Source: Frankineae bacterium MT45 (lineage in GTDB: Bacteria > Actinomycetota > Actinomycetes > Mycobacteriales > Jatrophihabitantaceae). Taken from it: a stretch of 64,000 bases of DNA. The stretch is taken from the NCBI GenBank assembly GCA_900100325.1, contig LT629697.1, positions 1,795,423-1,859,422 of the forward strand. Direction: 5' to 3'. Position numbers and translations under genes: made by a program. How positions within the stretch are numbered: position 1 is the stretch's first letter; each line of letters starts with the position of its first letter. Shown here piece by piece: positions 1-64,000 of this stretch. The notes under the pieces are model-generated. The model was not told the DNA's origin and did no database searches. It saw only the letters and a list, made by a program, of their open reading frames with translations.

Positions 1-105
1 CGGTACGAGCCGACACCCGAATTTCAAACTGCCCGAGTCCGCGCGTTGCAGCGCATCGCGAAGATGCGCCGCCCGAAGGACACGAAGTCAGGAGACAACC
101 AATGA
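1..105 (+). CDS. C-terminal end of an early phage protein (partial)
   Basis: The first frame is open from the first base for 34 codons and stops at TGA 103-105, overlapping the next ATG by the 4-base ATGA typical of this operon. The visible tail is basic (ending [14 protein letters not shown]). Too little is present to name a family. Confidence 0.6.
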
Positions 106-719
106 AGGACAAGTTTTCCGGTGCGCTCCCTCAGGAGGATGACCGCAACGGGTTGGCGCCGATCGCCCGGAAGTTTAAGGCCGATCCGACGTCGACGCAT
201 CTCGCGGTGGTGCTCCTCGACTGCCGGTATCTGACCACGGATCTGGATTCGGGTGAGTTGATCACCACGGCTCGGATGCTGCACATCGAGGAGGTGCAGG
301 AGGAGGACCGTCACGCCGCGTACGAGATCCTCGGCCGCGGCCAGGTCGCCCGGACTGGTAAGTCCCCGTTGCCGTTCGACGAGGTGACGGCTGCCCCGCC
401 GGCGAGCCTGGAGGAGGCGCGGCTGCAGCTCGTCGCGGATCTCGAAGACGTCGCGCTGCTGGTATCGGCAGCGCAGCTGGTCGTGGAGACGCAGTTCGGG
501 TCGACGTCGATGTTGCAGCGGAAGCTGCGTGTCGGTTTCGCGAAGGCGTCTGGGTTGATGAGCGCGTTGGAGTCGTGGTCGGTCGTCGGCCCCGTCGTTG
601 GGTCGAAGGCCCGGGAGGTGCTCGTCAAGGCCGACGAGCTCGCCGATGTCACCGCCGCGATGCGCCTCGCCGCCGCCAACGCGGATGCCGATGGTGATGA
701 CGACCTGGACGGCGAGTGA
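102..719 (+). CDS. Phage protein with C-terminal FtsK-gamma-like winged helix
   Basis: This 205-aa protein has residues from about 121 to 176 ([20 protein letters not shown], then a helix, [15 protein letters not shown]) that read like the gamma winged-helix domain of FtsK/SpoIIIE, which binds oriented KOPS-like DNA. No ATPase motor domain is present. The N-terminal third (about 30-80) is a compact alpha/beta segment I cannot assign. The C-terminus is acidic. A Shine-Dalgarno AGGAG lies at 90-94 and the start overlaps the upstream stop. I infer a role in DNA binding during replication or prophage segregation. The domain call is good; the function is inferred. Confidence 0.75.
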
Positions 720-1063
720 TGACCGTCGACGCCGCCCGGGCGGAGACGATCGCCCGGTACTCCGGCACGTGCTCGGAGTTCGGCTCCCGCCACCGTCACC
801 CTGCGCGGTCGATCGTCCAGGTTGAGGCTCGCGCGGTGATGCGTGCACTCGCCGGCGCTGGGGTGCGCCGCACGACCTCGAACGCGCTCGGCCTCGGCCA
901 CGAGGCGCTGCTGGAGGAGATCGCGCACTTCGAGGACTACGGCCTCTCGCTGGAGGAGATCGCCACCCGACTGGGTGTACGGCTGAGCGTGCTGCAGGCA
1001 GCGGTCCGTCAGGCCACCCATGCAGCGGAGATCGGCCCGCGCCGTCGGAGTTCAGCGGCATGA
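719..1063 (+). CDS. Small helix-turn-helix phage protein
   Basis: This 114-aa basic protein carries a helix-turn-helix-like segment near its C-terminus (LSLEEIATRLGVRLSVLQAA), like sigma-region-4 or resolvase-type HTHs. ATG at 719 overlaps the previous TGA (TGATG), so I prefer it to the in-frame GTG one codon earlier. The stop overlaps the methyltransferase start by 4 bases. It is probably a small regulator or an accessory replication protein. No family name is secure. Confidence 0.7.
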   Translation: MTVDAARAETIARYSGTCSEFGSRHRHPARSIVQVEARAVMRALAGAGVRRTTSNALGLGHEALLEEIAHFEDYGLSLEEIATRLGVRLSVLQAAVRQATHAAEIGPRRRSSAA

Positions 1064-2688
1064 CCCTCACTGTCACTGACCTGTTCTGCGGGGCCGGCGG
1101 TTCCGCGCAGGGCGCCCGAGCCGTCCCCGGTGTCGAGGTCCGGATCGCCGCGAACCACTGGAAGCTGGCCGTCGAGTCGCACGCCGCGAACTTCCCCGAC
1201 ACCGAGCACGACTGCGCCGATATCTCCCAGGTCGACGTCCGCCGGTACCCGAACACCGACATCCTGTGGGCGTCGCCGGAGTGCACAAATCACTCGCAGG
1301 CGAAGGGCGTAAAGCGGCCGACGCACTCGACACCGGACATGTTCGGCGACACTCTGCCCGACGCGGCGGCGGAGCGGTCGAGGGCGACGATGTGGGACGT
1401 CCCGCGGTTCGCCGAGCAGGTGAAATACCGGGCCGTTGTGGTGGAGAACGTCGTCGACGCTGTGAAGTGGGTGATGTTCCCGGCGTGGTTGCACGCGATG
1501 ACGCTGCTCGGCTACGAGCACCAGCTGGTGTCGCTGAACAGCATGCACGCCCAGGCGACCCTCGCACCTCGTGCGCCGCAGTCCCGTGACCGGCTGTACA
1601 TCGTGTTCAACCGCAAAGGTGACCGCCGCCCGGACGTCACACCCCGACCGTTGGCGTTCTGCGCTCACTGCGGCGCTGAGGCACCGTCAGTGCAGGTGTG
1701 GAAGAAGCCCGAGCACCCGGTCGGCCGCTACCGAGCCCAATACTTCTACATCTGCGGGTTGTGCACCCAGCGGGTCGAGCCGTACGCCCTGCCCGCCGCC
1801 TCAGCGATTGATTGGGCGCTGCCGGGGTTGCGGATCGGTGACCGGGCGAAGCCGCTCAGCCCGAAGACGATCGCCCGCATCGAAGCCGGTCTCATCAAGT
1901 ACGGCCGTCCGATGACGTTCGAAGCGCGCGGCAACACCTTCGTCCGGCCGGACTCCGGGTACGCACGGGCGTGGCCAGTCGATCAGCCGACCGCCACGCT
2001 GACGACGACCGAGACCCGCGCGCTGGTGGTGCCAGTCGAGGGCCGGGACGGGAAGCAGGCCACGCAGGTGGCTGAGCCGATGCGGACCATGACGACCCGC
2101 GCCGAGACAGCGCTCGTCGTGCCCTACTACGGGTCGCAGAAGGTCGCCCGGTCCAGCACGGAGCCGATGCCGACGATGGGCACCGTCGACACCGCCGCCC
2201 TGGTCGTCCCTTCCGGCGGCACCTGGAACGAAACCGCCTACTCAGCGGCTGACCCGTTCCGCACCCAGACCACGAGGGAGCATGAGGGTGTTGCGTTCAT
2301 CGCTGAGCTGCGCGGCGGCGGGTCGGATCACCGCCCGGTGACGGAGCCCCTCGCGACCGTCGTAGCCAACGGCAACCACCACATGCTCGTCCGCCACAAC
2401 ACAGCGCGCGGAAACCCCGCGCAGATGTGCACCCCAGCATCAGAACCGGCCCGGACACTGACCACCAGCGGCCACCAGTCGATCGTCTCGATCGAAGCAC
2501 AGGTGCAGGACGCCACGTTCCGGATGCTGGAGCCTCACGAGATCCAGGCGGCGATGGCGTTCGCCGGCGACTACCGGGTGCTCGGCAACCGCCGCGAGCG
2601 GGTACGGCAGCTCGGCAACGCTGTCACCCCACCAGCCGCTGAGTTCCTCCTCGGCGCCGTCGCTGCAGCCTTGCATGGTGCGTCATGA
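1060..2688 (+). CDS. DNA (cytosine-5) methyltransferase
   Basis: This 542-aa enzyme transfers methyl from S-adenosylmethionine to C5 of cytosine. Motif I is DLFCGAGG (residues 7-14). Motif IV is ASPECTNHS with the catalytic Cys at about 75, the variant PEC seen in phage enzymes instead of PPC/PCQ. Motif VI is VVVENV, motif VIII is QSRDRLYIV, and motifs IX-X are at the C-terminus (RERVRQLGNAVTPP). A possible zinc knuckle (CAHC...CGLC) lies near 200-235. Residues from about 305 to 490 hold six degenerate repeats of the type EPxxTxTT...ALVVP, in the place of the target-recognition domain. It may protect phage DNA against host restriction; target unknown. Confidence 0.93.
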   Translation: MTLTVTDLFCGAGGSAQGARAVPGVEVRIAANHWKLAVESHAANFPDTEHDCADISQVDVRRYPNTDILWASPECTNHSQAKGVKRPTHSTPDMFGDTLPDAAAERSRATMWDVPRFAEQVKYRAVVVENVVDAVKWVMFPAWLHAMTLLGYEHQLVSLNSMHAQATLAPRAPQSRDRLYIVFNRKGDRRPDVTPRPLAFCAHCGAEAPSVQVWKKPEHPVGRYRAQYFYICGLCTQRVEPYALPAASAIDWALPGLRIGDRAKPLSPKTIARIEAGLIKYGRPMTFEARGNTFVRPDSGYARAWPVDQPTATLTTTETRALVVPVEGRDGKQATQVAEPMRTMTTRAETALVVPYYGSQKVARSSTEPMPTMGTVDTAALVVPSGGTWNETAYSAADPFRTQTTREHEGVAFIAELRGGGSDHRPVTEPLATVVANGNHHMLVRHNTARGNPAQMCTPASEPARTLTTSGHQSIVSIEAQVQDATFRMLEPHEIQAAMAFAGDYRVLGNRRERVRQLGNAVTPPAAEFLLGAVAAALHGAS

Positions 2689-3086
2689 CCGCGAACCGCG
2701 CGACCAGGCTCGCGATACAGCGGTTGTTCCGCGTCGTCGGCACCAGCGACCGCGTGACCCGCCACTCGGACCCAGTCGCCTTCGCCGACCTAATGACGAG
2801 CGGCGCAGACTGCCGCATCGCGATCAACATCGCGGCCGGCGTGCCGCTCGACGAGATAGACCCGGCTTCCGGCCACTCGTCCCCGGGCGCGCTCGCCGCA
2901 GCGCGCGCGACCGAAAGCCGACACCGGGAATGGTGCGCTGACCGCGGCCACCCTGGCACGACGTACAACCCGCTCATGGGGCTCACGTGGTGCGCCTGCG
3001 GGCTGGTCATCACCGTGGGCGACACCGCCACGCATGACCTCTGCTGCCCGCCGGCTGGTCAGCTCACCCTGTTCGGCGCGTCATGA
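2685..3086 (+). CDS. Hypothetical early phage protein
   Basis: This 133-aa protein overlaps the methyltransferase stop by ATGA. It has an N-terminal helical half and a C-terminal Cys/His-rich half (WCADRGH, WCACG, LCCPPAG) that could bind zinc. I do not recognise a family. Its placement suggests co-expression with the methyltransferase. Confidence 0.65.
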   Translation: MTANRATRLAIQRLFRVVGTSDRVTRHSDPVAFADLMTSGADCRIAINIAAGVPLDEIDPASGHSSPGALAAARATESRHREWCADRGHPGTTYNPLMGLTWCACGLVITVGDTATHDLCCPPAGQLTLFGAS

Positions 3087-3096
3087 GCGTCGCGAT

Positions 3097-3546
3097 TCAG
3101 AGCGGGTATTCCCACGACTTCTCCTCACCCGTCACGGGCCGCACCCATAGCACTCGAATCTTGACTTGGCCGTGGACCCGGTGCGCGACAAACTCGACTG
3201 ACGATCGCGCGTCGATGGTCGGAAACATGAAGGATTGCGGCTCATCAACGCCGTACCGCACTTGGATTGCGACGTTCTTCGCCGCCTCGTCGCCGTCGTT
3301 GACCAAGCGATGCATACTGCCGCTCTTGTGCTCGATGACCCACGGCACCCGGTACGCGGCGCGGGCCTCCTCAGCGATCTCCGTTTGGCGCTCGGCGGCG
3401 TCCGCCGCTCGCACCGAGGCGTTGGCTGATAGGACCGCGGCTGCGTTCGCATGTTTAGCGCTGCGTTGGGATGAAAACGCCGCCCAGATCGACACTACGA
3501 GCGCCGCGGATGCGATCACGGCCGTTACCCAGTCTGAAGCGGTCAT
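3097..3546 (-). CDS. Membrane-anchored hypothetical protein, antisense in the early operon
   Basis: This 149-aa protein starts at ATG 3544-3546. One N-terminal transmembrane segment (VTAVIASAALVVSIWAAF, about 6-23) is followed by a helical linker rich in Ala, Arg and Glu. A C-terminal beta-rich domain (WVIEHKSGSMHRLVNDGDEA) resembles small actinobacterial and phage membrane proteins of unknown role. A longer upstream reading (from 3717) is poor in this style and overlaps the next real plus-strand gene, so I use the internal ATG. Being the only reverse gene in a plus-strand operon, it is probably expressed separately, as a prophage 'moron' would be. Exclusion or defence is possible but unproven. 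Confidence 0.8.
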   Translation of the reverse strand: MTASDWVTAVIASAALVVSIWAAFSSQRSAKHANAAAVLSANASVRAADAAERQTEIAEEARAAYRVPWVIEHKSGSMHRLVNDGDEAAKNVAIQVRYGVDEPQSFMFPTIDARSSVEFVAHRVHGQVKIRVLWVRPVTGEEKSWEYPL

Positions 3547-3556
3547 GCGGGACAGT

Positions 3557-3892
3557 ATGCCGGTCGGCGGTGCAGCGCTGATCGGAGTATCCGCCGTGGC
3601 TACGGCACTGCCCGACCTGAGCGTGGCCGACGAGCTGCTCGCTGACGTCGTGCCGCCCTGTGAGTGGGGTGGCCCGGAAGCCAATGAGTGTGACCGGCCG
3701 GCCGAGGTGATCGTCACGATCGCGTGCTGTCAGGGTCACCGTGACGTGGCGTTGATGTGCCATGTTCATTGGGAGGGTTTCTCGGCGATGGTCGCCTCGG
3801 TGCGCCGGCTTGTGATCTATTGCGGTTTCTGCGGCCACGAGTGTTCTGGGGCGACGATCCGTAGCGAGCCTCTTCGTGGTGGTGGCCGATGA
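3557..3892 (+). CDS. Small Cys/His-rich phage protein
   Basis: This 111-aa protein starts at ATG 3557. Two Cys-rich clusters (PCEW...ECDRP, then ACCQGHRD, MCHVHW and YCGFCGHEC) indicate one or two zinc-binding sites. The N-terminal third is low-information and a later start is possible. The stop overlaps the next gene by ATGA. The open frame runs upstream opposite the reverse-strand membrane gene, but the part before 3557 looks non-coding. Confidence 0.65.
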   Translation: MPVGGAALIGVSAVATALPDLSVADELLADVVPPCEWGGPEANECDRPAEVIVTIACCQGHRDVALMCHVHWEGFSAMVASVRRLVIYCGFCGHECSGATIRSEPLRGGGR

Positions 3893-4314
3893 CCCGGCGT
3901 CTGCTCCCTCCGCCTCCGCCGCCGCGGGAGACGAAGAGGATTCAGCTGTCCCGTGCGTTGGGGTTCCGTAAGCAGGCTGGTGTGGTTGTGGTGACCCGGT
4001 CGACGCGGTGGGGGAATCCGTGGCGTGTGGTCCCGGTCCGTGATCCGAATTTCCCGCTGGGTGATGCGGCTGATGTTCTGCATGTCAATGGTGACCGGTC
4101 GATGGGTCGGTTCCCGCGGTTCTCGACTGTGCCGGAGACGGGAGCGTCGTATTGGGCGGTCCGGGCGTTTGAGCGTGATTTGACGCAGGAGTTCATCGAC
4201 GACGTCTACGAGCATCTGCATGGCAAGGATCTGGCGTGCTGGTGCCCCCTCAGCACACCGACGGTCCCGTTTTATTGCCATGCTGACGTTCTGCTCCGGT
4301 TGGCGCGCGGATGA
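3889..4314 (+). CDS. DUF4326 domain protein
   Basis: This 141-aa protein has the layout of DUF4326: a basic start, VVVTRSTRWGNPWRV, a central WAVRAFERDL helix and a C-terminal LACWCPLS...CHADVLLRLA with conserved Cys and His residues. DUF4326 genes are common in phages and mobile elements; the biochemical role is not established, though a nucleic-acid-linked function is often supposed. It is ATGA-coupled to both neighbours. Confidence 0.85.
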   Translation: MTRRLLPPPPPPRETKRIQLSRALGFRKQAGVVVVTRSTRWGNPWRVVPVRDPNFPLGDAADVLHVNGDRSMGRFPRFSTVPETGASYWAVRAFERDLTQEFIDDVYEHLHGKDLACWCPLSTPTVPFYCHADVLLRLARG

Positions 4315-4697
4315 AGCGCACAGGCCCGCTGAGGCGCATCACCGCGCTGCGTCGGACACCGTTCGCCCGGACTGGGCGGAAACCGGTCCCTCCGAAGTCC
4401 CGGAAACGGCGCGCAGCTGACCGGGTGTATCTGCCGGCCCGGGCGGAGTTCCTGGCGTCGAACCCGTGGTGCGCCCGCCCTGGCTGCAGCCGTCGGTCGA
4501 CGGATCTGCATCACCGTGCGAACCGTTCCGCTGCTGGTGCCGCGTACCTCGACGAGTCGAACTGGGTGGCGCTCTGCCGCGAGGACCACGACTGGGTAGG
4601 CGCCAACCGCGCTGAAGCTGTTGCTCTCGGTCTCGCCCGATGGGGATGGGACTACCGACGAAACCTCCAACCGTCTGAGGAGAACCAATGGAACTGA
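4311..4697 (+). CDS. HNH-like nuclease / recombination endonuclease-like protein
   Basis: This 128-aa protein has a strongly basic N-terminus (about 1-40) and a compact His/Cys domain: WCARPGCSRRSTDLHHR, then ESNWVALCREDHDWV and a closing helix. The arrangement C-x4-C...DLHHR...N...C-x2-DH is typical of HNH/beta-beta-alpha-metal nucleases found in phage early regions. It is coupled to the DUF4326 gene and overlaps the next gene by 10 bases. Substrate unknown. Confidence 0.75.
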   Translation: MKRTGPLRRITALRRTPFARTGRKPVPPKSRKRRAADRVYLPARAEFLASNPWCARPGCSRRSTDLHHRANRSAAGAAYLDESNWVALCREDHDWVGANRAEAVALGLARWGWDYRRNLQPSEENQWN

Positions 4698-5173
4698 CGA
4701 TGACCTGCTCGGCGTGCCCGGAGCAATACGATCTGGTCGACGACGACCGGGAACGTATCGCGTACTTCAGGCTGAGGCATGGCTACTTTGCGGTAGTCGT
4801 TCCGGATGTCGGCGGCGATCAGGTGTACGGCTCCGAAACCATCGGCGACGGACTGTTCGATGGCAGCGAGCGCGCGGATCACTTGTTCAAGGGTCTCGTC
4901 GCCGTCGCGGCACGATATGGCCGCTTCGACATTTTCATGTTCGCCAAGGAATGGCTGGACGCCAACGCCGAGCCCGGCTTCGCCGCCATCATGACCGAGT
5001 TGCGGGCTCTCCGTGCTCAACGAGACGCAGCACTAGCGCTCCACAAGCTCGTTACGGTCGACCTGGGGCGAGGCTCCGCGATGGACGAGTGCGAGGCGTG
5101 CTCAAACCTCACTGGCCACAGCATCCCGTGGCCCTGCCCGACCGTCCGTGCGTTGAGGGTGGAGACACCATGA
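4688..5173 (+). CDS. Hypothetical early phage protein with N-terminal CxxC
   Basis: This 161-aa protein starts at ATG 4688 with GAGGAG just upstream. It has an N-terminal TCSACPEQY motif and a compact middle domain. A short predicted coiled-coil (about 100-118) precedes a Cys-rich end (MDECEACSNLTGHSIPWPCP). The Cys pairs suggest metal binding. No family recognised. Confidence 0.65.
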   Translation: MELTMTCSACPEQYDLVDDDRERIAYFRLRHGYFAVVVPDVGGDQVYGSETIGDGLFDGSERADHLFKGLVAVAARYGRFDIFMFAKEWLDANAEPGFAAIMTELRALRAQRDAALALHKLVTVDLGRGSAMDECEACSNLTGHSIPWPCPTVRALRVETP

Positions 5174-5511
5174 CCACCGACGCGCAGGACTTCGCAGCAG
5201 CAGTATCCGACGCCCGCCGCTGCATGTACGAACTGAGGCAGGACCCGGCGTTCTCAACGATTAACACCCTGATCGACTACGGCATCGCAGCTACGGCCGA
5301 GGTTGCCCGGTTACGTGCCGAGAACGAAGGACTGCGGGCGAAGTTCGATGCGCTGACCGAGATGCGGGAGCGATGGGACAACCGCCCTACTTCTGGCTTC
5401 TACCCAGAAGCGCATGCCGAAGCCGAGACGTATCGGAATTGCGCTGAGGAGGTTGACGACATTCTGTGCCCGTCGTCTCCGTCTCTTCCCGAGGAAGGCG
5501 ACAACCAGTGA
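5170..5511 (+). CDS. Small helical phage protein
   Basis: This 113-aa protein starts at ATG 5170 (ATGA overlap). It is mostly helical with a short coiled-coil (TAEVARLRAENEGLRAKFDA). Similar small helical proteins with a 'VARLRAEN' core fill actinophage early operons. Function unknown. A longer in-frame reading upstream covers the previous gene and is not coding. Confidence 0.65.
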   Translation: MTTDAQDFAAAVSDARRCMYELRQDPAFSTINTLIDYGIAATAEVARLRAENEGLRAKFDALTEMRERWDNRPTSGFYPEAHAEAETYRNCAEEVDDILCPSSPSLPEEGDNQ

Positions 5512-5720
5512 GCACCATCGTCTACCGAATCGTTTCGTTCGAGTGCGATAGCTGCGACATCACCCCGCCGTACGACGCGCTCCCCGGCAAGACCGTTCGG
5601 GAGGCGCAGGTCGACGCCGCGACCATCGGGTGGCAATTCATGGGCCGAGGTCGAAGCGTCGCGCTCTGCCCAGACTGTGCGCCCGCTGCTGCTCCCAAGG
5701 AAGGACCAGAGCAGCCATGA
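5508..5720 (+). CDS. Small zinc-ribbon phage protein
   Basis: This 70-aa protein starts at GTG 5508, overlapping the previous TGA. FECDSCDI near the N-terminus and LCPDCAP near the C-terminus form a probable four-Cys zinc ribbon around a short alpha/beta core (VREAQVDAATIGWQFMG). Function unknown. Confidence 0.65.
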   Translation: MSTIVYRIVSFECDSCDITPPYDALPGKTVREAQVDAATIGWQFMGRGRSVALCPDCAPAAAPKEGPEQP

Positions 5721-5971
5721 GCGACGAACCGAAGATGATCCAAATCGACTTCGAGCGTGATGCACGCCTCTTCGCACGGCACCAGATGGTGGAGCGCGCC
5801 CGGCAGATACAAGACCAGATCGGCTACTCCAGCACCAATGACACACAGGCACACGCATCATCGCTGCTGGCGTTGTCGTCTCTCGTTACCCAACTAACGG
5901 CCGAAGTCGCGCGTCTCGCTGCGTTGTGCGATCCGCCCGCTCCGTCTCTGGAAGGAAACCAACCACGATGA
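5717..5971 (+). CDS. Small hypothetical phage protein
   Basis: This 84-aa protein starts at ATG 5717 (ATGA overlap). An acidic N-terminal strand (MIQIDFERDARLFARHQM) is followed by amphipathic helices ending in LVTQLTAEVARLAALC. It has no catalytic motif and I do not recognise a family. Confidence 0.6.
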   Translation: MSDEPKMIQIDFERDARLFARHQMVERARQIQDQIGYSSTNDTQAHASSLLALSSLVTQLTAEVARLAALCDPPAPSLEGNQPR

Positions 5972-6378
5972 GCACCGAAACAGACCGCGCCGAACTGAAC
6001 CGGCTACTCGACCAGGTGGACGAGTTGGCCCGGAAGATCACGTCGGGGACACGCGTCACGGCTGGCCGCCGTCCCTACATCCCTAACCTGACGCCGTGGG
6101 AATCGCAGGAGGCCAAGGACTCGGCGTGGCCTGCGGCGTGGTTCCCGTTCGAATCGATGTGTGATGCAGTGCAGGACGGCGATGGGTCGGGCGAGGGGAA
6201 TCCCGGCTATCAGGCATGCACGCGCCCGGCGGGACATCGCGATATTCGAACCGGCGACAACCGTGACCACTTGTGGGGTCCGTGCCGCTACAGCGAGTCG
6301 CGCGCCCGGTCGGCTGCCATGCGGATGGCGACTGAGAACTTCGAGCTCGCCAAGGCCGCGCTTGGGGTGTCTCTATGA
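5968..6378 (+). CDS. Hypothetical early phage protein
   Basis: This 136-aa protein starts at ATG 5968 (ATGA overlap). An N-terminal coiled-coil (RAELNRLLDQVDELARKI) precedes a middle rich in Trp, Pro and His (CTRPAGHRDIR, HLWGPC) and a C-terminal helix. The Cys/His pattern could hold a metal. Function unknown. Confidence 0.62.
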   Translation: MSTETDRAELNRLLDQVDELARKITSGTRVTAGRRPYIPNLTPWESQEAKDSAWPAAWFPFESMCDAVQDGDGSGEGNPGYQACTRPAGHRDIRTGDNRDHLWGPCRYSESRARSAAMRMATENFELAKAALGVSL

Positions 6379-6578
6379 CCACCACGCCCGAGCCGCCGGC
6401 TGCTCCGTACGTCCCTCAAGTAGGAGACCTGCCGGAGAAGCTGCACGAGGTGCGGCATGTCGCAGACGGGAGCGCCACAGTGATGCGGGTGCCGGGTGGC
6501 TGGATCTACACAATCCTGCGCCTGGATCAAGGGCAGATGAACAGCGTTTTCGTCCCGGTTTCGGGTGACACCGCATGA
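6375..6578 (+). CDS. Small hypothetical phage protein
   Basis: This 67-aa protein is ATGA-coupled at both ends. A proline-rich start is followed by a beta-rich core (VMRVPGGWIYTILRL), suggesting a small beta-sheet fold. It is too short for a family call. Confidence 0.58.
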   Translation: MTTTPEPPAAPYVPQVGDLPEKLHEVRHVADGSATVMRVPGGWIYTILRLDQGQMNSVFVPVSGDTA

Positions 6579-6823
6579 GCGGGGAGACGGCGCACATCGC
6601 GATTCCGCCGCGTCACTTCGTCACAACGAGGGGATACGTCGGCGATGAACGTCTCCGCTGTGACTGTGAGTTTCCTGGCCGTCAACTTGACCCGACGATC
6701 ACCCGCTGCGAAAGTCGCGTGACCCAAGAAGACGGCAAATGTGACCGTTGCCGTGAGTCGTGTCGTTGGATTCCGGTCGGCACTTGCGACGCATCGTTTC
6801 TCGGATCGGGGCCGTCGGCGTGA
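6575..6823 (+). CDS. Small Cys-rich phage protein
   Basis: This 82-aa protein has five Cys between residues 29 and 63 (CDCEF, CESRV, CDRCRESC), consistent with a zinc knuckle. It is ATGA-coupled upstream and GTGA-coupled downstream. Function unknown. Confidence 0.58.
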   Translation: MSGETAHIAIPPRHFVTTRGYVGDERLRCDCEFPGRQLDPTITRCESRVTQEDGKCDRCRESCRWIPVGTCDASFLGSGPSA

Positions 6824-7161
6824 GCGGGGAGAGCAGCAACGACCTCGACGACCTCGAAGACCTCGCGGGATTCATCTCTGACTGGCTCAACGTCAACTAC
6901 GCCGCCGACGCATGGACGGAGCACCAACTTGCCGCCGCCATCCTCGCTTCTGGTTGGGTCCGTCCTAGTAACGGAGACGTCGACCGCGAGATCGAGTACG
7001 CCGTGCGCTATGACCCGAGCGGGGAGCTCAGCCACGAGTTCGGCAAGCACCGCGACCGGGCCGAGCTATACGCGGCATCCGCGCCACCCGGTTGGTACAG
7101 CGTGGTCTGTCGCCCTGTTGCCGGTCCGTGGCTTCCTGTGTCTTCGGAAGTTCCCACGTGA
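6820..7161 (+). CDS. Small hypothetical phage protein
   Basis: This 113-aa protein starts at GTG 6820. An acidic N-terminal stretch and a helix (FISDWLNVNYAADAWTEHQL) lead to a short segment with IEYAVRY and ELYAASAPPGWYSVVCRP. Several actinophages carry similar proteins with this Gly-Trp-Tyr ending; no function is known to me. Confidence 0.6.
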   Translation: MSGESSNDLDDLEDLAGFISDWLNVNYAADAWTEHQLAAAILASGWVRPSNGDVDREIEYAVRYDPSGELSHEFGKHRDRAELYAASAPPGWYSVVCRPVAGPWLPVSSEVPT

Positions 7162-7499
7162 GCAGCGTCGAAGAGGTTCTGACAGCGATCGACGGCGCGC
7201 TCCGAGACACGAGTGTCGGCATGGACGCGATGCGCTGGCAGCCGGGGATCGCTGCTGCTGCGCCGGCCGCCGACAAGCCGCCGCCGTGGGCACTGATGAC
7301 CTGCTCAGAGTGCCCGACCTGTGGGGCGCGAATCGGTTCCTGGGTCATTCGATCGGACTTGGCCGAAGGTCGTCCGGATGATAGCGGCTACCTGGTTCTT
7401 GAGCGGGTCGGGGAGTTTTACAGGCTGTCCCCCTGCGGTCACGAGTTCTATCGCAGCCGGGCGTCCGGAGTAACCACGGAGGTGCCGCCATATGCCTGA
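7158..7499 (+). CDS. Small phage protein with C-x2-C motif
   Basis: This 113-aa protein starts at GTG 7158 (GTGA overlap). An N-terminal helix (SSVEEVLTAIDGAL) precedes a compact domain with CSECPTCGARIGSW and a later CGHEFYRS, a likely zinc site. The stop overlaps the next small gene by 8 bases. Confidence 0.6.
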   Translation: MSSVEEVLTAIDGALRDTSVGMDAMRWQPGIAAAAPAADKPPPWALMTCSECPTCGARIGSWVIRSDLAEGRPDDSGYLVLERVGEFYRLSPCGHEFYRSRASGVTTEVPPYA

Positions 7500-7656
7500 C
7501 CAGATCGACATGCCAGCGGACTGCTCACGTTGCGACGGAACCTGGGATCTCAATGCGATGTTCGCCGGGCCGCGCAACACCGTTGTGTGTCCACCGTGTC
7601 GGCGTGAGCTCGATGAGGAGGAAGAGGAACCGGAGGACAACGACGAGCGATGGTGA
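7492..7656 (+). CDS. Tiny zinc-ribbon protein
   Basis: This 54-codon open frame starts at ATG 7492, overlapping the upstream stop. It carries DCSRCDGTWDL and VCPPCRREL, two CxxC pairs about 19 residues apart, then an acidic tail of Glu and Asp. The pattern matches small zinc-ribbon proteins common in actinophage early operons. Confidence 0.6.
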   Translation: MPDQIDMPADCSRCDGTWDLNAMFAGPRNTVVCPPCRRELDEEEEEPEDNDERW

Positions 7657-7716
7657 GCCGCACCCTGGCAGTTCCGATTCTGGTCAGCAGTATGAGATTC
7701 AAGGAGTTCGTGCACA

Positions 7717-8688
7717 GTGGCGTGGTTGCGGACGGGAGACAACGCAGCGGTCAATCCGATCGTGCTGCGGGTCGCGTCAACCCTCCGGAAATGTCTCGAT
7801 ACCGTGCTGGAGCGGGACGTCATCAAATGCGAGCTGTTCGGGTTCGTGTCGCTGTGCGCGACCCTGTCCGCTGCATTCGATCAGGACTACTACGTCGGCG
7901 AAGAGACCGCGTTCTCTGTCGCCGGCCCGCGCACCGATCGGCTGCTGAAGTTGGCGGTGCAATCGGGCTACATGATCAAGCAAGGCAGCGGCGCCAACGC
8001 CCGGTACAAGATCATCGACGACCCGGCGTTCATCCACATGCGGCTTAAGGCCGAACGGGAATGGGAGCAGCAGCAAGCAAAAGACAACGCCGACCCGGGG
8101 CTGACCGTCCCAGTACGCCATCGCGACGGAGACGCCTGCCGGTACTGCCGAGTCATCGTCAACTTCCGTGACCGCAAAGGCAAACGAGGCGGCACCTACG
8201 ACCACCGCACACCGGGAGTCGAAGCGAAATCACCCCACGACCTCGTCGTCGCATGCCGTGCATGCAACGCATCGAGAAAGGACGACCCACAGGCCGACGA
8301 ACGTATCCCTCTACTCGACCCACCAACCCACCCGTTCTACGGCAACGACACAGCCACATTCCTCGCTGCCCACAAGATCATCGTGACACCGACCGAAAAC
8401 CTGCGACCCGGCTCCTGGCCGGACACCGCGCACACCAGCGACCCGGACAACGAAGCCACTTCGACCCGGACACCGCGCACCAGCGACCTCGAAGCCACCG
8501 AGATCACGCACCAGGTCGACCCGACGATCACCGGATCTGCAGATTCCGCAGATCACCTGACCGAAGGATCTGGATTCTCCGGGACGGGACGGGACGGGAC
8601 GGGAAGTCAGGTAGTTCCCAACCCCAGCTTTACTAGGGGCAAACGCTCAAGACGCGGTAGACCACGAACAGGAGATCGATCACCGTGA
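7717..8688 (+). CDS. HNH endonuclease-like protein with N-terminal winged-helix-type region
   Basis: This 323-aa protein starts at GTG 7717 with AAGGAG at 7701-7706. The N-terminal half (about 15-110) is helical and reads like a DNA-binding or replication-initiator-type domain (LLKLAVQSGYMIKQGSGANARY). Residues about 125-190 hold an HNH domain: RDGDACRYCRVIVN, TYDHRTPG, then LVVACRACNASRKDD. The C-terminus is low-complexity; it includes GSGFSGTGRDGTGS, encoded by four copies of GGGAC at 8581-8600. It may act at the phage replication origin or as a homing-type nuclease; unproven. Confidence 0.75.
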   Translation: MAWLRTGDNAAVNPIVLRVASTLRKCLDTVLERDVIKCELFGFVSLCATLSAAFDQDYYVGEETAFSVAGPRTDRLLKLAVQSGYMIKQGSGANARYKIIDDPAFIHMRLKAEREWEQQQAKDNADPGLTVPVRHRDGDACRYCRVIVNFRDRKGKRGGTYDHRTPGVEAKSPHDLVVACRACNASRKDDPQADERIPLLDPPTHPFYGNDTATFLAAHKIIVTPTENLRPGSWPDTAHTSDPDNEATSTRTPRTSDLEATEITHQVDPTITGSADSADHLTEGSGFSGTGRDGTGSQVVPNPSFTRGKRSRRGRPRTGDRSP

Positions 8689-9521
8689 CGGAGAACAAAG
8701 CGGTTTCTCCCTGCATCTACCCACGCTGCGATGATGGCAAGGGCGAGAAGGTGCTTACCCGGCAGGTGATGTGCAACGACTGCCGTCGGCTGTATTGGCA
8801 GCAGATCCGGTGGCTGATGCTCGACTACCTGACGTTGGTGACTCAGCTCCCGAAACCTGTCCGATCGGGGACCTCGGTCGGCAAGGCGCCGAAGTCGAAG
8901 TCGTTCGGACACCCAGCTCAGTGGGCGTCGGACATGGCACGGGAGATCGCCGCCGCGTTCCACTTCGCGGAGCTGATGCTGGCCGAGCACCTCGGCCATG
9001 ACCGGGTGCTCGATCCGAAGAAACCGCAAGCCGCACGAACCCGCGACGCGTGGCTGTACATCACCAACCTCTTCGACGCGTTCTGCAGCTCGCCGGTCGC
9101 GGTCTACCAGGTGCCGGTGTTCCTTGACCTGCACCGCAAGGTCCGCGGCGCGATGGGATATCGACGGGTTGTGAAGACCTTGCCGATGACGTGCCCGAAG
9201 TGCGATCTCGCTGGGACGATGACGATCGAGGCCGGCGGCGGCACTGACCAAGTGACGTGCTCGGCGTGTGGCTACGCAGTCGACGAGAACAGGTTCGATT
9301 TCCTGGCCAAGATGTTCGTCGAGGACGCGCTAGACAAACTGATGGCGGACTACGACCGGTGGAAAGCCGCTCAACTGGCTCAGCAAGCGCTGGGCGCGGC
9401 GATGGCTCGCGACATCGAAGAGGTCATCGCTGAGGCCATGGCGATCGACTGGTGCGCGACACGCCCACACGTAGAGTTGCTCCCACCGTGTGACGCTGTC
9501 ACAATAGTGCCAACGACATAG
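8685..9521 (+). CDS. Phage zinc-finger protein, probable DNA-binding
   Basis: This 278-aa protein starts at GTG 8685 (GTGA overlap). Two zinc-binding segments are visible: near the N-terminus PCIYPRCDD...MCNDCRRLYW, and near 170-200 MTCPKCDLAG...VTCSACGYAVD. Helices between and after include FVEDALDKLMADYDRW. Actinophages often carry such a gene at the end of the early operon; the role is unknown. A terminator hairpin follows directly. Confidence 0.68.
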   Translation: MTENKAVSPCIYPRCDDGKGEKVLTRQVMCNDCRRLYWQQIRWLMLDYLTLVTQLPKPVRSGTSVGKAPKSKSFGHPAQWASDMAREIAAAFHFAELMLAEHLGHDRVLDPKKPQAARTRDAWLYITNLFDAFCSSPVAVYQVPVFLDLHRKVRGAMGYRRVVKTLPMTCPKCDLAGTMTIEAGGGTDQVTCSACGYAVDENRFDFLAKMFVEDALDKLMADYDRWKAAQLAQQALGAAMARDIEEVIAEAMAIDWCATRPHVELLPPCDAVTIVPTT

Positions 9522-9529
9522 CTGTATCC

Positions 9530-9561
9530 AGAGCCCGTAACCGACGCCGGTTACGGGCTCT
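9530..9561 (+). terminator. Hairpin terminator ending the early operon
   Basis: A perfect 13-bp stem (AGAGCCCGTAACC paired with its complement) surrounds a 6-base loop. There is no strong T-run after it, as is common in high-GC actinobacteria. Confidence 0.8.
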
Positions 9562-9584
9562 GCTACGTCTACGAGGAGATTCAA

Positions 9585-9824
9585 TTGCTCGCTGTCGAAG
9601 ACCTTGATGAGCTCGTCAACACAGCCACTGCCGCTGAGCGTGCTGGCGTAGACCAAGCACTCATCAGGCAATGGGCGTCGCGCGGCGTCGCTGGACTGGG
9701 GAAACTCAACCGGTCCGGCATCGACGAGCACGGCCGCCCCATGTACAAGATGATCGATGTGCTGCGAGCCGAGCGGGCTGCGCGGCAGAACTCCGCACGC
9801 CGCAACGCCAGGTCGCAGCACTGA
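9585..9824 (+). CDS. Small helix-turn-helix / excisionase-fold protein
   Basis: This 79-aa protein starts at TTG 9585 with GAGGAG at 9573-9578, the ribosome binding site that decides the start. The sequence VNTATAAERAGVDQALIRQW reads as a MerR/excisionase-type winged helix-turn-helix; the C-terminal half is basic. It sits alone after the early terminator and before the packaging genes, so it may be a late regulator or an excisionase-like factor. Confidence 0.68.
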   Translation: MLAVEDLDELVNTATAAERAGVDQALIRQWASRGVAGLGKLNRSGIDEHGRPMYKMIDVLRAERAARQNSARRNARSQH

Positions 9825-9827
9825 GCG

Positions 9828-10160
9828 ATGCCACTCGGACCGCCTCGACTCTGCAACAAATGCAGGAAGCCAGTCCGCGGCGCCTGTCCCACGTGCTCAC
9901 CGGCTGACCGTCGGGTCGTCGACCAACGCCGAGGGACCGCCTCGGCCCGAGGCTATAACTCAAACTGGCACCGGGTCATCCGTCGGCAGTTCCTTCGCCA
10001 GCACCCGCTGTGTGCACTATGCGGGAAGCTAGCGATGGTCCCTGACCACTGGCCACTGACACGCCGCCAGCTGATAGAGCAGGGAGTGCCTAACCCTGAT
10101 GCGTTCGAGCGGCTGAGACCCCTGTGCACCGACTGCCACAACCGACACGGCGCACGCTGA
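9828..10160 (+). CDS. HNH endonuclease (terminase-associated)
   Basis: This 110-aa protein has the classic layout of packaging-associated phage HNH proteins: an N-terminal zinc ribbon (LCNKCRKP...CPTC), then HPLCALCGKL, VPDHW and LCTDCHNRHG. In HK97-like phages an HNH protein next to the terminase is needed for specific cos cleavage (known for the family). The next gene region holds the presumed cos site and the terminases. Confidence 0.88.
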   Translation: MPLGPPRLCNKCRKPVRGACPTCSPADRRVVDQRRGTASARGYNSNWHRVIRRQFLRQHPLCALCGKLAMVPDHWPLTRRQLIEQGVPNPDAFERLRPLCTDCHNRHGAR

Positions 10161-10290
10161 ATCAGTTGGAAAAATCGAGCGATTCAGGTGGGGTAGGGGT
10201 CAAAAAATCTCTGGCACTGTGTGCGGCACAGACCGCCTCAGTGGCGACGCTCGCAAAAACATGAGTTTTCGACTTTTGGGGAGGTCAAAG
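10161..10290 (+). other. Candidate cos region upstream of the terminase genes
   Basis: This non-coding 130-base stretch lies between the HNH gene and the small terminase, the usual location of cos in HNH-containing HK97-like phages. It contains an unusual G-tract followed by an A-run (GGTGGGGTAGGGGTCAAAAA near 10189) that stands out from local composition. No cut position can be fixed from the sequence. Confidence 0.4.
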
Positions 10291-10761
10291 ATGCCTGGAG
10301 CGAGAGGGCCTTTGAAGCTTCCGGCGCATCTGCGAGCGGTGAATGACGGTGAGCCGGCTGGCTCGGCGGCCGAGCGCATCCGGTCGGCCGAGCCGGAGAA
10401 GCCGGAGCAGGTGGCAGCGGATGCGGACTTATCGGGCCTTTGGGACTCTATCGTCCCGGAGTTGGACCGAGCAGGCCTCATTGCACCGTCGGACGGTCCG
10501 GTTGTCGAGCTCGCGCTTCGCCATTTCCTCGTTGCTCGTAAGGCTTTTGACCAGATCGGCGACAACGTCACTGTCAACGACCACCACGTCGCCGGCGGCT
10601 TGAAGAAGCATCCGGCCGAGGCGGTGTTCCGCTCCGAGTCCGACATGTTCCTGCGCTACGCCAACCAGCTCGGGATGACCTTCGTGTCGCGCGCTCGGAC
10701 TCCGGGTGCGAAGGAGCCTGATGATGGCGCCGAGAACCCGTTCACGTCGACAGGCAGCTGA
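10291..10761 (+). CDS. Terminase small subunit (P27-like)
   Basis: This 156-aa protein starts at ATG 10291 with GGGGAGG six bases upstream; an in-frame GTG at 10219 lacks a ribosome site. The order of elements (basic GARGPLKLPAHLRAVN, LWDSIVPELDRAGLIAPSDG, then NHHVAGG...KHPAEAVFRSESD and FLRYANQLGMT) matches the phage P27 terminase small-subunit family, which recognises the packaging site and recruits the large subunit. The end overlaps the large subunit start. Confidence 0.9.
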   Translation: MPGARGPLKLPAHLRAVNDGEPAGSAAERIRSAEPEKPEQVAADADLSGLWDSIVPELDRAGLIAPSDGPVVELALRHFLVARKAFDQIGDNVTVNDHHVAGGLKKHPAEAVFRSESDMFLRYANQLGMTFVSRARTPGAKEPDDGAENPFTSTGS

Positions 10762-12445
10762 GCTCAGCCCCGAAGTTAAGTGGTATTTGGAGACGCGGGG
10801 CTTCGAACTTCCGAAGGACGCCGCTGTCCCGCTGATCCGGACCCCGGAGCCGCGCACTGTGCGCGGCGCGGTGTTCGATCCCGAGCGGGTCGACCGGGTG
10901 ATCAAGGCGCTGGGCTGCCTGCGGCACACGCAGGGCAAGTGGGCCGGCCAGCCGATCATCCCGTCCGCAGTGCAGGTCGCCTACATCATCGCGCCGGTCT
11001 TCGGGTGGGTCGCGCCAGATGGTGACGGCGGCTACGCCCGCATAATCCGGGACGCCTACGTCGAGATGCCCCGCAAGGGCGCTAAGACGACGCTGGTGTC
11101 CGGCCTGGCGATGGTGCTGGGCTTCGCCGACGACGAGCCGGGCGCCCAAGTCATCATGGGAGCCGCGTCGCGAGATCAGGCTGGCCAGGCGTTCAAGCCC
11201 GTCGCCGCGGTCGCCCGGTCGTCGAAGGTCCTCGCCGCTGCAGGTGTGCGGGCGATCAAGACCGAGATCCGCCGTGAGAGCGACAGCTCCGTGGTGAAGA
11301 CGGCATCGTCGCGAGGCGATCTCGCGCACGGTGCCAACGTCTCCGGCGGCCTGGTCGACGAGCTGCACGTGCACAAGGACGCAAGTCTGCTGGAGGCGAT
11401 CGAGTCCGGCACTGGCGCTCGTCGTCAGCCGCTGGTCTTCATTATCACCACCGCCGACGACGGTCAGGTGACGTCGGTCTACGCCATGCGGCGATCGCTG
11501 ATCGAGAAAATCGCGTCGCGGGTCATCAAGGCCCCTTCGATGTACGGCGTGGTGTTCGCGGCCGCGGAGACTGACGACCCGTTCGCCGAGGCGACGTGGG
11601 CGAAGGCGAACCCGCTCTACCCGGTGACTCCATCGCGGGCGTTCATGCGCTCGGCGGCCGACAAGGCGAAGGCGAACCCGGTCGCGCTGGCTTCGTTCCT
11701 GCGACTGCACCTCGGTATCCGAGCGAAGCAGGACGCGCGATTCCTCGACCTCACTCGGTGGGATCGCAACGCGTCGATGGTCGTCGAGGCTGACCTCGTC
11801 GGCCGCCGCTGCGTCGGTGGCCTTGACCTCGGCTCGACGTCTGACCTCACTGCGCTGGTGTGGCTGTTCCCAGACGCCCAGCGCGGCGGCTATGACGTCC
11901 TGGCGCGGTTCTGGATGCCTGAGGCAGCGCTGGAGAAGCTGGACGCCCGCACGCAGCGCAACGGCTCGGCGTGGGTCGAGGAGGGTCTGATCGCTGTCAC
12001 GCCGGGGGACGTCACCGACTACGACTTCATCAAGGCCCAGATGAAGAAAGACCTCGGCACGTTCAAGGTGGAGGGCGTCGGCTACGACCGGTGGAACGCG
12101 ACGCAGCTGGTCATCGACATGGAGGCCGACGGCGCGCCGATGGTGAAGGTCGGCCAGGGCTTCGCCTCGATGTCTTCTCCCATGAAGGAGCTCGAGCGGC
12201 TGTCGCTCGCCGGCACGGCGGCGAAGCCGCTGGTCCGCCACGGCGGCAACAAGGTGCTGCGGTGGATGGCAGACAACTTGCGAGCCGCCTCCGACCCGGC
12301 TGGGAACGTGAAGCCGGACAAGGCGAAGTCGATGGACAAGATCGACGGCATGTCTGCGCTGATCACTGGACTGGCCGTGGCGATGGGTTCCGAGCCGGCC
12401 GCGGGCCCGTCGAAATACGAGACGTCGGACATGATCGTCGTCTAA
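10724..12445 (+). CDS. Terminase large subunit
   Basis: This 573-aa DNA-packaging motor/nuclease has a Walker-A-like segment YVEMPRKGAKTTLVSG at about 112-127. A Walker-B-like GGLVDELHVH has its acidic pair at 212-213, and the nuclease domain begins at GGLDLGSTSDLTALV with Asp 368. It fits the terminase_1/HK97-like family. AAGGAG at 10711-10716 favours the second of two adjacent ATGs (10724). Confidence 0.95.
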   Translation: MAPRTRSRRQAAELSPEVKWYLETRGFELPKDAAVPLIRTPEPRTVRGAVFDPERVDRVIKALGCLRHTQGKWAGQPIIPSAVQVAYIIAPVFGWVAPDGDGGYARIIRDAYVEMPRKGAKTTLVSGLAMVLGFADDEPGAQVIMGAASRDQAGQAFKPVAAVARSSKVLAAAGVRAIKTEIRRESDSSVVKTASSRGDLAHGANVSGGLVDELHVHKDASLLEAIESGTGARRQPLVFIITTADDGQVTSVYAMRRSLIEKIASRVIKAPSMYGVVFAAAETDDPFAEATWAKANPLYPVTPSRAFMRSAADKAKANPVALASFLRLHLGIRAKQDARFLDLTRWDRNASMVVEADLVGRRCVGGLDLGSTSDLTALVWLFPDAQRGGYDVLARFWMPEAALEKLDARTQRNGSAWVEEGLIAVTPGDVTDYDFIKAQMKKDLGTFKVEGVGYDRWNATQLVIDMEADGAPMVKVGQGFASMSSPMKELERLSLAGTAAKPLVRHGGNKVLRWMADNLRAASDPAGNVKPDKAKSMDKIDGMSALITGLAVAMGSEPAAGPSKYETSDMIVV

Positions 12446-12461
12446 CTGATTGGGGATCGTC

Positions 12462-12683
12462 GTGCGACGTGATCGATTGATCCGTAAATCATTGCGGAAA
12501 CGGTACCTCGTCACCCTCACATCCGGTGAGGCCTTCGACGGTGTGCTCGTCGACGCGGACGACGCGCACATCGTGCTGGTTGACGCCGAATCCGTATCAC
12601 CCAACAACGACCGGCTGAAAGTTGACGGGCAACTGTGGTTGCCGCGCGCGAACGTCACGTACCTGCAGCTGCCTAGAGTCTGA
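12462..12683 (+). CDS. Small Sm-fold-like protein between terminase and portal
   Basis: This 73-aa protein starts at GTG 12462. Its pattern YLVTLTSGEAFDGVLVDADD, then AHIVLVDAES and PRANVTYLQL is the strand order and spacing of the Sm motif (Sm1: LxxGexfxGxLxxxDxxxxLxL; Sm2: a later [IV]-x-R-x-N-V segment). Similar small genes sit at this position in other actinophages (from memory); their role is not known. It is probably structural or nucleic-acid binding. Confidence 0.7.
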   Translation: MRRDRLIRKSLRKRYLVTLTSGEAFDGVLVDADDAHIVLVDAESVSPNNDRLKVDGQLWLPRANVTYLQLPRV

Positions 12684-12694
12684 GAGGGGATTCG

Positions 12695-14167
12695 GTGATC
12701 CTCTCCAACGGCACGGCTGTGTCGGCCCAGATCGATACGATCGCCGACGTCACGCCGATCTTCTCCGACGCGTCGTACTACGGCCGGTCCTCGATCGAGT
12801 TGTCCGGGGCGTTCGCGGCCTACGGCGCGCTGTTCAAGTCGCAGCTGTGGGTGAACATCCTCGTGCGCAAGCTCGCGTTCGCTACCGCGCGCTTGCCGGT
12901 GGTCGTTCGACGTCAGACGGGCAAGGGCACAGAGATCGAGCCCGGGCCGCTGGCTGACCTGCTGGCCACGCCGAACGATCGCTTAGACCCGTTCAAGCTT
13001 TGGCTGTGGACGTCGGCGACCTATGACGTCTACGGCGAGGCATTCTGGTTGAAGCTGCGTGACCAGAAAGGGCGCGTACGGGAACTTCACCCTATGCACC
13101 CGACCAACGTCATCGTCCGCCGCTCACCGGACACCGGCGAGGTCGAGTACATCTACTCGTCCGGGGTACGGAACGTGTCGTTCCTGCCGCCGATCCCGGC
13201 CGCCGATGTTGTGCCCTTCATGGGCTACAACCCGGACAACTTGCAGCGAGGCATCAGCAACCTGGAGCCGTTGCGTCAGACGCTCTTCTCCGAGGATGCG
13301 TCCCGGCGTGCGACTGCGTCGTGGTGGCAGCGTGGCGCGCGGCCGTCGATCGCGCTGCAGCATCCCGGCGAGTTGTCAGAGCCGGCACAGGCCCGGTTGA
13401 AGAAGACGTGGGATCAGCAGCACGCCGGCGCTGACCTCATGGGTGGGACTGCGATCCTCGAAGAGGGCATGAAAGCCCAGGTCATTCAGCTGTCTGCCGA
13501 GGAGATGCAGTACATCGAGTCGCGGAAGCTCAACCGCGAAGAGGTCTGCGCGGCGTACGACACCCCACCTCCGGTCGTGCACATCCTCGACAGGGCGACG
13601 TTCTCCAACATCACCGAGCAGATGCGGTCGATGTATCGGGACACGATGGCGCCCCGGCTCGGCCTGTTCGAGTCGGTGCTCAAGCATCACCTCGTCCCGG
13701 ACTTCGACAAGAGCGGCGAAGTCGGCCCGACGTTCGCTCTCGACCAGGTGCTGCGCGGTGACTTCGAGACTCGAGCGACGGCCGTCGGCACACTGATCGA
13801 GAAGGGCGTCATGAAGCCCTCCGAAGGTCGGCCCCTGTTCGACCTCGACGACGCCGGCCCGGCCGCCGACAAGCTCTACGCCAATTCGCAGCTGCAGGAA
13901 CTCGGGTCCCCGGCCGAGCGCGTCACGATCACCGCCCAGCCCCCAGCGTCGCCAGGCGAGACGGCCGTCGCCGAGGACACAGCAGAGGCCGCAGCGGCCC
14001 AACGCGACCAAGCCCTAGCCGACGCCCAGGCGCAGGCCGCTGCGGCCGCAGCGGCGTCTCAGGCGCCCGTGAACGGCGGCGTCCGTCAGCGGCAGCTCGT
14101 GCCGCAGCCGGTTGCCCCGGTCCGTCGCGGTGGCCGGCCACCGAAGAAGCAGCAGGAACAGGAGTAG
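12695..14167 (+). CDS. Portal protein (HK97-like)
   Basis: This 490-aa protein forms the dodecameric ring through which DNA enters the capsid. Family hallmarks include LWVNILVRKLAFATARLPV, the SATYDVYGEAFW block, VVPFMGYNPDN, LSAEEMQYIESRKLNREEV and VVHILDRATFSNITEQ. The C-terminus is Ala/Gln-rich and low-complexity. It starts at GTG 12695 after a GAGGGGAT ribosome site, directly upstream of the protease and capsid genes. Confidence 0.95.
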   Translation: MILSNGTAVSAQIDTIADVTPIFSDASYYGRSSIELSGAFAAYGALFKSQLWVNILVRKLAFATARLPVVVRRQTGKGTEIEPGPLADLLATPNDRLDPFKLWLWTSATYDVYGEAFWLKLRDQKGRVRELHPMHPTNVIVRRSPDTGEVEYIYSSGVRNVSFLPPIPAADVVPFMGYNPDNLQRGISNLEPLRQTLFSEDASRRATASWWQRGARPSIALQHPGELSEPAQARLKKTWDQQHAGADLMGGTAILEEGMKAQVIQLSAEEMQYIESRKLNREEVCAAYDTPPPVVHILDRATFSNITEQMRSMYRDTMAPRLGLFESVLKHHLVPDFDKSGEVGPTFALDQVLRGDFETRATAVGTLIEKGVMKPSEGRPLFDLDDAGPAADKLYANSQLQELGSPAERVTITAQPPASPGETAVAEDTAEAAAAQRDQALADAQAQAAAAAAASQAPVNGGVRQRQLVPQPVAPVRRGGRPPKKQQEQE

Positions 14168-14171
14168 CGCA

Positions 14172-15206
14172 ATGGACAACATCGTCCTGAAAGACGCCAC
14201 CATCACCAACACCGATGACGAGTTCCCGGGCTCGTTCGAGGTGATCCTGTCGGCTCCGACGGAGGACCGCGACGGGGAGACGCTGCTGCCGGAGGACTGG
14301 AAGCAGCCGCTGCCCGATCACATCACCTTCGACACCGACCACGGCATGTCCGTGGCTGCGACCGTCGGGTCCGGTGTACCGGAGATCCTCGGCGATGGCC
14401 GGCTGAAGGTCGCGGGCACGTACTCGTCGCTGCCGCGGGCTCAGGAGACCCGGACGTTGGTGAAGGAAGGCCACATCCGCACGACGTCGGTGGCGTTCCT
14501 GTCCTCGCGAAGCACCAAGGGCGGCAAGACGAAGGTCACCCGCGAGCTGCTCAACGGCGCGTTCGTCGCGATCCCTTCGAACCGTGAGGCCGTCGTGCTG
14601 TCGGCGAAGGAGTTCGCTGCGAAGGCCGGGGCCCGGCACTCGAAGGCCGACGCCGATCACGTGCAGGCCATCCACGACCACGCGGTGGCGCTCGGGGCCA
14701 CCGCGGCCGGTGCCGTGGACACCACCCAGGCTGAGGCCGGTGCCGTCGGCGGTAAGGACGTGCGCCGGATGGCCGCAGCCAAGGCCGTCGCCGGCTCCTA
14801 CGAGGAGCGTGAGCAAGCGATCAGCGATGCGCTGTCTGCCCGTTACCCCGGCGACGACATGTGGGCCTACAGCCTCGCGACGTTCGACGACTCGGTTGTG
14901 TACCGGGTCAGCGGCGGCAGCGATCTCCGTGGCCAGTGGCAGTGCGACTACACCGTCGACGACGGCGGTGTTGTGACCCTCGGTGAGCCGACCCGGGTCA
15001 ACAAGGTCGAGCAGTACGTCCCGGTCAAGAACTACGTCCCAGATGGTGATGTCTCAACCGAGGCCGCCGACGACACATCCGCCGACGCCGCCGCTACGGC
15101 CGCCGCGTCCGCCGATGAGAAGTCCGCCGCCGCCGATGCGGACATCCAAGTACGAGCGGCGCGAATCCGTGCCCTCGCCTCACTCTCCCTGGAAGGGGAA
15201 ATCTAA
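14172..15206 (+). CDS. Prohead protease (HK97 U35/S78-like)
   Basis: This 344-aa protein starts at ATG 14172 (AGGAG upstream). The N-terminal half carries the protease fold with candidate catalytic His in FDTDHGMS (57) and Ser in RTTSVAFL (106). The C-terminal half is an Ala/Asp-rich extension including YPGDDMWAYSLATFDDSVVY, longer than the minimal protease; it may act as a scaffold domain. It overlaps the capsid start by one base. Confidence 0.87.
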   Translation: MDNIVLKDATITNTDDEFPGSFEVILSAPTEDRDGETLLPEDWKQPLPDHITFDTDHGMSVAATVGSGVPEILGDGRLKVAGTYSSLPRAQETRTLVKEGHIRTTSVAFLSSRSTKGGKTKVTRELLNGAFVAIPSNREAVVLSAKEFAAKAGARHSKADADHVQAIHDHAVALGATAAGAVDTTQAEAGAVGGKDVRRMAAAKAVAGSYEEREQAISDALSARYPGDDMWAYSLATFDDSVVYRVSGGSDLRGQWQCDYTVDDGGVVTLGEPTRVNKVEQYVPVKNYVPDGDVSTEAADDTSADAAATAAASADEKSAAADADIQVRAARIRALASLSLEGEI

Positions 15207-16441
15207 TGCCCAGCAAGCTCATGGAGGCGAAGGACCAGGTCCGGAGCCTCTCGAAGAAGGCCCTCGAAGTCACCGAGGACTCCACGCTGACCGCGATGGA
15301 GCAGAAGTCCGCGCTCGACAAGTTGGAGCCGGAGATCAAGCAGTGGACCGACGAGGTCCAGGCGCTGCAGCACATCGAGAACCGCCGCAAGGAATTCCAG
15401 GCAGCGACCGGCCAGGACGTCGAGCAGGCCGCGGCCGAGGCCAACCAGAACGAGGCCAAGTCGATCGGCGAGCAGTTCGTTCAGTCCGCCGGCTACAAGG
15501 GCCTGATCAACCGCGGCCTCAAGGGTGGCCAGTGGTCGTCCGGTGACGTCGAGCTGAAGACGACCCTGACGGAAGGCACCGCCGGCAGCCAGGGCCCGGG
15601 CTACGCTCCGGTCACGGCCGTCCCGGACCTGCAGCCGGGTGTCGTCGACATCCGGTTCCGGCAGCTCCTCATCGAGGATCTCTTCCCCGGCGGCACGACC
15701 GAGTCGGCGCTGATCCGGTACCTCGTGGAGACGGCGGTCACCAACGCCGCCGCGGCCGTCGCGGAAGGCAACCTGAAGCCCGAGTCGGCGCTGAAGTTCG
15801 ACAAGGTCGACGAGGTGCTCCACAAGATCGCGACCTTCCTGCCGATCTCCGACGAGATGCTGGAGGACTGGTCGCAGGCCCAGTCCTACGTCAACGCCCG
15901 GCTGATCCTGTTCGTGAAGCAGGCGGCGGAAGCGCAGATCCTCAACGGTGACGGCACCGGCGCCAACATGGTCGGTCTGCTCAACCGTGCGGGCCTCGCC
16001 ACCTCGATCGCGAAGGGCACGTCGCCGTCCACCGGTACGGACAACAGCATGGACGCGATCTACCGCCAGATCACGCAGATCCGCACGACCGCGTTCCTGG
16101 AGCCCGACGCCGTAGTCATCGAGCCGGTCGCATGGGAGAACATCCTGCTGTCGAAGAACAGCCAGGGTGCCTACTACGCCAACGGCCCGTTCGCCAGTGA
16201 CCAGCCGGCGACGCTGTGGGGCAAGCGCACGGCCGTCACCGCGGCCATGGCGTCGTCGACCGCACTGGTGGGCTCGTTCCAGCAGGGTGGCCAGATCTTC
16301 CGCAAGGGCGGTCTGACCGTCGAGGCGAGCAACAGCCACGCCGACTTCTTCCAGCGCAACCTCACCGCCATCCGCGCGGAGCGTCGTCTCGCGCTGGCCG
16401 TCTACCGTCCCGGTGCGTTCGGCACCGTGACCGGTCTGTAA
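15206..16441 (+). CDS. Major capsid protein (HK97-like)
   Basis: This 411-aa protein has an N-terminal coiled-coil 'delta' domain (about 1-75), followed by the HK97 shell fold: VVDIRFRQLLIEDLFPGGTT, VDEVLHKIATFLPISDEML and the C-terminal GGLTVEASNSHADFFQRNL...RAERRLALAVYRPGAF. In HK97 the delta domain is removed by the upstream protease. TAATG overlap with the protease gene indicates coupled translation. Confidence 0.95.
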   Translation: MPSKLMEAKDQVRSLSKKALEVTEDSTLTAMEQKSALDKLEPEIKQWTDEVQALQHIENRRKEFQAATGQDVEQAAAEANQNEAKSIGEQFVQSAGYKGLINRGLKGGQWSSGDVELKTTLTEGTAGSQGPGYAPVTAVPDLQPGVVDIRFRQLLIEDLFPGGTTESALIRYLVETAVTNAAAAVAEGNLKPESALKFDKVDEVLHKIATFLPISDEMLEDWSQAQSYVNARLILFVKQAAEAQILNGDGTGANMVGLLNRAGLATSIAKGTSPSTGTDNSMDAIYRQITQIRTTAFLEPDAVVIEPVAWENILLSKNSQGAYYANGPFASDQPATLWGKRTAVTAAMASSTALVGSFQQGGQIFRKGGLTVEASNSHADFFQRNLTAIRAERRLALAVYRPGAFGTVTGL

Positions 16442-16453
16442 GGGAGATATCTG

Positions 16454-16804
16454 ATGACGAGCCCCAACTTCGGGAACAACGTCACCCTGGTCGCGGCCGG
16501 GACGGTCGTCACGGCCGCCGGCACGAGCGCCGTGCTGGAGCCGGACAACAAGGGCGACGCCCGGCTGGCTCTGGCCGTCACCGCAGCGTCGGGGACGACC
16601 CCGTCGCTGACGGTGAACATCCAGACGTCGTCGGACGGCGGGGTCACCGACTCCTGGCGCACCGCGGCGTCGTTCTCGGCCGTCACGGGCGTCACCACGG
16701 TGCACCTTGACTGCGTGATCGACCGGTTCGTCCGGGCGCAGTGGGGTGCCCCGTCGGGTACCACGCCGTCGTTCACCATCGGCATCTCCGGGGAACTGGT
16801 CTAA
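16454..16804 (+). CDS. Small beta-rich head protein, possible decoration protein
   Basis: This 116-aa protein starts at ATG 16454 with GGGAGA upstream. It is an all-beta sequence rich in Thr, Val and Ser (VTAASGTTPSLTVNIQTSSD, VRAQWGAPSGTTPSFTIGI) with no catalytic motif. Its position right after the capsid and before a strong terminator fits a head-decoration or head-fibre protein. The family is not certain. Confidence 0.65.
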   Translation: MTSPNFGNNVTLVAAGTVVTAAGTSAVLEPDNKGDARLALAVTAASGTTPSLTVNIQTSSDGGVTDSWRTAASFSAVTGVTTVHLDCVIDRFVRAQWGAPSGTTPSFTIGISGELV

Positions 16805-16824
16805 CCAGTCCGCCGGGTCCGCTT

Positions 16825-16862
16825 GGGCTGCTCCACCCTCCGTCGTGAGGGTGGAGCAGCCC
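16825..16862 (+). terminator. Strong hairpin after the capsid gene pair
   Basis: A perfect 16-bp stem starts with GGGCTGCTCCACCCTC and has a 6-base loop. It lies between the putative decoration gene and the connector genes and probably limits readthrough, so capsid mRNA is the abundant species. Confidence 0.85.
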
Positions 16863-16881
16863 CCAGGAAGGGAATCAGCTG

Positions 16882-17196
16882 ATGGCAGCAGGGAAGAGAG
16901 CCCGCTCGAGCGACGCGGTCACGTTGGACACCGAGCCGGTCACGACCGAGCAGACAGCGGACAACACCTCGACTGGTGCAGTGGAGTACGCCGCGCCTGG
17001 TGAGACGGTGGTCGAGCACATCGGTGCTGACATTGTGGTCGTGGCGCCGACGCCGGGCCCGGTCACGATGACGGTGTCCTGGTTGTCCGACGGACCCTCG
17101 GATGAGGAGTCGGAGACGACCACGGAGGCGAAGGTCATCGAGGCGCCCGCGACGGCCGCGGTGGAGACGTCCGACGCGACTGTCGTGACGAAGTAG
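16882..17196 (+). CDS. Hypothetical acidic head protein
   Basis: This 104-aa protein starts at ATG 16882 after AAGGGAA. It is Thr/Glu/Val-rich, with an acidic disordered tail and a central segment (GADIVVVAPTPGPVTMTVSW). It has no recognised domain. It sits between the capsid terminator and the connector genes. Confidence 0.6.
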   Translation: MAAGKRARSSDAVTLDTEPVTTEQTADNTSTGAVEYAAPGETVVEHIGADIVVVAPTPGPVTMTVSWLSDGPSDEESETTTEAKVIEAPATAAVETSDATVVTK

Positions 17197-17198
17197 CC

Positions 17199-17702
17199 GT
17201 GACCTCGCCGGACCCGCTCGCGGTGGCGATCATGGTCAGTCGCTGCCATTGGGACCCGACGCTGATCGTCGAGGACGAGCAGGTTGTTTTGGATGGGGAT
17301 GGCGGCAAGTCGTTGTTTCTGCCGTCGCTTCACGTCACGGATGTGTCGGCGGTCAGCGTCGTCGATTCCCATGGGGTCACGACGGATCTGGCCATCGGCC
17401 CGGGCCTTGACGTCGGGTGGTCCGAGAACGGTGAGCTGCAGCGCAGCAGCTACCCGTATGCGTGGCCGGTGGGGCAGCGGAACATCACGGTGACGTACTC
17501 CGGCGGGTACGTCGACGTGCCGGCGACGCTGACCGCGGTGCTGGACTCATTGACGTCTCGGATGCCGCAGATCAAATCCGGTGCGGCCTCCAGGAAGCTG
17601 GGGACCGCGTCGGTAGCTTTCGCGCAATCGGTCGCAGAAGGTGGGCTGTTGTCGGTGGAGACGATGATCCTCGACCGGTACCGCATCCAGCCGGTGCGCT
17701 GA
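17199..17702 (+). CDS. Head-tail connector (adaptor-like)
   Basis: This 167-aa protein starts at GTG 17199. The pattern TLIVEDEQVVLDGDGGKSLFLPS, ITVTYSGGYVDVPATLTAVL and LLSVETMILDRYRI matches head-tail adaptor proteins (HK97 gp6-like) that bind below the portal. The next gene overlaps by one base, consistent with the standard connector order. Confidence 0.7.
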   Translation: MTSPDPLAVAIMVSRCHWDPTLIVEDEQVVLDGDGGKSLFLPSLHVTDVSAVSVVDSHGVTTDLAIGPGLDVGWSENGELQRSSYPYAWPVGQRNITVTYSGGYVDVPATLTAVLDSLTSRMPQIKSGAASRKLGTASVAFAQSVAEGGLLSVETMILDRYRIQPVR

Positions 17703-18022
17703 TGGATGCGTTCTGGTTCGTTCAGCAGGCTCTCGCTCAGCCCTTTCTCGGGACGTCGAGCGACGGTGATGTGTGGGACGTTGAGGTGCCGGTCGCTTGT
17801 TGGGTCGAAGACGGCGTGAAGGTCGTCCGGGACCACGGCGGCGAAGAGACTGTGTCGACCTCGCGGATCTACGCTGCGCTGGCTGATGCGCCGAAGCTGC
17901 TCGCCAGCTCCCTGGTGACGACGCCGGGCAGCAACACGCCGGCCCGGGTGATCGTCCTGGAGCGACACGACTCCGGAGCGCTCGGCTTCGACATCGACCA
18001 CGTCTGCGCGCACCTGATCTAG
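17702..18022 (+). CDS. Head-tail stopper-like protein
   Basis: This 106-aa protein starts at ATG 17702 (TGATG overlap). Position and size fit the head-completion/stopper protein that seals DNA in the head. The sequence is beta-rich (DVWDVEVPVACWVEDGVKVV) and has no diagnostic motif, so the call rests mainly on gene order. Confidence 0.6.
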   Translation: MDAFWFVQQALAQPFLGTSSDGDVWDVEVPVACWVEDGVKVVRDHGGEETVSTSRIYAALADAPKLLASSLVTTPGSNTPARVIVLERHDSGALGFDIDHVCAHLI

Positions 18023-18036
18023 TTGGAGGCGGCACC

Positions 18037-18408
18037 GTGGGGATGGACGTCGAACTGACCTTGCCGCCCATCACGGTGGAGCTCGCCGCAGCACGACGCC
18101 GAGCGTTGCTGGTGGTCGCTGCGGAGCTGATGGCCGTCGCGGCGGGCCTGGCACCGACGGAGCCGGAGCCGAAGCACGGTGTGCATCTACGTGAGACCGC
18201 GTTCGTGCGCCTCGAAGCGGCGTTGGACGGCGGCGACCAGGTCGCGATCGGGTTCGACGCGTTCTGGGCGATCTGGATGCATGAATGGATGGACGTTGCG
18301 CACCCCCACGGTGGGCAGGCGAAGTTCCTGGAGCTCCCAGTCGTCGAAGGTGGGGAGGCAGCGATGGAGAAGGTAGCCGCGCTGATTCGTGAGGCGATCG
18401 AGGCGTGA
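18037..18408 (+). CDS. Neck/minor tail protein (HK97 gp10-like)
   Basis: This 123-aa protein starts at GTG 18037. The arrangement PTEPEPKHGVHLRETAFVRL, FWAIWMHEWMDVAHPHGGQA, KFLELPV and a final helix is that of the gp10-like neck protein family, whose C-terminal 'H...GGQAKFL' box is conserved. It is GTGA-coupled to the next gene. Confidence 0.75.
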   Translation: MGMDVELTLPPITVELAAARRRALLVVAAELMAVAAGLAPTEPEPKHGVHLRETAFVRLEAALDGGDQVAIGFDAFWAIWMHEWMDVAHPHGGQAKFLELPVVEGGEAAMEKVAALIREAIEA

Positions 18409-18845
18409 GCACCAGCCTGCTCACGAAAGGCGTCGCCGGCCTGATCCATGAAGCGGGGATCGGTGTGTACGATCCGGCCCGGCGATGGCTGGACAGTGAC
18501 ACTGAGTTCGCGGTGATGATGAACAAGGTGCCGACGTCGCCGCCGCTGGTCATCGCACTGACCCCTTATCACGTGCAGGACAGCTTGCGGACCACAGACT
18601 CGATACTCGGGCTGCAGGTCCGCATCCGAGGTAACAAGAACCCGGCGACCGTCCTGGATGCCGACGACGCGATTTTCAACCTGATCCACGGCATGCACGA
18701 CACCGTGATCAACGGCGTGCCCGTCGCGCTGATCTGGCGCGATTCGTGGGTGCCGGCGCAGCCGGACAAGAACGAACGCTGGGAATTGGCCAGCAACTAC
18801 TACATCCGCACCGACGTGCCGACCACGTACCGCGACGACGACTAA
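18405..18845 (+). CDS. Tail terminator / minor capsid-type protein
   Basis: This 146-aa protein is coupled to the neck protein and precedes the tail tube gene. The sequences VQDSLRTTDSILGLQVRIRG and DADDAIFNLIHGMHD resemble the phage 'minor capsid protein' family, which in siphoviruses acts as tail terminator. The functional call is from position and resemblance. Confidence 0.7.
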   Translation: MSTSLLTKGVAGLIHEAGIGVYDPARRWLDSDTEFAVMMNKVPTSPPLVIALTPYHVQDSLRTTDSILGLQVRIRGNKNPATVLDADDAIFNLIHGMHDTVINGVPVALIWRDSWVPAQPDKNERWELASNYYIRTDVPTTYRDDD

Positions 18846-18874
18846 CCAGCCGCCGTTCCTCCTGCTTCACCTGC

Positions 18875-18902
18875 ACCCCTCAGCTACCGGCTCGGGGGTT
18901 TT
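18875..18902 (+). terminator. Imperfect hairpin with T-run before the tail tube gene
   Basis: ACCCC and GGGGT flank an imperfect stem, followed by TTTT at 18899-18902. It is a plausible weak intrinsic terminator or attenuator separating connector and tail genes. Confidence 0.45.
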
Positions 18903-18928
18903 CGTCATGCCCGAAAGGAAACCCTCCG

Positions 18929-19660
18929 ATGGCCGCAGTAATCACTAGCTTCTCCCCGTCGACCGGCCCCACGGCCGGCGGGACGGCGATCACCGTCGTC
19001 GGCACGTCGCTGAACCTGGTGACGACTGTGCTCGTCGGCACCACCCCGGCCGCGATCACCGCTCAGTCGTCGACGTCGCTTACGTTCGTCACGCCGCCGC
19101 AGCCAGCCGGCACCAAGACGTTCTTCCTCGTCGACGAGACGACGCCTGCAATGACCCCGTCGGCGACACCGATCACCTTCTCCGCCGGCGCCGCGTTGAC
19201 GCCGCTGTCGACGACGCTGGCCACGAAGTGGAAGCTCCAGGTCGACAGCAGCAGCGCCCAGGACGGCACCGGGTACATCCTCGTGCGTGGCATGACCGAT
19301 TTCCAGCCGGGCGTTGATCAGCAGACGCAGGACGACTCGGACTATGACTCCGGTGTGTGGGGGTCGGACGTCGTGACCCAGCTGAAGTGGAAGAACACCT
19401 GCAAGCTCGACCGGAAGGTCGCCGCAGGCTACACCGAGGACCCGGGCCAGGCGATCCTGCGTGCCGCGTCGGCGACGACCGGCGCCCCATCGGTTGTCCG
19501 GGTCCGCTGGTACGACCGCAACGGTGGCCCGGAGGCCTACGAGGGCTACGGCATCGTGACCTGGTCGGACGACGGCGGGAACACCTCGGCGAAGTCCAGC
19601 GTCTCGGTGACGATCATGGGCCGCGGCGCCCGCGCCACCATCACCAACCCGGGTAGCTAA
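18929..19660 (+). CDS. Major tail tube protein with N-terminal IPT/TIG domain
   Basis: This 243-aa protein starts at ATG 18929 (GAAAGGAA upstream). Residues about 3-85 form an immunoglobulin-like IPT/TIG domain (SFSPSTGPTAGGTAITVVGT, VLVGTTPAAI). The rest is the tube domain (LATKWKLQVD, MTDFQPGVDQQTQDDSDYDS, TWSDDGGNTSAKSSVSV). Ig domains on tube proteins usually project from the tail surface and bind weakly to cells or sugars. A close paralogue of the tube domain without TIG lies at 28561-29082. Confidence 0.85.
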   Translation: MAAVITSFSPSTGPTAGGTAITVVGTSLNLVTTVLVGTTPAAITAQSSTSLTFVTPPQPAGTKTFFLVDETTPAMTPSATPITFSAGAALTPLSTTLATKWKLQVDSSSAQDGTGYILVRGMTDFQPGVDQQTQDDSDYDSGVWGSDVVTQLKWKNTCKLDRKVAAGYTEDPGQAILRAASATTGAPSVVRVRWYDRNGGPEAYEGYGIVTWSDDGGNTSAKSSVSVTIMGRGARATITNPGS

Positions 19661-19662
19661 CT

Positions 19663-20142
19663 GTGCCGGAGCTGCTTGAGCTGGAGGAGTTCCTCGACCC
19701 CCCGGTGCTGAAGATGCCGTACCGGGGCCGCACGTACGAGGTGCAGGAATGCTCCGCGGCGGTGTGGCTGAAGCTGACGGCACTTTTCGAGGCGACCCGC
19801 AACGGGTCGGTCGCCGAAGCGATCAGTGACATCGACCTGTTCAGGATGACCCTCGGCGATGAGCTCTACGCCGAGCTGTTCGAGCAGACCCCGAAGTCGT
19901 TCGTCGAGCTCGCCGGGATCACCGCCTGGTACTGGCAGCTCGGGCTACCCGACACGGCCAAGGCGTACTTCGCGAATAAGGGAAAAGCCTTGACTCCGGA
20001 GCCGAGCCCGACGACTCCGGAGTCGAAGGTAAGTACCCGCCAGACAACCCAGCGGAAGACCCGTACGGCCGCGGCGAGTACGACCCGGTCACGGGCCTCT
20101 GGGACTTCTACGAGCGGCCGCCGCACATCCAAGCGCAGCTAG
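19663..20142 (+). CDS. Tail assembly chaperone, short form (gpG-like)
   Basis: This 159-aa protein starts at GTG 19663. It reads well up to about residue 108 (YEVQECSAAVWLKLTALFEA, FVELAGITAWYWQLGLPDTA) and then becomes a Ser/Thr/Arg low-complexity tail. This is exactly where the -1 frameshift site sits (19980-19986). Such chaperones coat the tape measure during tail assembly. Confidence 0.85.
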   Translation: MPELLELEEFLDPPVLKMPYRGRTYEVQECSAAVWLKLTALFEATRNGSVAEAISDIDLFRMTLGDELYAELFEQTPKSFVELAGITAWYWQLGLPDTAKAYFANKGKALTPEPSPTTPESKVSTRQTTQRKTRTAAASTTRSRASGTSTSGRRTSKRS

Positions 20143-20369
20143 ACGGCTCGGCGGAGATGGCGCTGACGTGGCCGAGGGTGCTCGGTCACTGGAAGCTCGC
20201 CGAGCTGGACCTGCATCAGGTCTTCGGCGTCGATGTGGAGTCGGGTGTTCTCGCGTCCCGGTCAGCTCGATGGCTGCGTGACCGGTTGCTTGATCTGACG
20301 CTCACCCGGGGTACGCGTCTCGAGCGATCGCTTCGGCCAGACAAGTCCACGGAGCCTGAGGAGGCCTGA
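19663..20369 (+). CDS. Tail assembly chaperone, -1 frameshifted long form (gpGT-like)
   Basis: Slipping back one base on G-GGA-AAA (19980-19986) joins codons 19663-19986 to the reading frame 19986-20369, giving about 235 aa. The new frame is open and protein-like from the slip (GEYDPVTGLWDFYERPPHIQ, then MALTWPRVLGHWKLAELDLH). The downstream part alone has no convincing start (an in-frame ATG at 20157 is deep inside it). Lambda gpG/gpGT and most siphoviruses use the same arrangement. Confidence 0.85.
19980..19986 (+). promoter_or_regulatory. Slippery heptamer GGGAAAA for -1 ribosomal frameshifting
   Basis: Read in the chaperone frame it is G GGA AAA, the canonical X XXY YYZ slip pattern. It lies just where the zero frame turns low-complexity and the -1 frame becomes protein-like. 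Confidence 0.82.
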
Positions 20370-20372
20370 CGC

Positions 20373-23300
20373 ATGCCTCTGAACGTCGGCAACCTCGTCG
20401 CCTACATCAAGCTGATGGGCGGAGCCGAGTTCGATTCGTCGGTCACCCGTAGCCAGGAGTCGCTCGATCTCACGGCTCAGGCCGCCCGACGGACCGGTGT
20501 TGCAGTCGATGAGACCGGTGTGGCGTTGCAGGGCGCCGGCCGGTCGGCGACCGTCGCGTCTGAAGGGTCGGCGAAGTTCCGGGCGGCGCAGCTGTCGGCG
20601 ATCGCCGCGTCGGAGCGGTACAACGCCGTCCTGGCCGACGAGAACGCGACGATGGGGCGGCTGGCGTCCGCTGAGGCTTCTGTCATCCGGGCCAACGAGC
20701 GGGTCGCTGCGTCGGCGCAGGGTGCGACGGAGGCGCAGGAGAAGCAGGTCGTCGCGTCTGACCACGCTGGTAAGTCGGCGGTGGAGGGAACGAAGTCGCT
20801 GCTGAAGATGGCTGTCGGTTTCGCGGCCGTCGGCGGGGCGATCGAGATCGCGAAGTCGACCGGTGATTTCCAGAAGGAGACGAACGTCTTCGTCACGGCC
20901 GCCGGGGAGCAGCAGGCCGCGTTGGGGAAGGTCCGTCAGGGCATCCTCGATATCGCCGGCGAGACGGGCACGACGTGGCAGCAGCTCACGAACGGCATGT
21001 ACATCGCCGAGAAGGCTGGCTATTCGCTGGCCAAGGGCGGCCTCGACGTCGTTCACGCCGCAGCTGAGGGCGCGAAGGAAGAGAACGCCGACCTCGCCAC
21101 GGTCGTCAACGGTGTGACTTCGGTGATGGCCAGCTATCACTTGAAGGCCTCCGACGCGGTGATGGTCACCAACGAGGTGAAGGCCGCCGCTGGCGAAGCC
21201 AAGACCACGATGGAGCTCTTCACTGGCTCTCTGTCGACGGTCCTGCCGCAGGCCTCGGCGAATCACATCGCGTTCGCTGACGTCGCTGGTTCGCTGGCCA
21301 GCTTGACTCAGCACGGCACGACCGCTGATGAGGCCACCCAGGAGCTCGCGAACACCATCAAGAACCTGGGCGCACCGAACGCCGTCGCGGCGAAGGAGAT
21401 GGCGCAGCTCGGGATCAGCGCGAACGATGTGTCGCTGAACCTCGGTACGAGCAAGCGTGGTCTCGCGGGGACCATCAATTACCTGTCCGACACCGTGCTG
21501 AGCAAGATGGCCAGGTCCGGTGACAAGGCCGGCACGGTTCTGCTGAACACCTTCAACCAGTCGAAGACCGCGTCAGCTGCTGCGGCGACCGAGATGGCCG
21601 CCCTCGGCCCCGCCGCTCAGAAGGTCGCTGTGGCCTACGCCAACGGGTCGCTGTCACTCGGTGACTACCGAGCCGCGTTGAAGGGCCTGCCGGCCGATCA
21701 GGCGGCGCTGCTGCAGCAGTGGAAGTCAACGCAGGACGGCGCCAAGGGATTCCAGTCGGCGCTCCGCAACGGGCTGACCGCGAACCAGACGTACACCGAC
21801 ATCATCAAGAAGATGACCGGCGGCGTGAACGGTCTGAACACCGTGCTGCAGCTGACCGGGGAGTCGACCGAAGGTAACGCCGAGCGGATCAAACGGATCT
21901 CCGATGCGTCGAAGAACGCCGGCACTGACGTGCAGGGCTGGGCGTCCACACAGAAGCTGATGAACACCCAGCTCGACGAGCTGAAGCAGAAGGCCCAGGG
22001 CGCTGGCATCACCATCGGCGAGGACCTGGTCCCGAAGATCACCAGCGGGACCGGGTTCCTGCTTGATCACGAGAAGACGATCATGCACGTCGCTGAGGCC
22101 TACTTGGCGTACAAGGCAGCGGTAATCGCTGCCGGAGCCGCGCAGAGCGTCTGGGCGCTCGGGTCGACGGCCGTCACGGCTGCCGTGGAATTCGTTGGCC
22201 GCGTTGTTGGGCTGAACCAGATCAACATCACCCGCGCCGCGATCGAGCAGGCCGCAGCGTGGGAAGAGTCGATGATCGAGATGGAGGCCAGCACAGGGCA
22301 GGCCGCGGCGAGTCTCACCGCGTCGGGCGACGTGATGGCGCAGGCACTCCGCAACGCCGCCGCCGGGTCGCAGGAGGCCGCGGCCGAGATGGCAGCAGCC
22401 GACACCGAGATGGTCGCCGGCGCCGATGGAGCCGCTGCGGGGATCGACACCGCGCTCGGTTCAACGGGTATTGGCCTCGCCATTGTCGGGCTGGGTGCCG
22501 GCTTGACGTTCGCCGCGAAGCATTTCGGGTTGTTCGGTAGCAGCGCGAAGGCCGCGCAGCAGCCGGTCGAGGATCTGACCACCGACATCGACACCAACAC
22601 GTTTGCTTTGAACGCGAACGGTAAGCAGGCGGTCATCCACTCGCTGCAAGCATCCGGCGCGTTCGACGCAGCCAACCGTCTCGGGGTCAACCTCGCCTTG
22701 GTGACCAAGGCCGCGATGGGCAACACGCAGGCGCAGAAGGATCTCAACGCCGCGATGGTCTTCGCCGAAGGCGCGTTGTCCCGCAACGGCGCGCTGACCA
22801 AGCAGCAGCAGGACGACGTTACGAAGCTGGGTGGCGCGGTCGACGCGCAGGCGCAGGCCGTGAAGAACGCCACCCAGGCGGCCGCGAACGAGGTCTCTGC
22901 TAACAAGGACGCCTCGATCGCACAGATCGCGCACAAGCAGGCCGTCGACGCAGCGACCTACTCCACCACGCAGTTCCACGACAAGACGGCGACCGCGAAC
23001 CAAGCCCTCGACGACATGGGCACGAAGCATCCCCGTCCCGTGATCCTTGACGATCAGGTGAGGGCAGCGCTTCAAAAGACCGACGACCTGAACATTTCAC
23101 TCGCGAATGTCGACGCATTCGCTCGGAAGCCACCTCCGGTGATCCGCATCGACGGATCGCAGATCAATGCTGTCGACCAGTCGCTCTCCGATGTGCTGCA
23201 GCGGATCTACACGATCAACAGCACTCCGGTGAAGACGGTGACCAAGGACCCGAACGGGATGCCGTTCGTGCCCGGCGCGACGGTCCCGAAGGGAACGCCG

Positions 23301-23687
23301 CGGTCGGCGGCGGGTGGCACGGTCGGCGGTAACGGTGGGCCGACTGCTGACGATCAGCTGACGTGGTTGTCGACGGGTGAGGAAGTCATCCAGCAGTCGC
23401 AGGCGAAGGTCTGGCGGCCGGTGCTGAAGGCGATCAATGCGGGGACGTTCCGGGGGATCTCGACGGTAGCCACCTCGGGGTCCGGGCCGAGCGCGCCGCA
23501 GCCATCAGCGTCGCCGATGGCCGGCGCTGATGTGCTGTCCGAGCTGCAGAGCCTGCGGGAGCAGGTCGCTGTTCTGACCCACGTCACGAAGGCCCAGACC
23601 GCCGCGGTCGTCCAGGGCCAGCGGGACTCCGCGCTGGAGGTCGCACGCAGGACGAAGACGATGCAGGGAGCGGGGTCGCGGAAATGA
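20373..23687 (+). CDS. Tape measure protein
   Basis: This 1104-aa protein, the longest gene of the window, sets tail length. Long Ala/Gln/Glu-rich helices are broken by hydrophobic stretches (LLKMAVGFAAVGGAIEIAKS; LGSTGIGLAIVGLGAGLTFA). It has the tape-measure core features of phage tail proteins (TGDFQKETNVFVTAAGEQ; VTSVMASYHLKASDAVMVTN). It starts at ATG 20373 and overlaps the next gene by ATGA. Confidence 0.94.
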   Translation: MPLNVGNLVAYIKLMGGAEFDSSVTRSQESLDLTAQAARRTGVAVDETGVALQGAGRSATVASEGSAKFRAAQLSAIAASERYNAVLADENATMGRLASAEASVIRANERVAASAQGATEAQEKQVVASDHAGKSAVEGTKSLLKMAVGFAAVGGAIEIAKSTGDFQKETNVFVTAAGEQQAALGKVRQGILDIAGETGTTWQQLTNGMYIAEKAGYSLAKGGLDVVHAAAEGAKEENADLATVVNGVTSVMASYHLKASDAVMVTNEVKAAAGEAKTTMELFTGSLSTVLPQASANHIAFADVAGSLASLTQHGTTADEATQELANTIKNLGAPNAVAAKEMAQLGISANDVSLNLGTSKRGLAGTINYLSDTVLSKMARSGDKAGTVLLNTFNQSKTASAAAATEMAALGPAAQKVAVAYANGSLSLGDYRAALKGLPADQAALLQQWKSTQDGAKGFQSALRNGLTANQTYTDIIKKMTGGVNGLNTVLQLTGESTEGNAERIKRISDASKNAGTDVQGWASTQKLMNTQLDELKQKAQGAGITIGEDLVPKITSGTGFLLDHEKTIMHVAEAYLAYKAAVIAAGAAQSVWALGSTAVTAAVEFVGRVVGLNQINITRAAIEQAAAWEESMIEMEASTGQAAASLTASGDVMAQALRNAAAGSQEAAAEMAAADTEMVAGADGAAAGIDTALGSTGIGLAIVGLGAGLTFAAKHFGLFGSSAKAAQQPVEDLTTDIDTNTFALNANGKQAVIHSLQASGAFDAANRLGVNLALVTKAAMGNTQAQKDLNAAMVFAEGALSRNGALTKQQQDDVTKLGGAVDAQAQAVKNATQAAANEVSANKDASIAQIAHKQAVDAATYSTTQFHDKTATANQALDDMGTKHPRPVILDDQVRAALQKTDDLNISLANVDAFARKPPPVIRIDGSQINAVDQSLSDVLQRIYTINSTPVKTVTKDPNGMPFVPGATVPKGTPRSAAGGTVGGNGGPTADDQLTWLSTGEEVIQQSQAKVWRPVLKAINAGTFRGISTVATSGSGPSAPQPSASPMAGADVLSELQSLREQVAVLTHVTKAQTAAVVQGQRDSALEVARRTKTMQGAGSRK

Positions 23688-24487
23688 CGTCATCGAGCGA
23701 TGGTGTTGTGACCGCGACCCTGGACCCGACAACGGCCAGCGTGAAGCTTTCGGTCAACTGGCACACCCTGCACCCGACCCCGTCATATGTCGCGATCACC
23801 GTGTTCCGCACGGCGAACGGGACGACAGACGTGGTTCGGGGAATGGATTCGATCCTCGCTCCCGGCGGTGTCCTGAACGGCATCGACCATGAGGCACCGC
23901 TCGGAGTGGCCTGCACCTACTCGGCGACGGAGAACACCCCGTCGACTGGCGCGGTGCTGTACACGTCGACGACGGCAACGGTAACGATCGCCGCGCCGAG
24001 CCCAGTCGCGTGGCTGAAGCATCTGATGATGCCGAAGCTGTCGCAGCAGGTGTCGATCAACGTCATGCCGACGGGCGACCTCGACATCCAGCAGGGCGTC
24101 TTCGCCCAGGCCGGCGAGGAGTTCCCCAACGTGGTGCAGGACGTGCGTCAGGGGGAGACGGGGACGCTCGGGGTGAAGGTGACGACGTTGGTGCAGCTGA
24201 CCGCGATGCGGGCGCTGATGAAGGCCGCTGGCCCGTACCTGCTGCAGATGCCGGGCTACAACGAGGACGATCGTTACCTGGCGATCGGCCGGATCTCGGC
24301 TCCTCGGGTGACGTGGAAGCCGGACGACCCGCGCCGCAACTACCTGATGGAGTTCACCGAGGTCGACCGGCCGCCGACGTTCGGTGCCACGGTGTCGATC
24401 CCGGGTCGCACGCTGGATGATTCGCTCGTTGCTTACCCGCTGGTGTCGAATCGGTCGGCTAGCACGGTCATCGCCAAGTCGGCCTAG
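23684..24487 (+). CDS. Distal tail / minor tail protein
   Basis: This 267-aa protein is ATGA-coupled to the tape measure, where the distal tail protein normally lies. The N-terminal half resembles a fibronectin- or Ig-like beta domain (VKLSVNWHTLHPTPSYVAIT). The C-terminal half has the phage minor-tail style (GDLDIQQGVFAQAGEEFPN, YLMEFTEVDRPP). The call is based on position plus general resemblance. Confidence 0.72.
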   Translation: MTSSSDGVVTATLDPTTASVKLSVNWHTLHPTPSYVAITVFRTANGTTDVVRGMDSILAPGGVLNGIDHEAPLGVACTYSATENTPSTGAVLYTSTTATVTIAAPSPVAWLKHLMMPKLSQQVSINVMPTGDLDIQQGVFAQAGEEFPNVVQDVRQGETGTLGVKVTTLVQLTAMRALMKAAGPYLLQMPGYNEDDRYLAIGRISAPRVTWKPDDPRRNYLMEFTEVDRPPTFGATVSIPGRTLDDSLVAYPLVSNRSASTVIAKSA

Positions 24488-25576
24488 ATGCTGCCCGTCG
24501 GCCCCTTGTGGGATCAGACGATCCGCTCCACGAACCGGCCGGTCATTAGCTACGACGTGCTGGAGTCGGGCAACGTGGTGAAGACCGGGCTACCGGTCAG
24601 CGGCGGCAGCGTCACCGGATCACGGTCACAGTTCGCTCGCCGCACGGTGAACGCCAACATCACCCAACGCGACCTGGTCCGCGCGGCCGGCGGCCCGATC
24701 AATCTGGCCAATGAGATGCGGATCTGGCGCGGTGTGCATCTGCCTAACGGTGCGATCGAGCAGCACTGCATCGGCACGTTCGGGTTCGCTGATATCGAGG
24801 ACGACACACCGGTCGGCTTGATCAGCATCTCGGCGTACGACCGCAGCAAACGGCTCGAAGAGGACAGCTTCCCGTACCCGCGGACCTTCGGCGGCATGCG
24901 GGTGTCGGACATCATCCGGCAGCTCATCACGGAGTCGATCTCGTGGGCGTCGCTCACGGTCGACCCGCTGGTCTTCGACCCGTTCATCACCTCGGCGACT
25001 TACGACGGTGGCGACGGAAGCAGAGCGTATGCGATCACCCAGCTGACGTTGAGTATCGGCGCTGAGCTCGTCGCCGACGTCTACGGCCAGTTCGTTCTAC
25101 GCCCGCTACCCTCGACGTCCGGCACGGCGGTATGGACCGCCGGCCCGGGCGGCGTACTCACGTCGAAGCGGATGCAGTCACGCGAGGACGTCTACAACGG
25201 CGTCTACGTGTCAGGCACTGCGGGCACCGACGGTGTGGTGCCTCAATCAGCGTGGCTGCACGATGACAACCCGGCTTCCTCGACCTATTGGGGCGGCCCG
25301 TTCGGTCACAAGACCTTCATCCTCAACAGCCAGACCGTGACGACCCAGGGGCAGGCCGACTATGTCGCGCCGAAGCTCCTGGCTGACTCCATCGGCTCGG
25401 CCAGCAGCGTCAGCTTCGGCTCAATCGTGAATGCGGCGCTCGAGCCCGGCGACCTCGTGAACATGCCGGTCACGGGTGGCCGCGAAGTGCATCTCCTTGA
25501 TTCCCTGACCATTCCTCTTACGGTGGGAGACCCGATGACTGGCGACACCCGTTCAACTCAGCCGACGCTGTCATGA
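24488..25576 (+). CDS. Baseplate hub-like minor tail protein (DUF5047-type)
   Basis: This 362-aa protein begins directly after the previous stop. The features VVKTGLPVSGGSVTGSRSQF, RRTVNANITQRDLV, FGFADIEDD, YDRSKRLEEDSFP and EPGDLVNMPVTGG resemble the DUF5047 family of actinophage tail proteins, which sit where the tail hub (gp27-like) is expected. Function is inferred from position. Confidence 0.7.
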   Translation: MLPVGPLWDQTIRSTNRPVISYDVLESGNVVKTGLPVSGGSVTGSRSQFARRTVNANITQRDLVRAAGGPINLANEMRIWRGVHLPNGAIEQHCIGTFGFADIEDDTPVGLISISAYDRSKRLEEDSFPYPRTFGGMRVSDIIRQLITESISWASLTVDPLVFDPFITSATYDGGDGSRAYAITQLTLSIGAELVADVYGQFVLRPLPSTSGTAVWTAGPGGVLTSKRMQSREDVYNGVYVSGTAGTDGVVPQSAWLHDDNPASSTYWGGPFGHKTFILNSQTVTTQGQADYVAPKLLADSIGSASSVSFGSIVNAALEPGDLVNMPVTGGREVHLLDSLTIPLTVGDPMTGDTRSTQPTLS

Positions 25577-25776
25577 CGATCGGCACCATCACGGCGGTGA
25601 ACACTCCCGCGACGATGGACGACATTCTGACCGTCGACGTCGCGACAGGCGGCGAGGGAACTCCGAAGGCGGTCGTCCCCTACGGCTACAACCCGCAGGT
25701 CGGTGATTTGGTGAACGTCATCTTCACCAACGCGGGACCGGCCGTCAACGTTGCCTTCACAGGGAATCGGGGCTAG
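25573..25776 (+). CDS. Small baseplate-associated protein
   Basis: This 67-aa beta-rich protein is ATGA-coupled to the hub protein. It contains VVPYGYNPQVGDLVNVIFTN, reminiscent of the OB-fold segment in small phage baseplate proteins. Function not known. Confidence 0.6.
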   Translation: MTIGTITAVNTPATMDDILTVDVATGGEGTPKAVVPYGYNPQVGDLVNVIFTNAGPAVNVAFTGNRG

Positions 25777-25778
25777 CG

Positions 25779-26429
25779 ATGGCGACCACGAGTGCGCTCG
25801 GAACCTACCCGATTCCCACAGGTGGCGACACCGACAACATGGCCACCATCCTCGCGACGCTCGTCGCGGCGATGGAGAAGGACACTCTGATCAAGTTCGC
25901 GAACGCAGCCGCTCGCGACGCGACGATCACCTCCCCGGTCACCGGCATGGAGTGCTGGCTCACCGCAGAGGGGTACCACACCTTCTACGACGGTTCAGTG
26001 TGGCGACCTCGTCCCGGCACCGAGTTGTTCAGCGGCGGCGCCACGTTCACCGGACCCGGCTCGGTAACCACCGCCGGCACATCAGCGACGTACACCTCGG
26101 CGTTGAGTTTGCCCGTGCAGCCGTTCCCGACCCGGATCAACGTGCAGTTCGGCAACCTGATCACCGTGACGAGCGGCGGCTCCGACCAGGTGGACGTTGA
26201 ACTTATGGCGACGATCAACGGCACACTTTCGGTCCTACGCCGGTTCCGCTGCTTCGGTGATGGCTCAACCGGTTCAGGGGCGTACGCATCGCCGGTTCCA
26301 CTGGCTGCCTCGGCCACCGTGTCGGTCTACGGGCAACTAGTGAAAGACACCGGCACCAACACCGCGCGGCTGTCGAACTATGCGGATAGCTCGATCGAGT
26401 ACCTCGACGTGCAGCAGTTCGCGGCGTGA
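25779..26429 (+). CDS. Minor tail / fibre protein
   Basis: This 216-aa protein starts at ATG 25779. The N-terminal segment (TYPIPTGGDTDNMATILATL) resembles the start of tail fibres that attach to baseplates, followed by MECWLTAEGYHTFYDGSVWR and a beta-rich C-terminal domain (RINVQFGNLITVTSGGSDQV). It probably attaches to the baseplate and contacts the cell. Confidence 0.68.
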   Translation: MATTSALGTYPIPTGGDTDNMATILATLVAAMEKDTLIKFANAAARDATITSPVTGMECWLTAEGYHTFYDGSVWRPRPGTELFSGGATFTGPGSVTTAGTSATYTSALSLPVQPFPTRINVQFGNLITVTSGGSDQVDVELMATINGTLSVLRRFRCFGDGSTGSGAYASPVPLAASATVSVYGQLVKDTGTNTARLSNYADSSIEYLDVQQFAA

Positions 26430-26512
26430 CCAGGAAGGCAGGCAGCGCTATGGCGTCACGTATTGAGCCATGAAAAGCGTGGAATCCCCCGTCTCCTGCG
26501 AGAGGTTAGCTG

Positions 26513-26779
26513 ATGGTGCTGATAGTCATCGGAACGCTGGTCTCGCTGGTCACCATCCTCAGCGGCCTGGCCACCGTCTACTACCTGTTCAAGCAGTCGC
26601 AGCGGGACATACGCCGCGAGAACCGTGACGCGATTGACGACGCGGTTCGGGAGGCCCAGGAAGACGACGCCCGGGAGATCAACCGCATCCGAGATCAGCT
26701 GATCGAGACGCGCGCCGAACGTGACCACAAGCAGACGCGCATCGAGCAATTGGAAGATCTACTGAGAGGCCCCAAATGA
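26513..26779 (+). CDS. Membrane protein with coiled coil, lysis cassette
   Basis: This 88-aa protein starts at ATG 26513. One N-terminal transmembrane helix (VLIVIGTLVSLVTILSGLATVYYLF) is followed by a highly charged coiled-coil to the C-terminus. In this position (before the endolysin) it could be a holin, antiholin or spanin-like component. It is ATGA-coupled to the next gene. Confidence 0.65.
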   Translation: MVLIVIGTLVSLVTILSGLATVYYLFKQSQRDIRRENRDAIDDAVREAQEDDAREINRIRDQLIETRAERDHKQTRIEQLEDLLRGPK

Positions 26780-27120
26780 TCCGCGGACCGCAGATTAAGA
26801 CGCAGACCGACAGGGCGCTGTGGCGTTGGGTCAAGTTCGCGATGACGTTGCTGGTGCTGTGCATCCTGCTCATCGGCACAACTGTTGGTGCGATCGGTTT
26901 CGCGGTTGCCATGCGCGCCCACAACGATCTTCGCTCCCAGTGCGCCGTCTGGCACGACGTCGGGAGCTCGCCGGTAGCGACGACGACCTCGCCGCTCGGC
27001 CTGCACTTGGTCGCCGACGGCCGCGCTCAATTCCAGCGGCTCGACTGCGCGAGCCAATATGGCCCGCTACCTCCGCCCGATCCCCGCGTAGCCGCGATCA
27101 TGCTCACCTTGGGGGGCTGA
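26776..27120 (+). CDS. Single-pass membrane protein of the lysis cassette
   Basis: This 114-aa protein has an N-terminal basic stretch, one transmembrane helix (FAMTLLVLCILLIGTTVGAI), then an extracytoplasmic segment with two Cys (SQCAVWHDVGSSP, RLDCASQYGP) that could form a disulfide. It may be a holin partner. It overlaps the endolysin start by one base. Confidence 0.65.
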   Translation: MIRGPQIKTQTDRALWRWVKFAMTLLVLCILLIGTTVGAIGFAVAMRAHNDLRSQCAVWHDVGSSPVATTTSPLGLHLVADGRAQFQRLDCASQYGPLPPPDPRVAAIMLTLGG

Positions 27121-28058
27121 TGACGACCCTCGTCGCCTACGACGCCGCATACATGGCGGCCAACATCAAGGCCGTCCTGGCCAAGAAGCCGTTGTTCCTG
27201 CCGCTCTACACCGACGGCCCCTACGCGGCGTCGCAGGCCCTCGTCGACGAGATCCACGGCAACGGGTCCGGGATTCTCTGGAACCACGAGCGCAGCCCCT
27301 CGCAACTCAGCGGCGGCCGCCCGGCTGGTGTCCAGGCCGCTCACGACGCGATGGCGGCGATCGCCGCGCGCGGGACGCCGATGGACGGCACGGTCGGCTG
27401 CATCTACTCCGTCGACCTGAGCGTCGCGGCCGCGGACTTCTACCGCTACGACGCCGGGTTCGACGGGATCAACGACACCCACGCCGGCCACCTGAAGGCG
27501 GGCTGCTACGGCGAAGGTGCGCTGATCGATCACCTCGTCGCCGGGAAGCGGGTGCAGCTGAAGAGCTGGCTCTCCGCGTCGAAGTCGTTCCCCAGCTGGA
27601 ACCCGGCGTCGCCGAACGTCGGCCTCTACCAACTCGTCGGGACCGACGTCCCGAACACCGACAAAGACATCATCACCGACCCCACCCACCTCGGTGTGTG
27701 GTGGGCGCCCGGAAGCCCCTACTCAAACGGAGGAACCGTGACCAGTCCCGCCGATATCCAGAAGGCCATTGTGGCCACACCGATCAACCTCGGCACCTAC
27801 GGCACGCAGGCCCTCGGCCCGGTGCTGTCCGAGCTGTTCGCCCGCGGCCGGCAGTCCGCGCCGATCCTGGCCGCGCTCAACCAGGCTGCCGTCGACTCCA
27901 AGGCTGGGCTCGCCGCAATCAGCGCCGCGCTCCCTGCGATCGTCACTGCGGTGTCCAACGTGCAGGCAGGCCAGCTTGACCCGACGGTCGCGGCGAACAT
28001 CGCGAAGCTGACCGACCTCGTGACGAAGTTCGCGACCGCGCTGGGCGGTGCCGCATGA
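27120..28058 (+). CDS. Endolysin with DUF1906 / Rv2525c-like glycoside-hydrolase-fold domain
   Basis: This 312-aa protein starts at ATG 27120. The N-terminal ~195 residues match the Rv2525c-like domain of the glycoside-hydrolase-like superfamily (VAYDAAYMAANIKAVLAK, then GIINDT-type FDGINDTHAGHL, KSWLSASKSFPSWNP), known in actinobacterial phage lysins. The C-terminal ~100 residues are helical and low-complexity with no cell-wall motif I can name. It probably cleaves peptidoglycan at lysis. Confidence 0.8.
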   Translation: MTTLVAYDAAYMAANIKAVLAKKPLFLPLYTDGPYAASQALVDEIHGNGSGILWNHERSPSQLSGGRPAGVQAAHDAMAAIAARGTPMDGTVGCIYSVDLSVAAADFYRYDAGFDGINDTHAGHLKAGCYGEGALIDHLVAGKRVQLKSWLSASKSFPSWNPASPNVGLYQLVGTDVPNTDKDIITDPTHLGVWWAPGSPYSNGGTVTSPADIQKAIVATPINLGTYGTQALGPVLSELFARGRQSAPILAALNQAAVDSKAGLAAISAALPAIVTAVSNVQAGQLDPTVAANIAKLTDLVTKFATALGGAA

Positions 28059-28492
28059 GCGAGCTCACCAACGAAATCACCGTCGTCGAAGCGTCGCTGG
28101 TGAAGCGGCAGCCGGCCGTCATCTACTCGGCGTCCGCAGGGCTGCTCCTCGCCGCGTTGACGTTCCTGGCGGAGCGAAAGGTGATCAGGGCCGACCAGGT
28201 AGTGCCGTTGCAGCAGTTCCTGCTGCCCAGTGTCATCCTGGTCGTCACCACCGCGACCGGGTTCCTGATCCGCCGCGTAGTGCGTCCGATCATCAAGGAC
28301 ATCGAGAAGTTCGACGCCGACCACGGCGGGATCATCGGCGACGCCCTGGCCGTCGCTGTGCCGGTCATCGAGACCCCGAATGTCTCGCCTGATGTGCAGG
28401 CGCAGATCGATCAGATCAACGCGCTAGTGGCGGCCCTCCCGGCACCTCCCGTGGCTCCGCCGGCCATCCCGCCCGTAGTGGCCGAGGCCTAG
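28055..28492 (+). CDS. Holin-like two-helix membrane protein
   Basis: This 145-aa protein is ATGA-coupled to the endolysin. Two transmembrane helices are visible (VIYSASAGLLLAALTFLA; LLPSVILVVTTATGFLI), with a Pro/Ala-rich C-terminal tail (APPVAPPAIPPVV). Two-helix proteins next to endolysins are commonly holins. Confidence 0.72.
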   Translation: MSELTNEITVVEASLVKRQPAVIYSASAGLLLAALTFLAERKVIRADQVVPLQQFLLPSVILVVTTATGFLIRRVVRPIIKDIEKFDADHGGIIGDALAVAVPVIETPNVSPDVQAQIDQINALVAALPAPPVAPPAIPPVVAEA

Positions 28493-28560
28493 CACTCTCA
28501 CTCCTTACCCACCCGTGACCCGACTCCGGCCGGGCTCTGAGGCGACCCCTGGAGGGTGCC

Positions 28561-29082
28561 ATGACCATGCCAGTGCTCTCGACAACCCTGGCCACGAAGT
28601 GGGTGCTGCAGGTCGATACGTCGCTCGCTCAGGACGGCTCGATCTGGACCCCGGCCCGTGGCATGACCGATTTCCAGCCGGGCGTCGATCAGCAGACGCA
28701 GGACGACTCGGACTACGACGCGGGTGTGTGGGGGTCGGACGTCGCCACCCAGTTGAAGTGGAAGCTCACCTGCAAATTCGACCGGAAGGTCGCGACCGGG
28801 TACGCCGAGGACCCCGGTCAGCTTGCGCTTCGCGCCGCGGCCGTGAACACCGGCAACTCCTCGATCGTGTCGGTCCGCTGGTTTGACCGCAACGGCGGCC
28901 AGGAGGCCTACCAGGGACTCGCCGTCGTCACCTGGTCTGACGACGGCGGGAACACCTCGGCGAAGTCCAGTGTCTCCGTGGCCGTCTCCGGCCGCGGGCC
29001 CCGCAACACCATCAGCAACCCGGCAGCGATCTCCGGTCTGGGCTACGGCTCGGGCCTCTACGGCAGCGGAATCTACGGATAG
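28561..29082 (+). CDS. Second tail-tube paralogue without TIG domain
   Basis: This 173-aa protein starts at ATG 28561 (GGAGGG upstream). From LSTTLATKWVLQVD to VSVAVSGRGPRNTISNP it is clearly homologous to the tube domain of the protein at 18929-19660. The DNA is near-identical over long blocks (for example the codons for GMTDFQPGV and DQQTQDDSDY), so the duplication is recent. The Ig domain is missing and the C-terminus gains a Gly/Tyr-rich tail (GLGYGSGLYGSGIYG). It sits between lysis and fibre genes, an unusual place for a tube protein. Confidence 0.85.
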   Translation: MTMPVLSTTLATKWVLQVDTSLAQDGSIWTPARGMTDFQPGVDQQTQDDSDYDAGVWGSDVATQLKWKLTCKFDRKVATGYAEDPGQLALRAAAVNTGNSSIVSVRWFDRNGGQEAYQGLAVVTWSDDGGNTSAKSSVSVAVSGRGPRNTISNPAAISGLGYGSGLYGSGIYG

Positions 29083-29090
29083 GACGTCTC

Positions 29091-30596
29091 ATGAGCACAC
29101 AAATCACGAAGCCCACCGTCGGCGGCGATGCCGGCTCATGGGGGGCGAAGAACAATGCCGCACTCGATGCGCTGGCGGCGGCCCAGGTCACGCCGACAGC
29201 GGTGATGACCGCCGCGCACGCCGCAGTGGCCGGCGAGATGGTGCTGTCCGACGCGTCGGCCGGGACGTTCACGCACATCGTGCCGACGGCCGCCGCGGCG
29301 GGCATGCGAGTCGGCTATAAGAAGGTCGACACCAGCGTCAACGCCGTGATCCTGCAACTGCAGGGATCGGACGTGTTCAACCGCGCTGGTGGTGGTCAGT
29401 CGCTGACCCTGCGGGTGCCTGGCCACGGAGTCACGCTCACATCGGCTGGCGGCGGAGTATGGACCGTTGATTCCAGCGATATCCCGTTGGCGCAGACGGA
29501 CCTCCGCTATGCCAACACGCTCGTCAACCCGAACGCGCTCTCTGCATGGAAGGCCGGTCTGGCGAGTCGCGACACAGCGCGTTGCAACATTCTCTGGATC
29601 GGTGATTCGATCACCCAGGGCTACAACGCGGGGACCCCGGCCGCCCGATTCGTTCAGCGAGCGACGAAGCAGCTCGCTGCGAAGTACCCGGTCCAGGCGG
29701 GCAACCCTGCTGGCGGCTACTGGTACCCGGCTCAGTACATCACCAGCCCCGACAACGTCCCGACCCTCACGGGCACGAACTCTCAGGCCTACTACGGCGG
29801 CCCCGGCCTCTCGTCGGTCGTGTGGAGCGTCACCAACGGATCCATTCAGTGGACCGTGCAGGGCACCAGCGCCAAGGTCACCTTCATGAACGACTCGGGC
29901 GGGGACTACAACTACCTGCAGACGCTCGACACGGTCGCCGGCGGCGGCGGGTCGATTCTGCAGCAGACCGGCTCGACGATTCTCACCACGAAGACCTTCA
30001 CCTTCGCCGGTGGCAGCGGAAGCCACACCCTGAAGATCGCGCAGACCGGCGGCGTTGGGCACATGCGGATCGCAGGTGTTCAGGTTTTCGACGGCGACGA
30101 GACTGTCGGCATCTACAGCATCAACGGTGGGCACTCGACCATCAGCGCGTCGGTCTGGGTCGGCAACGATGCCAGCTTCAACGGCACCGGTCAGTCCTGG
30201 ATGGCCGCGGCGGGCGCTCTGTACACGCCGTCGCTCATCGTCATCAACTTGGGCGTCAACGATTACCTGAGCTCCCTCAGCGATTCCCCCACGTTCAAGG
30301 CGAATCTCCAGACCATCATCGCGAAGTACCGGCTCGGGGCTCCGAACTGCAGCTACCTGTTGGTGGCGAACTACGAACCGTACGCGGGCTCGGCAACGCT
30401 CGAGCCGTGGCAGAACTACGTCTCCGCGATGCGCAGCGTTGCCATGGATGACCCGACCGTGGCGTTCTACGATCTCTCGCGGATCATGCCCGTGTCGGAC
30501 ACGACGAACGCGCTTGGTCTCTACCACACCGACAAGGTCCACCCCGGTGTGAAGGGCCACCAGTTCATCGCCGACCAGTTGGCGAACATCCTATGA
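29091..30596 (+). CDS. Tail fibre with SGNH/GDSL hydrolase domain
   Basis: This 501-aa protein has an N-terminal ~150-residue fibre-attachment/beta region. An SGNH hydrolase domain follows: ILWIGDSITQG with Ser 173, VINLGVNDYLSSL and the C-terminal DKVHPGVKGH (Asp-x2-His dyad). Such domains deacetylate surface polysaccharides or cleave esters. A central insertion is beta-rich (GGGSILQQTGSTILTTKTFT). It probably modifies the host envelope during adsorption. Confidence 0.82.
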   Translation: MSTQITKPTVGGDAGSWGAKNNAALDALAAAQVTPTAVMTAAHAAVAGEMVLSDASAGTFTHIVPTAAAAGMRVGYKKVDTSVNAVILQLQGSDVFNRAGGGQSLTLRVPGHGVTLTSAGGGVWTVDSSDIPLAQTDLRYANTLVNPNALSAWKAGLASRDTARCNILWIGDSITQGYNAGTPAARFVQRATKQLAAKYPVQAGNPAGGYWYPAQYITSPDNVPTLTGTNSQAYYGGPGLSSVVWSVTNGSIQWTVQGTSAKVTFMNDSGGDYNYLQTLDTVAGGGGSILQQTGSTILTTKTFTFAGGSGSHTLKIAQTGGVGHMRIAGVQVFDGDETVGIYSINGGHSTISASVWVGNDASFNGTGQSWMAAAGALYTPSLIVINLGVNDYLSSLSDSPTFKANLQTIIAKYRLGAPNCSYLLVANYEPYAGSATLEPWQNYVSAMRSVAMDDPTVAFYDLSRIMPVSDTTNALGLYHTDKVHPGVKGHQFIADQLANIL

Positions 30597-31315
30597 GCGC
30601 CGTCACGCTCGACCGCTCGATGTTCTCCAGCGGCTACTACACCGGCGCGAACCGGGACAACCTGCCTAACCTCGGGAACCCGGAAGCGCAGAGCTACCTC
30701 CCCGGCCAGGTCGGGGAAAACGGCGCAGGGAGTGCGTTCTCGCTTACCGCGCAGGCGCAGCCCAACGTCAACCCGGACAACGGCGTCACCTACCCGTGGG
30801 CGTCGGGTGCGCTGAACAGCCACGACCAGTTCAACTTCAAGTACGGCACCGTCGAGGCGCGCGTGCACACACCGATCGGGCACGGACTGTGGTCGGCGTT
30901 CTGGACGGTCGGTGCCGACGGAAACTGGCCATACTCCGGCGAGATCGACATCGTCGAGACCGACGGCTGGCCAGACAAGAGCTCCTGCAACACCCACACC
31001 GCTGCGAAGCCGGGCGGAAGCCAGTATGTCGGCGCGCTCGACATGACGATCAGCCGCGGCTGGAAGCTCGACTGGCAGCCGACCTACATCGCGGTCTATC
31101 AGCGGGTGCTCGACACCGATCCCTGGACGCTTTTCAAGAAGATCACGGACCCGAACCTCCTGGTGCACGACTACCAGGAAATCGTGATCAATCTGGCGAT
31201 CGAGGCCGACGCGGTGAAGGTCGCTCCTGTCGTCACGTCAGGCGTCCTGTGGGTGACCCACCCGGTCGTGACGAGCACGGACTACGTGCTCAACGGCGTC
31301 CACCACACCCAGTAA
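30593..31315 (+). CDS. GH16-family glycosyl hydrolase-like tail protein
   Basis: This 240-aa protein is ATGA-coupled to the SGNH fibre. The motif EIDIVE (117-122) with surrounding FKYGTVEARVHTPIGHG and LWSAFWTVG is the active-site signature of GH16 laminarinase/licheninase-type enzymes (ExDxxE with Glu nucleophile and acid/base). This is a likely depolymerase for a beta-glucan or other surface polysaccharide. It has no signal peptide, consistent with virion assembly rather than secretion. Confidence 0.85.
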   Translation: MSAVTLDRSMFSSGYYTGANRDNLPNLGNPEAQSYLPGQVGENGAGSAFSLTAQAQPNVNPDNGVTYPWASGALNSHDQFNFKYGTVEARVHTPIGHGLWSAFWTVGADGNWPYSGEIDIVETDGWPDKSSCNTHTAAKPGGSQYVGALDMTISRGWKLDWQPTYIAVYQRVLDTDPWTLFKKITDPNLLVHDYQEIVINLAIEADAVKVAPVVTSGVLWVTHPVVTSTDYVLNGVHHTQ

Positions 31316-31331
31316 GAGAAGAGGCTTCTGC

Positions 31332-34001
31332 ATGGTTGCCGTGTTCCACACGTTGGTCAGTGCAGATGGCCGGCCGTTGGCAGGTGTACCGGTCGCTGCC
31401 ACGCTGACGGGCTTCGGTGCTGATGGGGTCACCCACACACAGGTCGGCAGCCCGGCCAGAACGGTCACCGACGCGACGGGGCGCTTCCAGCTCGACCTGA
31501 AGCCGAATTCGGCCTTTTCGCAGCTGAACACCTTCTACGTCCTGTCGATGACGGCCGTCGTGACGATGAACATCGTCGTGCCGGACGGTGCGGGCCCATT
31601 CTGGGCTGTGGATCTGATGACCACAGAACAGCCGACGCTCGGCGTGGTCGTCGGCTCTCAGGGGCCGCCCGGGCCGCCCGGGGCGGGCGGCAGCGGCGCG
31701 GTCTCCTCGGTCGCTGGCCGGACCGGCGCCGTCACGCTCTCCACCTCGGACGTCGCCGGCCTCGGCACCGCCGCGACGCACGCCGCGACCGACTTCGACG
31801 CCGCAGGCACAGCGGCGACCGCGGTGAACAACCTCGTCAACGCGGCACCCGGGGCTCTCAACACCCTGAAGGAACTCGCTGACGCCCTCGGCGACGACGC
31901 CAACTTCGCGGCGACGATGACTACCGCCCTTGCGGGGAAGGCATCGACGACTGCCCTCAATGCTGAGGTCACGAACCGGGGCACAGCGATCGCCGCCCAG
32001 CACACCGCCGACCAGGCGGAGTTCGTCGCGCAGTCGACGTTGCAGGCGATCACGCTGGGCACCGCCGCTGCACACGCGGCAACGGACTTCGACGCGGCCG
32101 GCGCAGCGACGATCCCTCCGGGTTCAGCGACGGCGAATGTCGTCAACGCCACCTCGACCGCCCAGCTCGCCGCGATCAGCGCAACCGGCCTCCCCGGCTA
32201 CGCCACGCTCCCTTCGTCGGCGCTGGTCACGATGAAGGGCGACAACTCGACCAACGACCTCGCCGCCTTCCGTGCGCTCGTCGTGTACCTCTCAGCCGCC
32301 TATGTCGCGACCGGGATCGCGCAGCACATCTACTGCCCGGCCGGCATATACCAGCTCCGCGACGGTGGCACCGTCTGGGCGACCGGCGTCGGCGTGACAG
32401 GCGACGGGCCCAATCGGACGATCTTCAAACTGTCCAACCCGGTGGCCACCACCAACCCCACTCCGTTCGCCACGTTCACCACCGCCCTCAACTCGGCCAG
32501 CGTCACCAACTACCTTGCCGACTGCACCTTCCGTGGCTTCACCGTCGACGGGTCTGGTGTCGCTCTGTCGGCCTACAACGTCGGCGCGAAGGCGTTTGCC
32601 CTGCAATTCATGGTCCGTCCGACGTTCGAGGACATTGTGCTGCAGAACTGCGGCGCGTCCGGCCTCGGCATCGACCACCTCGTCGACGGGTACGTCTCGA
32701 ACGTCCGCTGCTACAACAATGGCCGACTGTCCGCCGGTGGCACTGACATCGGCGCAGCTGGTCTCGGCATCGGTGTCGGCGGGTGGGCCGCCGGCGGATC
32801 CGCCCTCACCGAGGGCGCGGACTTCATCGGCTGCATCGGTCAGGGCAACGCCACCCACGGCATCTTCTTCGAGCTGCAGAACTCCGCCTGGACCCGGCCG
32901 AAGGGCTACCGGGTCATCGGCGGGAAGTTCATCGGCAACCGGTACGGCGTCTCCGACTGGGGCTGCGACGGGCTGCAGGTGATCGGCGCGAACATCTCGG
33001 CCAACGTCCAGCACGGATTCAATGTCAGCGCCTCCGGTGTCGGCTCGGTCGCCGGCGCGGCCGGGATCGTGTCGGGTTGCGTCATCGACGGCAACGCCCT
33101 CGACGGGGTCTGCATCGGCGACACCCCCGGCGGCTTCACCGTCACCGGCAACCGCATCTCCAACAACGGCCGCGACGGCTACCACATCCTCAACGTGGTC
33201 AACGCCTCCACCGTGGGCCTCGCCGCGATGGTCGAGTCGAACAACGACATCTACTCCAACGGCCGCTGCGCCGTCCGCGTCGACGCGGTCCTCAACAACC
33301 CCTTCATCCTCAACACCCGCGGCCGCAACAACTGCATCAGCGCAGCCGGCTCGTCCACCAACAGCGGCGGCACCGTCACCTACACCGCCTTCACCGTCGT
33401 CGACACGGCCGCCGCGTGGGCTGTCAACTCGCAGGTCGGCAAGATCGTCACCGTCGGCGGCCTGACGGCCATCGTCGCCTCCAACACCGCCACGACGCTG
33501 ACCCTGTGGCCCTACAAGGCCAACGCGACCTCCGCCTGGTCGACGGGCGCACCAGCGGCCGGCACCGCATACAGCCTCCCCGCCGCCTCGACCGACCGCG
33601 CCGGCATGACCTTCAACGCCGCGGTCAATCACCCGATCATCCGAAGCAACCGGTTCTGGGACGACAACGGCACCCGCATCCAGCCCTACGGCTGGATCAT
33701 CACCGCGTCGGGGACGTGCGCGTCCGGGCAGGTGTCGGAAAACGACCTGCTCGGCAACCTCACCGCCTCCTATCTCTTCACCACCGCGCCGAGCGCCGGC
33801 AACTGGATGAACAACGGCGGCATCGCAGTGCAGGCGCTCGCGTCGCCGGGCGTCACGGTCATCGACGGGCCCCTGTCATTCGCCCCGACAACCGTGACGA
33901 CGGCGCCTGGCGCTGGTGGCGCTGCTGCGCTGCCGGCGACACCGGCCGGGTACATGACGGTCACGGTCAACGGCACCGCCCGCCAGATCGCCTACTACTA
34001 G
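31332..34001 (+). CDS. Tail spike with collagen-like and right-handed beta-helix regions
   Basis: This 889-aa protein has an N-terminal ~95-residue beta domain, a short collagen-like segment (GPPGPPGAGG about 111-120) and low-complexity Ala/Thr helices (about 125-270). A long beta-helix follows with repeated N-G-x-D-G-V/I patterns (CVIDGNALDGVCIGD, ISNNGRDGYHIL). Parallel beta-helix spikes bind and often degrade host surface polymers. No catalytic residues can be assigned by eye. Confidence 0.8.
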   Translation: MVAVFHTLVSADGRPLAGVPVAATLTGFGADGVTHTQVGSPARTVTDATGRFQLDLKPNSAFSQLNTFYVLSMTAVVTMNIVVPDGAGPFWAVDLMTTEQPTLGVVVGSQGPPGPPGAGGSGAVSSVAGRTGAVTLSTSDVAGLGTAATHAATDFDAAGTAATAVNNLVNAAPGALNTLKELADALGDDANFAATMTTALAGKASTTALNAEVTNRGTAIAAQHTADQAEFVAQSTLQAITLGTAAAHAATDFDAAGAATIPPGSATANVVNATSTAQLAAISATGLPGYATLPSSALVTMKGDNSTNDLAAFRALVVYLSAAYVATGIAQHIYCPAGIYQLRDGGTVWATGVGVTGDGPNRTIFKLSNPVATTNPTPFATFTTALNSASVTNYLADCTFRGFTVDGSGVALSAYNVGAKAFALQFMVRPTFEDIVLQNCGASGLGIDHLVDGYVSNVRCYNNGRLSAGGTDIGAAGLGIGVGGWAAGGSALTEGADFIGCIGQGNATHGIFFELQNSAWTRPKGYRVIGGKFIGNRYGVSDWGCDGLQVIGANISANVQHGFNVSASGVGSVAGAAGIVSGCVIDGNALDGVCIGDTPGGFTVTGNRISNNGRDGYHILNVVNASTVGLAAMVESNNDIYSNGRCAVRVDAVLNNPFILNTRGRNNCISAAGSSTNSGGTVTYTAFTVVDTAAAWAVNSQVGKIVTVGGLTAIVASNTATTLTLWPYKANATSAWSTGAPAAGTAYSLPAASTDRAGMTFNAAVNHPIIRSNRFWDDNGTRIQPYGWIITASGTCASGQVSENDLLGNLTASYLFTTAPSAGNWMNNGGIAVQALASPGVTVIDGPLSFAPTTVTTAPGAGGAAALPATPAGYMTVTVNGTARQIAYY

Positions 34002-34012
34002 CGGGTGAGGTC

Positions 34013-35158
34013 ATGACTGCATTCCGGGTCGCCGTCGTCGGCGGCGCGACCTACGCCATCGCCAGGTCCGGGAACCTATATGCGATCCCCGCGTCGGGTG
34101 CCGCGCCGGGTGCGCCGACATACGTCCGGTACCAGCAGGCCGACCAGATCGCACCCGCTGGTGCTACTGGGTGGATCGTCCCTCACCTCGCGATGATCAC
34201 GTGGGAAGCGCCGACGAGCGGCGGGACGGTCACCTCGTACGTGATCACCCCGTCTATCTCCGGGGTGGCGCAGACGCCGGTCACGTGCACGGTCAGCAGT
34301 CTGACGAAGCTCGGTCAGTACATCCCTGGCAACGCCGACTCCTGGACCGTCACAGCGGTCGGGCCGGGTGGTTCCTCAAGCCCGGTCACCGCGACCCCAG
34401 TCGGACCGTCCGGGGCGCTGACGGTCTACACCAACGACGTCACCGTCCCTCCCGGTGGGAACATCAGTAACTTCGACATCCATGACTCGCACCTCATCCT
34501 CGGCGACGGTGCGACCGCCACCAACGGCATCGTCCGGGGGTGGACGACGGGTGAAACGGTGGCCTACCTCCAGGCCGGCGCGAACTGCACCATCACCGAC
34601 GTCCGGGTCGGCGGCGGCGCTGACGGCGTCACCCCCTCGACGGGGGCGAACGGGTTCCTCTGTGGCGGCCCGGGGACCGTCATGAAACGGTGCGAGATCC
34701 GCTACGTCGGCGACGGCATCCACTGCGACGGCGGAGTCATCTTCGATGGGGTGCTCGTCCACTTCCTCGCGAACTCCGCCACGTCGCCGGTGTCATCTCC
34801 GCACTCGGACGCGCTCCAAACCCTCTCCGTCAGCCCCTCCGGCCCGATCAACGTCTACCGGTCGCTGTGGATGGGTGGCACCGCCACCAACATGTTCTTC
34901 GAGGACTGGGGCAACGGGCCGACTAGCGGCGTCGACATCGACACCAACGTCATCCTGTCCGAGCGGAACGGTGGGGGGAGCAGCGGCTTCGCGATCAACT
35001 TCGCTAACACCGGGTCGCAGGGCAACCCGATCAGTTGCCGGGTCGTCAACAACTGGATCTCCAACTCGGCCGACTGGACGGTCGCCGGCGGCGGGTTGAG
35101 CCTGCCGACCAACGCGGTGACGTCGGGGAACTACCACCTCGACGGGTCGCCGGCCTAA
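34013..35158 (+). CDS. Tail fibre with fibronectin-III-like and beta-helix regions
   Basis: This 381-aa protein starts at ATG 34013. Residues about 40-125 resemble a fibronectin III domain (MITWEAPTSGGTVTSYVITP; WTVTAVGPGGSSSPVTATP). Residues about 140-380 are a short beta-helix (IHCDGGVIFDGVLVHFL; ISCRVVNNWISNSADW). A longer upstream reading in the same frame lies inside the beta-helix spike gene and is not coding. It is probably the last fibre of the tail cluster. Confidence 0.75.
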   Translation: MTAFRVAVVGGATYAIARSGNLYAIPASGAAPGAPTYVRYQQADQIAPAGATGWIVPHLAMITWEAPTSGGTVTSYVITPSISGVAQTPVTCTVSSLTKLGQYIPGNADSWTVTAVGPGGSSSPVTATPVGPSGALTVYTNDVTVPPGGNISNFDIHDSHLILGDGATATNGIVRGWTTGETVAYLQAGANCTITDVRVGGGADGVTPSTGANGFLCGGPGTVMKRCEIRYVGDGIHCDGGVIFDGVLVHFLANSATSPVSSPHSDALQTLSVSPSGPINVYRSLWMGGTATNMFFEDWGNGPTSGVDIDTNVILSERNGGGSSGFAINFANTGSQGNPISCRVVNNWISNSADWTVAGGGLSLPTNAVTSGNYHLDGSPA

Positions 35159-35259
35159 AGCTTCCCGTAGCGCTGCGGGAGGACGCGCCTTTTCCAGGAG
35201 GCGTGACAACTGAATAAGCCGCGTCCCGACGCGGTGTCCCCCGTGGTTCCCAGCCACTA

Positions 35260-35293
35260 GCCGCTGCTCCGTCGTGGAAAGCGGAGCAGCGGC
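35260..35293 (+). terminator. Hairpin terminator after the fibre cluster
   Basis: A 12-bp perfect stem (GCCGCTGCTCCG and its complement) encloses a 10-base loop in the 216-base gap before the next gene. No T-run follows. Confidence 0.65.
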
Positions 35294-35374
35294 GAGGCTG
35301 AACCAAACACTAACTTAACGAGCCCGGCCGCGGGTAGATGCGCGCGACCCACCACCCAACTGAAGGAGATCCGC

Positions 35375-35683
35375 ATGTCCTGGAACTTCACCGCAACCTC
35401 GGTCGCCATCGACGACGTCGAGGCTGAGCTGACCAAGGCCGCCGACGCATACCGCGCCGGACTGGCCGCGAACGACTACGCCCTTGACGACGCCGCGAAC
35501 GAAGCCATCGGTGTGGCGATCGCCTCAGCCAAGGCCATCGCCGAATCCGGTGTCACCGGCGGAACGCTCGTCAACGTCACGCTCAGCGGCCACGCCAACC
35601 CGGGTCACAAGCCCGTGAAGGGCTGGTCGAACGACGTTGTCACCGTCACGGTCATCAGCGCGGAGGCGCCCCCGACCACCTGA
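35375..35683 (+). CDS. Conserved small phage protein
   Basis: This 102-aa protein starts at ATG 35375 with GAAGGAGA upstream. The sequence DEAE-type helix pair (VEAELTKAADAYRAGLAAND, AIASAKAIAESG) plus VNVTLSGHANPGHKPVKGWS resembles small proteins found at the ends of actinophage late regions; role unknown. It is followed by a bidirectional terminator. Confidence 0.65.
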   Translation: MSWNFTATSVAIDDVEAELTKAADAYRAGLAANDYALDDAANEAIGVAIASAKAIAESGVTGGTLVNVTLSGHANPGHKPVKGWSNDVVTVTVISAEAPPTT

Positions 35684-35701
35684 CGTAGCAAGCCGCTAGC
35701 T

Positions 35702-35750
35702 CGGCAAAGCGCCCCTCGACCTCTTCGGAGGCCGAGGGGCGCTTTTGCCG
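35702..35750 (+). terminator. Bidirectional intrinsic terminator with UUCG loop
   Basis: GCGCCCCTCG...CCTC-TTCG-GAGG...CGAGGGGCGC forms a nearly perfect stem (one A/C mismatch) with a stable UUCG tetraloop. It is flanked by AAA on one side and TTTT on the other, so it can act for both strands. It marks the end of the late operon. Confidence 0.88.
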
Positions 35751-35770
35751 TATGAAGATACGGTTGGCGG

Positions 35771-35968
35771 ATGATCACCGAGGTCCCGCCGACGCACTGC
35801 CCGGCCGGCCACCAGCTGCTGCCAGGGCGGATGCTCGTCGGGTGGCAGCCATGCTCTTGCTTTGAGCCGAACAGCGGCCACCGCACGTACTACTGCCGTC
35901 ATGACGACGGTCAGGGAGAGTGCGGCCAGGTCATCTATATGCCGGCGCACACCGCGGGTTCGGCCTAG
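35771..35968 (+). CDS. Small Cys/His-rich protein
   Basis: This 65-aa protein starts at ATG 35771. Pairs THCPAGHQLLPG...WQPCSC and YYCRHDDGQGECG...PAH are typical of a small zinc-ribbon protein. Similar proteins are widespread in actinobacteria (from memory). It lies beyond the late terminator, so probably has its own promoter. Confidence 0.6.
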   Translation: MITEVPPTHCPAGHQLLPGRMLVGWQPCSCFEPNSGHRTYYCRHDDGQGECGQVIYMPAHTAGSA

Positions 35969-35992
35969 TCAGAGCGCGCTTTTGCCGCGGCG

Positions 35993-36436
35993 TCAGGACC
36001 CTGGTGCGAGGGAGTTGTACTGCGGGCAGTAGGCCGCGGTCGACGCTCCGATGATCTGCCCAGCGTCGTATCCGGAGAAGCCTGAGTGCACGACGAGCGC
36101 TACCTCTTCGATCCAGGTCTTGCCGTTCGCGAAGGCGTAGCAGAGCCCGCGGGCGATGTGAATGAGCTCGGCGTCAGTGGCGCCCTGGAGGTTGGGGATG
36201 TCCTTGCGCACTGTGGAGGTGAATGCGCCATCGATGATCTGCGACCGGGTCGCGGGGTCCGGAGTCGCCTCGATGGCGGCCTCGGTTGCGGCCGCCGTCG
36301 TTCCGTAGTTGTCGGTGGGTACGACGATCCCGCCGGGTGTGTTTGGGTCGCTCCCGCAGGCGGCAAGACACAACATCGCTGCTGCGGCGACTAGCCACCA
36401 GCGAACTGAGCTTCGCCCCCACCATTTGACCGACAT
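35993..36436 (-). CDS. DUF732-type lipoprotein (prophage accessory)
   Basis: This 147-aa protein has a signal peptide with lipobox LCLAAC (lipidated Cys 27). The mature part (DGAFTSTVRKDIPNLQGATD, LIHIARGLCYAFANGKTWIE, AYCPQYNSL) matches the DUF732 family of actinobacterial exported proteins. Its place between late genes and the integrase on the opposite strand suggests a moron expressed in the lysogen. Surface exclusion or host interaction is possible. Confidence 0.82.
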   Translation of the reverse strand: MSVKWWGRSSVRWWLVAAAAMLCLAACGSDPNTPGGIVVPTDNYGTTAAATEAAIEATPDPATRSQIIDGAFTSTVRKDIPNLQGATDAELIHIARGLCYAFANGKTWIEEVALVVHSGFSGYDAGQIIGASTAAYCPQYNSLAPGS

Positions 36437-36475
36437 GGGGGCGAAGCTATCACCACACAGCTACCTCACGGAAGG

Positions 36476-37288
36476 TTATGCAGCGGCTATCACCGCGTCG
36501 AGCACACCGTTGGCCGGGACGGCGGTGTAGATGGCGGTGGTGACGGGCGATGCGTGGCCGAGGAGCTCCTGAACGGCCAGCAGGTCGCGGGTGCCCTTGA
36601 ATGCTCTGGTGGCGCAGCGGTGGCGGAGGGTGTGACCGGTCCAGCCGGGGCCGAGGACGCGGCTGAGGAGGACGCCGACGTGTCCGGGGCTGATGTGGCC
36701 GTCGATCTTGCCGGGGAAGAGGTAGTCGCCGCCGGCGCGGTTGAGCGCTCGCAGCAGTTCGCGGTCGACGATGGGGATGAGGCGCACTTTGCTGCCCTTG
36801 CCGACGACGCGCAGTACGTCGTCGTCGCCGAGGTCGGTACCTCGCACTTTGGCGATCTCGGATCGCCGCAGGCCGCCCAGGGCACCGAGGCGGATCATCA
36901 GTCTGTCGCGCTCGGTCGCTTGGGCGAGTGCCTCTTCGTAGACGGTTGTCGGCGTTGGCCGGGGGCCGGCCTTCGGTACCCGAACGCGGGGGAGGTTCGC
37001 TGCCGGGTCTTCGTCGACGAGGCCTTCGTTCTTGGCCCATCGGTAGAACATGATGACGGTGGTCCTCGACGACTGCCGAGTGTTCTTAGCCCAGCTGTGG
37101 GCGTTCATCCAGGCGATTAGGTGGTCTCGGGTGACGTCCCAGGGTGCGATGCGCGAGTGCCGTGCGAGGGTCCGGAGTTTCGAGCGTCGAACTTTGAGGG
37201 TGCCAGCGACTGCTCCGGAGGCCTGCATCCAGTTGAGGAATGCCTCGATCGCTACTGCCCAAGCGGAGAAAATCGCCTCGTCGTCCAT
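36476..37288 (-). CDS. Tyrosine recombinase, phage integrase
   Basis: This 270-aa integrase starts at ATG 37286-37288 with GAAAGG upstream; the longer reading to 37408 has no ribosome site. It has an N-terminal SAM-like core-binding domain (about 10-95). Catalytic residues Arg 141 (GGLRRSEI), Lys 164/167 (GKGSKVRLIPI), His-x2-Arg at 219-222 (HTLRHR), His 245 (LLGHASPVTT) and Tyr 254 are visible. It lies beside the tRNA-Lys half site, the expected right attachment site, and is the last gene of the prophage. Confidence 0.95.
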   Translation of the reverse strand: MDDEAIFSAWAVAIEAFLNWMQASGAVAGTLKVRRSKLRTLARHSRIAPWDVTRDHLIAWMNAHSWAKNTRQSSRTTVIMFYRWAKNEGLVDEDPAANLPRVRVPKAGPRPTPTTVYEEALAQATERDRLMIRLGALGGLRRSEIAKVRGTDLGDDDVLRVVGKGSKVRLIPIVDRELLRALNRAGGDYLFPGKIDGHISPGHVGVLLSRVLGPGWTGHTLRHRCATRAFKGTRDLLAVQELLGHASPVTTAIYTAVPANGVLDAVIAAA

Positions 37289-37480
37289 CGTGTGCCTTTC
37301 AACAGTTTCCGGGGGTGAGGAGGAGAAGCATGCTCCGCTTAACCGGGATGAAACAAGATCTAGATTTGAGAGTTGTGTGGGTGTACAACAGACGTCATAT
37401 GTATGCACTGTGCCTAGGCGGCCCGCACCGCGGCGTCGGCCGCCGCTCGCGCCCAGGGCGCAGTTGACGGGTCAAACCGG
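37289..37480 (-). promoter_or_regulatory. Integrase upstream region, probable promoter area
   Basis: This 190-base non-coding stretch lies between the integrase start and the attachment site and is lower in GC than its surroundings. On the minus strand a TTGTAC box lies about 17 bases before an ATCTAG-like box. This is a weak promoter guess. It may also hold integrase arm-type sites, which cannot be assigned by eye. Confidence 0.3.
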
Positions 37481-37519
37481 TAATCGGAATGTTCCTGGTT
37501 CGAGTCCAGGTGGGGGAGC
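37481..37519 (+). other. Prophage attachment site: tRNA-Lys 3' half
   Basis: From TAATCGG (end of the anticodon loop) through the T-arm CCTGGTTCGAGTCCAGG to the acceptor strand TGGGGGAGC, this matches the 3' half of an actinobacterial tRNA-Lys. The 5' half, anticodon and D-arm are missing, so it is an att site and not a gene. The intact tRNA-Lys should be at the other end of the prophage. Confidence 0.72.
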
Positions 37520-37520
37520 T

Positions 37521-37545
37521 AGGGGCCTCGCAACGCGGGGCCTCT
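37521..37545 (+). terminator. tRNA-type terminator hairpin downstream of the tRNA-Lys half
   Basis: An 11-bp stem with two G-U pairs around a 3-base loop (AGGGGCCTCGC, aac, complement) follows the att site and is presumably the original tRNA-Lys terminator. Confidence 0.5.
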
Positions 37546-37575
37546 CGTCATTTCTGGGCCTGTTTGCTGACCTCA

Positions 37576-37596
37576 ACGGTTGAATGACGGTTACGA
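37576..37596 (+). repeat. Direct repeat, left copy (candidate att)
   Basis: 21 nt, one mismatch to 39906-39926. Each copy itself contains ACGGTT twice. Confidence 0.6.
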
Positions 37597-37612
37597 ACGC
37601 GAGCGCAAGCAC

Positions 37613-38042
37613 TCATCGGATCGCCACCACGGCAGCCGGCGGCTCATCGTCGTCGGGTCGTCCGAGGAGATCATCGAGCGCCGTCGCGGCAGCCGGATCG
37701 ACCACCCGCCGGCTCATGTAGACATCCTGGGTCATCGAGATTCGAGCGTGTCCGAGCTGGTCGGCGATCGTCCGAGCACTCAGCCCGTCGCCGTCGAGCA
37801 CCGTCGCAACCTTCTTGCGGTAGCTGTGCGGCACCACCCACTCGAATGGCGTCCCGGCACGGACCTGGCGGAAGTCGCGCTCGACGTTGCTCATGTCTCG
37901 GTAACCGCCGGCCGCATCCGGGAAGACGGGGGCCATCACCGGAGACGAGCGTATGCCGCTCACGCAGCAGACCGACCAGCCACAGCGGCAAGCGAAGCGA
38001 TCTCACACCCGAACGCGTCTTCGGAGCCGCCGGGCGCATTAG
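37613..38042 (-). pseudogene. Frameshifted remnant of a tyrosine recombinase (C-terminal part)
   Basis: Two minus-strand frames read as one broken integrase. The upstream frame (to 38039) has PKTRSGVRSLRLPLWLVGLL, a typical block after the first catalytic region. The downstream frame (37613-37963) continues with VFPDAAGG...DMSNVERDFRQV, HSYRKKVATVLD (His-x2-Arg box) and LGHARISMTQDVYMSR (His and Tyr). A frameshift near 37935 separates them and the N-terminal domain is missing. Confidence 0.78.
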
Positions 38043-38070
38043 GTTCTTCGCCGCGCACTAGGCTGAGTGT

Positions 38071-38164
38071 GCGTCAGTGGCCGAGTGGTACGGCGCCCGC
38101 CTTCATTCGGCCCCTTGGGGCCCCGTCAAAGCGGGAGACGCGCGTTCGATTCGCGCCTGATGCA
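38071..38164 (+). tRNA. tRNA-like gene with possible 23-nt insertion in the anticodon loop
   Basis: The acceptor stem GCGTCAG/CTGATGC, D-arm GCCG-AGTGGTA-CGGC and T-arm GCGCG-TTCGATT-CGCGC all fit tRNA rules. The anticodon stem CCCGC/GCGGG is perfect, but its loop is 30 bases and holds a hairpin (GGCCCC-TT-GGGGCC). Removing 23 bases flanked by TCA would leave CTTCAAA, a normal loop with anticodon TCA. A TAGGCT -10-like box lies at 38059-38064. A class-II tRNA fold is a poorer alternative. It may be a pseudo-tRNA or a modified att target. No CCA is encoded. Confidence 0.45.
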
Positions 38165-38222
38165 CGTGCCCGCAGCAACCTTGTGCCTCGCAGAGAGTCC
38201 CGCACGTCGCGCCTTCAAAGCG

Positions 38223-39086
38223 ATGGCCGGACAGAACAACCACTTCTTGATCACGCTTCTCGTTGGTCTGTCAGCCGTCGAGTCGGGGTCAGCGGATCTG
38301 CCAACCGAGTTCCGCACGTCTTGGGCTCCGCACGACCGCCACCGTTCGGCAACACGCAGCCGTGAATTCGCCATAAAGGCGGCGCTTGCATGGCTGGTGG
38401 ACGCCCTCGATGCCTACGTACGAAACCTGGGGCGCCCGCCGGCGGTTAGTACCGAGGAAATGCGTGCAAACCTCGACGCTTCTGATAAAGCGATGCAAGG
38501 GGTTTCTGGAAGGCTCCAGGTCATCGCGGCAGCCACAGGTCAGGAGCGGTCCGCCGAGGCGGTATTGATGGAGCTTGCGATCGTCTGGCGCAATCGACTG
38601 GTTCATCAGCATGCTTCAAGTCAAGTCCGAAAGGCTACTGAGAAGGCTGCGACTGCGTTGGCGCCGCGATATCTTGACGATTACCAAGGGCTTGTCGTCG
38701 GCGACCTACTCGAGCGACTGAAGCGCAAGACAGCTACCTCCCCGACCTTCAAGGAAGTGGCCGCGATCATCCGGGCGGCGCACAGGTTCGTAGAGAGGAC
38801 TGACCTGTATCTTCTTACACACCTCGATGCAGACAGCTACCTGCGGGAAGTGTTGCGTCAGTACCTCGCAGAGGACAAGGTAGCCAATCCAGCTTCCGTG
38901 AGAATCCGGGCAGGCAATGTCTGGGGAAAGTCGCCGGATCGGTGTCGGTCGACCTTGATGCAGATCGCCTACAACAACGGATTTAGTCCAGCCAAGACAG
39001 CAGCGCCTAACAAGGCGACCCTCGCGTCGCTAGAGGAATTGGTTGGACTTACGCCAGCGCAGGCGATAGAACGACTCGGTGTTTAA
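38223..39086 (+). CDS. HEPN-motif protein of unknown family
   Basis: This 287-aa helical protein has the motif RNRLVH (123-128) in AIVWRNRLVHQHAS, the R-N-x3-H signature of HEPN nucleases. HEPN proteins are often RNA-cutting effectors in defence and toxin systems (family knowledge). The start is uncertain: ATG 38223 is chosen because an upstream in-frame ATG (38160) falls within the tRNA-like sequence. No antitoxin-like partner follows. It sits directly after the tRNA-like gene. Confidence 0.65.
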   Translation: MAGQNNHFLITLLVGLSAVESGSADLPTEFRTSWAPHDRHRSATRSREFAIKAALAWLVDALDAYVRNLGRPPAVSTEEMRANLDASDKAMQGVSGRLQVIAAATGQERSAEAVLMELAIVWRNRLVHQHASSQVRKATEKAATALAPRYLDDYQGLVVGDLLERLKRKTATSPTFKEVAAIIRAAHRFVERTDLYLLTHLDADSYLREVLRQYLAEDKVANPASVRIRAGNVWGKSPDRCRSTLMQIAYNNGFSPAKTAAPNKATLASLEELVGLTPAQAIERLGV

Positions 39087-39128
39087 GGTTTAGCGTTCGC
39101 TGCTGCTTGCCCTGGCAGGCATCGTAAC

Positions 39129-39869
39129 TCAGTTGGACGCGGCTGCCGCGACGTTCTCGCGCGCCGTGATCGACTCGATGAACCAGTACATGTCGTTGAC
39201 TCCGCCGAATCCCGGGCCGCCGGTCAATATCTGAGTCGCCGTCTCGTTCAGATCTGGCAGTTCAGGCTTCAGTTTCGCAGGCGATGGAAAGATGACCTGT
39301 GACCGGTGGTAGGAGGTGCCGGTCAACCATAGGCCGGATTCGTTTCGAAGCGGCCCGACGCGGGCATTGTCGCGCAGCGACCCAATGGGATGCGGCCAGA
39401 ACGGCTCATCGTACGAGACCACGAAGTCCACGTCCCAAGCACTATTCGCCTTCATAGTTTGCGACTGATGCATGCCCGACTGACCATCAATGGTCTCAGG
39501 GCGTTCCTGCAAGACCGCAGCCGCGCGGTACCGAGGTCGCTGAACGTCCCAGGTCCACCTGACTCGAGCAACGCAGTAGGCGCTTGCGGCTACCTCGAGA
39601 CCGTCGAACGAGTATCCATGTCGAGGAAGGTTGTGGTCAAAGGCGAAGCCCAGACCGCCAGCCTCAGAACCCGAACGTCGGTCCGCCCTCACGTGGAAGC
39701 GATGGCCCCCAAAATGGTCGTTCGGACCGTGCACCGATAGATGGTAGACGCCTGCGCTTCCCAGCGGATCGAGATAGAAATCGGACTTCTTCGCGGTAAT
39801 CCGCCACACGTTCCCGAGTGGAGGGGAATCACCGTTGCTGAGCGCAAGGATGATCTGCGTAGGACTCAC
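39129..39869 (-). CDS. Hypothetical protein of the small element
   Basis: This 246-aa protein is beta-rich (NVWRITAKKSDFYLDPLGSA, VYHLSVHGPNDHFGGHRFHV) with no membrane segment or known catalytic motif. It converges on the HEPN gene with a 42-base gap and ends near the right direct repeat. I do not recognise a family. Confidence 0.65.
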   Translation of the reverse strand: MSPTQIILALSNGDSPPLGNVWRITAKKSDFYLDPLGSAGVYHLSVHGPNDHFGGHRFHVRADRRSGSEAGGLGFAFDHNLPRHGYSFDGLEVAASAYCVARVRWTWDVQRPRYRAAAVLQERPETIDGQSGMHQSQTMKANSAWDVDFVVSYDEPFWPHPIGSLRDNARVGPLRNESGLWLTGTSYHRSQVIFPSPAKLKPELPDLNETATQILTGGPGFGGVNDMYWFIESITARENVAAAASN

Positions 39870-39905
39870 ACATCAAGCCTATATAGCGTCTCAGACGCCC
39901 GGCAC

Positions 39906-39926
39906 ACGGTTAAATGACGGTTACGA
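39906..39926 (+). repeat. Direct repeat, right copy (candidate att)
   Basis: 21 nt, one mismatch to 37576-37596; it is followed within two bases by a strong terminator hairpin. Confidence 0.6.
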
Positions 39927-39928
39927 CG

Positions 39929-39969
39929 ATCCCCGGCCGACCCCAGATAGGGAGGGGTCGGCCGGGGAT
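39929..39969 (+). terminator. Strong hairpin terminator
   Basis: ATCCCCGGCCGACCCC pairs over 16 bp with its complement around a 9-base loop. It lies right after the right direct repeat and could have been the terminator of a chromosomal gene or RNA beside which the element integrated. Confidence 0.82.
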
Positions 39970-40287
39970 TTCGGCCCGTTGTGTGTGGATCTGGACGGCG
40001 GCGTTTTGATCCTTCAGTGTTTCTGGGGCACGGTGGCGCGTCGATTGCGCCTCGGCGCGCGGACCATGGTTTGGTGGCCGGTTTCGGCGTAAGTTCTCGG
40101 TCATCGGACGTCCGTCTGTTGGCGGCGGTACAGCGTCGGGCCTTGGGGGCAGCGACACCCGGGCGTCGGTAGCCATCGCATGTATCAGGGGATCGGCGGC
40201 CTCCTCTGCGAGGGTGACAAACCTAACCGAGAGCGACTCACGGAACCGGGGGACCGAGTCGTGAGTAGCCGACCTGAGGAGAGATCA
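39970..40287 (+). promoter_or_regulatory. Structured leader upstream of the C1A peptidase
   Basis: No gene is evident in this 318-base gap. The last ~100 bases contain competing stems (CGACTC pairing with GAGTCG, or ACTCACG with CGTGAGT) ending just before the ribosome site GAGGAGAG. This could be a cis-regulatory leader; I cannot match it to a known riboswitch. Confidence 0.3.
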
Positions 40288-41094
40288 ATGGCGTCTACGT
40301 CAAGCAATGCTGCCCGCTTGGGTTGGGTCCGCGACCTGCCGGATGCACGCGACCACATCTTCACCGCGCCCCGGATCAGCACCATCGTCCTCCCCGCGAG
40401 TGTGGACCTGCGCCCGCAGTGCCCGCCGGTGTACGACCAGGAGCAGATCGGCAGCTGCACAGCGAACGCGATCGGCGGCGCCTTCGAGTTCGAGTTGCTG
40501 AAGCAGCAGTTGCCGGACTTCATGCCCTCCCGGCTGTTCATCTACTACAACGAGCGGGCGATGGAGCACAACATCGGAAGCGACTCCGGCGCCCAGATCC
40601 GCGACGGCATTAAGAGCGTGCACAAGCTCGGGGTCTGCTCCGAGCCCGATTGGCCCTACGACGGGACGCCGGCCAACCCGGACGGAACGTGGCCCGCGGG
40701 GGACCCGGCGGGCAAGAAGCCTCCGGCGAGTTGCTACACCAGCGCCCTGCAGAACCGCGCGACCAGCTACCAGCGGGTGGTGGCCACCGAGCAGCAGCTG
40801 CGGGGCTGTCTGGCCGCCGGGTACCCGTTCGTCTTCGGTTTCACGGTGTACGAGAGCTTCGAGAGCGCGGAGGTGGCCAAGACCGGGATCGTGCCGATGC
40901 CGGCGCCGAATGAGAACGTGATCGGCGGTCACGCGGTCATGGCGGTCGGCTACGACGACTCGGTGCAGCGCTTCATCGTCCGCAATTCGTGGGGGACGGG
41001 CTGGGGTGACGGCGGTTACTTCCACATGCCGTACGCCTACCTGACCGACAACGGGCTGGCCTCGGACTTCTGGACGATCCGCGTCGTGACCTGA
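40288..41094 (+). CDS. C1A papain-like cysteine peptidase
   Basis: This 268-aa protein starts at ATG 40288 with GAGGAGAG upstream. It has catalytic Cys in QEQIGSCTANA (57), His in GGHAVMAVGYDD, Asn in VRNSWGTGWGDGG and the oxyanion Gln in the first block. It has neither a signal peptide nor a propeptide, so it is probably intracellular or exported by another route. Bacterial C1A enzymes of this short type are common in actinobacteria; substrate unknown. It lies alone between two elements. Confidence 0.9.
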   Translation: MASTSSNAARLGWVRDLPDARDHIFTAPRISTIVLPASVDLRPQCPPVYDQEQIGSCTANAIGGAFEFELLKQQLPDFMPSRLFIYYNERAMEHNIGSDSGAQIRDGIKSVHKLGVCSEPDWPYDGTPANPDGTWPAGDPAGKKPPASCYTSALQNRATSYQRVVATEQQLRGCLAAGYPFVFGFTVYESFESAEVAKTGIVPMPAPNENVIGGHAVMAVGYDDSVQRFIVRNSWGTGWGDGGYFHMPYAYLTDNGLASDFWTIRVVT

Positions 41095-41270
41095 CGCAGT
41101 TTGCGGCTTTGGCGCGGGGAGTCTCCGGGCAGGAGACTCCCCACGTGCAGTGCCGTCGGGTTCTGCCCCGGCCCGGCTGCCGCCGCCGCTACCCACTAGA
41201 GTTTGTGTGTTCGCGTCCGAATTCGACGCGCGACCGTGGGCATTCGGCGATCGTGCTGGCTGGCCCGCGC

Positions 41271-41344
41271 GGGGCGGTAGCTCAGCTGGTTAGAGCAGGG
41301 GACTCATAATCCCTGGGTCGTCGGTTCGAGCCCGACCCGCCCCA
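41271..41344 (+). tRNA. tRNA-Met(CAT)
   Basis: Acceptor GGGGCGG/CCGCCCC, D-arm GCTCAGCTGGTTAGAGC, anticodon loop CTCATAA (CAT), T-arm and discriminator A are all present; CCA is not encoded. The CAT anticodon could also be the lysidine-modified Ile type, but elongator Met is more likely. A 7-bp stem-loop with an A-run (GCCTTAT-TTT-ATAAGGC) follows. Its 3' half is repeated at 50411. Confidence 0.85.
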
Positions 41345-41370
41345 CTTTCGCCTTATTTTATAAGGCAAAA
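41302..41370 (+). repeat. Island direct repeat, left copy
   Basis: 69 bases from the tRNA-Met anticodon loop into the following terminator; it matches 50411-50479 at 64 of 69 positions. Confidence 0.85.
41350..41366 (+). terminator. tRNA-Met terminator
   Basis: A 7-bp stem GCCTTAT/ATAAGGC with a TTT loop lies just downstream of tRNA-Met. It is part of the duplicated att sequence. Confidence 0.55.
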
Positions 41371-41430
41371 ATGGACCTATCCAGAGCGGATTGTTGAGTC
41401 GTCGGGTGCTGCATAATGGACCGGATTTGC

Positions 41431-41450
41431 GTTACAGACGAGTATTCGAC
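41431..41450 (+). repeat. 20-nt motif repeated at both island ends (left copy)
   Basis: GTTACAGACGAGTATTCGAC recurs with 2 mismatches at 50343-50362 and with 3 mismatches (GCTACACCCGAGTATTCGAC) at 50519-50538. It is possibly a recombination arm site or the boundary of the original att region. Confidence 0.55.
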
Positions 41451-41473
41451 GACCTGGCCCGCCGATCTAGGCT

Positions 41474-42031
41474 GTGGGCGTGAGTGAGCGATTCGCGTCC
41501 CGGCCGGCCCCGGCTTGGACGGACATTGATGAGCAGGACTGCAAGGCGCTCTGGGCACGCTTTGATCAACGGTTCAGCTTTCGGGCGGGCGTCGATCCGA
41601 AATTGTGGCCAGCAATTCGCGAGCCGTCTCCATCAGTGACTTTCGATCTGAGCGTTCTCCGTGACGGTGCGCAGCGCGGAGCCGCCTATGACGCGATCAA
41701 CGCCGAAGCACTTCGAGCTTTTGTGTGGGCGCTTCCCGACTGCGACGAAGTCATCGCACTCGACTGGCAACACCCTGCGTACAGGTTCAACCCCGCGAAT
41801 CAAGCGCTGACCTGGGGGGCGGAGTGGAAAATTCCGGTCTACCCGGACGGCGACTACTCCGCCTTCTTGACTGAGGACTACAGCGAAGGCACCTTCGGTC
41901 ACCCGTGGGAGCAAACGATTTGCGTTATGGGCGAGCGGCTCGTCGACTCGCTGGCGCGGTCCTGGGCCACGTGGTTGCCCGTGAAGCGAAAGCGCGGCGT
42001 CACTCAAGAGCGCCTTGGACATGCGATGTAG
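41474..42031 (+). CDS. DUF2716-family protein
   Basis: This 185-aa protein starts at GTG 41474 (41480 also possible). The whole length follows the DUF2716 pattern: WTDIDEQDCKALWARFDQRF, PSPSVTFDLSVL, VIALDWQHPAYRFNP, WKIPVYPDGDYSAFL and GTFGHPWEQTICVMGERLVD. The function of DUF2716 is unknown; genes of this type are frequent in actinobacterial accessory regions. First gene of the island. Confidence 0.82.
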   Translation: MGVSERFASRPAPAWTDIDEQDCKALWARFDQRFSFRAGVDPKLWPAIREPSPSVTFDLSVLRDGAQRGAAYDAINAEALRAFVWALPDCDEVIALDWQHPAYRFNPANQALTWGAEWKIPVYPDGDYSAFLTEDYSEGTFGHPWEQTICVMGERLVDSLARSWATWLPVKRKRGVTQERLGHAM

Positions 42032-42227
42032 CGGGCCGCCACGCTTCACCGCAATTCCTGGCGACAGCATTGCGTTGCGAGCTGCGCGCGAACCGTCGCT
42101 ATGCGCGGACGCACGACGCGCCCCGCGCCGCGCAGATGAATTCGTACGGCGCCAGGCACATCCCTAACATGCGGCCGAACTGCCGCCCGCTCGCCGTCGC
42201 CAAGCCGATGCTGCACGACTTGGGGTC

Positions 42228-42389
42228 GTGACTCCTCCCTCACTAAAGTCAGAGTGGGTCGCTGAGCTACCCAGCGGCCCACCGCTGCGTGATGAGTTGG
42301 CGCGGCTGGTGGACTCCGATGGCGGGAATGACCCGGCCGAGACTGGATATTTCGAGAGCGCTAACGACCTATATCGTGCACGTTCCTGA
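42228..42389 (+). CDS. Possible small protein (53 aa)
   Basis: A short GTG-started frame reads LPSGPPLRDELARLVDSDGG...YFESANDLYRARS with coding-like composition. It may be a genuine small protein or a gene remnant in the island. There is no clear ribosome site. Confidence 0.3.
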   Translation: MTPPSLKSEWVAELPSGPPLRDELARLVDSDGGNDPAETGYFESANDLYRARS

Positions 42390-42489
42390 ACGGCATCACC
42401 GCGCAGATGATTCCATCGATTCGCCGAGCCAACCTGCGAGATCAATGAGCTTGTGCCTTCCAGCCATGTCGCCGGGCATACTTCCTTGT

Positions 42490-42690
42490 ATGCCCCGCCC
42501 GAACGATGACGAGTACCTGGGCAAGGTAGAGCTCCTCGCGCGCGAAGTGGTTGATGCGGCAATTGACGAAGGATGGCTAAGCTACGCCGTTGATCCGCCG
42601 AGTGCCACTGGACTGCAACGGGCGGTGAATGAGCTGGCCCGGACGCTTCGACAAGCTCACCACGATGATGATGGCTGTGTCGAACATTGA
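42490..42690 (+). CDS. Small helical protein, possible remnant
   Basis: This 66-aa frame from ATG 42490 reads PRPNDDEYLGKVELLAREVV and LQRAVNELARTLRQAHHDDD, in normal coding style, unlike the in-frame extension upstream. It may be a real small helical protein of the island or the tail of a decayed gene. Family unknown. Confidence 0.4.
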   Translation: MPRPNDDEYLGKVELLAREVVDAAIDEGWLSYAVDPPSATGLQRAVNELARTLRQAHHDDDGCVEH

Positions 42691-43238
42691 CAACCTGACA
42701 GCGTGGTACGCCGTACGGATCGATTCACGGTGTCCCGCCACGGCGACGTGGACAATCGCGGATTCTGACGTGACCGAAAGACTCAAACCCGTATTCCCGC
42801 GCCTGCGCCAGCTGCCTCGTACATACGTGGCCAGTGTCTCGTACGCTACCTCTGCGAGAGGCGAGTCCCGGAATCCTACGTGGCTACTCCCGTCCCGCGC
42901 TCACACTTGGCGCATTTGACGGCCTTCCTTGACGGCCACGGTCACAGAGACCGTGCCCACCAGGATCAACCACCAGCTACCGATGCCATCCGACGCTACC
43001 GCCGAGGGCGCGCTAACCGTCGATCTGAGTGCTTGCCGCGAGATTGGGTCGGCGCGCAGATGGATTGGTATGGCACCGACCGTCGGCGCTTGGTGATGAA
43101 CCGGACGTTGCGTTCACCGCTAATTGGAGCGCGTCTTCTGCGGGCTGGTTTAGATGCAGAAGCCAGGCTATAGCGTCGTGCCGCTGACCGTCTTCAGCCG
43201 GTACGGATCGAGGTCCGTGAATGAGCTAGGCGCGTTGT
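42691..43238. other. Gene-poor part of the island
   Basis: No convincing gene is seen. A plus-strand frame to 42919 (NLTAWYAVRIDSRCPATATW...) has mixed coding character and may be a remnant. The rest appears degraded. Confidence 0.4.
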
Positions 43239-44012
43239 TCACGCAGTGGTGGTAATCGTAAATGTGGCCATGACGGCTCTGTGGTCCGAGGCGACATCCA
43301 CGACCTCTTGCTGCACGCACTGCATCGCGCCTGGCCGGTACAGGATGGCGTCGAGCTGGGCGCCGACGACCCGGTTCACCGTCTTCTCGGTGCGGTCGGT
43401 CTTGCGGGACGGCCAGGTGATGTCTTCGCCCAGGTCGACGGCGGCGAGGCCGGCGCGACGACGGAATGCGAGGTCGGCTTTCCTCGGTCCAGGCCAATGG
43501 TTCATGTCGCCGGTGAGAACGAACGGCCCGTCGTAGTAGGGATCCGCGAGCTCGAGCGAAAGGCGCGACAGGAAGCGGGCCCGCTGGCGGAATGCGATCA
43601 CGACCGGGAGGTGCGTCGTTACAGCCACCAGGCGATGCCCACCCGGGCCATCGAGTTGCGCCCCGAGCACGCCCAGATCGGAGTACTCCAGAGGCTCTCT
43701 CGAGAATTTCGACAGCATGGCACTCTCGGCCCTGCCAGCCTGCTCCAGAACGGTTGAACGTATGGGTTGCCCCGCGTTGCGATAGGCGCTGTCCGACCGC
43801 ACCGCGATGCCCAGACCGAAGTGCCCCTCGGCGGCGACGAGATCGAAACCCACGTCTTGCAGGCTCGTCTCGACCCCGTAGGCGGCCGGACTGAACAACT
43901 CCTGCATCAGAATGACGTCGGCCCGAGCAAGAGGCGCGAGTCCTCGCGGTGTCTTGATCGTCCGCCCGAGGTAGGTGTTCACCGTCGCGACAACGAGGCG
44001 CGAGGTAGGCAT
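43239..44012 (-). CDS. Endonuclease/exonuclease/phosphatase (EEP) family protein
   Basis: This 257-aa protein has the EEP order of motifs: N-terminal VVATVNTYLGR, ADVILMQELF with the metal-binding Glu, VLTGDMNHWPG with Asp and Asn, and the C-terminal ASDHRAVMATF with Asp-His. The family includes DNase I-like nucleases and phosphodiesterases; the substrate cannot be told from sequence. No signal peptide, so cytoplasmic. It is separated from the ABC-3C-like operon by 490 bases and may be independent. Confidence 0.82.
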   Translation of the reverse strand: MPTSRLVVATVNTYLGRTIKTPRGLAPLARADVILMQELFSPAAYGVETSLQDVGFDLVAAEGHFGLGIAVRSDSAYRNAGQPIRSTVLEQAGRAESAMLSKFSREPLEYSDLGVLGAQLDGPGGHRLVAVTTHLPVVIAFRQRARFLSRLSLELADPYYDGPFVLTGDMNHWPGPRKADLAFRRRAGLAAVDLGEDITWPSRKTDRTEKTVNRVVGAQLDAILYRPGAMQCVQQEVVDVASDHRAVMATFTITTTA

Positions 44013-44501
44013 GACGAAATCAACCTATCAGCGCGCGGTAACCCATTCGCAGCTGCTTCAGAACTGCTGTACGCCCCCCCGGCGGTCGGGGTGGCGTCGA
44101 GCGGGGCAAACGCTCACGGAGCTGACCAGATGGATCTGCCTGACAACGTCGTTGCACTGCTTCGGCCGCCGGCGTTCAGTTACTGACCATGGTGATGCCG
44201 GCAGGATCGCCGCAGCTGACGCAGAGGTGGGTCGACATCGACGGCGGGCAGCCGACGGCAAGAGTCAACCGGAGCGCTGGAACCGTCGATCTTGAGAACT
44301 CCGCCGGCATCGGCCGGGCGCGCAGATCGGTCCGTATGTATCGATCCAAAGCCCGGCCAAACGACAGGACTGATCTCCTTAGAGCTCGCCGTGCTCGCCT
44401 AGGAGATCAGCGCGGGCAAGCCACTGCGATTCACGCAACGGCTGATGCCGAATGTCGTCGCTGAGTGGGAAGCAGCCGAGTAGCCGGAGGTCGGCGCACG
44501 A
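44013..44501. other. Intergenic or degraded region
   Basis: No confident gene. On the plus strand a short run (near 44362-44483) reads LISLELAVLA, a stop, then RFTQRLMPNVVAEWEAAE, suggesting the tail of a decayed gene. Confidence 0.35.
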
Positions 44502-46427
44502 TTACTCAGGCTGATCGACGACCAGCGTCTGCACCTGAGCAGGCCCGGGATGGGCGATGGTTCCGACGGTCGGACTCGCGTAGGAGAAGTCCATCTCCGC
44601 GAAGTCTCTACCGTATTCGGGCGGCAGTTGGTTGTCGGCGACGATGAACTGGAGGCGGCCTGCCTTAACACCAACTTGCGTGACGAACCGTCGGTACATC
44701 TGAGCGGCGATGTCCTCAGCGGTGTTCAGCGCCAGGCGGGGGCTGTCGAACAGGAGGAACGCGGGGAAGTGCGTGTCACCCTGACGGACGGCGACAGTGA
44801 CAAGCGTAAGCCAGTACGCAACCTGCGTGGCCGTGATGATGCCGCCACCCGAGCTGACCTGGTCGAAAAGCTGCCCGTTCAGCATCGGCAGGTAGCTGTC
44901 CGGATCGATGGAAGCCGTCTGAACGCTCGGGATCCCAAAGGCAGTGACGGTGTTCAAGAACTCGGCGTCAAGTTCCGTGATCATCTCGGTCTTTCGCTGC
45001 CGGATCAGCGCATCGGCGGTGCCCACCTGGGTGACCAGTGTTGCGCGGCGTGATTCGATCCGCTCGACTGCCGCGCGCAGGTCGTCGGCTCTGTCCCACT
45101 GCCGGAGCACGGCCTCCATCGATGCCTGCTCGCTTCGAGCGCTCGTCAGTTTGGCCACCGCATCTGCATACGCCTGCAGTCTCGGCGTCACTCGGCCCGT
45201 GGTTCGTGCATCGATCTCCGAGTTCAAAGACCGAATCAGGTCGCCGCGGCTCACAACGGCGGCAGCTACCTGCTCAGATTGCTCCGTTATGGCGGTTAGC
45301 TGCGCGTCGATTTCGGATAGCTGGGACCGCATCTGTTCGATCTCGTACGGGTCGCGACCGACGACGCCCTCAACGATGTCGGGTTGGAGACACACCCGGC
45401 ACGATCCGTGAGCAACCTCGCGTTGCCCAAGGGACTGGGTGCAACGAGGACACACCGCGAACTCGATGTTCGCCAGACGCGCTCCCGCCGATGCCATTCG
45501 CTCAATTCGAGCGAGGTCCTGGGACACTCGCCGCCGCTCCTGTGTGTACTCGAGACGCTCGCGATCGAGAGCTACGGCAGTTTGGCGGCCGTCGGCCAAA
45601 CTCCGCTCGGCGTCACTGAGCAGGTCCCGCAGGACCTGGGTCTCACGATCGGTGACATCTGCCAGCTCAGCCTGCAGGGCATCCAGCGTGATAGTTGCTT
45701 CGATCTCGTCCTGACGTGCCGTCGTCTGACGCATCTCGGCGTCTATTCGGGTGCCGACACCGCTATCAAGGAGGAATCGGTCGACCGTCTCGCAGGCAGT
45801 GCGCGCCTCGTCGAGCGATCCCTTGAGTGTGTTGATCTCCGAGCGCATGTTGAGGATGTCGGAGTTGGTGAGACCGAAGAGCAGCTCAAACACAGCTCTA
45901 CGCTTCGAGGCGTAGTACGAGTCGTGGCTTGACGCGATGTCGCGGTTCATCTCCGACTGCGGCACGTACATGAAACGGAAGACGTCGTTGAATGTGATCT
46001 GAGCGCCGGCACTGGTACTACGGCGGCTCCTGGCGGCAGCTTTGAGGCCAGTCTCGAGGCCCAGGGAGGTCATCAGCAGGTCGCTGATCGTGGGCGCTTC
46101 TCCGCCGACGGAGTGGTCGGCGACGCGGTCGTGGGTGATCAGGTCGACGACCCGCACTCGCTTGCGGAGTTCAGGATCGAGGGCGCGTGAGAGCTGCCAA
46201 CGGGACGCACCGGCACGAATGCTGATGTGCACGTCCGTGACGTATCGGAGGGCAACCGGCGCGAGCAGCCCATCACCGCCGAGGCCGAACTTGATCATCT
46301 CTAACAACGTCGTCTTACCGACACCAGTCTGGCCGGCAAGCACCGTCAGGTCGGCCGGGAATGCATAAACCACCGGACCGTTCGTGGTGTCGAGCCGGAC
46401 TTCCTCGATACGGAACGTGGTCGTCAC
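44502..46427 (-). CDS. SMC/Rad50-like ABC ATPase of an ABC-three-component-type system
   Basis: This 641-aa protein has Walker A GQTGVGKTT (32-40), long coiled coils (about 190-320 and 355-490) and a zinc-hook-like turn with CPRC (326-329) and CRVC (343-346). An ABC-signature-like SSGGG (525-529) and Walker B FLLFDSP (Asp 561, with Ser where many ATPases have Glu) follow. These features fit Rad50-like ABC ATPases in conflict systems that sense DNA ends or invading DNA (inference from family). Its start overlaps the middle-component stop by 4 bases. Confidence 0.85.
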   Translation of the reverse strand: MTTTFRIEEVRLDTTNGPVVYAFPADLTVLAGQTGVGKTTLLEMIKFGLGGDGLLAPVALRYVTDVHISIRAGASRWQLSRALDPELRKRVRVVDLITHDRVADHSVGGEAPTISDLLMTSLGLETGLKAAARSRRSTSAGAQITFNDVFRFMYVPQSEMNRDIASSHDSYYASKRRAVFELLFGLTNSDILNMRSEINTLKGSLDEARTACETVDRFLLDSGVGTRIDAEMRQTTARQDEIEATITLDALQAELADVTDRETQVLRDLLSDAERSLADGRQTAVALDRERLEYTQERRRVSQDLARIERMASAGARLANIEFAVCPRCTQSLGQREVAHGSCRVCLQPDIVEGVVGRDPYEIEQMRSQLSEIDAQLTAITEQSEQVAAAVVSRGDLIRSLNSEIDARTTGRVTPRLQAYADAVAKLTSARSEQASMEAVLRQWDRADDLRAAVERIESRRATLVTQVGTADALIRQRKTEMITELDAEFLNTVTAFGIPSVQTASIDPDSYLPMLNGQLFDQVSSGGGIITATQVAYWLTLVTVAVRQGDTHFPAFLLFDSPRLALNTAEDIAAQMYRRFVTQVGVKAGRLQFIVADNQLPPEYGRDFAEMDFSYASPTVGTIAHPGPAQVQTLVVDQPE

Positions 46428-46999
46428 AAGATCACCTCACGGTGAGGCCGATCCATCAGGTCAGCAAGGCGCTCGTAGATGCGTTCCTTGATCGCATTAC
46501 CCGTCAGGCCGGTCGATGCCTGGGCGATCGCCACGCAACGATCCGCAACGTCTTGCCATCCGGCGTCATTGCGTAACTCGCCGACGAGGCCCCGCCCCTT
46601 AGCAGTCGGCACGAGGGCCACACTCCCACGCCGTCCGCGCGCGTAACGCACAAGTTCCCTCGATACGAGGGCGCCCACCACGGGGTAGTAGCGGTCATCC
46701 CACGGCCCGTACTTGTAGCGAACCATCGGGTCGGCTACATCGGTCGGCAGCAATCGGTCCTCAGCGGCGAGATGCAGCCGGGTGTCCTGCTCGTCCAGCC
46801 CATCCAGGATGAAGGTCGCGAGCGCCGGGTAGCGGACAAGGAAGTCAAGCTTCGCCAGCTTGGTCAGCCCGTCGAGCTTTCGGTTGTGACCTGGCTCCGA
46901 CGCCACCGCGTCGATGAGCATTAGAACGCGGGACTGGTGGTACGCGAGATCGTCGAGCACCCAGCGCAGGCCATCCAGGTCGAACTCGTCGGATGTCAT
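46424..46999 (-). CDS. ABC-3C middle component-like protein
   Basis: This 191-aa protein lies between the nuclease and the ATPase and overlaps both by 4 bases. It is small and helical with KLDGLTKLAKLDFLVRYPAL and YGPWDDRYYPVVGALVSREL, a layout recalling the small middle components (MC) that link effector and ABC ATPase in ABC-3C systems. The subfamily cannot be fixed by eye; a wHTH-like region is likely around 60-140. Confidence 0.68.
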   Translation of the reverse strand: MTSDEFDLDGLRWVLDDLAYHQSRVLMLIDAVASEPGHNRKLDGLTKLAKLDFLVRYPALATFILDGLDEQDTRLHLAAEDRLLPTDVADPMVRYKYGPWDDRYYPVVGALVSRELVRYARGRRGSVALVPTAKGRGLVGELRNDAGWQDVADRCVAIAQASTGLTGNAIKERIYERLADLMDRPHREVIL

Positions 47000-48321
47000 G
47001 ATGCCGCCCGGAGCCTGGCGATCTCGGCATCGACGTCGAAGCGATCGCTGAACCAGACCTTGCAGTCATTCGAGAGGTCCGCAATCGCTCCAAGTAGCAG
47101 GTCGGCATCGAGGCCACCAGTCTCCTGCTCGTCCGCCATGGCCTGTAAACGAGCTTCGACTTCGGCGAGAAGCTGCAGCCCCCAGTCACGGTCCGCCGTT
47201 CGCACGGCCTCGGTGACATCGGAGACCACCTTGAGAAGCGAATTGTTCATTCGGCGACGGCGATCTCGAACGGCCGGTGTTCCAGCGGCGTCGCGCCAGT
47301 ACCCGCGGTGCTGAAGCCGCAGGTTGTCCAATCGCTCGATGGTGTTGTCCGAGCACCCCCCATGAGACAACTTGACCGCGAGCTTGTTGATCCGCACTAG
47401 TCGCGGCAGCCGGGCATAGCCGCCGACATTTCTCAACGCGACTCGACTGGCCACATCAACGTCGGTGAGGGTCACACTCCGCGCGACATGCGGGTCAGTG
47501 GGGTGGGGCGCTCCCAGCACCGTTGGCAGGCCACCACCCGGGACCGGCCCTGCGGCTCGCATCCGCTCTCGAACCAAGGCAAGGACCGCGGTCCATATGG
47601 CGTCAGCGGCGTCGGGTCGGCCGAGACGTTCGGCGATGGGCTTGCTGAATCGGGTAGGCGCTAAATCCGGCACGTGCTCACGCCTCGCTTCGCCGTGCTG
47701 GACGCGCAGGGACATGAGGAACAACGTCACGACGGCGACTTCCGGTGCCGTCGTGCCGTTGTCACGCAGCTTGGCGATCTGCTGCGCACACGCCTCAATT
47801 AGCGATGCCAGATCGTCGGTCACGACACCCTTAGACGCTCGGAGGGTGTCGCAGGCAGCCACCAACTTCGCTGCGTCATCCGCCACGCCAGCCGTAGTCA
47901 CGAGCCTGCACATCGGCGTCCTGCGGAGCGCATCCCATCGTTCGTAGAGGTGTAGGACACCGCAATCGAAGAGCGACCGCACTGTGGCCAGGCGGGCGAC
48001 GCTGGCCTCGCGATGCTTCGCCGACACGATCTCGACTGCATCGCCGGCGACGAGCGCCCAGTCCTCATGCAGTTCGCAGATCACAGTGAAGGTCTGCCCG
48101 TCGGCCAGTACACCCGCGTAATCGAGACGCTGGAAGTAGGCGGCCAGAAGATCGGCGGTGGCCATCATCGCCTGCCACTCGTAACGATCAGCCGTCTCAG
48201 CACCTGCGTCATCCAGCGCTGGCGTGTCGCGCAGCGCGGCCGACGCCGAGGTCGCTAGGCCACTGCTGGGGATGATCACACGCGGAGCGTAGTACGAGAG
48301 CACCTTCAGATGCCGCTCCAC
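46996..48321 (-). CDS. PD-(D/E)xK-type (Cap4/DUF4297-like) nuclease effector
   Basis: This 441-aa protein starts at GTG 48319-48321. The N-terminal segment YEWQAMMATADLLAAYFQRL, then VICELHEDWALVAGDAVEIV and SAKHRE looks like the DUF4297/Cap4 restriction-endonuclease fold: an E-x-x-E-D motif followed by a strand ending in a catalytic Lys (102), with Ser in place of the usual Glu/Gln two residues before it. The remaining ~300 residues are helical, presumably the sensing/assembly region. It is the first gene of the overlapping operon; predicted effector cutting DNA. A weak ribosome site precedes the start. Confidence 0.72.
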   Translation of the reverse strand: MERHLKVLSYYAPRVIIPSSGLATSASAALRDTPALDDAGAETADRYEWQAMMATADLLAAYFQRLDYAGVLADGQTFTVICELHEDWALVAGDAVEIVSAKHREASVARLATVRSLFDCGVLHLYERWDALRRTPMCRLVTTAGVADDAAKLVAACDTLRASKGVVTDDLASLIEACAQQIAKLRDNGTTAPEVAVVTLFLMSLRVQHGEARREHVPDLAPTRFSKPIAERLGRPDAADAIWTAVLALVRERMRAAGPVPGGGLPTVLGAPHPTDPHVARSVTLTDVDVASRVALRNVGGYARLPRLVRINKLAVKLSHGGCSDNTIERLDNLRLQHRGYWRDAAGTPAVRDRRRRMNNSLLKVVSDVTEAVRTADRDWGLQLLAEVEARLQAMADEQETGGLDADLLLGAIADLSNDCKVWFSDRFDVDAEIARLRAAS

Positions 48322-48366
48322 GCCGAGATCACCAGGCGATCGGTGTCCGCTGATGTCACTTGCTGC

Positions 48367-48745
48367 CTACGTCCCACGCTCCGCGCAGTGCCTTGCAGTG
48401 CGACCTCGACCACGCGCCAGACGAACTGGAGATGCGCGTGAATTGCCATGGCTGGCATTCGGCACGCTGATCATGACCATGACGTGCCGGTGGGCGCCCG
48501 GATGCATGCCGTGCTCCAAGTAGTACGCGCCGTTGGGACGCAGCTCAGCGCTCCACCTGCCGTACCAACGCTTTACCGAGGCCAAGTTGCGGGCCTCCAG
48601 GGCGCCCACGGAGAGCTTTGTGAGAGTGATCTTGTCAGACGCCGTCTGGACAGCCGTCGGCGATCCGTCGCAAGACGGCGAACTGGCGGTCGGTCAGCGG
48701 GTCACGATCGAGAGCATCGCGCGATCATTCGAATTCGGATGTCAT
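48367..48745 (-). pseudogene. Broken winged-helix-type accessory gene
   Basis: Minus-strand pieces MTSEFE, then after an in-frame TGA DPLTDRQFAVLRRIADGCPD, then in another frame KLSVGALEARNLASVKRWYG and LRPNGAYYLEHGMHPGAHRH together resemble a family of small actinobacterial proteins with an N-terminal 'LTDRQ...IADGCPDGV' block. One in-frame stop and one frameshift break it. Confidence 0.55.
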
Positions 48746-48806
48746 GTTGGCGAACGACACCGAGCCGATGGGATTGATCGGGTCTACCAATGGCTCGAGT
48801 CGAGAT

Positions 48807-49760
48807 CTATCCGAACTCGTCGTGATCCGTCGGCACCTCGATCGCCTCGCACTCTGCTTCGTCGAGATGTAGGCCACAGTACGGGCAGTCGAGGGCGATG
48901 AACTCGGCGTACGCGTAGGTGCTGTACTCGCCGGGCCCTTCGTACTCGACGTCAACCTCAACGTTCCAAAGCAGCCACGCGTTATTGTCGCAGGCGGGGC
49001 AGTCCACCGTCTCGCTGATGTCGGATGGCGGTTCCGGCCGAGATCCGAGGATCCGCAGCAGTTCTCCCACTCCGTCAGTGCCCAGCGGATCGGTGAGGTG
49101 TCGGTACTGCGCCTTCGCCGCGCTGACCTTCGATGAGGCGGCGGCTTGCGTGGCGCTGTCGCGCTGGGCCGCCTCGCGCTCGACCTGCGCCAGGCGCTCG
49201 CGGCCAACAAAATCCGCTCGGTCTCGCCGCAGGCAGTCGACGCCCGCGAGTGTGAACACGTTCATGCCAGCGACGACGTCGGCGAGCTTGTCCTCGTCGA
49301 CCAGCGCGGCGTGAGCGGCGGCATTCCGTGCCTGCAGCGCTGCGTGCCCTGCCGCCTTCGTGGTACGGAGACCGTCAGCACAGCGTGCCGCTAGATCGAC
49401 AGCGGAGGATGCGATGACCGTCGATGCCGGAGCCTTCGTCCGCGCGTGTACGGACGCTCGCCCTTGCTCTGCCAGGACGTCCAGCAACGCGTGGTGCGCG
49501 TTGTCTCCTGCGGCGAGCAGTCGCGGGTCGAGATGCGCAAGAACGGCCTTGGCCATCAACTCGACCGCAGCTCCGGCATGGATGGCGGCATCCATGCGCA
49601 CGTCAGCGTCGGTACTAGCCAGTTTCCTCTGTGCGCTTCTGGCGTGATGACGCGCGGCCAAATAGAGGCGCTCGGCTACGCCTGCGGTTTCCTCGGACGA
49701 TGTCGCTCGGGGCACAGCCGTAGCGTATGGCGCCGGGTTGGCGAGAGATCGGCGGGGCAC
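48807..49760 (-). CDS. HEPN-motif protein with C-terminal zinc ribbon
   Basis: This protein of about 317 aa uses GTG 49758-49760 (a later GTG at 49713 is possible); the reading further upstream is not coding-like. The helical N-terminal domain has MDAAIHAGAAVELMAKAVLA and, near 141-151, ALQARNAAAHA with the R-N-x3-H HEPN signature. The C-terminus has two zinc pairs, CPACDN and CPYCGL. HEPN plus zinc ribbon suggests an RNA-targeting factor. It is encoded upstream of the ABC-3C-like operon on the same strand, separated by the broken gene. Confidence 0.7.
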   Translation of the reverse strand: MPRRSLANPAPYATAVPRATSSEETAGVAERLYLAARHHARSAQRKLASTDADVRMDAAIHAGAAVELMAKAVLAHLDPRLLAAGDNAHHALLDVLAEQGRASVHARTKAPASTVIASSAVDLAARCADGLRTTKAAGHAALQARNAAAHAALVDEDKLADVVAGMNVFTLAGVDCLRRDRADFVGRERLAQVEREAAQRDSATQAAASSKVSAAKAQYRHLTDPLGTDGVGELLRILGSRPEPPSDISETVDCPACDNNAWLLWNVEVDVEYEGPGEYSTYAYAEFIALDCPYCGLHLDEAECEAIEVPTDHDEFG

Positions 49761-50410
49761 TACGCTGATCGTTATTCCGCCACCGCGCTGGCGTGCACGG
49801 CCGCACGGCCGCGCGAACGGACGCTCGCCGTGCCGGTCCATAGGGGCGGCATCAGGCCGGACTCGACATCGTGCGGGACGCGTCCCCGCATTGGGTTCCA
49901 CGCCACAACCCATGGCGATTGTTCCTCCGCAAGTCGGCCTTGCCGACGCAGACCACGTTCGCACCCACGCACCCACGTACGCGCCAGCGCGCTGAGCGCC
50001 TTGGCAGCCCGGTACTTCGCGGCACTGACTTCACGGAACTGGGGCTGGTCAATTTGACCTTTCGCGGGGTCGAGTACCCGGCAGCACGGAAGTGCGCGCA
50101 TAACGATCGCCCGGATCGCCAAGGCCGCCGCGCAGAATCGGCGTTATGCGGATGATCGTGAGCTGCTTCAGCAATCCGGGTTGGGCAGATATTTCGGGGG
50201 TATTGCGGATAACGGCGCGTTGCCGCGGGTATCGGCACGGGTCGTTGCGCGCGCGAGTACGTGTTGGTAGCCAGGTCGCTGATCCGCAGTAGAGCGACCC
50301 TTCGGCCGTTGCAGTGGCTCTCCGTGGATCTGGGGGAGGGCGGTTACAGAGGAGTATTCGGCCAAAACTGCCGCGATTCTGGGGATGCGTATAGGGGGTG
50401 AGGGCAAATC
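49761..50410. other. Gene-poor right end of the island
   Basis: No convincing gene is seen in either strand. A copy of the 20-nt motif lies at 50343-50362. This is the place where an integrase might be expected, but no recombinase motif is readable. Confidence 0.45.
50343..50362 (+). repeat. 20-nt motif, inner right copy
   Basis: GTTACAGAGGAGTATTCGGC; two mismatches to 41431-41450. Confidence 0.5.
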
Positions 50411-50479
50411 ACTCATAGTCCCTGGGTCGTCGGTTCGAGACCGACCCGCCCCACTTTTGGCTTATTTTATATGGCAAAA
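50411..50479 (+). repeat. Island direct repeat, right copy: tRNA-Met 3' half remnant
   Basis: 64 of 69 bases match 41302-41370, starting in the tRNA anticodon loop. The 5' half is absent, so it is not a tRNA gene. Confidence 0.85.
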
Positions 50480-50518
50480 GTGAGCGTGCATCGATGTGTC
50501 GCACACGGCCAGAATGGC

Positions 50519-50538
50519 GCTACACCCGAGTATTCGAC
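50519..50538 (+). repeat. 20-nt motif, outer right copy
   Basis: GCTACACCCGAGTATTCGAC; three mismatches to 41431-41450. It lies about 65 bases beyond the tRNA-Met remnant, much as the left copy lies beyond the tRNA. Confidence 0.5.
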
Positions 50539-50601
50539 CCATTGGGCGGCGAGTGGGAGACAATTCGCCCCACAGCGAGGCAGATACGTCGATGGACGTG
50601 C

Positions 50602-51324
50602 TTAGCGGGCAGCCCGTGGGAGGAGCCGTGCGGAGTGGTTGAGGTATTGGCGGCCGGCTTTGGTTATTCGCCAGTTCGGCGATCCGGCGTAGGCGCCAGC
50701 CGTCTCCTCGACCAGACCGATGTCGACGAGTACCGCGAGATCTGCGGCGAGATCGTCGCGGTCGCGGGGCCACCACGGCCCGACGTCGTCCCCGCGCCGT
50801 AGTTCGTCGTCAGCCTTTGCGCGGATCTTGCTGTCGAGGTGGCCGACACTCATTGGCCATCTGTGGTCCGTCAATAGAACCAGCAGCGGGATCAGCTGGC
50901 TCACACCATGTTCGCTGTCGCTCGCATGTGCCCGAGCCGACGCTGCCAATAGAGCCGTAAGGCGCGTCGCCCGTCGCTGATGCCGATACAGGAACGGAAG
51001 GCACGCCAGACCGCCAACCCCAAACGCCGTCGCCAGGAATGAAAAAACAATGAAGTAGCCGTCCTGACGCAGCGGCAACCCAGTGCGATCGTCGGTTGGG
51101 TTGAGCTGCCACGCGACCGGCAGGACCAACGTGGCCGGTACGGCGACCCCCACGGCGAACACTGGGTATGTCCAGCGGCGCAGGACGCCGTCGGCGTCGA
51201 CCGTCGCTGCGGCCGCGAGTCGCTCGTAGCGCTTTGGAGCAACCGTGACCAGCACGAGCACGAGTACACCCACCCCGACGGCGATCATCATCCACACGCG
51301 GATGAAGGCGACTGCGACCGACAC
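50602..51324 (-). CDS. Membrane protein with C-terminal winged-helix-like region
   Basis: This 240-aa protein uses GTG 51322-51324, chosen because GGAGG lies five bases before it. Three transmembrane helices are visible (VWMMIAVGVGVLVLVLVTVA; YPVFAVGVAVPATLVLPVAW; YFIVFSFLATAFGVGGLACL). The cytoplasmic C-terminal part (LVDIGLVEETAGAYAGSPNW, RITKAGRQYL) resembles a winged helix. Function unknown. Confidence 0.7.
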   Translation of the reverse strand: MSVAVAFIRVWMMIAVGVGVLVLVLVTVAPKRYERLAAAATVDADGVLRRWTYPVFAVGVAVPATLVLPVAWQLNPTDDRTGLPLRQDGYFIVFSFLATAFGVGGLACLPFLYRHQRRATRLTALLAASARAHASDSEHGVSQLIPLLVLLTDHRWPMSVGHLDSKIRAKADDELRRGDDVGPWWPRDRDDLAADLAVLVDIGLVEETAGAYAGSPNWRITKAGRQYLNHSARLLPRAAR

Positions 51325-51573
51325 GATTCCCTCCGCTTGACGCCGTTCCGAGGTCGGGTAGGTCGCCCCCAACGTCCAAGCGAGTCAATTTTGCATCTGG
51401 AGTGCGCGGCGGGCACGCGAGTTCGTCCAACGTCACAACGTCACTTTGGCTCGCGTCAGCGGATCCTCGGGTGGCGTGCGCGCGCATCCAGACACCTCAC
51501 CACGGGGGCAACACGCCGCCCGCCGCATTGAGCAGCGACTTCAGGGTTGCTCGGGCTAGGGGCGCCTGTTCCG

Positions 51574-51924
51574 CTAGATGCGATGCGGGAAGCGGTGCAC
51601 CTCCTGTGGCCAGCCGACCGAGACCGCGATCCGGCCGGCCCAATACCGTGCCTGGCCGTCGTCGGGCACGTCGACGACCGCGAAGCCGCCCAGGTGCTCC
51701 TTCGTCTCGACGTACGGCCCGTCGGTGAATACGGGCATGCCCTCGCTCGGGGTCACGCTGCACACGACGGTCGACGCGTCCAGGCCTCCGTCGGTGAAGA
51801 CGAAGACACCGGCATCCGTCATCTCCTCGATGACGGCTCGGGCGGACACAGCCTTCTCGCGTAGCTCGTCCATCGTGTGGTCGGGAACCCACTCGTCATT
51901 GAAGGCGATCAGGTACAGCGCCAT
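51574..51924 (-). CDS. YCII-family (DGPF) protein
   Basis: This 116-aa protein has the conserved block MPVFTDGPYVETKEHLGGF with later WAGRIAVSVGWPQEVHRFP, diagnostic of the YCII/DGPF family. Members are small dimeric proteins, some with weak isomerase or dehydratase activity and often linked to extracytoplasmic sigma factors in actinobacteria. Ribosome site GAGGAG precedes ATG 51922-51924. No sigma-factor partner is adjacent here. Confidence 0.88.
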   Translation of the reverse strand: MALYLIAFNDEWVPDHTMDELREKAVSARAVIEEMTDAGVFVFTDGGLDASTVVCSVTPSEGMPVFTDGPYVETKEHLGGFAVVDVPDDGQARYWAGRIAVSVGWPQEVHRFPHRI

Positions 51925-52209
51925 CTCAATCTCCTCTGTGTGCTCGGGCAGCTCGAACTGCTGCCCCTCACCTTCTCAACGAACGTCTCCGCGTCGATAC
52001 GACACGTACCCAGACTATTTCCAAATCTCTCGTCGAGACCGGCGCGCCCGTCTGTACCGCACCGCGGAGCCATTTCGGGACCCGAGCGTCAGGCGTCATG
52101 CTGTGGGTTTCGGCGTCACCCCGGCTGGATGAGGCGGTCCGCCGGGCGTCGGTTGGATGCTCGTTGTAGAGGGGCCGGCGAGCGGTCCCCGTGACGTTGG
52201 GTTGCACAG

Positions 52210-54015
52210 ATGGCACTGGACTTCTCTGACCGGACTGATTTCGACGACGCGGAGCGCGGCTTCGTGGCGACGATCGAACCGGTGACGATCAGGGCCGCGG
52301 ACGGGCGCGTCGTCTTCGATCTGGCCCCGTACAGCTACCTCGACGGTGAATGCCCGGAGACGGTGAACCCGAGCCTGTGGCGGCAAGCGCAACTGTGCGT
52401 CAAGAATGGGCTCTTCGAAGTCACCGATGGCATCTATCAGGTCCGGGCCTTCGACATCTCGAACGTCACCTTCGTCGAAGGTGACACCGGCGTGATCGTG
52501 ATCGATCCGCTCATCTCCGAGGAGTGCGCGGCCGCAGCCATCAAGCTTTACCGTGAGCACCGCGGGGAGAAGCCCGTCACCGGCGTCATCTACTCACATT
52601 CGCACGCCGACCACTTCGGCGGCGTGCTAGGTGTGCTACCTGACGGCGCCGGAGACGTTCCCATCATCGCCCCCGTGGGATTCATGGAGCACGCGGTCTC
52701 GGAGAATGTCTACGCTGGCCCAGCCATGCTTCGTCGGGCGAACTACATGTACGGTTCGGTCCTCGACTTCAGCCCGACGGGTCAGGTGAGCGGAGGCCTC
52801 GGTATCCAGACCTCCGTCGGCACCGTCGGGCTGCTGCCTCCGACCCTCGACATCACCCACACCGGGCAGGAGGAGACGGTCGACGGGGTCCGGATCGTCT
52901 TCCAGATCACCCCCGGCACCGAAGCGCCGTCGGAGATGAACTTTCATTTCCCGGATCGGCGGGCACTGTGCATGGCCGAGAACGCCACCCACAACCTGCA
53001 TAACCTGCTGACGCTGCGGGGCGCGGAGGTTCGTGATGCGCGTGGCTGGTCGCGATACCTGAACGAGTCGATCGAACTCTTCATGGCCGACTCGGATGTC
53101 GTGTTCGCGTCTCATCACTGGCCGACCTGGGGTACCGAACGAGCCGCTACGTTTCTGTCCGAACAACGCGATCTGTATGCCTATCTACACGATCAGACAC
53201 TGAGGATGCTCAACCAGGGCCTGACTGGTCTGGAGATCGCCGAAGACATCACGCTGCCGCCCCGACTGGATGATGCCTGGCACGCCCGCGGCTACTACGG
53301 TTCGGTCAGCCACAACGTGAAAGCGATATATCAGCGCTACCTGGGCTGGTTCGACGGGAACCCGGCATCACTCTGGCAACACCCACCGCAGGCCCTCGGC
53401 CGTCGCTACGTCGACATCATCGGTGGCACCACCGCCGTGATCAACAAGGCTGCGGAGTACACCGCTGCCGGCGACCTCCGCTTCTCCGCCGAACTGCTCA
53501 AACACGCCGTGTTCGCCGAACCCGACAACACCGCGGCCAAGCAAGCCCTCGCCGACGTGTACCAGCAGCTCGGCTACGGCGCGGAGAACCCGACCTGGCG
53601 CAACTTCTACCTCGCTGGCGCAAAAGAACTCCGGGAGGGCACGACACCACCCGAACTTGACCTCGGCGGCGGGATGGCCGCTGCGCTTTCGATCGAACAA
53701 CTCTTTGACTCCCTCGCCATCCGCGTCAACGGTCCTCGCGCCGCCTCCGAGTCGCTCACGATCGAATTGAATTTCACCGACCTTGACCGAACGACCCGCC
53801 TTTCGCTGTCCAACGGCGCGCTCATCCAAACCGATCAACCTCGCACTCAGGCGAATCCGGACCTCACGCTGAACCTCACCAAGGCGCAACTACTAGGTCT
53901 ACTCGGAGGAGCCAGCCCATCCGACATCGACCACACCGGTGATCTGAACACGCTGCAACGCCTGCTAAGCCTTCTCGACACCCCCGAGGCGGGCTTCGCC
54001 ATCGTCACGCCGTAG
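52210..54015 (+). CDS. Alkyl sulfatase (SdsA/BDS1-like metallo-beta-lactamase fold)
   Basis: This 601-aa enzyme hydrolyses primary alkyl sulfates such as SDS. The metal-binding motif HSHADH is at 130-135, with a dimerisation/C-terminal SCP2-like sterol-carrier domain (about 480-600: LAIRVNGPRAASESLTIELN). The length (about 600) matches the family. There is no obvious signal peptide, unlike some secreted homologues. It stands alone with intergenic gaps on both sides. Confidence 0.9.
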   Translation: MALDFSDRTDFDDAERGFVATIEPVTIRAADGRVVFDLAPYSYLDGECPETVNPSLWRQAQLCVKNGLFEVTDGIYQVRAFDISNVTFVEGDTGVIVIDPLISEECAAAAIKLYREHRGEKPVTGVIYSHSHADHFGGVLGVLPDGAGDVPIIAPVGFMEHAVSENVYAGPAMLRRANYMYGSVLDFSPTGQVSGGLGIQTSVGTVGLLPPTLDITHTGQEETVDGVRIVFQITPGTEAPSEMNFHFPDRRALCMAENATHNLHNLLTLRGAEVRDARGWSRYLNESIELFMADSDVVFASHHWPTWGTERAATFLSEQRDLYAYLHDQTLRMLNQGLTGLEIAEDITLPPRLDDAWHARGYYGSVSHNVKAIYQRYLGWFDGNPASLWQHPPQALGRRYVDIIGGTTAVINKAAEYTAAGDLRFSAELLKHAVFAEPDNTAAKQALADVYQQLGYGAENPTWRNFYLAGAKELREGTTPPELDLGGGMAAALSIEQLFDSLAIRVNGPRAASESLTIELNFTDLDRTTRLSLSNGALIQTDQPRTQANPDLTLNLTKAQLLGLLGGASPSDIDHTGDLNTLQRLLSLLDTPEAGFAIVTP

Positions 54016-54083
54016 CGGCCTCTGCAACATGACGAGCCGATCGTCAGACAGTTGTCCGTTGCACGGGTGGAATACGCGATCAT

Positions 54084-54620
54084 GTGGTTGTGGAACCGGA
54101 AAGGATGCGCGACGAGCGGATCGCAGAGCTACTTTCAGCGACCCTGACGTACATCGAAGTCGGCGGCACCCGCCAGGCGGAACTGCCGCCGGGCTACCGA
54201 ACGTTTCGACGATCGGTTCCGCTGCCGCGATCCACCGGATTTGAGCTGGCCAGCCGCGAGTTGCTCGGCTGGCTGGTGCACAGCCGCGCCGGGCTGAGGA
54301 TCACCTCCTCCGGCCCGGTCACCCCCGACGCCGTCGCTGACATCTGCATCGGGTACCGCGCAATTCGCATCGTTGCCCCATGCCGCGTCGTGTACGTCAT
54401 AGATGAGCCCACGCGATGCGGCTTCGCCTACGGCACGCTGCCAGGACACCCCGAGTCGGGCGAGGAATCATTTGTACTCGAAGAAGCCCCGGACGACTCC
54501 ATCACCTTTACCGTCACTGCCTTCTCGCGCCCAGCCACCACGTTGACGAAACTCGCCGGCCCGCTGGGACGCCGCGTCCAGGATCTCGTGACATCCCGAT
54601 ATCTCCGCGCGTTCGACTGA
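54084..54620 (+). CDS. DUF1990-family protein
   Basis: This 178-aa protein has the typical end FAYGTLPGHPESGEESFVLE followed by FSRPATTLTKLAGPLGRRVQ. The start is uncertain: ATG 54105 (MRDERIAE) is an alternative. DUF1990 proteins have a cystatin-like or START-like fold and unknown function. It is downstream of the alkylsulfatase by 68 bases and may be co-transcribed. Confidence 0.82.
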   Translation: MVVEPERMRDERIAELLSATLTYIEVGGTRQAELPPGYRTFRRSVPLPRSTGFELASRELLGWLVHSRAGLRITSSGPVTPDAVADICIGYRAIRIVAPCRVVYVIDEPTRCGFAYGTLPGHPESGEESFVLEEAPDDSITFTVTAFSRPATTLTKLAGPLGRRVQDLVTSRYLRAFD

Positions 54621-54764
54621 GCGACCCGGTTACGTTGGCGCGAGGCGCGCCTGAGATGCAGCGTCAGGCGCAGTGTTGCTAGTTGAATCCGGCGACGTCA
54701 GCGCGATGGTCCCCGTCGATCTGAGACTCATCATGGCGATGGTGGCGTTGGTAGCGTCTCGTCT

Positions 54765-55604
54765 GTGCGAGTGCGACTTGACGTACTAGTGAGTCGGCCG
54801 AAGCTCGGGGCCAACCCGCGCGTGGTCCCGGGCGCGGTTGCCATCCTGGTTGCGCTCACCGGCATGCTCGCCGGGTGTTCGTCGAACTCCTCGAACCCCT
54901 CGAAAGTGTCGAACTCCTCGCAGGCCTCGCAGCCGGGCTCCTGGTCGGTCGTAGCTCTCGGCGACTCGGTTCCGGCGGGCGCCAACTGTCACTGCACGCC
55001 GTATCCAGAGCTCACCGCCAGCGGGCTCACGAAGACAACGGGGCAGACGGTCACCGCGACGAACGACGCGGCCGGCGGCTACACCACCTCCGACGTCCTC
55101 CATCAGCTGCAGTCCGACAACACGGTGATCGGTCATGTTCGCACCGCCCATGTCATCGAAGTCGAAATCGGCGCAAATGATGTGGCCCATTCACGTTCCT
55201 GCGGCACGACGGTGGAATGCTATGCGCCCGCTCTGCCCGCGCTCCAGACCAACCTGGACGCGATCGTGGCCCGTCTGCGCGAGCTCACCTCCGGCCATAA
55301 GGCACTCGTAGTGCTGCTCGACTACTGGAGCGTCTGGCTCGGCGGCAAGTACGCCGCGGACGAGGGCGAGGCCTACGTCGCCACCGCAACCCAGGTGACC
55401 GACGACGTGGACACGATCATCAAGACGACGGCGGGGAAGGTCGGGGCGGCCTACGTCGACCTGCGAGCGGCCTTCAAGGGCCCCAACTACGCCCATGACG
55501 AGACTCAATACCTGTCGAACGACGGTGACCACCCGAACGCGGCCGGCCACGAGCAGATCGCCGCAGCGACGCAGACGGTCATAGAGCGCGCCCTCCATCC
55601 CTAG
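54765..55604 (+). CDS. SGNH/GDSL hydrolase lipoprotein
   Basis: This 279-aa protein starts at GTG 54765. It has a signal peptide and lipobox LTGMLAGC (Cys 38), a short Ser-rich linker, VVALGDSVPAGANC with Ser 68, VEIGANDVAHSR and DGDHPNAAGH for the Asp-His pair. This is an exported esterase-type enzyme of unknown substrate. It converges on the phosphatase gene with 26 bases of overlap. Confidence 0.83.
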   Translation: MRVRLDVLVSRPKLGANPRVVPGAVAILVALTGMLAGCSSNSSNPSKVSNSSQASQPGSWSVVALGDSVPAGANCHCTPYPELTASGLTKTTGQTVTATNDAAGGYTTSDVLHQLQSDNTVIGHVRTAHVIEVEIGANDVAHSRSCGTTVECYAPALPALQTNLDAIVARLRELTSGHKALVVLLDYWSVWLGGKYAADEGEAYVATATQVTDDVDTIIKTTAGKVGAAYVDLRAAFKGPNYAHDETQYLSNDGDHPNAAGHEQIAAATQTVIERALHP

Positions 55605-56304
55605 CCCCAACGTTCATCGGCCATCTCTGCGCGATCAGCCAGGCGATGGCGGCAGCGAGTAAGCCGATCGCCACGCCGCCGACCACGTCGATCGGCCAGT
55701 GCGCGCCAATGTAGAGCCGGTTGAATGCGATGAGGACCGCGACAACGACGCCGACGAGGCGTTGCGGCCACCGCACCCAGGGCCACGTCGCGGCGACGAT
55801 CGCGACGACGACCGCGGTGTGCGCGGACGGGTAGGCATTTCCGTTTGGGTCGCCGGGATAGCCGTGAGTGTCGAGGTTCGGCACGACAAACAGCGGACGA
55901 GGCTGGTTGGCGAGGTGCTTCAGGACGGTGGCCGTGATCTGTGCGATCGCGTACGCGACAGCAGCGCAGCGCACGATCTCCAGCCGCATGAAACGTCCGC
56001 GCGCGGTCAGTACGATCCAGGCGAGGAGGGCGATCCCGAGCAGGGTCAGGGGGAATGGACGAAGCAGCGGGTTAACGACGGCGAGGATGGCTCCGAACGG
56101 CTGCGGCGGCGCGTTGAACCAGACGACGAGGTCGGTCTGGGCCGTTTCGGCCCCGGGCCGAGTTGCAAGCCAGGCCGACGCGACGATCACGCTCGAGGCG
56201 CAGATCCCCAGCACCACACAGGCGATTGGGCTCGGGACGCCGGGCGACCTCCGCGGACGGCTCACGCCGTCAGCGGTCGGTGAAGCGTCCCCCCGTTGCG
56301 CCAT
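55579..56304 (-). CDS. PAP2-family phosphatase
   Basis: This 241-aa membrane protein has four to five transmembrane helices. The three PAP2 motifs are present: KHLANQPRPL, YPSAHTAVVV and RLYIGAHWPIDVVGG. Members dephosphorylate membrane lipid phosphates such as undecaprenyl diphosphate or phosphatidic acid. Its 3' end overlaps the SGNH gene on the opposite strand. Confidence 0.88.
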   Translation of the reverse strand: MAQRGDASPTADGVSRPRRSPGVPSPIACVVLGICASSVIVASAWLATRPGAETAQTDLVVWFNAPPQPFGAILAVVNPLLRPFPLTLLGIALLAWIVLTARGRFMRLEIVRCAAVAYAIAQITATVLKHLANQPRPLFVVPNLDTHGYPGDPNGNAYPSAHTAVVVAIVAATWPWVRWPQRLVGVVVAVLIAFNRLYIGAHWPIDVVGGVAIGLLAAAIAWLIAQRWPMNVGARDGGRAL

Positions 56305-56388
56305 ACGCGCATGGTACGTCGACTGGAATGTGGTGACGCTTCTCGCCGTCTCGGTGTCCGGGGGGAAGGGATGGCCGAGGATCGCCGG

Positions 56389-56766
56389 CTACACCTCGGG
56401 TTCCGATTCGAATTGGACGACTGCCACTCCAGGAGGAAGATCGCTGGCGAGACGATTCCAGGTCTCATGTCCGAGCGTTGCACGGTGCTCAATTGCCCGC
56501 TTGATCGTGCGTGCGCCCTGTTGCCTACGCCGGTGCCCTGGTTCCCGGCAGATCCCGGTGAAGTGCTCTCTGGGGTCGACGTCCTCGCCGGACTCTCGGC
56601 GCCTCTGCAGATCGGATGAGAGGGAGTTGAACGCAGACTTGAACTCCTGCTCATTGTCGAAGGCAGCGACGTCAATGTGGCGCCGTTCGCGCCGAGCCGG
56701 GTCATAGGCGTAGCGGCGCACAACGAAACGCACGATCTCGTCATCGCTGGGGTCGACCTCAGGCAT
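56389..56766 (-). CDS. Hypothetical protein
   Basis: This 125-aa protein is charged, with FVVRRYAYDPARRERRHIDV and a central helix (EFKSAFNSLSSDLQRRRES). No membrane segment or known motif is present. The upstream overlap with other frames is moderate, so the gene is likely but not certain. Confidence 0.55.
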   Translation of the reverse strand: MPEVDPSDDEIVRFVVRRYAYDPARRERRHIDVAAFDNEQEFKSAFNSLSSDLQRRRESGEDVDPREHFTGICREPGHRRRQQGARTIKRAIEHRATLGHETWNRLASDLPPGVAVVQFESEPEV

Positions 56767-56960
56767 GAAGACCAGTCTGCAGGCTGATCGAGCGTGACAC
56801 CAGAGGACCAGATGTCAGTTCGGTGTTCGACACACACTTCTACTGGTTGGACGACGAGAAGCCAGTGATAGTAGGCGACCTAGTGCACCTGGATCGGCCT
56901 CGCTATCGACATCGACGACAACGGACTCTCGTTGCCGAAGTACGCACGTGCGGCTGGCGA

Positions 56961-57923
56961 TCAGACCGACGGAGCAGTGACGAGGGGCGCCAACGTCTCG
57001 CCGAGCAGGCTCACCCGGCCCGCGATGTGTCCGTTGGCCGGGCTATTGACGACGACTCCGTCCAGACCGCGGTCAAGCAGCCCCGCATAGAACTCGGCCA
57101 CTTCGTCCGGACCCCCGATGACCGCGGCACCCATCCGACTGGCGGCCTCGGGCTGACGGGCGACGAACTCCTCGTACTCGGCGACGGCCTGTTCGTGGGT
57201 CGGTGCGATGCACGCGCTGGAGAGGTGCGAGACGGTGATCTCGGAGCGATCGCGGCCGGCGTCGGCGCAGTGCTGCGCCAGCACGTCAAGCTTGCGCGGA
57301 ATCTCGTCGGCGGCGCAGATCAAGTTGGATTCGTCGGCGTACCGGGCGACGAGCCGCAGCGTCTTGCGCTCACCGGATCCGCCGATCATTACCGGGATCC
57401 GGCTCAGCGGGGCCGGTTGGTTGACCACGTCGCGCACCTGGTACCACTGGCCGGCCAAGGACGGCTGTTCGCCGCGCAGCATCGGCACGATGATCTGCAG
57501 CGCTTCTTCGAGCTTCTCGAATCGTTCGGTAAACGTGCCGAATTCGAATCCGAGCGAGTCATGTTCGAGCTCGAACCAGCCGGTGCCGATAGCGAGTTGG
57601 GCCCGTCCCCCGGAGACGACGTCGAGGGCGGTGACGATCTTGGCCAGCAGCGACGGATGCCGGTAGGTGTTGCCGGTAACGAGTGCCGACAGCCGCACCC
57701 GTTCGGTGTGCTGGGCCAGGGCCGAGAGCAGCGTGTAGCACTCGATCATGTTCTGGTCGGGTTGGCCCAGACCGGGAAGTTGGTAGAAGTGGTCCATCAC
57801 CATGACGGTGTCAAAGCCAGACTGCTCGGCGTCGATCGCCTGCTGTCGCACGGTGGCGAACAGGTTATCGGCGGCGACGCCCGGGTAGGTGAAGTTGGGG
57901 ATCTGATAGCCGAGTCGGGTCAC
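56961..57923 (-). CDS. F420-type luciferase-like oxidoreductase
   Basis: This protein of about 320 aa (GTG 57921-57923 chosen; an upstream TTG is poorer) has the TIM-barrel luciferase-like pattern. It shows SGFDTVMVMDHFYQLPG, TGNTYRHPSLLAKIVTALDV, IGTGWFELEHDSLGFEFG, IPVMIGGSGERKTLRLVARY and C-terminal VVNSPANGHIAG. In actinobacteria such proteins usually use coenzyme F420 (family knowledge). Substrate unknown. Confidence 0.85.
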   Translation of the reverse strand: MTRLGYQIPNFTYPGVAADNLFATVRQQAIDAEQSGFDTVMVMDHFYQLPGLGQPDQNMIECYTLLSALAQHTERVRLSALVTGNTYRHPSLLAKIVTALDVVSGGRAQLAIGTGWFELEHDSLGFEFGTFTERFEKLEEALQIIVPMLRGEQPSLAGQWYQVRDVVNQPAPLSRIPVMIGGSGERKTLRLVARYADESNLICAADEIPRKLDVLAQHCADAGRDRSEITVSHLSSACIAPTHEQAVAEYEEFVARQPEAASRMGAAVIGGPDEVAEFYAGLLDRGLDGVVVNSPANGHIAGRVSLLGETLAPLVTAPSV

Positions 57924-58072
57924 AACGCCCAACGTACCCCGATCGGCGCCTGAGCCGAGTTCGCGTCAGTTCTCGCGCGCGTTCAAGCGGGCACGGGCGA
58001 CGTTCGTCTTCCCGGCTTAGTTGATTTGGCGCCCAATGACCGGAGATGCTGGACCAGCCATGCGGCGGGCAG

Positions 58073-58795
58073 CTACCAGGGCAGCGGACCGTCGTTCCCC
58101 ACGAATGTGCCGGTCGGGCCGTCGGGGCCGATCGTGGCCATCTCGACTAGAACTTCTACCGCTTCCTCCACAGTCCTGCCACCGGCCCGGCGGAACGCGT
58201 CCAGGTCGATCGAGTCAGTGGGGCGTCCGTTGAATTCTGTCAGCGTCAAGCCCGGGGTCACCGAGTTGATGCGCCAGCGGGAGAAGGCTCGGGCGTACTG
58301 GACCGTCAGCATATTCAAAGCTGCTTTCGACATCGGATACGCCACGATCGACCAAGCGGCGTCCGGCTTCGCGTTGAGCGCCAGCGACCCGACAGCGCTA
58401 CTCACGTTCACGATCACCGGCGACGCACTCTGCTCAAGCAGAGGTATGCACGCAACGAGCACCCGGGTCGCGCCCACGACGTTCGTGGCCAGCACGGCCG
58501 TCAAGTCATCGACGTCAGCCTCGGCCGGCGGGCGTTGCGTGCCGGCGATCCCGGCGTTATTCACCAAGACGTCAAGCGCGCCGACCTCGCGATTTATCTG
58601 GTCGATGGCCGCTCGGACCGAGGTGTCGTCCGTGACGTCGATCGCGATAGCCCGCGCGCCGATCGGTTCGGCCACCTCCCGACCACGGTCGAGGTCCCGA
58701 GCTCCGAGATAGACGGTGTGGCCGGCCTGTGCGAGGCGTCGAGACACTTCGAGGCCAACGCCTCGGGTGGCTCCTGTGACGAGGGTCGTGGTCAT
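58073..58795 (-). CDS. Short-chain dehydrogenase/reductase
   Basis: This 240-aa protein starts at ATG 58793-58795. It has the nucleotide-binding motif TGATRGVG (7-14), LVNNAGIAG, catalytic Ser-Tyr-Lys (NVSSAVGSLA; YPMSKAALNML) and the C-terminal SDR helices (SVTPGLTLTEFNGRP). It is an NAD(P)-dependent reductase of unknown substrate. Confidence 0.9.
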   Translation of the reverse strand: MTTTLVTGATRGVGLEVSRRLAQAGHTVYLGARDLDRGREVAEPIGARAIAIDVTDDTSVRAAIDQINREVGALDVLVNNAGIAGTQRPPAEADVDDLTAVLATNVVGATRVLVACIPLLEQSASPVIVNVSSAVGSLALNAKPDAAWSIVAYPMSKAALNMLTVQYARAFSRWRINSVTPGLTLTEFNGRPTDSIDLDAFRRAGGRTVEEAVEVLVEMATIGPDGPTGTFVGNDGPLPW

Positions 58796-58931
58796 GCTCC
58801 AAGCTTGCCATCGCACTCCAGCGGATTGATCATCGAGGACCTCGCTAGCAGCCACTTTCACGGGCGATGTCGATGAGGTAGGCCAACAACGCAGAGCCAC
58901 GGCCGCGCCCCCGCACGCGTTAGATTGGATC

Positions 58932-59330
58932 ATGCCGCTAAGTGACTTCGAGGTCAGAGCGTCAATCGCCGTATCCGATATTCAACGGGCGGTTGCGTTC
59001 TACGAAGGCATCCTCGGTCTACCGGCGTTGCAATCCGGGCCCAGCGCCACGATCGCCGACGGGAGTCGAATCTACGGTTCTGGCGGCAAACCAGCGCTGA
59101 ATGTGTATCAATCGTCAACCGCTGGGCAGTCATCAGCGACACTGGCGACCTGGTACGTCGACGACATCGACGCCGTCGTCGATGAGCTCACCGCCGCCGG
59201 CGTCACGTTCGCCCGCTATGACGATCTCGTACATGACGTCAAGGGCATCACTGCTCGCGCCGGCGGCGGCCGCATCGCGTGGTTCCAAGATCCGGACGGA
59301 AACACCTTCGCAGTTGAGGCCGACATCTAG
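58932..59330 (+). CDS. VOC-family (glyoxalase-fold) protein
   Basis: This 132-aa protein has the VOC pattern: VSDIQRAVAFYEGILGLPAL, an internal second beta-alpha-beta unit (WYVDDIDAVVDELTAAGVTF) and a final WFQDPDGNTFAVEAD with a possible metal Glu. Members bind metals and act as dioxygenases, lyases or resistance proteins; no specific role can be assigned. Confidence 0.88.
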   Translation: MPLSDFEVRASIAVSDIQRAVAFYEGILGLPALQSGPSATIADGSRIYGSGGKPALNVYQSSTAGQSSATLATWYVDDIDAVVDELTAAGVTFARYDDLVHDVKGITARAGGGRIAWFQDPDGNTFAVEADI

Positions 59331-59335
59331 GCGCT

Positions 59336-59356
59336 GGGTTGGTTCGCACCCAACCC
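59336..59356 (+). terminator. Hairpin after the VOC gene
   Basis: A 7-bp stem GGGTTGG/CCAACCC with a 7-base loop lies between the convergent VOC and coiled-coil genes. Confidence 0.55.
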
Positions 59357-59407
59357 GTTACGACAAGGCTCGCGCTAGTACCACCTGGCTGGGGTACCCG
59401 CCGGCGT

Positions 59408-60037
59408 TCACCGGTTGCTGTTGCCGCCGCGGTTAGGCCCCGGCTGGGGCTCCTCTTCCGCCCGATACTCACGGACCGCATCGTCGCTGTCCTGCTGCTC
59501 CTCGATCCGTCGCTTCGCCCGACCGACGCCCGGCAGCGCGCCGAGGATTTCATTGAGGTCTCTCGAGACATCGAGCAAGTCGCGCAGGTCCGGTGCGACC
59601 GTGCCGAGCGTGTCGATCACAGGCAGGATGTCCCGGTCGAGCTTGCTGACGATGTCCGGCAGGTCGTTGATCAACTTGACGACCGCGGCAACGTCGTCGG
59701 CCGTCACCGCGTCGGCCAAGGGAGCCAGGAGTGGCGCCAGTCGCCTCAGCGCGGGGGCAGATGCGGCGACAATGGGTGTCAGCTGATCAGTCAGGCGGGT
59801 CGCTTCCCCGACCACGACATCCGTCGTCTTAACGGTGGCTTCCGCCCGAGCGACCACCGTCTGAGCCCGTCGATCGGTTGCCTCGATGCTGGAGACCAGC
59901 GCGTCGGCGCGAGCTAGCAGTTCTTCGGCCCGATCGAGCAGGGCGGCCACGCGAGGTGCGAACGCCAGCGCCCGCTCCAACACCTGATAGCCGTGTTCGG
60001 CCAGCCGCGCGATCTCTGTTGGCCACGGAACCATCAT
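59408..60037 (-). CDS. Coiled-coil protein of unknown function
   Basis: This protein of about 209 aa (start at ATG 60035-60037, six bases after GGAGGAG) contains long amphipathic helices rich in Ala, Val and Asp (VAALLDRAEELLARADALV; VKTTDVVVGEATRLTDQLTP). The second half is DILPVIDTLGTVAPDLRDLL and a basic, Glu-rich tail. The style is that of envelope-associated actinobacterial coiled-coil proteins; function unknown. Confidence 0.65.
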   Translation of the reverse strand: MMVPWPTEIARLAEHGYQVLERALAFAPRVAALLDRAEELLARADALVSSIEATDRRAQTVVARAEATVKTTDVVVGEATRLTDQLTPIVAASAPALRRLAPLLAPLADAVTADDVAAVVKLINDLPDIVSKLDRDILPVIDTLGTVAPDLRDLLDVSRDLNEILGALPGVGRAKRRIEEQQDSDDAVREYRAEEEPQPGPNRGGNSNR

Positions 60038-60227
60038 CGGCATCTCCTCCGCCAGCGACGGTACTCCGCGCACGGGTTCCGTCCTTCGCGCGAGACGGGG
60101 CACAAGCTGAACTGTCCTTACCGCGGGTCGGCTGAACGACGCCGTCGATCTGCGTCGGGCTACGCTCGATGCGCAACGTCCCACATCACTGACGAGCGGG
60201 CAGACGGTCGGAACAGAATGGAAGGCA

Positions 60228-61643
60228 ATGCGCGCAGACGCCAGCAACAAGGCCACGGTGAGGAACTATGTTGACGGGGTCCGAGCAGCGCTCGCGGACC
60301 CCAGACTGCAGGATTCGGTAGAGCGTGTCGCTGCGCAGATGCCGAGTGGTGAAGGCACTGCGTTGCAACGAGTGCAGTCAATGCTGGATGTCGATTTCGG
60401 CGCGCCGGAGTCGCCTGACGCCCACTCCGAAACCACCTACCTATCGCGGGCACCTTTCGTCAGTCTCATCCAGTCGTACGTTGAAGAAGCACTCGGCGAC
60501 GGTCCGGGGATCGACCCGAGTCACCCCGACAGCCTCTGGGCCAAGATCGTCCACTCGGTTCACGAAGCGGCGCTTTCGGCGGAGCACGCGGTAGAGCACC
60601 TACTTCATAAGGAGCCTGGCAGCTTCGGTCCCGACGATCCGGATTGGCACGTCTACATCGCCAAAGGCGTCCTTGACCGGTTGTTGGACGGAACTCACCC
60701 GTTCAACACAAAGCCTGCCGAGTTCGACAATCTCGCCGACGACGCACGGCTCGTCGTTGTCGGCGACTGGGCCACTGGCCTGCCGAACGCGTTGCACGTC
60801 GCGGAACGCATGCGAGACGCCATCCAAGAAGCGTTGGACCGTTCGCAGCAGGTGCACGTGATCCACCTGGGAGATATCTACTACGCCGGCCTCGAGTCCG
60901 AAGACCGGCGACGTTTCCTCGATTGCTGGCCAGTAACACCAGACCAGGCCGACGCGGTGTATTCGTGGTGCATCAACGGCAACCACGACATGTACAGCGG
61001 CGGCCACGGGTACTTCACCGTCGTCCTCGCTGACAAGCGCTTCGCGCACCAGCAAGATGTAGACGGGAAGCCAACGAGCTATTTCCGGCTGCGCTCAGCG
61101 TCCTGGGACTTCATCGGGTTGGACACCGCATGGAACGACGACATCACCTCCCACGGGCGCGTCGCCGACCTGCCGGACCCGCAGAGCGAGTACGTCGCCC
61201 GCGTCGCCGGCGAGTCGGACCGAAAGCTCGTGCTCTTCAGCCACCACCAATTGGCGTCCGCTTATGAGCCAGACGATATCGGCACGAAGCTTCCAGCCCA
61301 ACTGGATACGGTGCTGGCACAAGAAGGCATAAAAGCTTGGTGGTGGGGGCATGAACATCGGGCGATTACGTACAAGCCTCTCGCCGGTGTTCAATACCCG
61401 CGGTGCCTAGGCAACGGCGGAGTCCCAACCCCCGCAAATGAGCCTGATCCGCCGAATCCCCTCCCGGGCGACAACATCTACCTGCACCCAGACGCAACGT
61501 GGCGCAGCGAACGCACCTACGAGGCGAGCGGGCAAGAAATCCACATGTTCGGCTTTGCCGTACTCGACCTTCACCCAGATGGCATCGACGTTGCCTACGT
61601 GGATCACGACGGGGACGTGGCACACACAGAGCGCATCCAGTAA
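60228..61643 (+). CDS. Calcineurin-like metallophosphoesterase
   Basis: This 471-aa protein starts at ATG 60228. The metal-site motifs in order are VVVGDWATG, IHLGDIYYAG, INGNHDMYSGG, LFSHHQLASAY and WWWGHEHRAI. An N-terminal ~150-residue helical extension precedes the catalytic domain. There is no signal peptide. The reaction is likely phosphodiester or phosphomonoester hydrolysis; substrate unknown. Confidence 0.88.
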   Translation: MRADASNKATVRNYVDGVRAALADPRLQDSVERVAAQMPSGEGTALQRVQSMLDVDFGAPESPDAHSETTYLSRAPFVSLIQSYVEEALGDGPGIDPSHPDSLWAKIVHSVHEAALSAEHAVEHLLHKEPGSFGPDDPDWHVYIAKGVLDRLLDGTHPFNTKPAEFDNLADDARLVVVGDWATGLPNALHVAERMRDAIQEALDRSQQVHVIHLGDIYYAGLESEDRRRFLDCWPVTPDQADAVYSWCINGNHDMYSGGHGYFTVVLADKRFAHQQDVDGKPTSYFRLRSASWDFIGLDTAWNDDITSHGRVADLPDPQSEYVARVAGESDRKLVLFSHHQLASAYEPDDIGTKLPAQLDTVLAQEGIKAWWWGHEHRAITYKPLAGVQYPRCLGNGGVPTPANEPDPPNPLPGDNIYLHPDATWRSERTYEASGQEIHMFGFAVLDLHPDGIDVAYVDHDGDVAHTERIQ

Positions 61644-61730
61644 TGCCTGGATATCAGCGAACGGCTGTGCGGTGTACCTTCCGGTCGTGCCGCCTATCCG
61701 TCTCGACGGCCGCGCCGTCTCCTGATCGCG

Positions 61731-62255
61731 TTAGAAGTCGAAGCGGGTAGAGCCACCGGGTTCGATGCCGAGAACGGCGGTCATGGAACTCGGCGTTATG
61801 CGGTAGACCTGCCAAGGTGCGGGCCCAAGTCCAGGTGCGTTGAATGGCGCGGTGAGGCCGGTACCTTCATCGTCGGGCTCCACAGGCCAGCCCTGCTCGG
61901 CCCACGCCCGGGCCAGTCGGGCAACGGTCGCAGCGTCGGTAACTCGCTCGGCGCTGCCCTCGACCACCACGTCCATTTCGAGGATCGAGGTCGAGACCGC
62001 GCACCTCGGGTCGCGAGCGACGTTGTGTGCCTTCGCGGTGGCGGTGCCCGTCTGGAACCAGAACGCGTTGTCCAGCCACAGCGCGCCAACTGCTGTGACA
62101 TGAGGGCTGCCATCCGAGTTGACGGTGGTGAGCCAGGTCGTGCGTTGGTTGGGAGCTCCGACGGCCGGAGGCTCGCCAGCGTTCAGCCGCTCCTGCACTG
62201 CTTCCCACTGCAACGGTTCAAGCCCGTCACCCGCGCCGATGTTCGTAATCTTCAT
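61731..62255 (-). CDS. PNPOx-like flavoprotein family protein
   Basis: This 174-aa protein starts at ATG 62253-62255. The split-barrel pattern TTWLTTVNSDGSPHVTAVGA, LWLDNAFWFQTGTATAKAHN and VVVEGSAERVTDAATVARLA fits the pyridoxamine-5-phosphate-oxidase-like family, many of which in actinobacteria bind FMN, F420 or heme. Function cannot be fixed. Confidence 0.85.
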   Translation of the reverse strand: MKITNIGAGDGLEPLQWEAVQERLNAGEPPAVGAPNQRTTWLTTVNSDGSPHVTAVGALWLDNAFWFQTGTATAKAHNVARDPRCAVSTSILEMDVVVEGSAERVTDAATVARLARAWAEQGWPVEPDDEGTGLTAPFNAPGLGPAPWQVYRITPSSMTAVLGIEPGGSTRFDF

Positions 62256-62515
62256 ACCCCGACCGTAGTTGCAGAAGCGGGCGGCGGATAGAGCGGCGCC
62301 AGACGCTCCCGGCTTTGGCTGCATAGTCGCCTGGTCATGCCGCGACAGCGTCCCGATGCATGCCTTAGATCCATCGCCCTCAGCACTGCTCAGTTCAGCG
62401 ATCGGACATCGCTTGGAGCCGCCGGGAGCCGAGCTGACACGCTCTTAGATCGCGCCGGGGATGATGCCAGAGCGTTGACTGTGTATTGCTTGATTGCGTC
62501 GTTACGCTGTCGGGC

Positions 62516-63052
62516 ATGCCTTCTACTGCTGCCAGTCCGCTTCGAGCACTCCGTACGCTTGCCGGGGCGCTGATGAGCGCCTTGGTCGTCATCGGGATCG
62601 CGCTGTCGTTCGTCGTCGGTAACAACACGACAGACCGCAATGGCAACCCGGTTCATACGCAGGCACCCGGTGCGTGGATGTATGTCGTGATCCTGGTGCT
62701 CGGTGTCGCTATGGCCGCGCTGGTCCAGATCGTCGGATACCGAATTGCGCCGCTTGATCCCAACCTGAGTCCGGCCGAGGCCCGGGCCGCCGGGATACAG
62801 GCTTACCAGAAGAGCATGATCCTGCGGTTCGCCCTGAGTGAGTTGGTGGCGATCGTGGCGATCGCGTTGTTATTCGCTGCTCGCTCGAACACCATCCTGC
62901 CCTACGTCCTCGCCGCCGCTATCGCGGAACTGCTCATGGCCTATCACGTCTGGCCCAGCGAAAGCTTGATCAGTCGAGTTCAGCAACGACTCGACCGCAA
63001 CGGCGGCCGATCCGACCTTGCCAACGCCCTGAACGGCACCGCAAGCTACTAG
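62516..63052 (+). CDS. Four-helix membrane protein
   Basis: This 178-aa protein starts at ATG 62516. Four transmembrane helices are visible (LMSALVVIGIALSFVVG; AWMYVVILVLGVAMAALVQI; LSELVAIVAIALLFAA; ILPYVLAAAIAELLMAYHVW). It has short loops and a basic C-terminal tail. Function unknown. Confidence 0.75.
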   Translation: MPSTAASPLRALRTLAGALMSALVVIGIALSFVVGNNTTDRNGNPVHTQAPGAWMYVVILVLGVAMAALVQIVGYRIAPLDPNLSPAEARAAGIQAYQKSMILRFALSELVAIVAIALLFAARSNTILPYVLAAAIAELLMAYHVWPSESLISRVQQRLDRNGGRSDLANALNGTASY

Positions 63053-63123
63053 CCGCCCGCAGCGTCACGCGTCAGCCTTCAGCTCCCGCCGGTATCCGCT
63101 CGCGCGAGCGATAGCCGTTCGTG

Positions 63124-64000
63124 TCAGGTTGAGCGAAGCGTGAAGTGTCCAGTTCCATCATTGAGCCAGACCTGGTTGACCACCGTCGCGGGTAGAGCCG
63201 GCTGAGCGGTGGTTACTCGGACGAGAAGGTCCAGGCTCCCGTCGTGGTTGACGTCGGCCAGGGATGTCGCGTAGCTGGTATAGCCTGTGTCGTCGGTCTC
63301 CAGGACCGTGACGGCACCGGATCCACCCATCGCGACCAGAACCCCGTTGCCCCTCGAGTTCGGCCACCCGGGCTGCGGGAATTCGCCGGCAAAGTACGCT
63401 GCGGCGACATCGACGCCGGGCTCACCGTCCAACTGTCCGAAGCTGTAGGCCGGAAGCGGCAACGAGATGTCATTGACGAAGTTCATCGGACCCGCGACAA
63501 ATGTCGTGCCGCTGCTGAGGTAGGTGCGAAAGCCGTCGCCCTGGTCAGTGGACTCCCAGAGGTCCGCGACGCCATCTCCGTTGAAGTCGGCCGCGCCGAT
63601 AGTCGATGGCTCGAATTGCGCAGCGAATGCGGTTCGGACCGTGAAGTTCCGGAGAACGTAGACAGACTTGCTGGTCGGGGCCGCGCCGTAGAACCAGGTC
63701 ACGGCGATGTCGCTGTAGGTGCGGCCGGCAACTGGAATCGCTGTTCCCATGTCGGGACAGGCCCCCGCAGTGCGGGTGGGTACGTCGTATCGGATGATTC
63801 GCGCAGGCGCGAACGATCCGTGGTGGCGTCCCGGCTCAACGCTGGCGTAGCAGCCCGACGCGTCCCCGCCGAGCGTGATCCGGTCGGCGTAACGACTACC
63901 GATCACGTCGCCGAGGAAGGCTTGACCCCTAGTGTTTCCAAGCACATTCACCCCGCTGGCTCGCGGTCGCGGCGCCGCACTGGCGGAGACATTGAAGGAC
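63124..64000 (-). CDS. FG-GAP/VCBS-repeat protein (start outside window)
   Basis: The minus-strand frame is open to the right end of the window. Calcium-binding-type repeats are readable (DFNGDGVADLW; DVNHDGSLDLLV) with the inter-repeat pattern of integrin-like beta-propeller proteins. An internal GTG near 63951 could start a shorter form, but upstream sequence is still coding-like, so the gene is treated as truncated by the window edge. Confidence 0.78.
   Translation of the reverse strand, partial: SFNVSASAAPRPRASGVNVLGNTRGQAFLGDVIGSRYADRITLGGDASGCYASVEPGRHHGSFAPARIIRYDVPTRTAGACPDMGTAIPVAGRTYSDIAVTWFYGAAPTSKSVYVLRNFTVRTAFAAQFEPSTIGAADFNGDGVADLWESTDQGDGFRTYLSSGTTFVAGPMNFVNDISLPLPAYSFGQLDGEPGVDVAAAYFAGEFPQPGWPNSRGNGVLVAMGGSGAVTVLETDDTGYTSYATSLADVNHDGSLDLLVRVTTAQPALPATVVNQVWLNDGTGHFTLRST

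Follow-up and report, generated by a model that had tools for sequence, protein, structure and literature searches.

Is a tRNA gene with a hairpin in its anticodon loop a broken gene, a tRNA mended by splicing, or an RNA with a different role? The question is raised by a 94-base element of Frankineae bacterium MT45, located in a 64,000-nucleotide stretch of contig LT629697.1 (positions 1,795,423 to 1,859,422) that we refer to as the window. An earlier note, made from the letters of this DNA, left the choice between a pseudo-tRNA and an unusual tRNA with an insertion, and pointed to a HEPN-type gene next door. Our analysis bears out the unusual tRNA. Together with the protein encoded just downstream, it seems to form an undescribed toxin or defence module and not to be a damaged tRNA. 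The relevant features of the window are the following.

37576-37596 (+): left direct repeat, 21 bp, an island boundary
37613-37963 (-): C-terminal fragment of a tyrosine integrase (Pfam PF00589, 2.6e-7)
38059-38064 (+): TAGGCT, a possible -10 box, ending 6 bases 5' of the RNA
38071-38164 (+): tRNA-like RNA, 94 bases, CCA not encoded; based on RF00005, pair counts in four relatives and our model R1
38096-38100 (+): anticodon stem, 5' strand CCCGC; CCGC invariant in 4/4 copies
38101-38130 (+): anticodon loop, 30 bases, beginning CTTCA (CTTYA in 4/4 copies) and finishing TCAAA
38109-38122 (+): inner hairpin GGCCC-CTTG-GGGCC, with equivalents in relatives L163 and L165 (5 bp) and L164 (3 bp)
38131-38135 (+): anticodon stem, 3' strand GCGGG; GCGG invariant in 4/4 copies
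38181-39086 (+): HEPN-like protein gene, 301 aa if the start is TTG 38181 (placed by alignment; alternative ATG 38223), with the motif WRNRLVH
39129-39869 (-): second cargo gene; a protein 49.6% identical is encoded on an Arthrobacter plasmid
39906-39926 (+): right direct repeat, 20/21 identical to the left repeat

A tRNA fold with a plugged anticodon loop

By the kind of Rfam/Infernal scoring that the earlier note had proposed as a check, the element has a tRNA fold. Positions 38071-38164 (+) match RF00005 at 55.8 bits (E 1e-10 in the 2.5 kb searched), which lies inside the range of 51.1-77.6 bits spanned by the genome's 46 matches, this one included. Besides this RNA, the genome has a tRNA set that looks normal and complete. 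Pairing is full in every arm (acceptor 7/7 with one G-U, D 4/4, anticodon 5/5, T 5/5), and the cloverleaf with D, T and acceptor arms of an elongator tRNA is present, including in one relative (L164) that was found by R1 and not by Rfam. The unconstrained minimum-free-energy fold of the RNA is not the cloverleaf (-47.1 vs -43.3 kcal/mol). ARAGORN labels the element tRNA-Met(cat), and a whole-window Rfam scan run with fast filters missed it.

The anticodon loop is 30 bases long with a 5-bp hairpin inside it (CTTCATTCGGCCCCTTGGGGCCCCGTCAAA), as the earlier note had described. Taken by itself, this hairpin is equalled in stability by 36 of 200 dinucleotide shuffles; a single sequence could therefore not settle its significance, which rests on the relatives described below. 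The four copies found have loops of 30, 26, 26 and 29 bases in place of the 7 bases of an elongator tRNA, and in each the inner hairpin sits in a symmetric internal loop (8/8, 6/6, 6/6 and 8/8 bases by reading of the sequences). If one counts from the 5' side, the triplets in the place of the anticodon are UCA, UUA, UUA and UCA, all of which match stop codons; since only about three lineages are represented, we treat this as a curiosity.

The promoter-like box reported ahead of the RNA is also present, as TAGGCT, and is suggestive only as a promoter element. No sigma-70 two-hexamer match occurs in 37500-39200. The hexamer is found three times in the window, where 7.8 are expected, each time just 5' of a feature, and nine times in 138 kb of the genome, where the other six are by eye mostly not obviously 5' of a gene. 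The other two boxes of the window, at 39876-39881 (-) and 41468-41473 (+), directly precede the ORFs 39129-39869 (-) and 41474-42031 (+, DUF2716), a placement that suggests leaderless mRNAs. In 37500-39200 the only terminator-like site is at 37521-37545, and there is none between the RNA and the gene that follows.

Relatives of the RNA-protein pair and their mobile settings

When the adjacent protein was compared by tblastn with 72,556 plasmids, a single match was obtained, on a conjugative plasmid of Sinorhizobium americanum (L163; 33% over 264 aa). The DNA 5' of that gene contains an Rfam tRNA match of 91 bases and 52.6 bits with a long, hairpin-bearing anticodon loop, at a locus where ARAGORN reported no tRNA. 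A profile of the two proteins led to two IMG/VR contigs, one at 38% and the other at 28% identity; they are referred to as L164 and L165. The RNA of L165 scores 56.1 bits against RF00005. Rfam misses that of L164, which is degenerate (two unpaired arm cells, a 6-base T-loop and a 3-bp hairpin) and was first spotted by eye. A profile of all four proteins returned nothing beyond the same two viral loci, and 50,697 phage records yielded no relative of the protein.

In all four copies found, the tRNA-like RNA, 89-94 nt in length, lies directly upstream of the protein gene. The gap to the start codon is 16 bases in the window with the TTG start at 38181, or 58 if the gene begins at ATG 38223, and 18, 17 and 8 bases in the relatives. 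In L163, L165 and L164, respectively, a TTGACA or TTGACC starts 38, 37 and 33 bases 5' of the RNA. Because L163 and L165 are close (80.6% identical over 252 bases of DNA), the four copies amount to about three lineages. With an actinomycetote host on one side and the alphaproteobacterial Sinorhizobium on the other, the pair probably crosses phyla. The earlier note had looked to homologues with a shorter loop; the homologues found, which stand beside the same protein family, all have the long loop.

Base changes in the arms support the cloverleaf. Across 21 pairs in four RNAs, with element boundaries that we set ourselves, 82 of 84 cells are paired, both exceptions being in L164, and nine pairs have changed on both sides (acceptor 2, 4, 5, 6 and 7; D 3 and 4; anticodon 1; T 3). 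When the three relatives were fitted to R1, an alignment that follows the structure and is thereby biased towards it, 97.3% of 75 cells were paired and 6 pairs were two-sided. Each of these values was reached by 1 of 500 shuffles, and slid structures were paired at no more than 52.1%; the measure of further pair types was unexceptional, with 56 of 500 shuffles as high. Conservation is uneven along the molecule. The anticodon stem (CCGC/GCGG) and the loop start CTTYA are invariant, whereas variation is seen in the acceptor sequence, at position 73 (A, G, T, T) and in the 3-70 pair. This contrast suggests recognition of the anticodon arm by the protein, with aminoacylation by any particular synthetase being beside the point.

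R1 gave 63.6 bits for L165, 61.6 for L163 and 32.0 for L164 (E 1.6e-5 in 24.6 kb). The first two top the best ordinary tRNA (56.7 bits) by just 5-7 bits and L164 falls below many ordinary tRNAs, so that R1 alone does not cleanly separate the family from ordinary tRNAs. In three overlapping samples of 397, 394 and 396 genomes (E cut-offs 1e-3, 1e-5 and 1e-6), scored with strict filters and at most 10 candidates per genome, a design that does not show the RNA to be rare, matches turned up in 141, 40 and 40 genomes, counts that include the window's own genome. Leaving aside the RNA and its minus strand, the matches listed were 72-75 bases long, and those inspected were ordinary tRNAs. In the window, and likewise in each of three relatives, a scan for a cloverleaf with a long loop picked out the RNA and nothing else. 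Among 156 control loci (687 kb, excluding eleven that contain either the family or the region of the window itself), it matched 3 of 312 strands, at L019, L065 and L075, each match overlapping an ordinary tRNA gene. A strict pattern found nothing in 84,980 species genomes, and viral pattern scans gave nothing or chance matches (34 stretches with no tRNA by eye; 17 with none by ARAGORN). Peptide patterns from the window protein alone recovered no relative in viral contigs or genomes, and a protein search of 298 genomes of the order recovered only the window's own genome. Other genomes of the order (L051, L052, L056, L064, L065 and L075) contain dense tRNA arrays that include divergent tRNAs, with as many as 27 packed into about 3 kb.

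The protein next door is a probable HEPN protein. HEPN proteins are defined by an Rx4-6H motif with a polar residue after the R, at the end of helix 3 and leading into the loop after it (passages of PMC3710099). All four proteins carry this motif, as WRNRLVH in the window and WRNRSAH, WRNRSAH and WRNKRVH in the relatives (WRN[RK]xxH). An AlphaFold model made from an alignment of three sequences (A6) had a pLDDT of 77.3 and a pTM of 0.74, while that from the single sequence (pLDDT 41.9) was unusable. In the former, the motif at residues 137-142 ends a predicted helix at 125-141, as expected at the end of HEPN helix 3. The top six VIA-align rows (Z 8.0-10.7) comprised five HEPN toxin entries and 5yep (SO_3166-SO_3165), which we take to be a HEPN/MNT pair; Z values below about 13 can reflect a common arrangement of helical bundles. 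From Z 7.0 downwards the rows were mostly unrelated helical proteins, with 3jrt, an integron HEPN domain according to part of PMC3710099, at 5.4. Foldseek gave no significant match, the best HEPN row (E 1.1) ranking 20th behind 19 unrelated rows. We regard a HEPN fold of the 301-aa protein as likely. Profile searches give the family no name: none of Pfam, NCBIfam, PADLOC or PHROG scored above cut-off for the window protein, nor did any named family for the plasmid protein in the scans run, PADLOC for all four proteins, or PHROGs for those of L164 and L165. The HEPN-type gene proposed in the earlier note is present as a HEPN-like gene, by motif and predicted fold, and unnamed by profiles.

All four copies lie on mobile DNA, one of them in a defence or toxin-antitoxin neighbourhood. 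In the window, the RNA is outside the prophage, within a 2.35-kb island between the direct repeats that holds the integrase fragment, the RNA, the 301-aa gene and the second cargo gene. Allowing up to 3 mismatches, the 4.23-Mb genome has no match other than these two repeats, and when the region was dinucleotide-shuffled 200 times, the best pair agreed at 18 of 21 positions, short of the observed 20/21. Across 24 genomes, the repeat pattern had one 3-mismatch match (G014), and a reversed control also matched once (G006). Over 37637-37939 the integrase fragment is identical at 61 of 101 aa to the corresponding part of an integrase in L090, whose N-terminal parts have no match in the window; the ORF at 37671-38039 (-) has no PHROG match. 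The Arthrobacter plasmid is the only plasmid match of the second cargo gene, which accordingly has no match on the Sinorhizobium plasmid. The one genome of the same genus matches at the flanks; between them its sequence differs and holds other ORFs. The adjoining prophage ends at 37481-37522 in an attR that is a 42-bp copy of the 3' end of tRNA-Asn; its attL is the intact tRNA-Asn upstream of the window (G000:1790720-1790792), and its integrase is at 36476-37408 (-). On the far side of the prophage, 24 bases comprising the tRNA-Asn gene start and the sequence immediately 5' of it are repeated (23/24) at 39989-40012, next to an inverted repeat at 39929-39969; we read this arrangement as the mark of an older rearrangement at a tRNA-Asn hot spot. 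The surroundings of the RNA match Microbacterium phages and Arthrobacter plasmids.

The neighbours of the plasmid copy (L163, 5390-8768) are ApeA (HEPN_Apea; PF18862 plus PF18739), a RES-domain gene and a protein with sub-threshold Xre-like similarity. In L164 (3942-5834) the copy comes after genes for portal and head proteins and one of phrog_6367. In L165 (4845-6524) it is flanked by a tail gene and a phrog_6367 gene, both encoded on the other strand from it, and a CI-like repressor is close by. The same virion-region family, phrog_6367, occurs beside both modules in differing orientation, as expected of independent cargo insertions.

A mimic that may restrain a putative ribonuclease

We put at about even the chances that a non-decoding tRNA mimic restrains the HEPN-fold ribonuclease encoded downstream of it, the two forming a mobile module. 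The RNA and the protein gene, 8-18 bases apart, are probably transcribed together. The hairpin that plugs its anticodon loop should keep the mimic from decoding and would probably make it a poor substrate for an anticodon nuclease. The protein is predicted to recognise the invariant strands of the anticodon arm, CCGC-CUUYA ... ARA-GCGG. Bound to the mimic it would be inactive, and the mimic would act as an RNA antitoxin, a role established for ToxIN and suggested for AbiF/RCd22; were the mimic to disappear or be out-competed, as might happen in a phage infection, the enzyme could cut tRNA or other RNA, and growth would stop. We infer the ribonuclease activity, the RNA-protein binding, the antitoxin role and the trigger alike. 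A bolder version, to which we give somewhat less than an even chance, is that the pair represents a new RNA-regulated class of HEPN toxin or phage defence, in which the plugged, stop-triplet tRNA mimic is a built-in decoy for an anticodon nuclease, spread by phages, plasmids and islands among distant bacteria. More generally, a dedicated non-coding RNA can hide behind a "tRNA" call with an odd loop, as the labels of ARAGORN illustrate: Met here, and nothing at the plasmid locus.

Two alternatives keep the RNA functional, and both seem improbable to a similar degree. The mimic may be a bait or sensor, such that phage or host enzymes that cut or modify tRNAs alter it and the change activates the HEPN enzyme instead of releasing it. 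The full tRNA body, the conserved strands of the anticodon arm, the variable identity bases and the phage and defence-gene neighbourhoods would all fit such a role. Alternatively, the RNA may be a cis-acting leader that controls translation, or one whose excision by RNase P, tRNase Z or the HEPN protein autoregulates its own message. The short distance to the start codon (apart from the longer gap if the window gene begins at ATG 38223), the promoter-like boxes just before the RNA and the lack of a terminator-like site ahead of the window gene are consistent with a leader, but a complete tRNA fold with conserved T and D arms would not be needed for such control.

We consider it very unlikely that the element is a pseudo-tRNA, a tRNA gene of a mobile element broken by the chance insertion of a hairpin. 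Such a relic would agree with the fragmentary integrase beside it, with the shuffles that equal the inner hairpin taken alone, and with the lack of long-loop copies among the matches listed in three genome samples. Against it, the plugged loop, the arm pairing and the position before one gene family recur on a plasmid and two phage-like contigs, in differing sequences. The repeated pairing and the kept loop speak strongly against both a relic and a spliced suppressor. Derivation from one of the genome's own tRNAs was tried and rejected (best own score 40.5 of a possible 66, compared half by half); the best of 211 tRNA sequences from the fetched loci were Gly tRNAs of other same-class genomes, at 45-46 of 66.

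Less probable still is a charged, non-decoding alanyl-tRNA used outside the ribosome. G3-U70 is the alanine identity signal, and the window copy has it along with A73; among the other 45 tRNAs of the genome it occurs only in Ala-cgc and Ala-tgc, as found by script, and in Ala-ggc, where the script register was one base off and the pair was read by eye. In the relatives, however, the 3-70 pair is G-C and position 73 is G, T and T; the alanine identity is thus not conserved.

The enzymes that splicing or selenocysteine decoding would call for have no match in the genome: searches for RtcB, tRNA_int_endo and SelA were all negative, and the same searches were positive in 9, 4 and 2 of 14 control genomes. 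The absence of the splicing enzymes disagrees with an intron-bearing tRNA, and the absence of SelA, together with a 7/5 branch, with a selenocysteine tRNA. An excisable 23-mer or intron was rejected on account of the relatives and the missing enzymes. TGA recoding was likewise rejected, as read-through after TGA is not longer than after TAG or TAA (medians of 30, 35 and 40 codons for 71, 29 and 13 ORFs, spurious ones included). Hardly credible is the suggestion of the earlier note that removing 23 bases from the RNA restores a UGA-reading (opal) tRNA: CTTCA...TCAAA does read as a canonical CTTCAAA loop in the window copy, but the TCA repeat is absent from the three relatives, whose long hairpin loops differ in sequence, those enzymes are unmatched, and the genome's tRNA set looks complete besides this RNA.

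Comparison with known systems

The CoCoNuTs paper contains nothing on such an RNA-HEPN pair in the passages considered (PMC11090510). An open-access literature search, with most subscription papers outside its scope, found, among the titles and abstract openings listed, no description of a tRNA mimic paired with a HEPN protein. Other tRNAs of unusual build differ in where they depart from the norm: in allo-tRNAs and selC* tRNA-Cys, the altered part is the acceptor/T branch. The RNA described here resembles the 8/4 and 9/3 allo-tRNAs and selC* tRNA-Cys in its unusual architecture and, for some of them, a UCA anticodon (PMC7609411, in part); the same passages treat an anticodon loop of 7 bases as standard and do not name a plugged loop. 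It also resembles tRNA-Other of Bacillus cereus, a pseudo-tRNA that is tRNA-shaped, non-translating and situated beside a genomic island, and that has a Trp anticodon, with a HEPN partner unmentioned in the passages considered (PMC3399842).

By VIA-align, the model of the protein is closest to HEPN-MNT systems, with 7ae6, 7ae2, 7ae8, 7ae9 and 5yep as its best matches, and the protein shares their RNxxxH motif. Unlike those systems, in which the antitoxin is an MNT protein, an RNA is present here, and the neighbouring genes scanned with Pfam, in the window and L163, include no MNT-type gene.

The toxins of type III toxin-antitoxin systems are, to our knowledge, not HEPN proteins. The arrangement of ToxIN, CptIN and TenpIN is nevertheless similar, with an RNA directly upstream of an RNase-like gene and a relation to phages. 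Type III antitoxins consist of repeats of 34-50 nt followed by a terminator before the toxin gene (PMC12373285, in part), unlike the single-unit RNA found here, which is separated from its gene in the window by 16 bases that include no terminator-like site.

A 2025 paper reportedly traces Cas13 to RNA toxin-antitoxins. A close likeness is to AbiF/RCd22 of Clostridioides difficile, where a structured RNA also precedes a HEPN-like protein on phage-borne DNA. In the passages of PMC12373285 considered, RCd22 lies upstream of the AbiF/AbiD1 (Abi_2) protein, binds it tightly and is treated as its antitoxin; it carries a pair of abiF stem-loop motifs (RF03085), 33 and 35 nt long, as well as a terminator. 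The RNA described here is instead one tRNA mimic of 89-94 nt, with no terminator-like site between RNA and gene in the window. No Abi_2 Pfam match was found for the window and plasmid proteins, and no abiF motif (RF03085) at E up to 1 in 37000-39500 or in the scanned stretches of L163, L164 and L165. The precedent of AbiF with RCd22 makes a HEPN enzyme restrained by an RNA plausible (PMC12373285, in part). The same passages propose RNA-partnered HEPN ribonucleases (AbiD/F) as a root of Cas13 and cite the cleavage of tRNA anticodons by Cas13a. If our proposal is true, a HEPN enzyme with a tRNA mimic would link the world of RNA-partnered HEPN ribonucleases to tRNA-cutting immunity, and the mimic would directly suggest the target of its enzyme.
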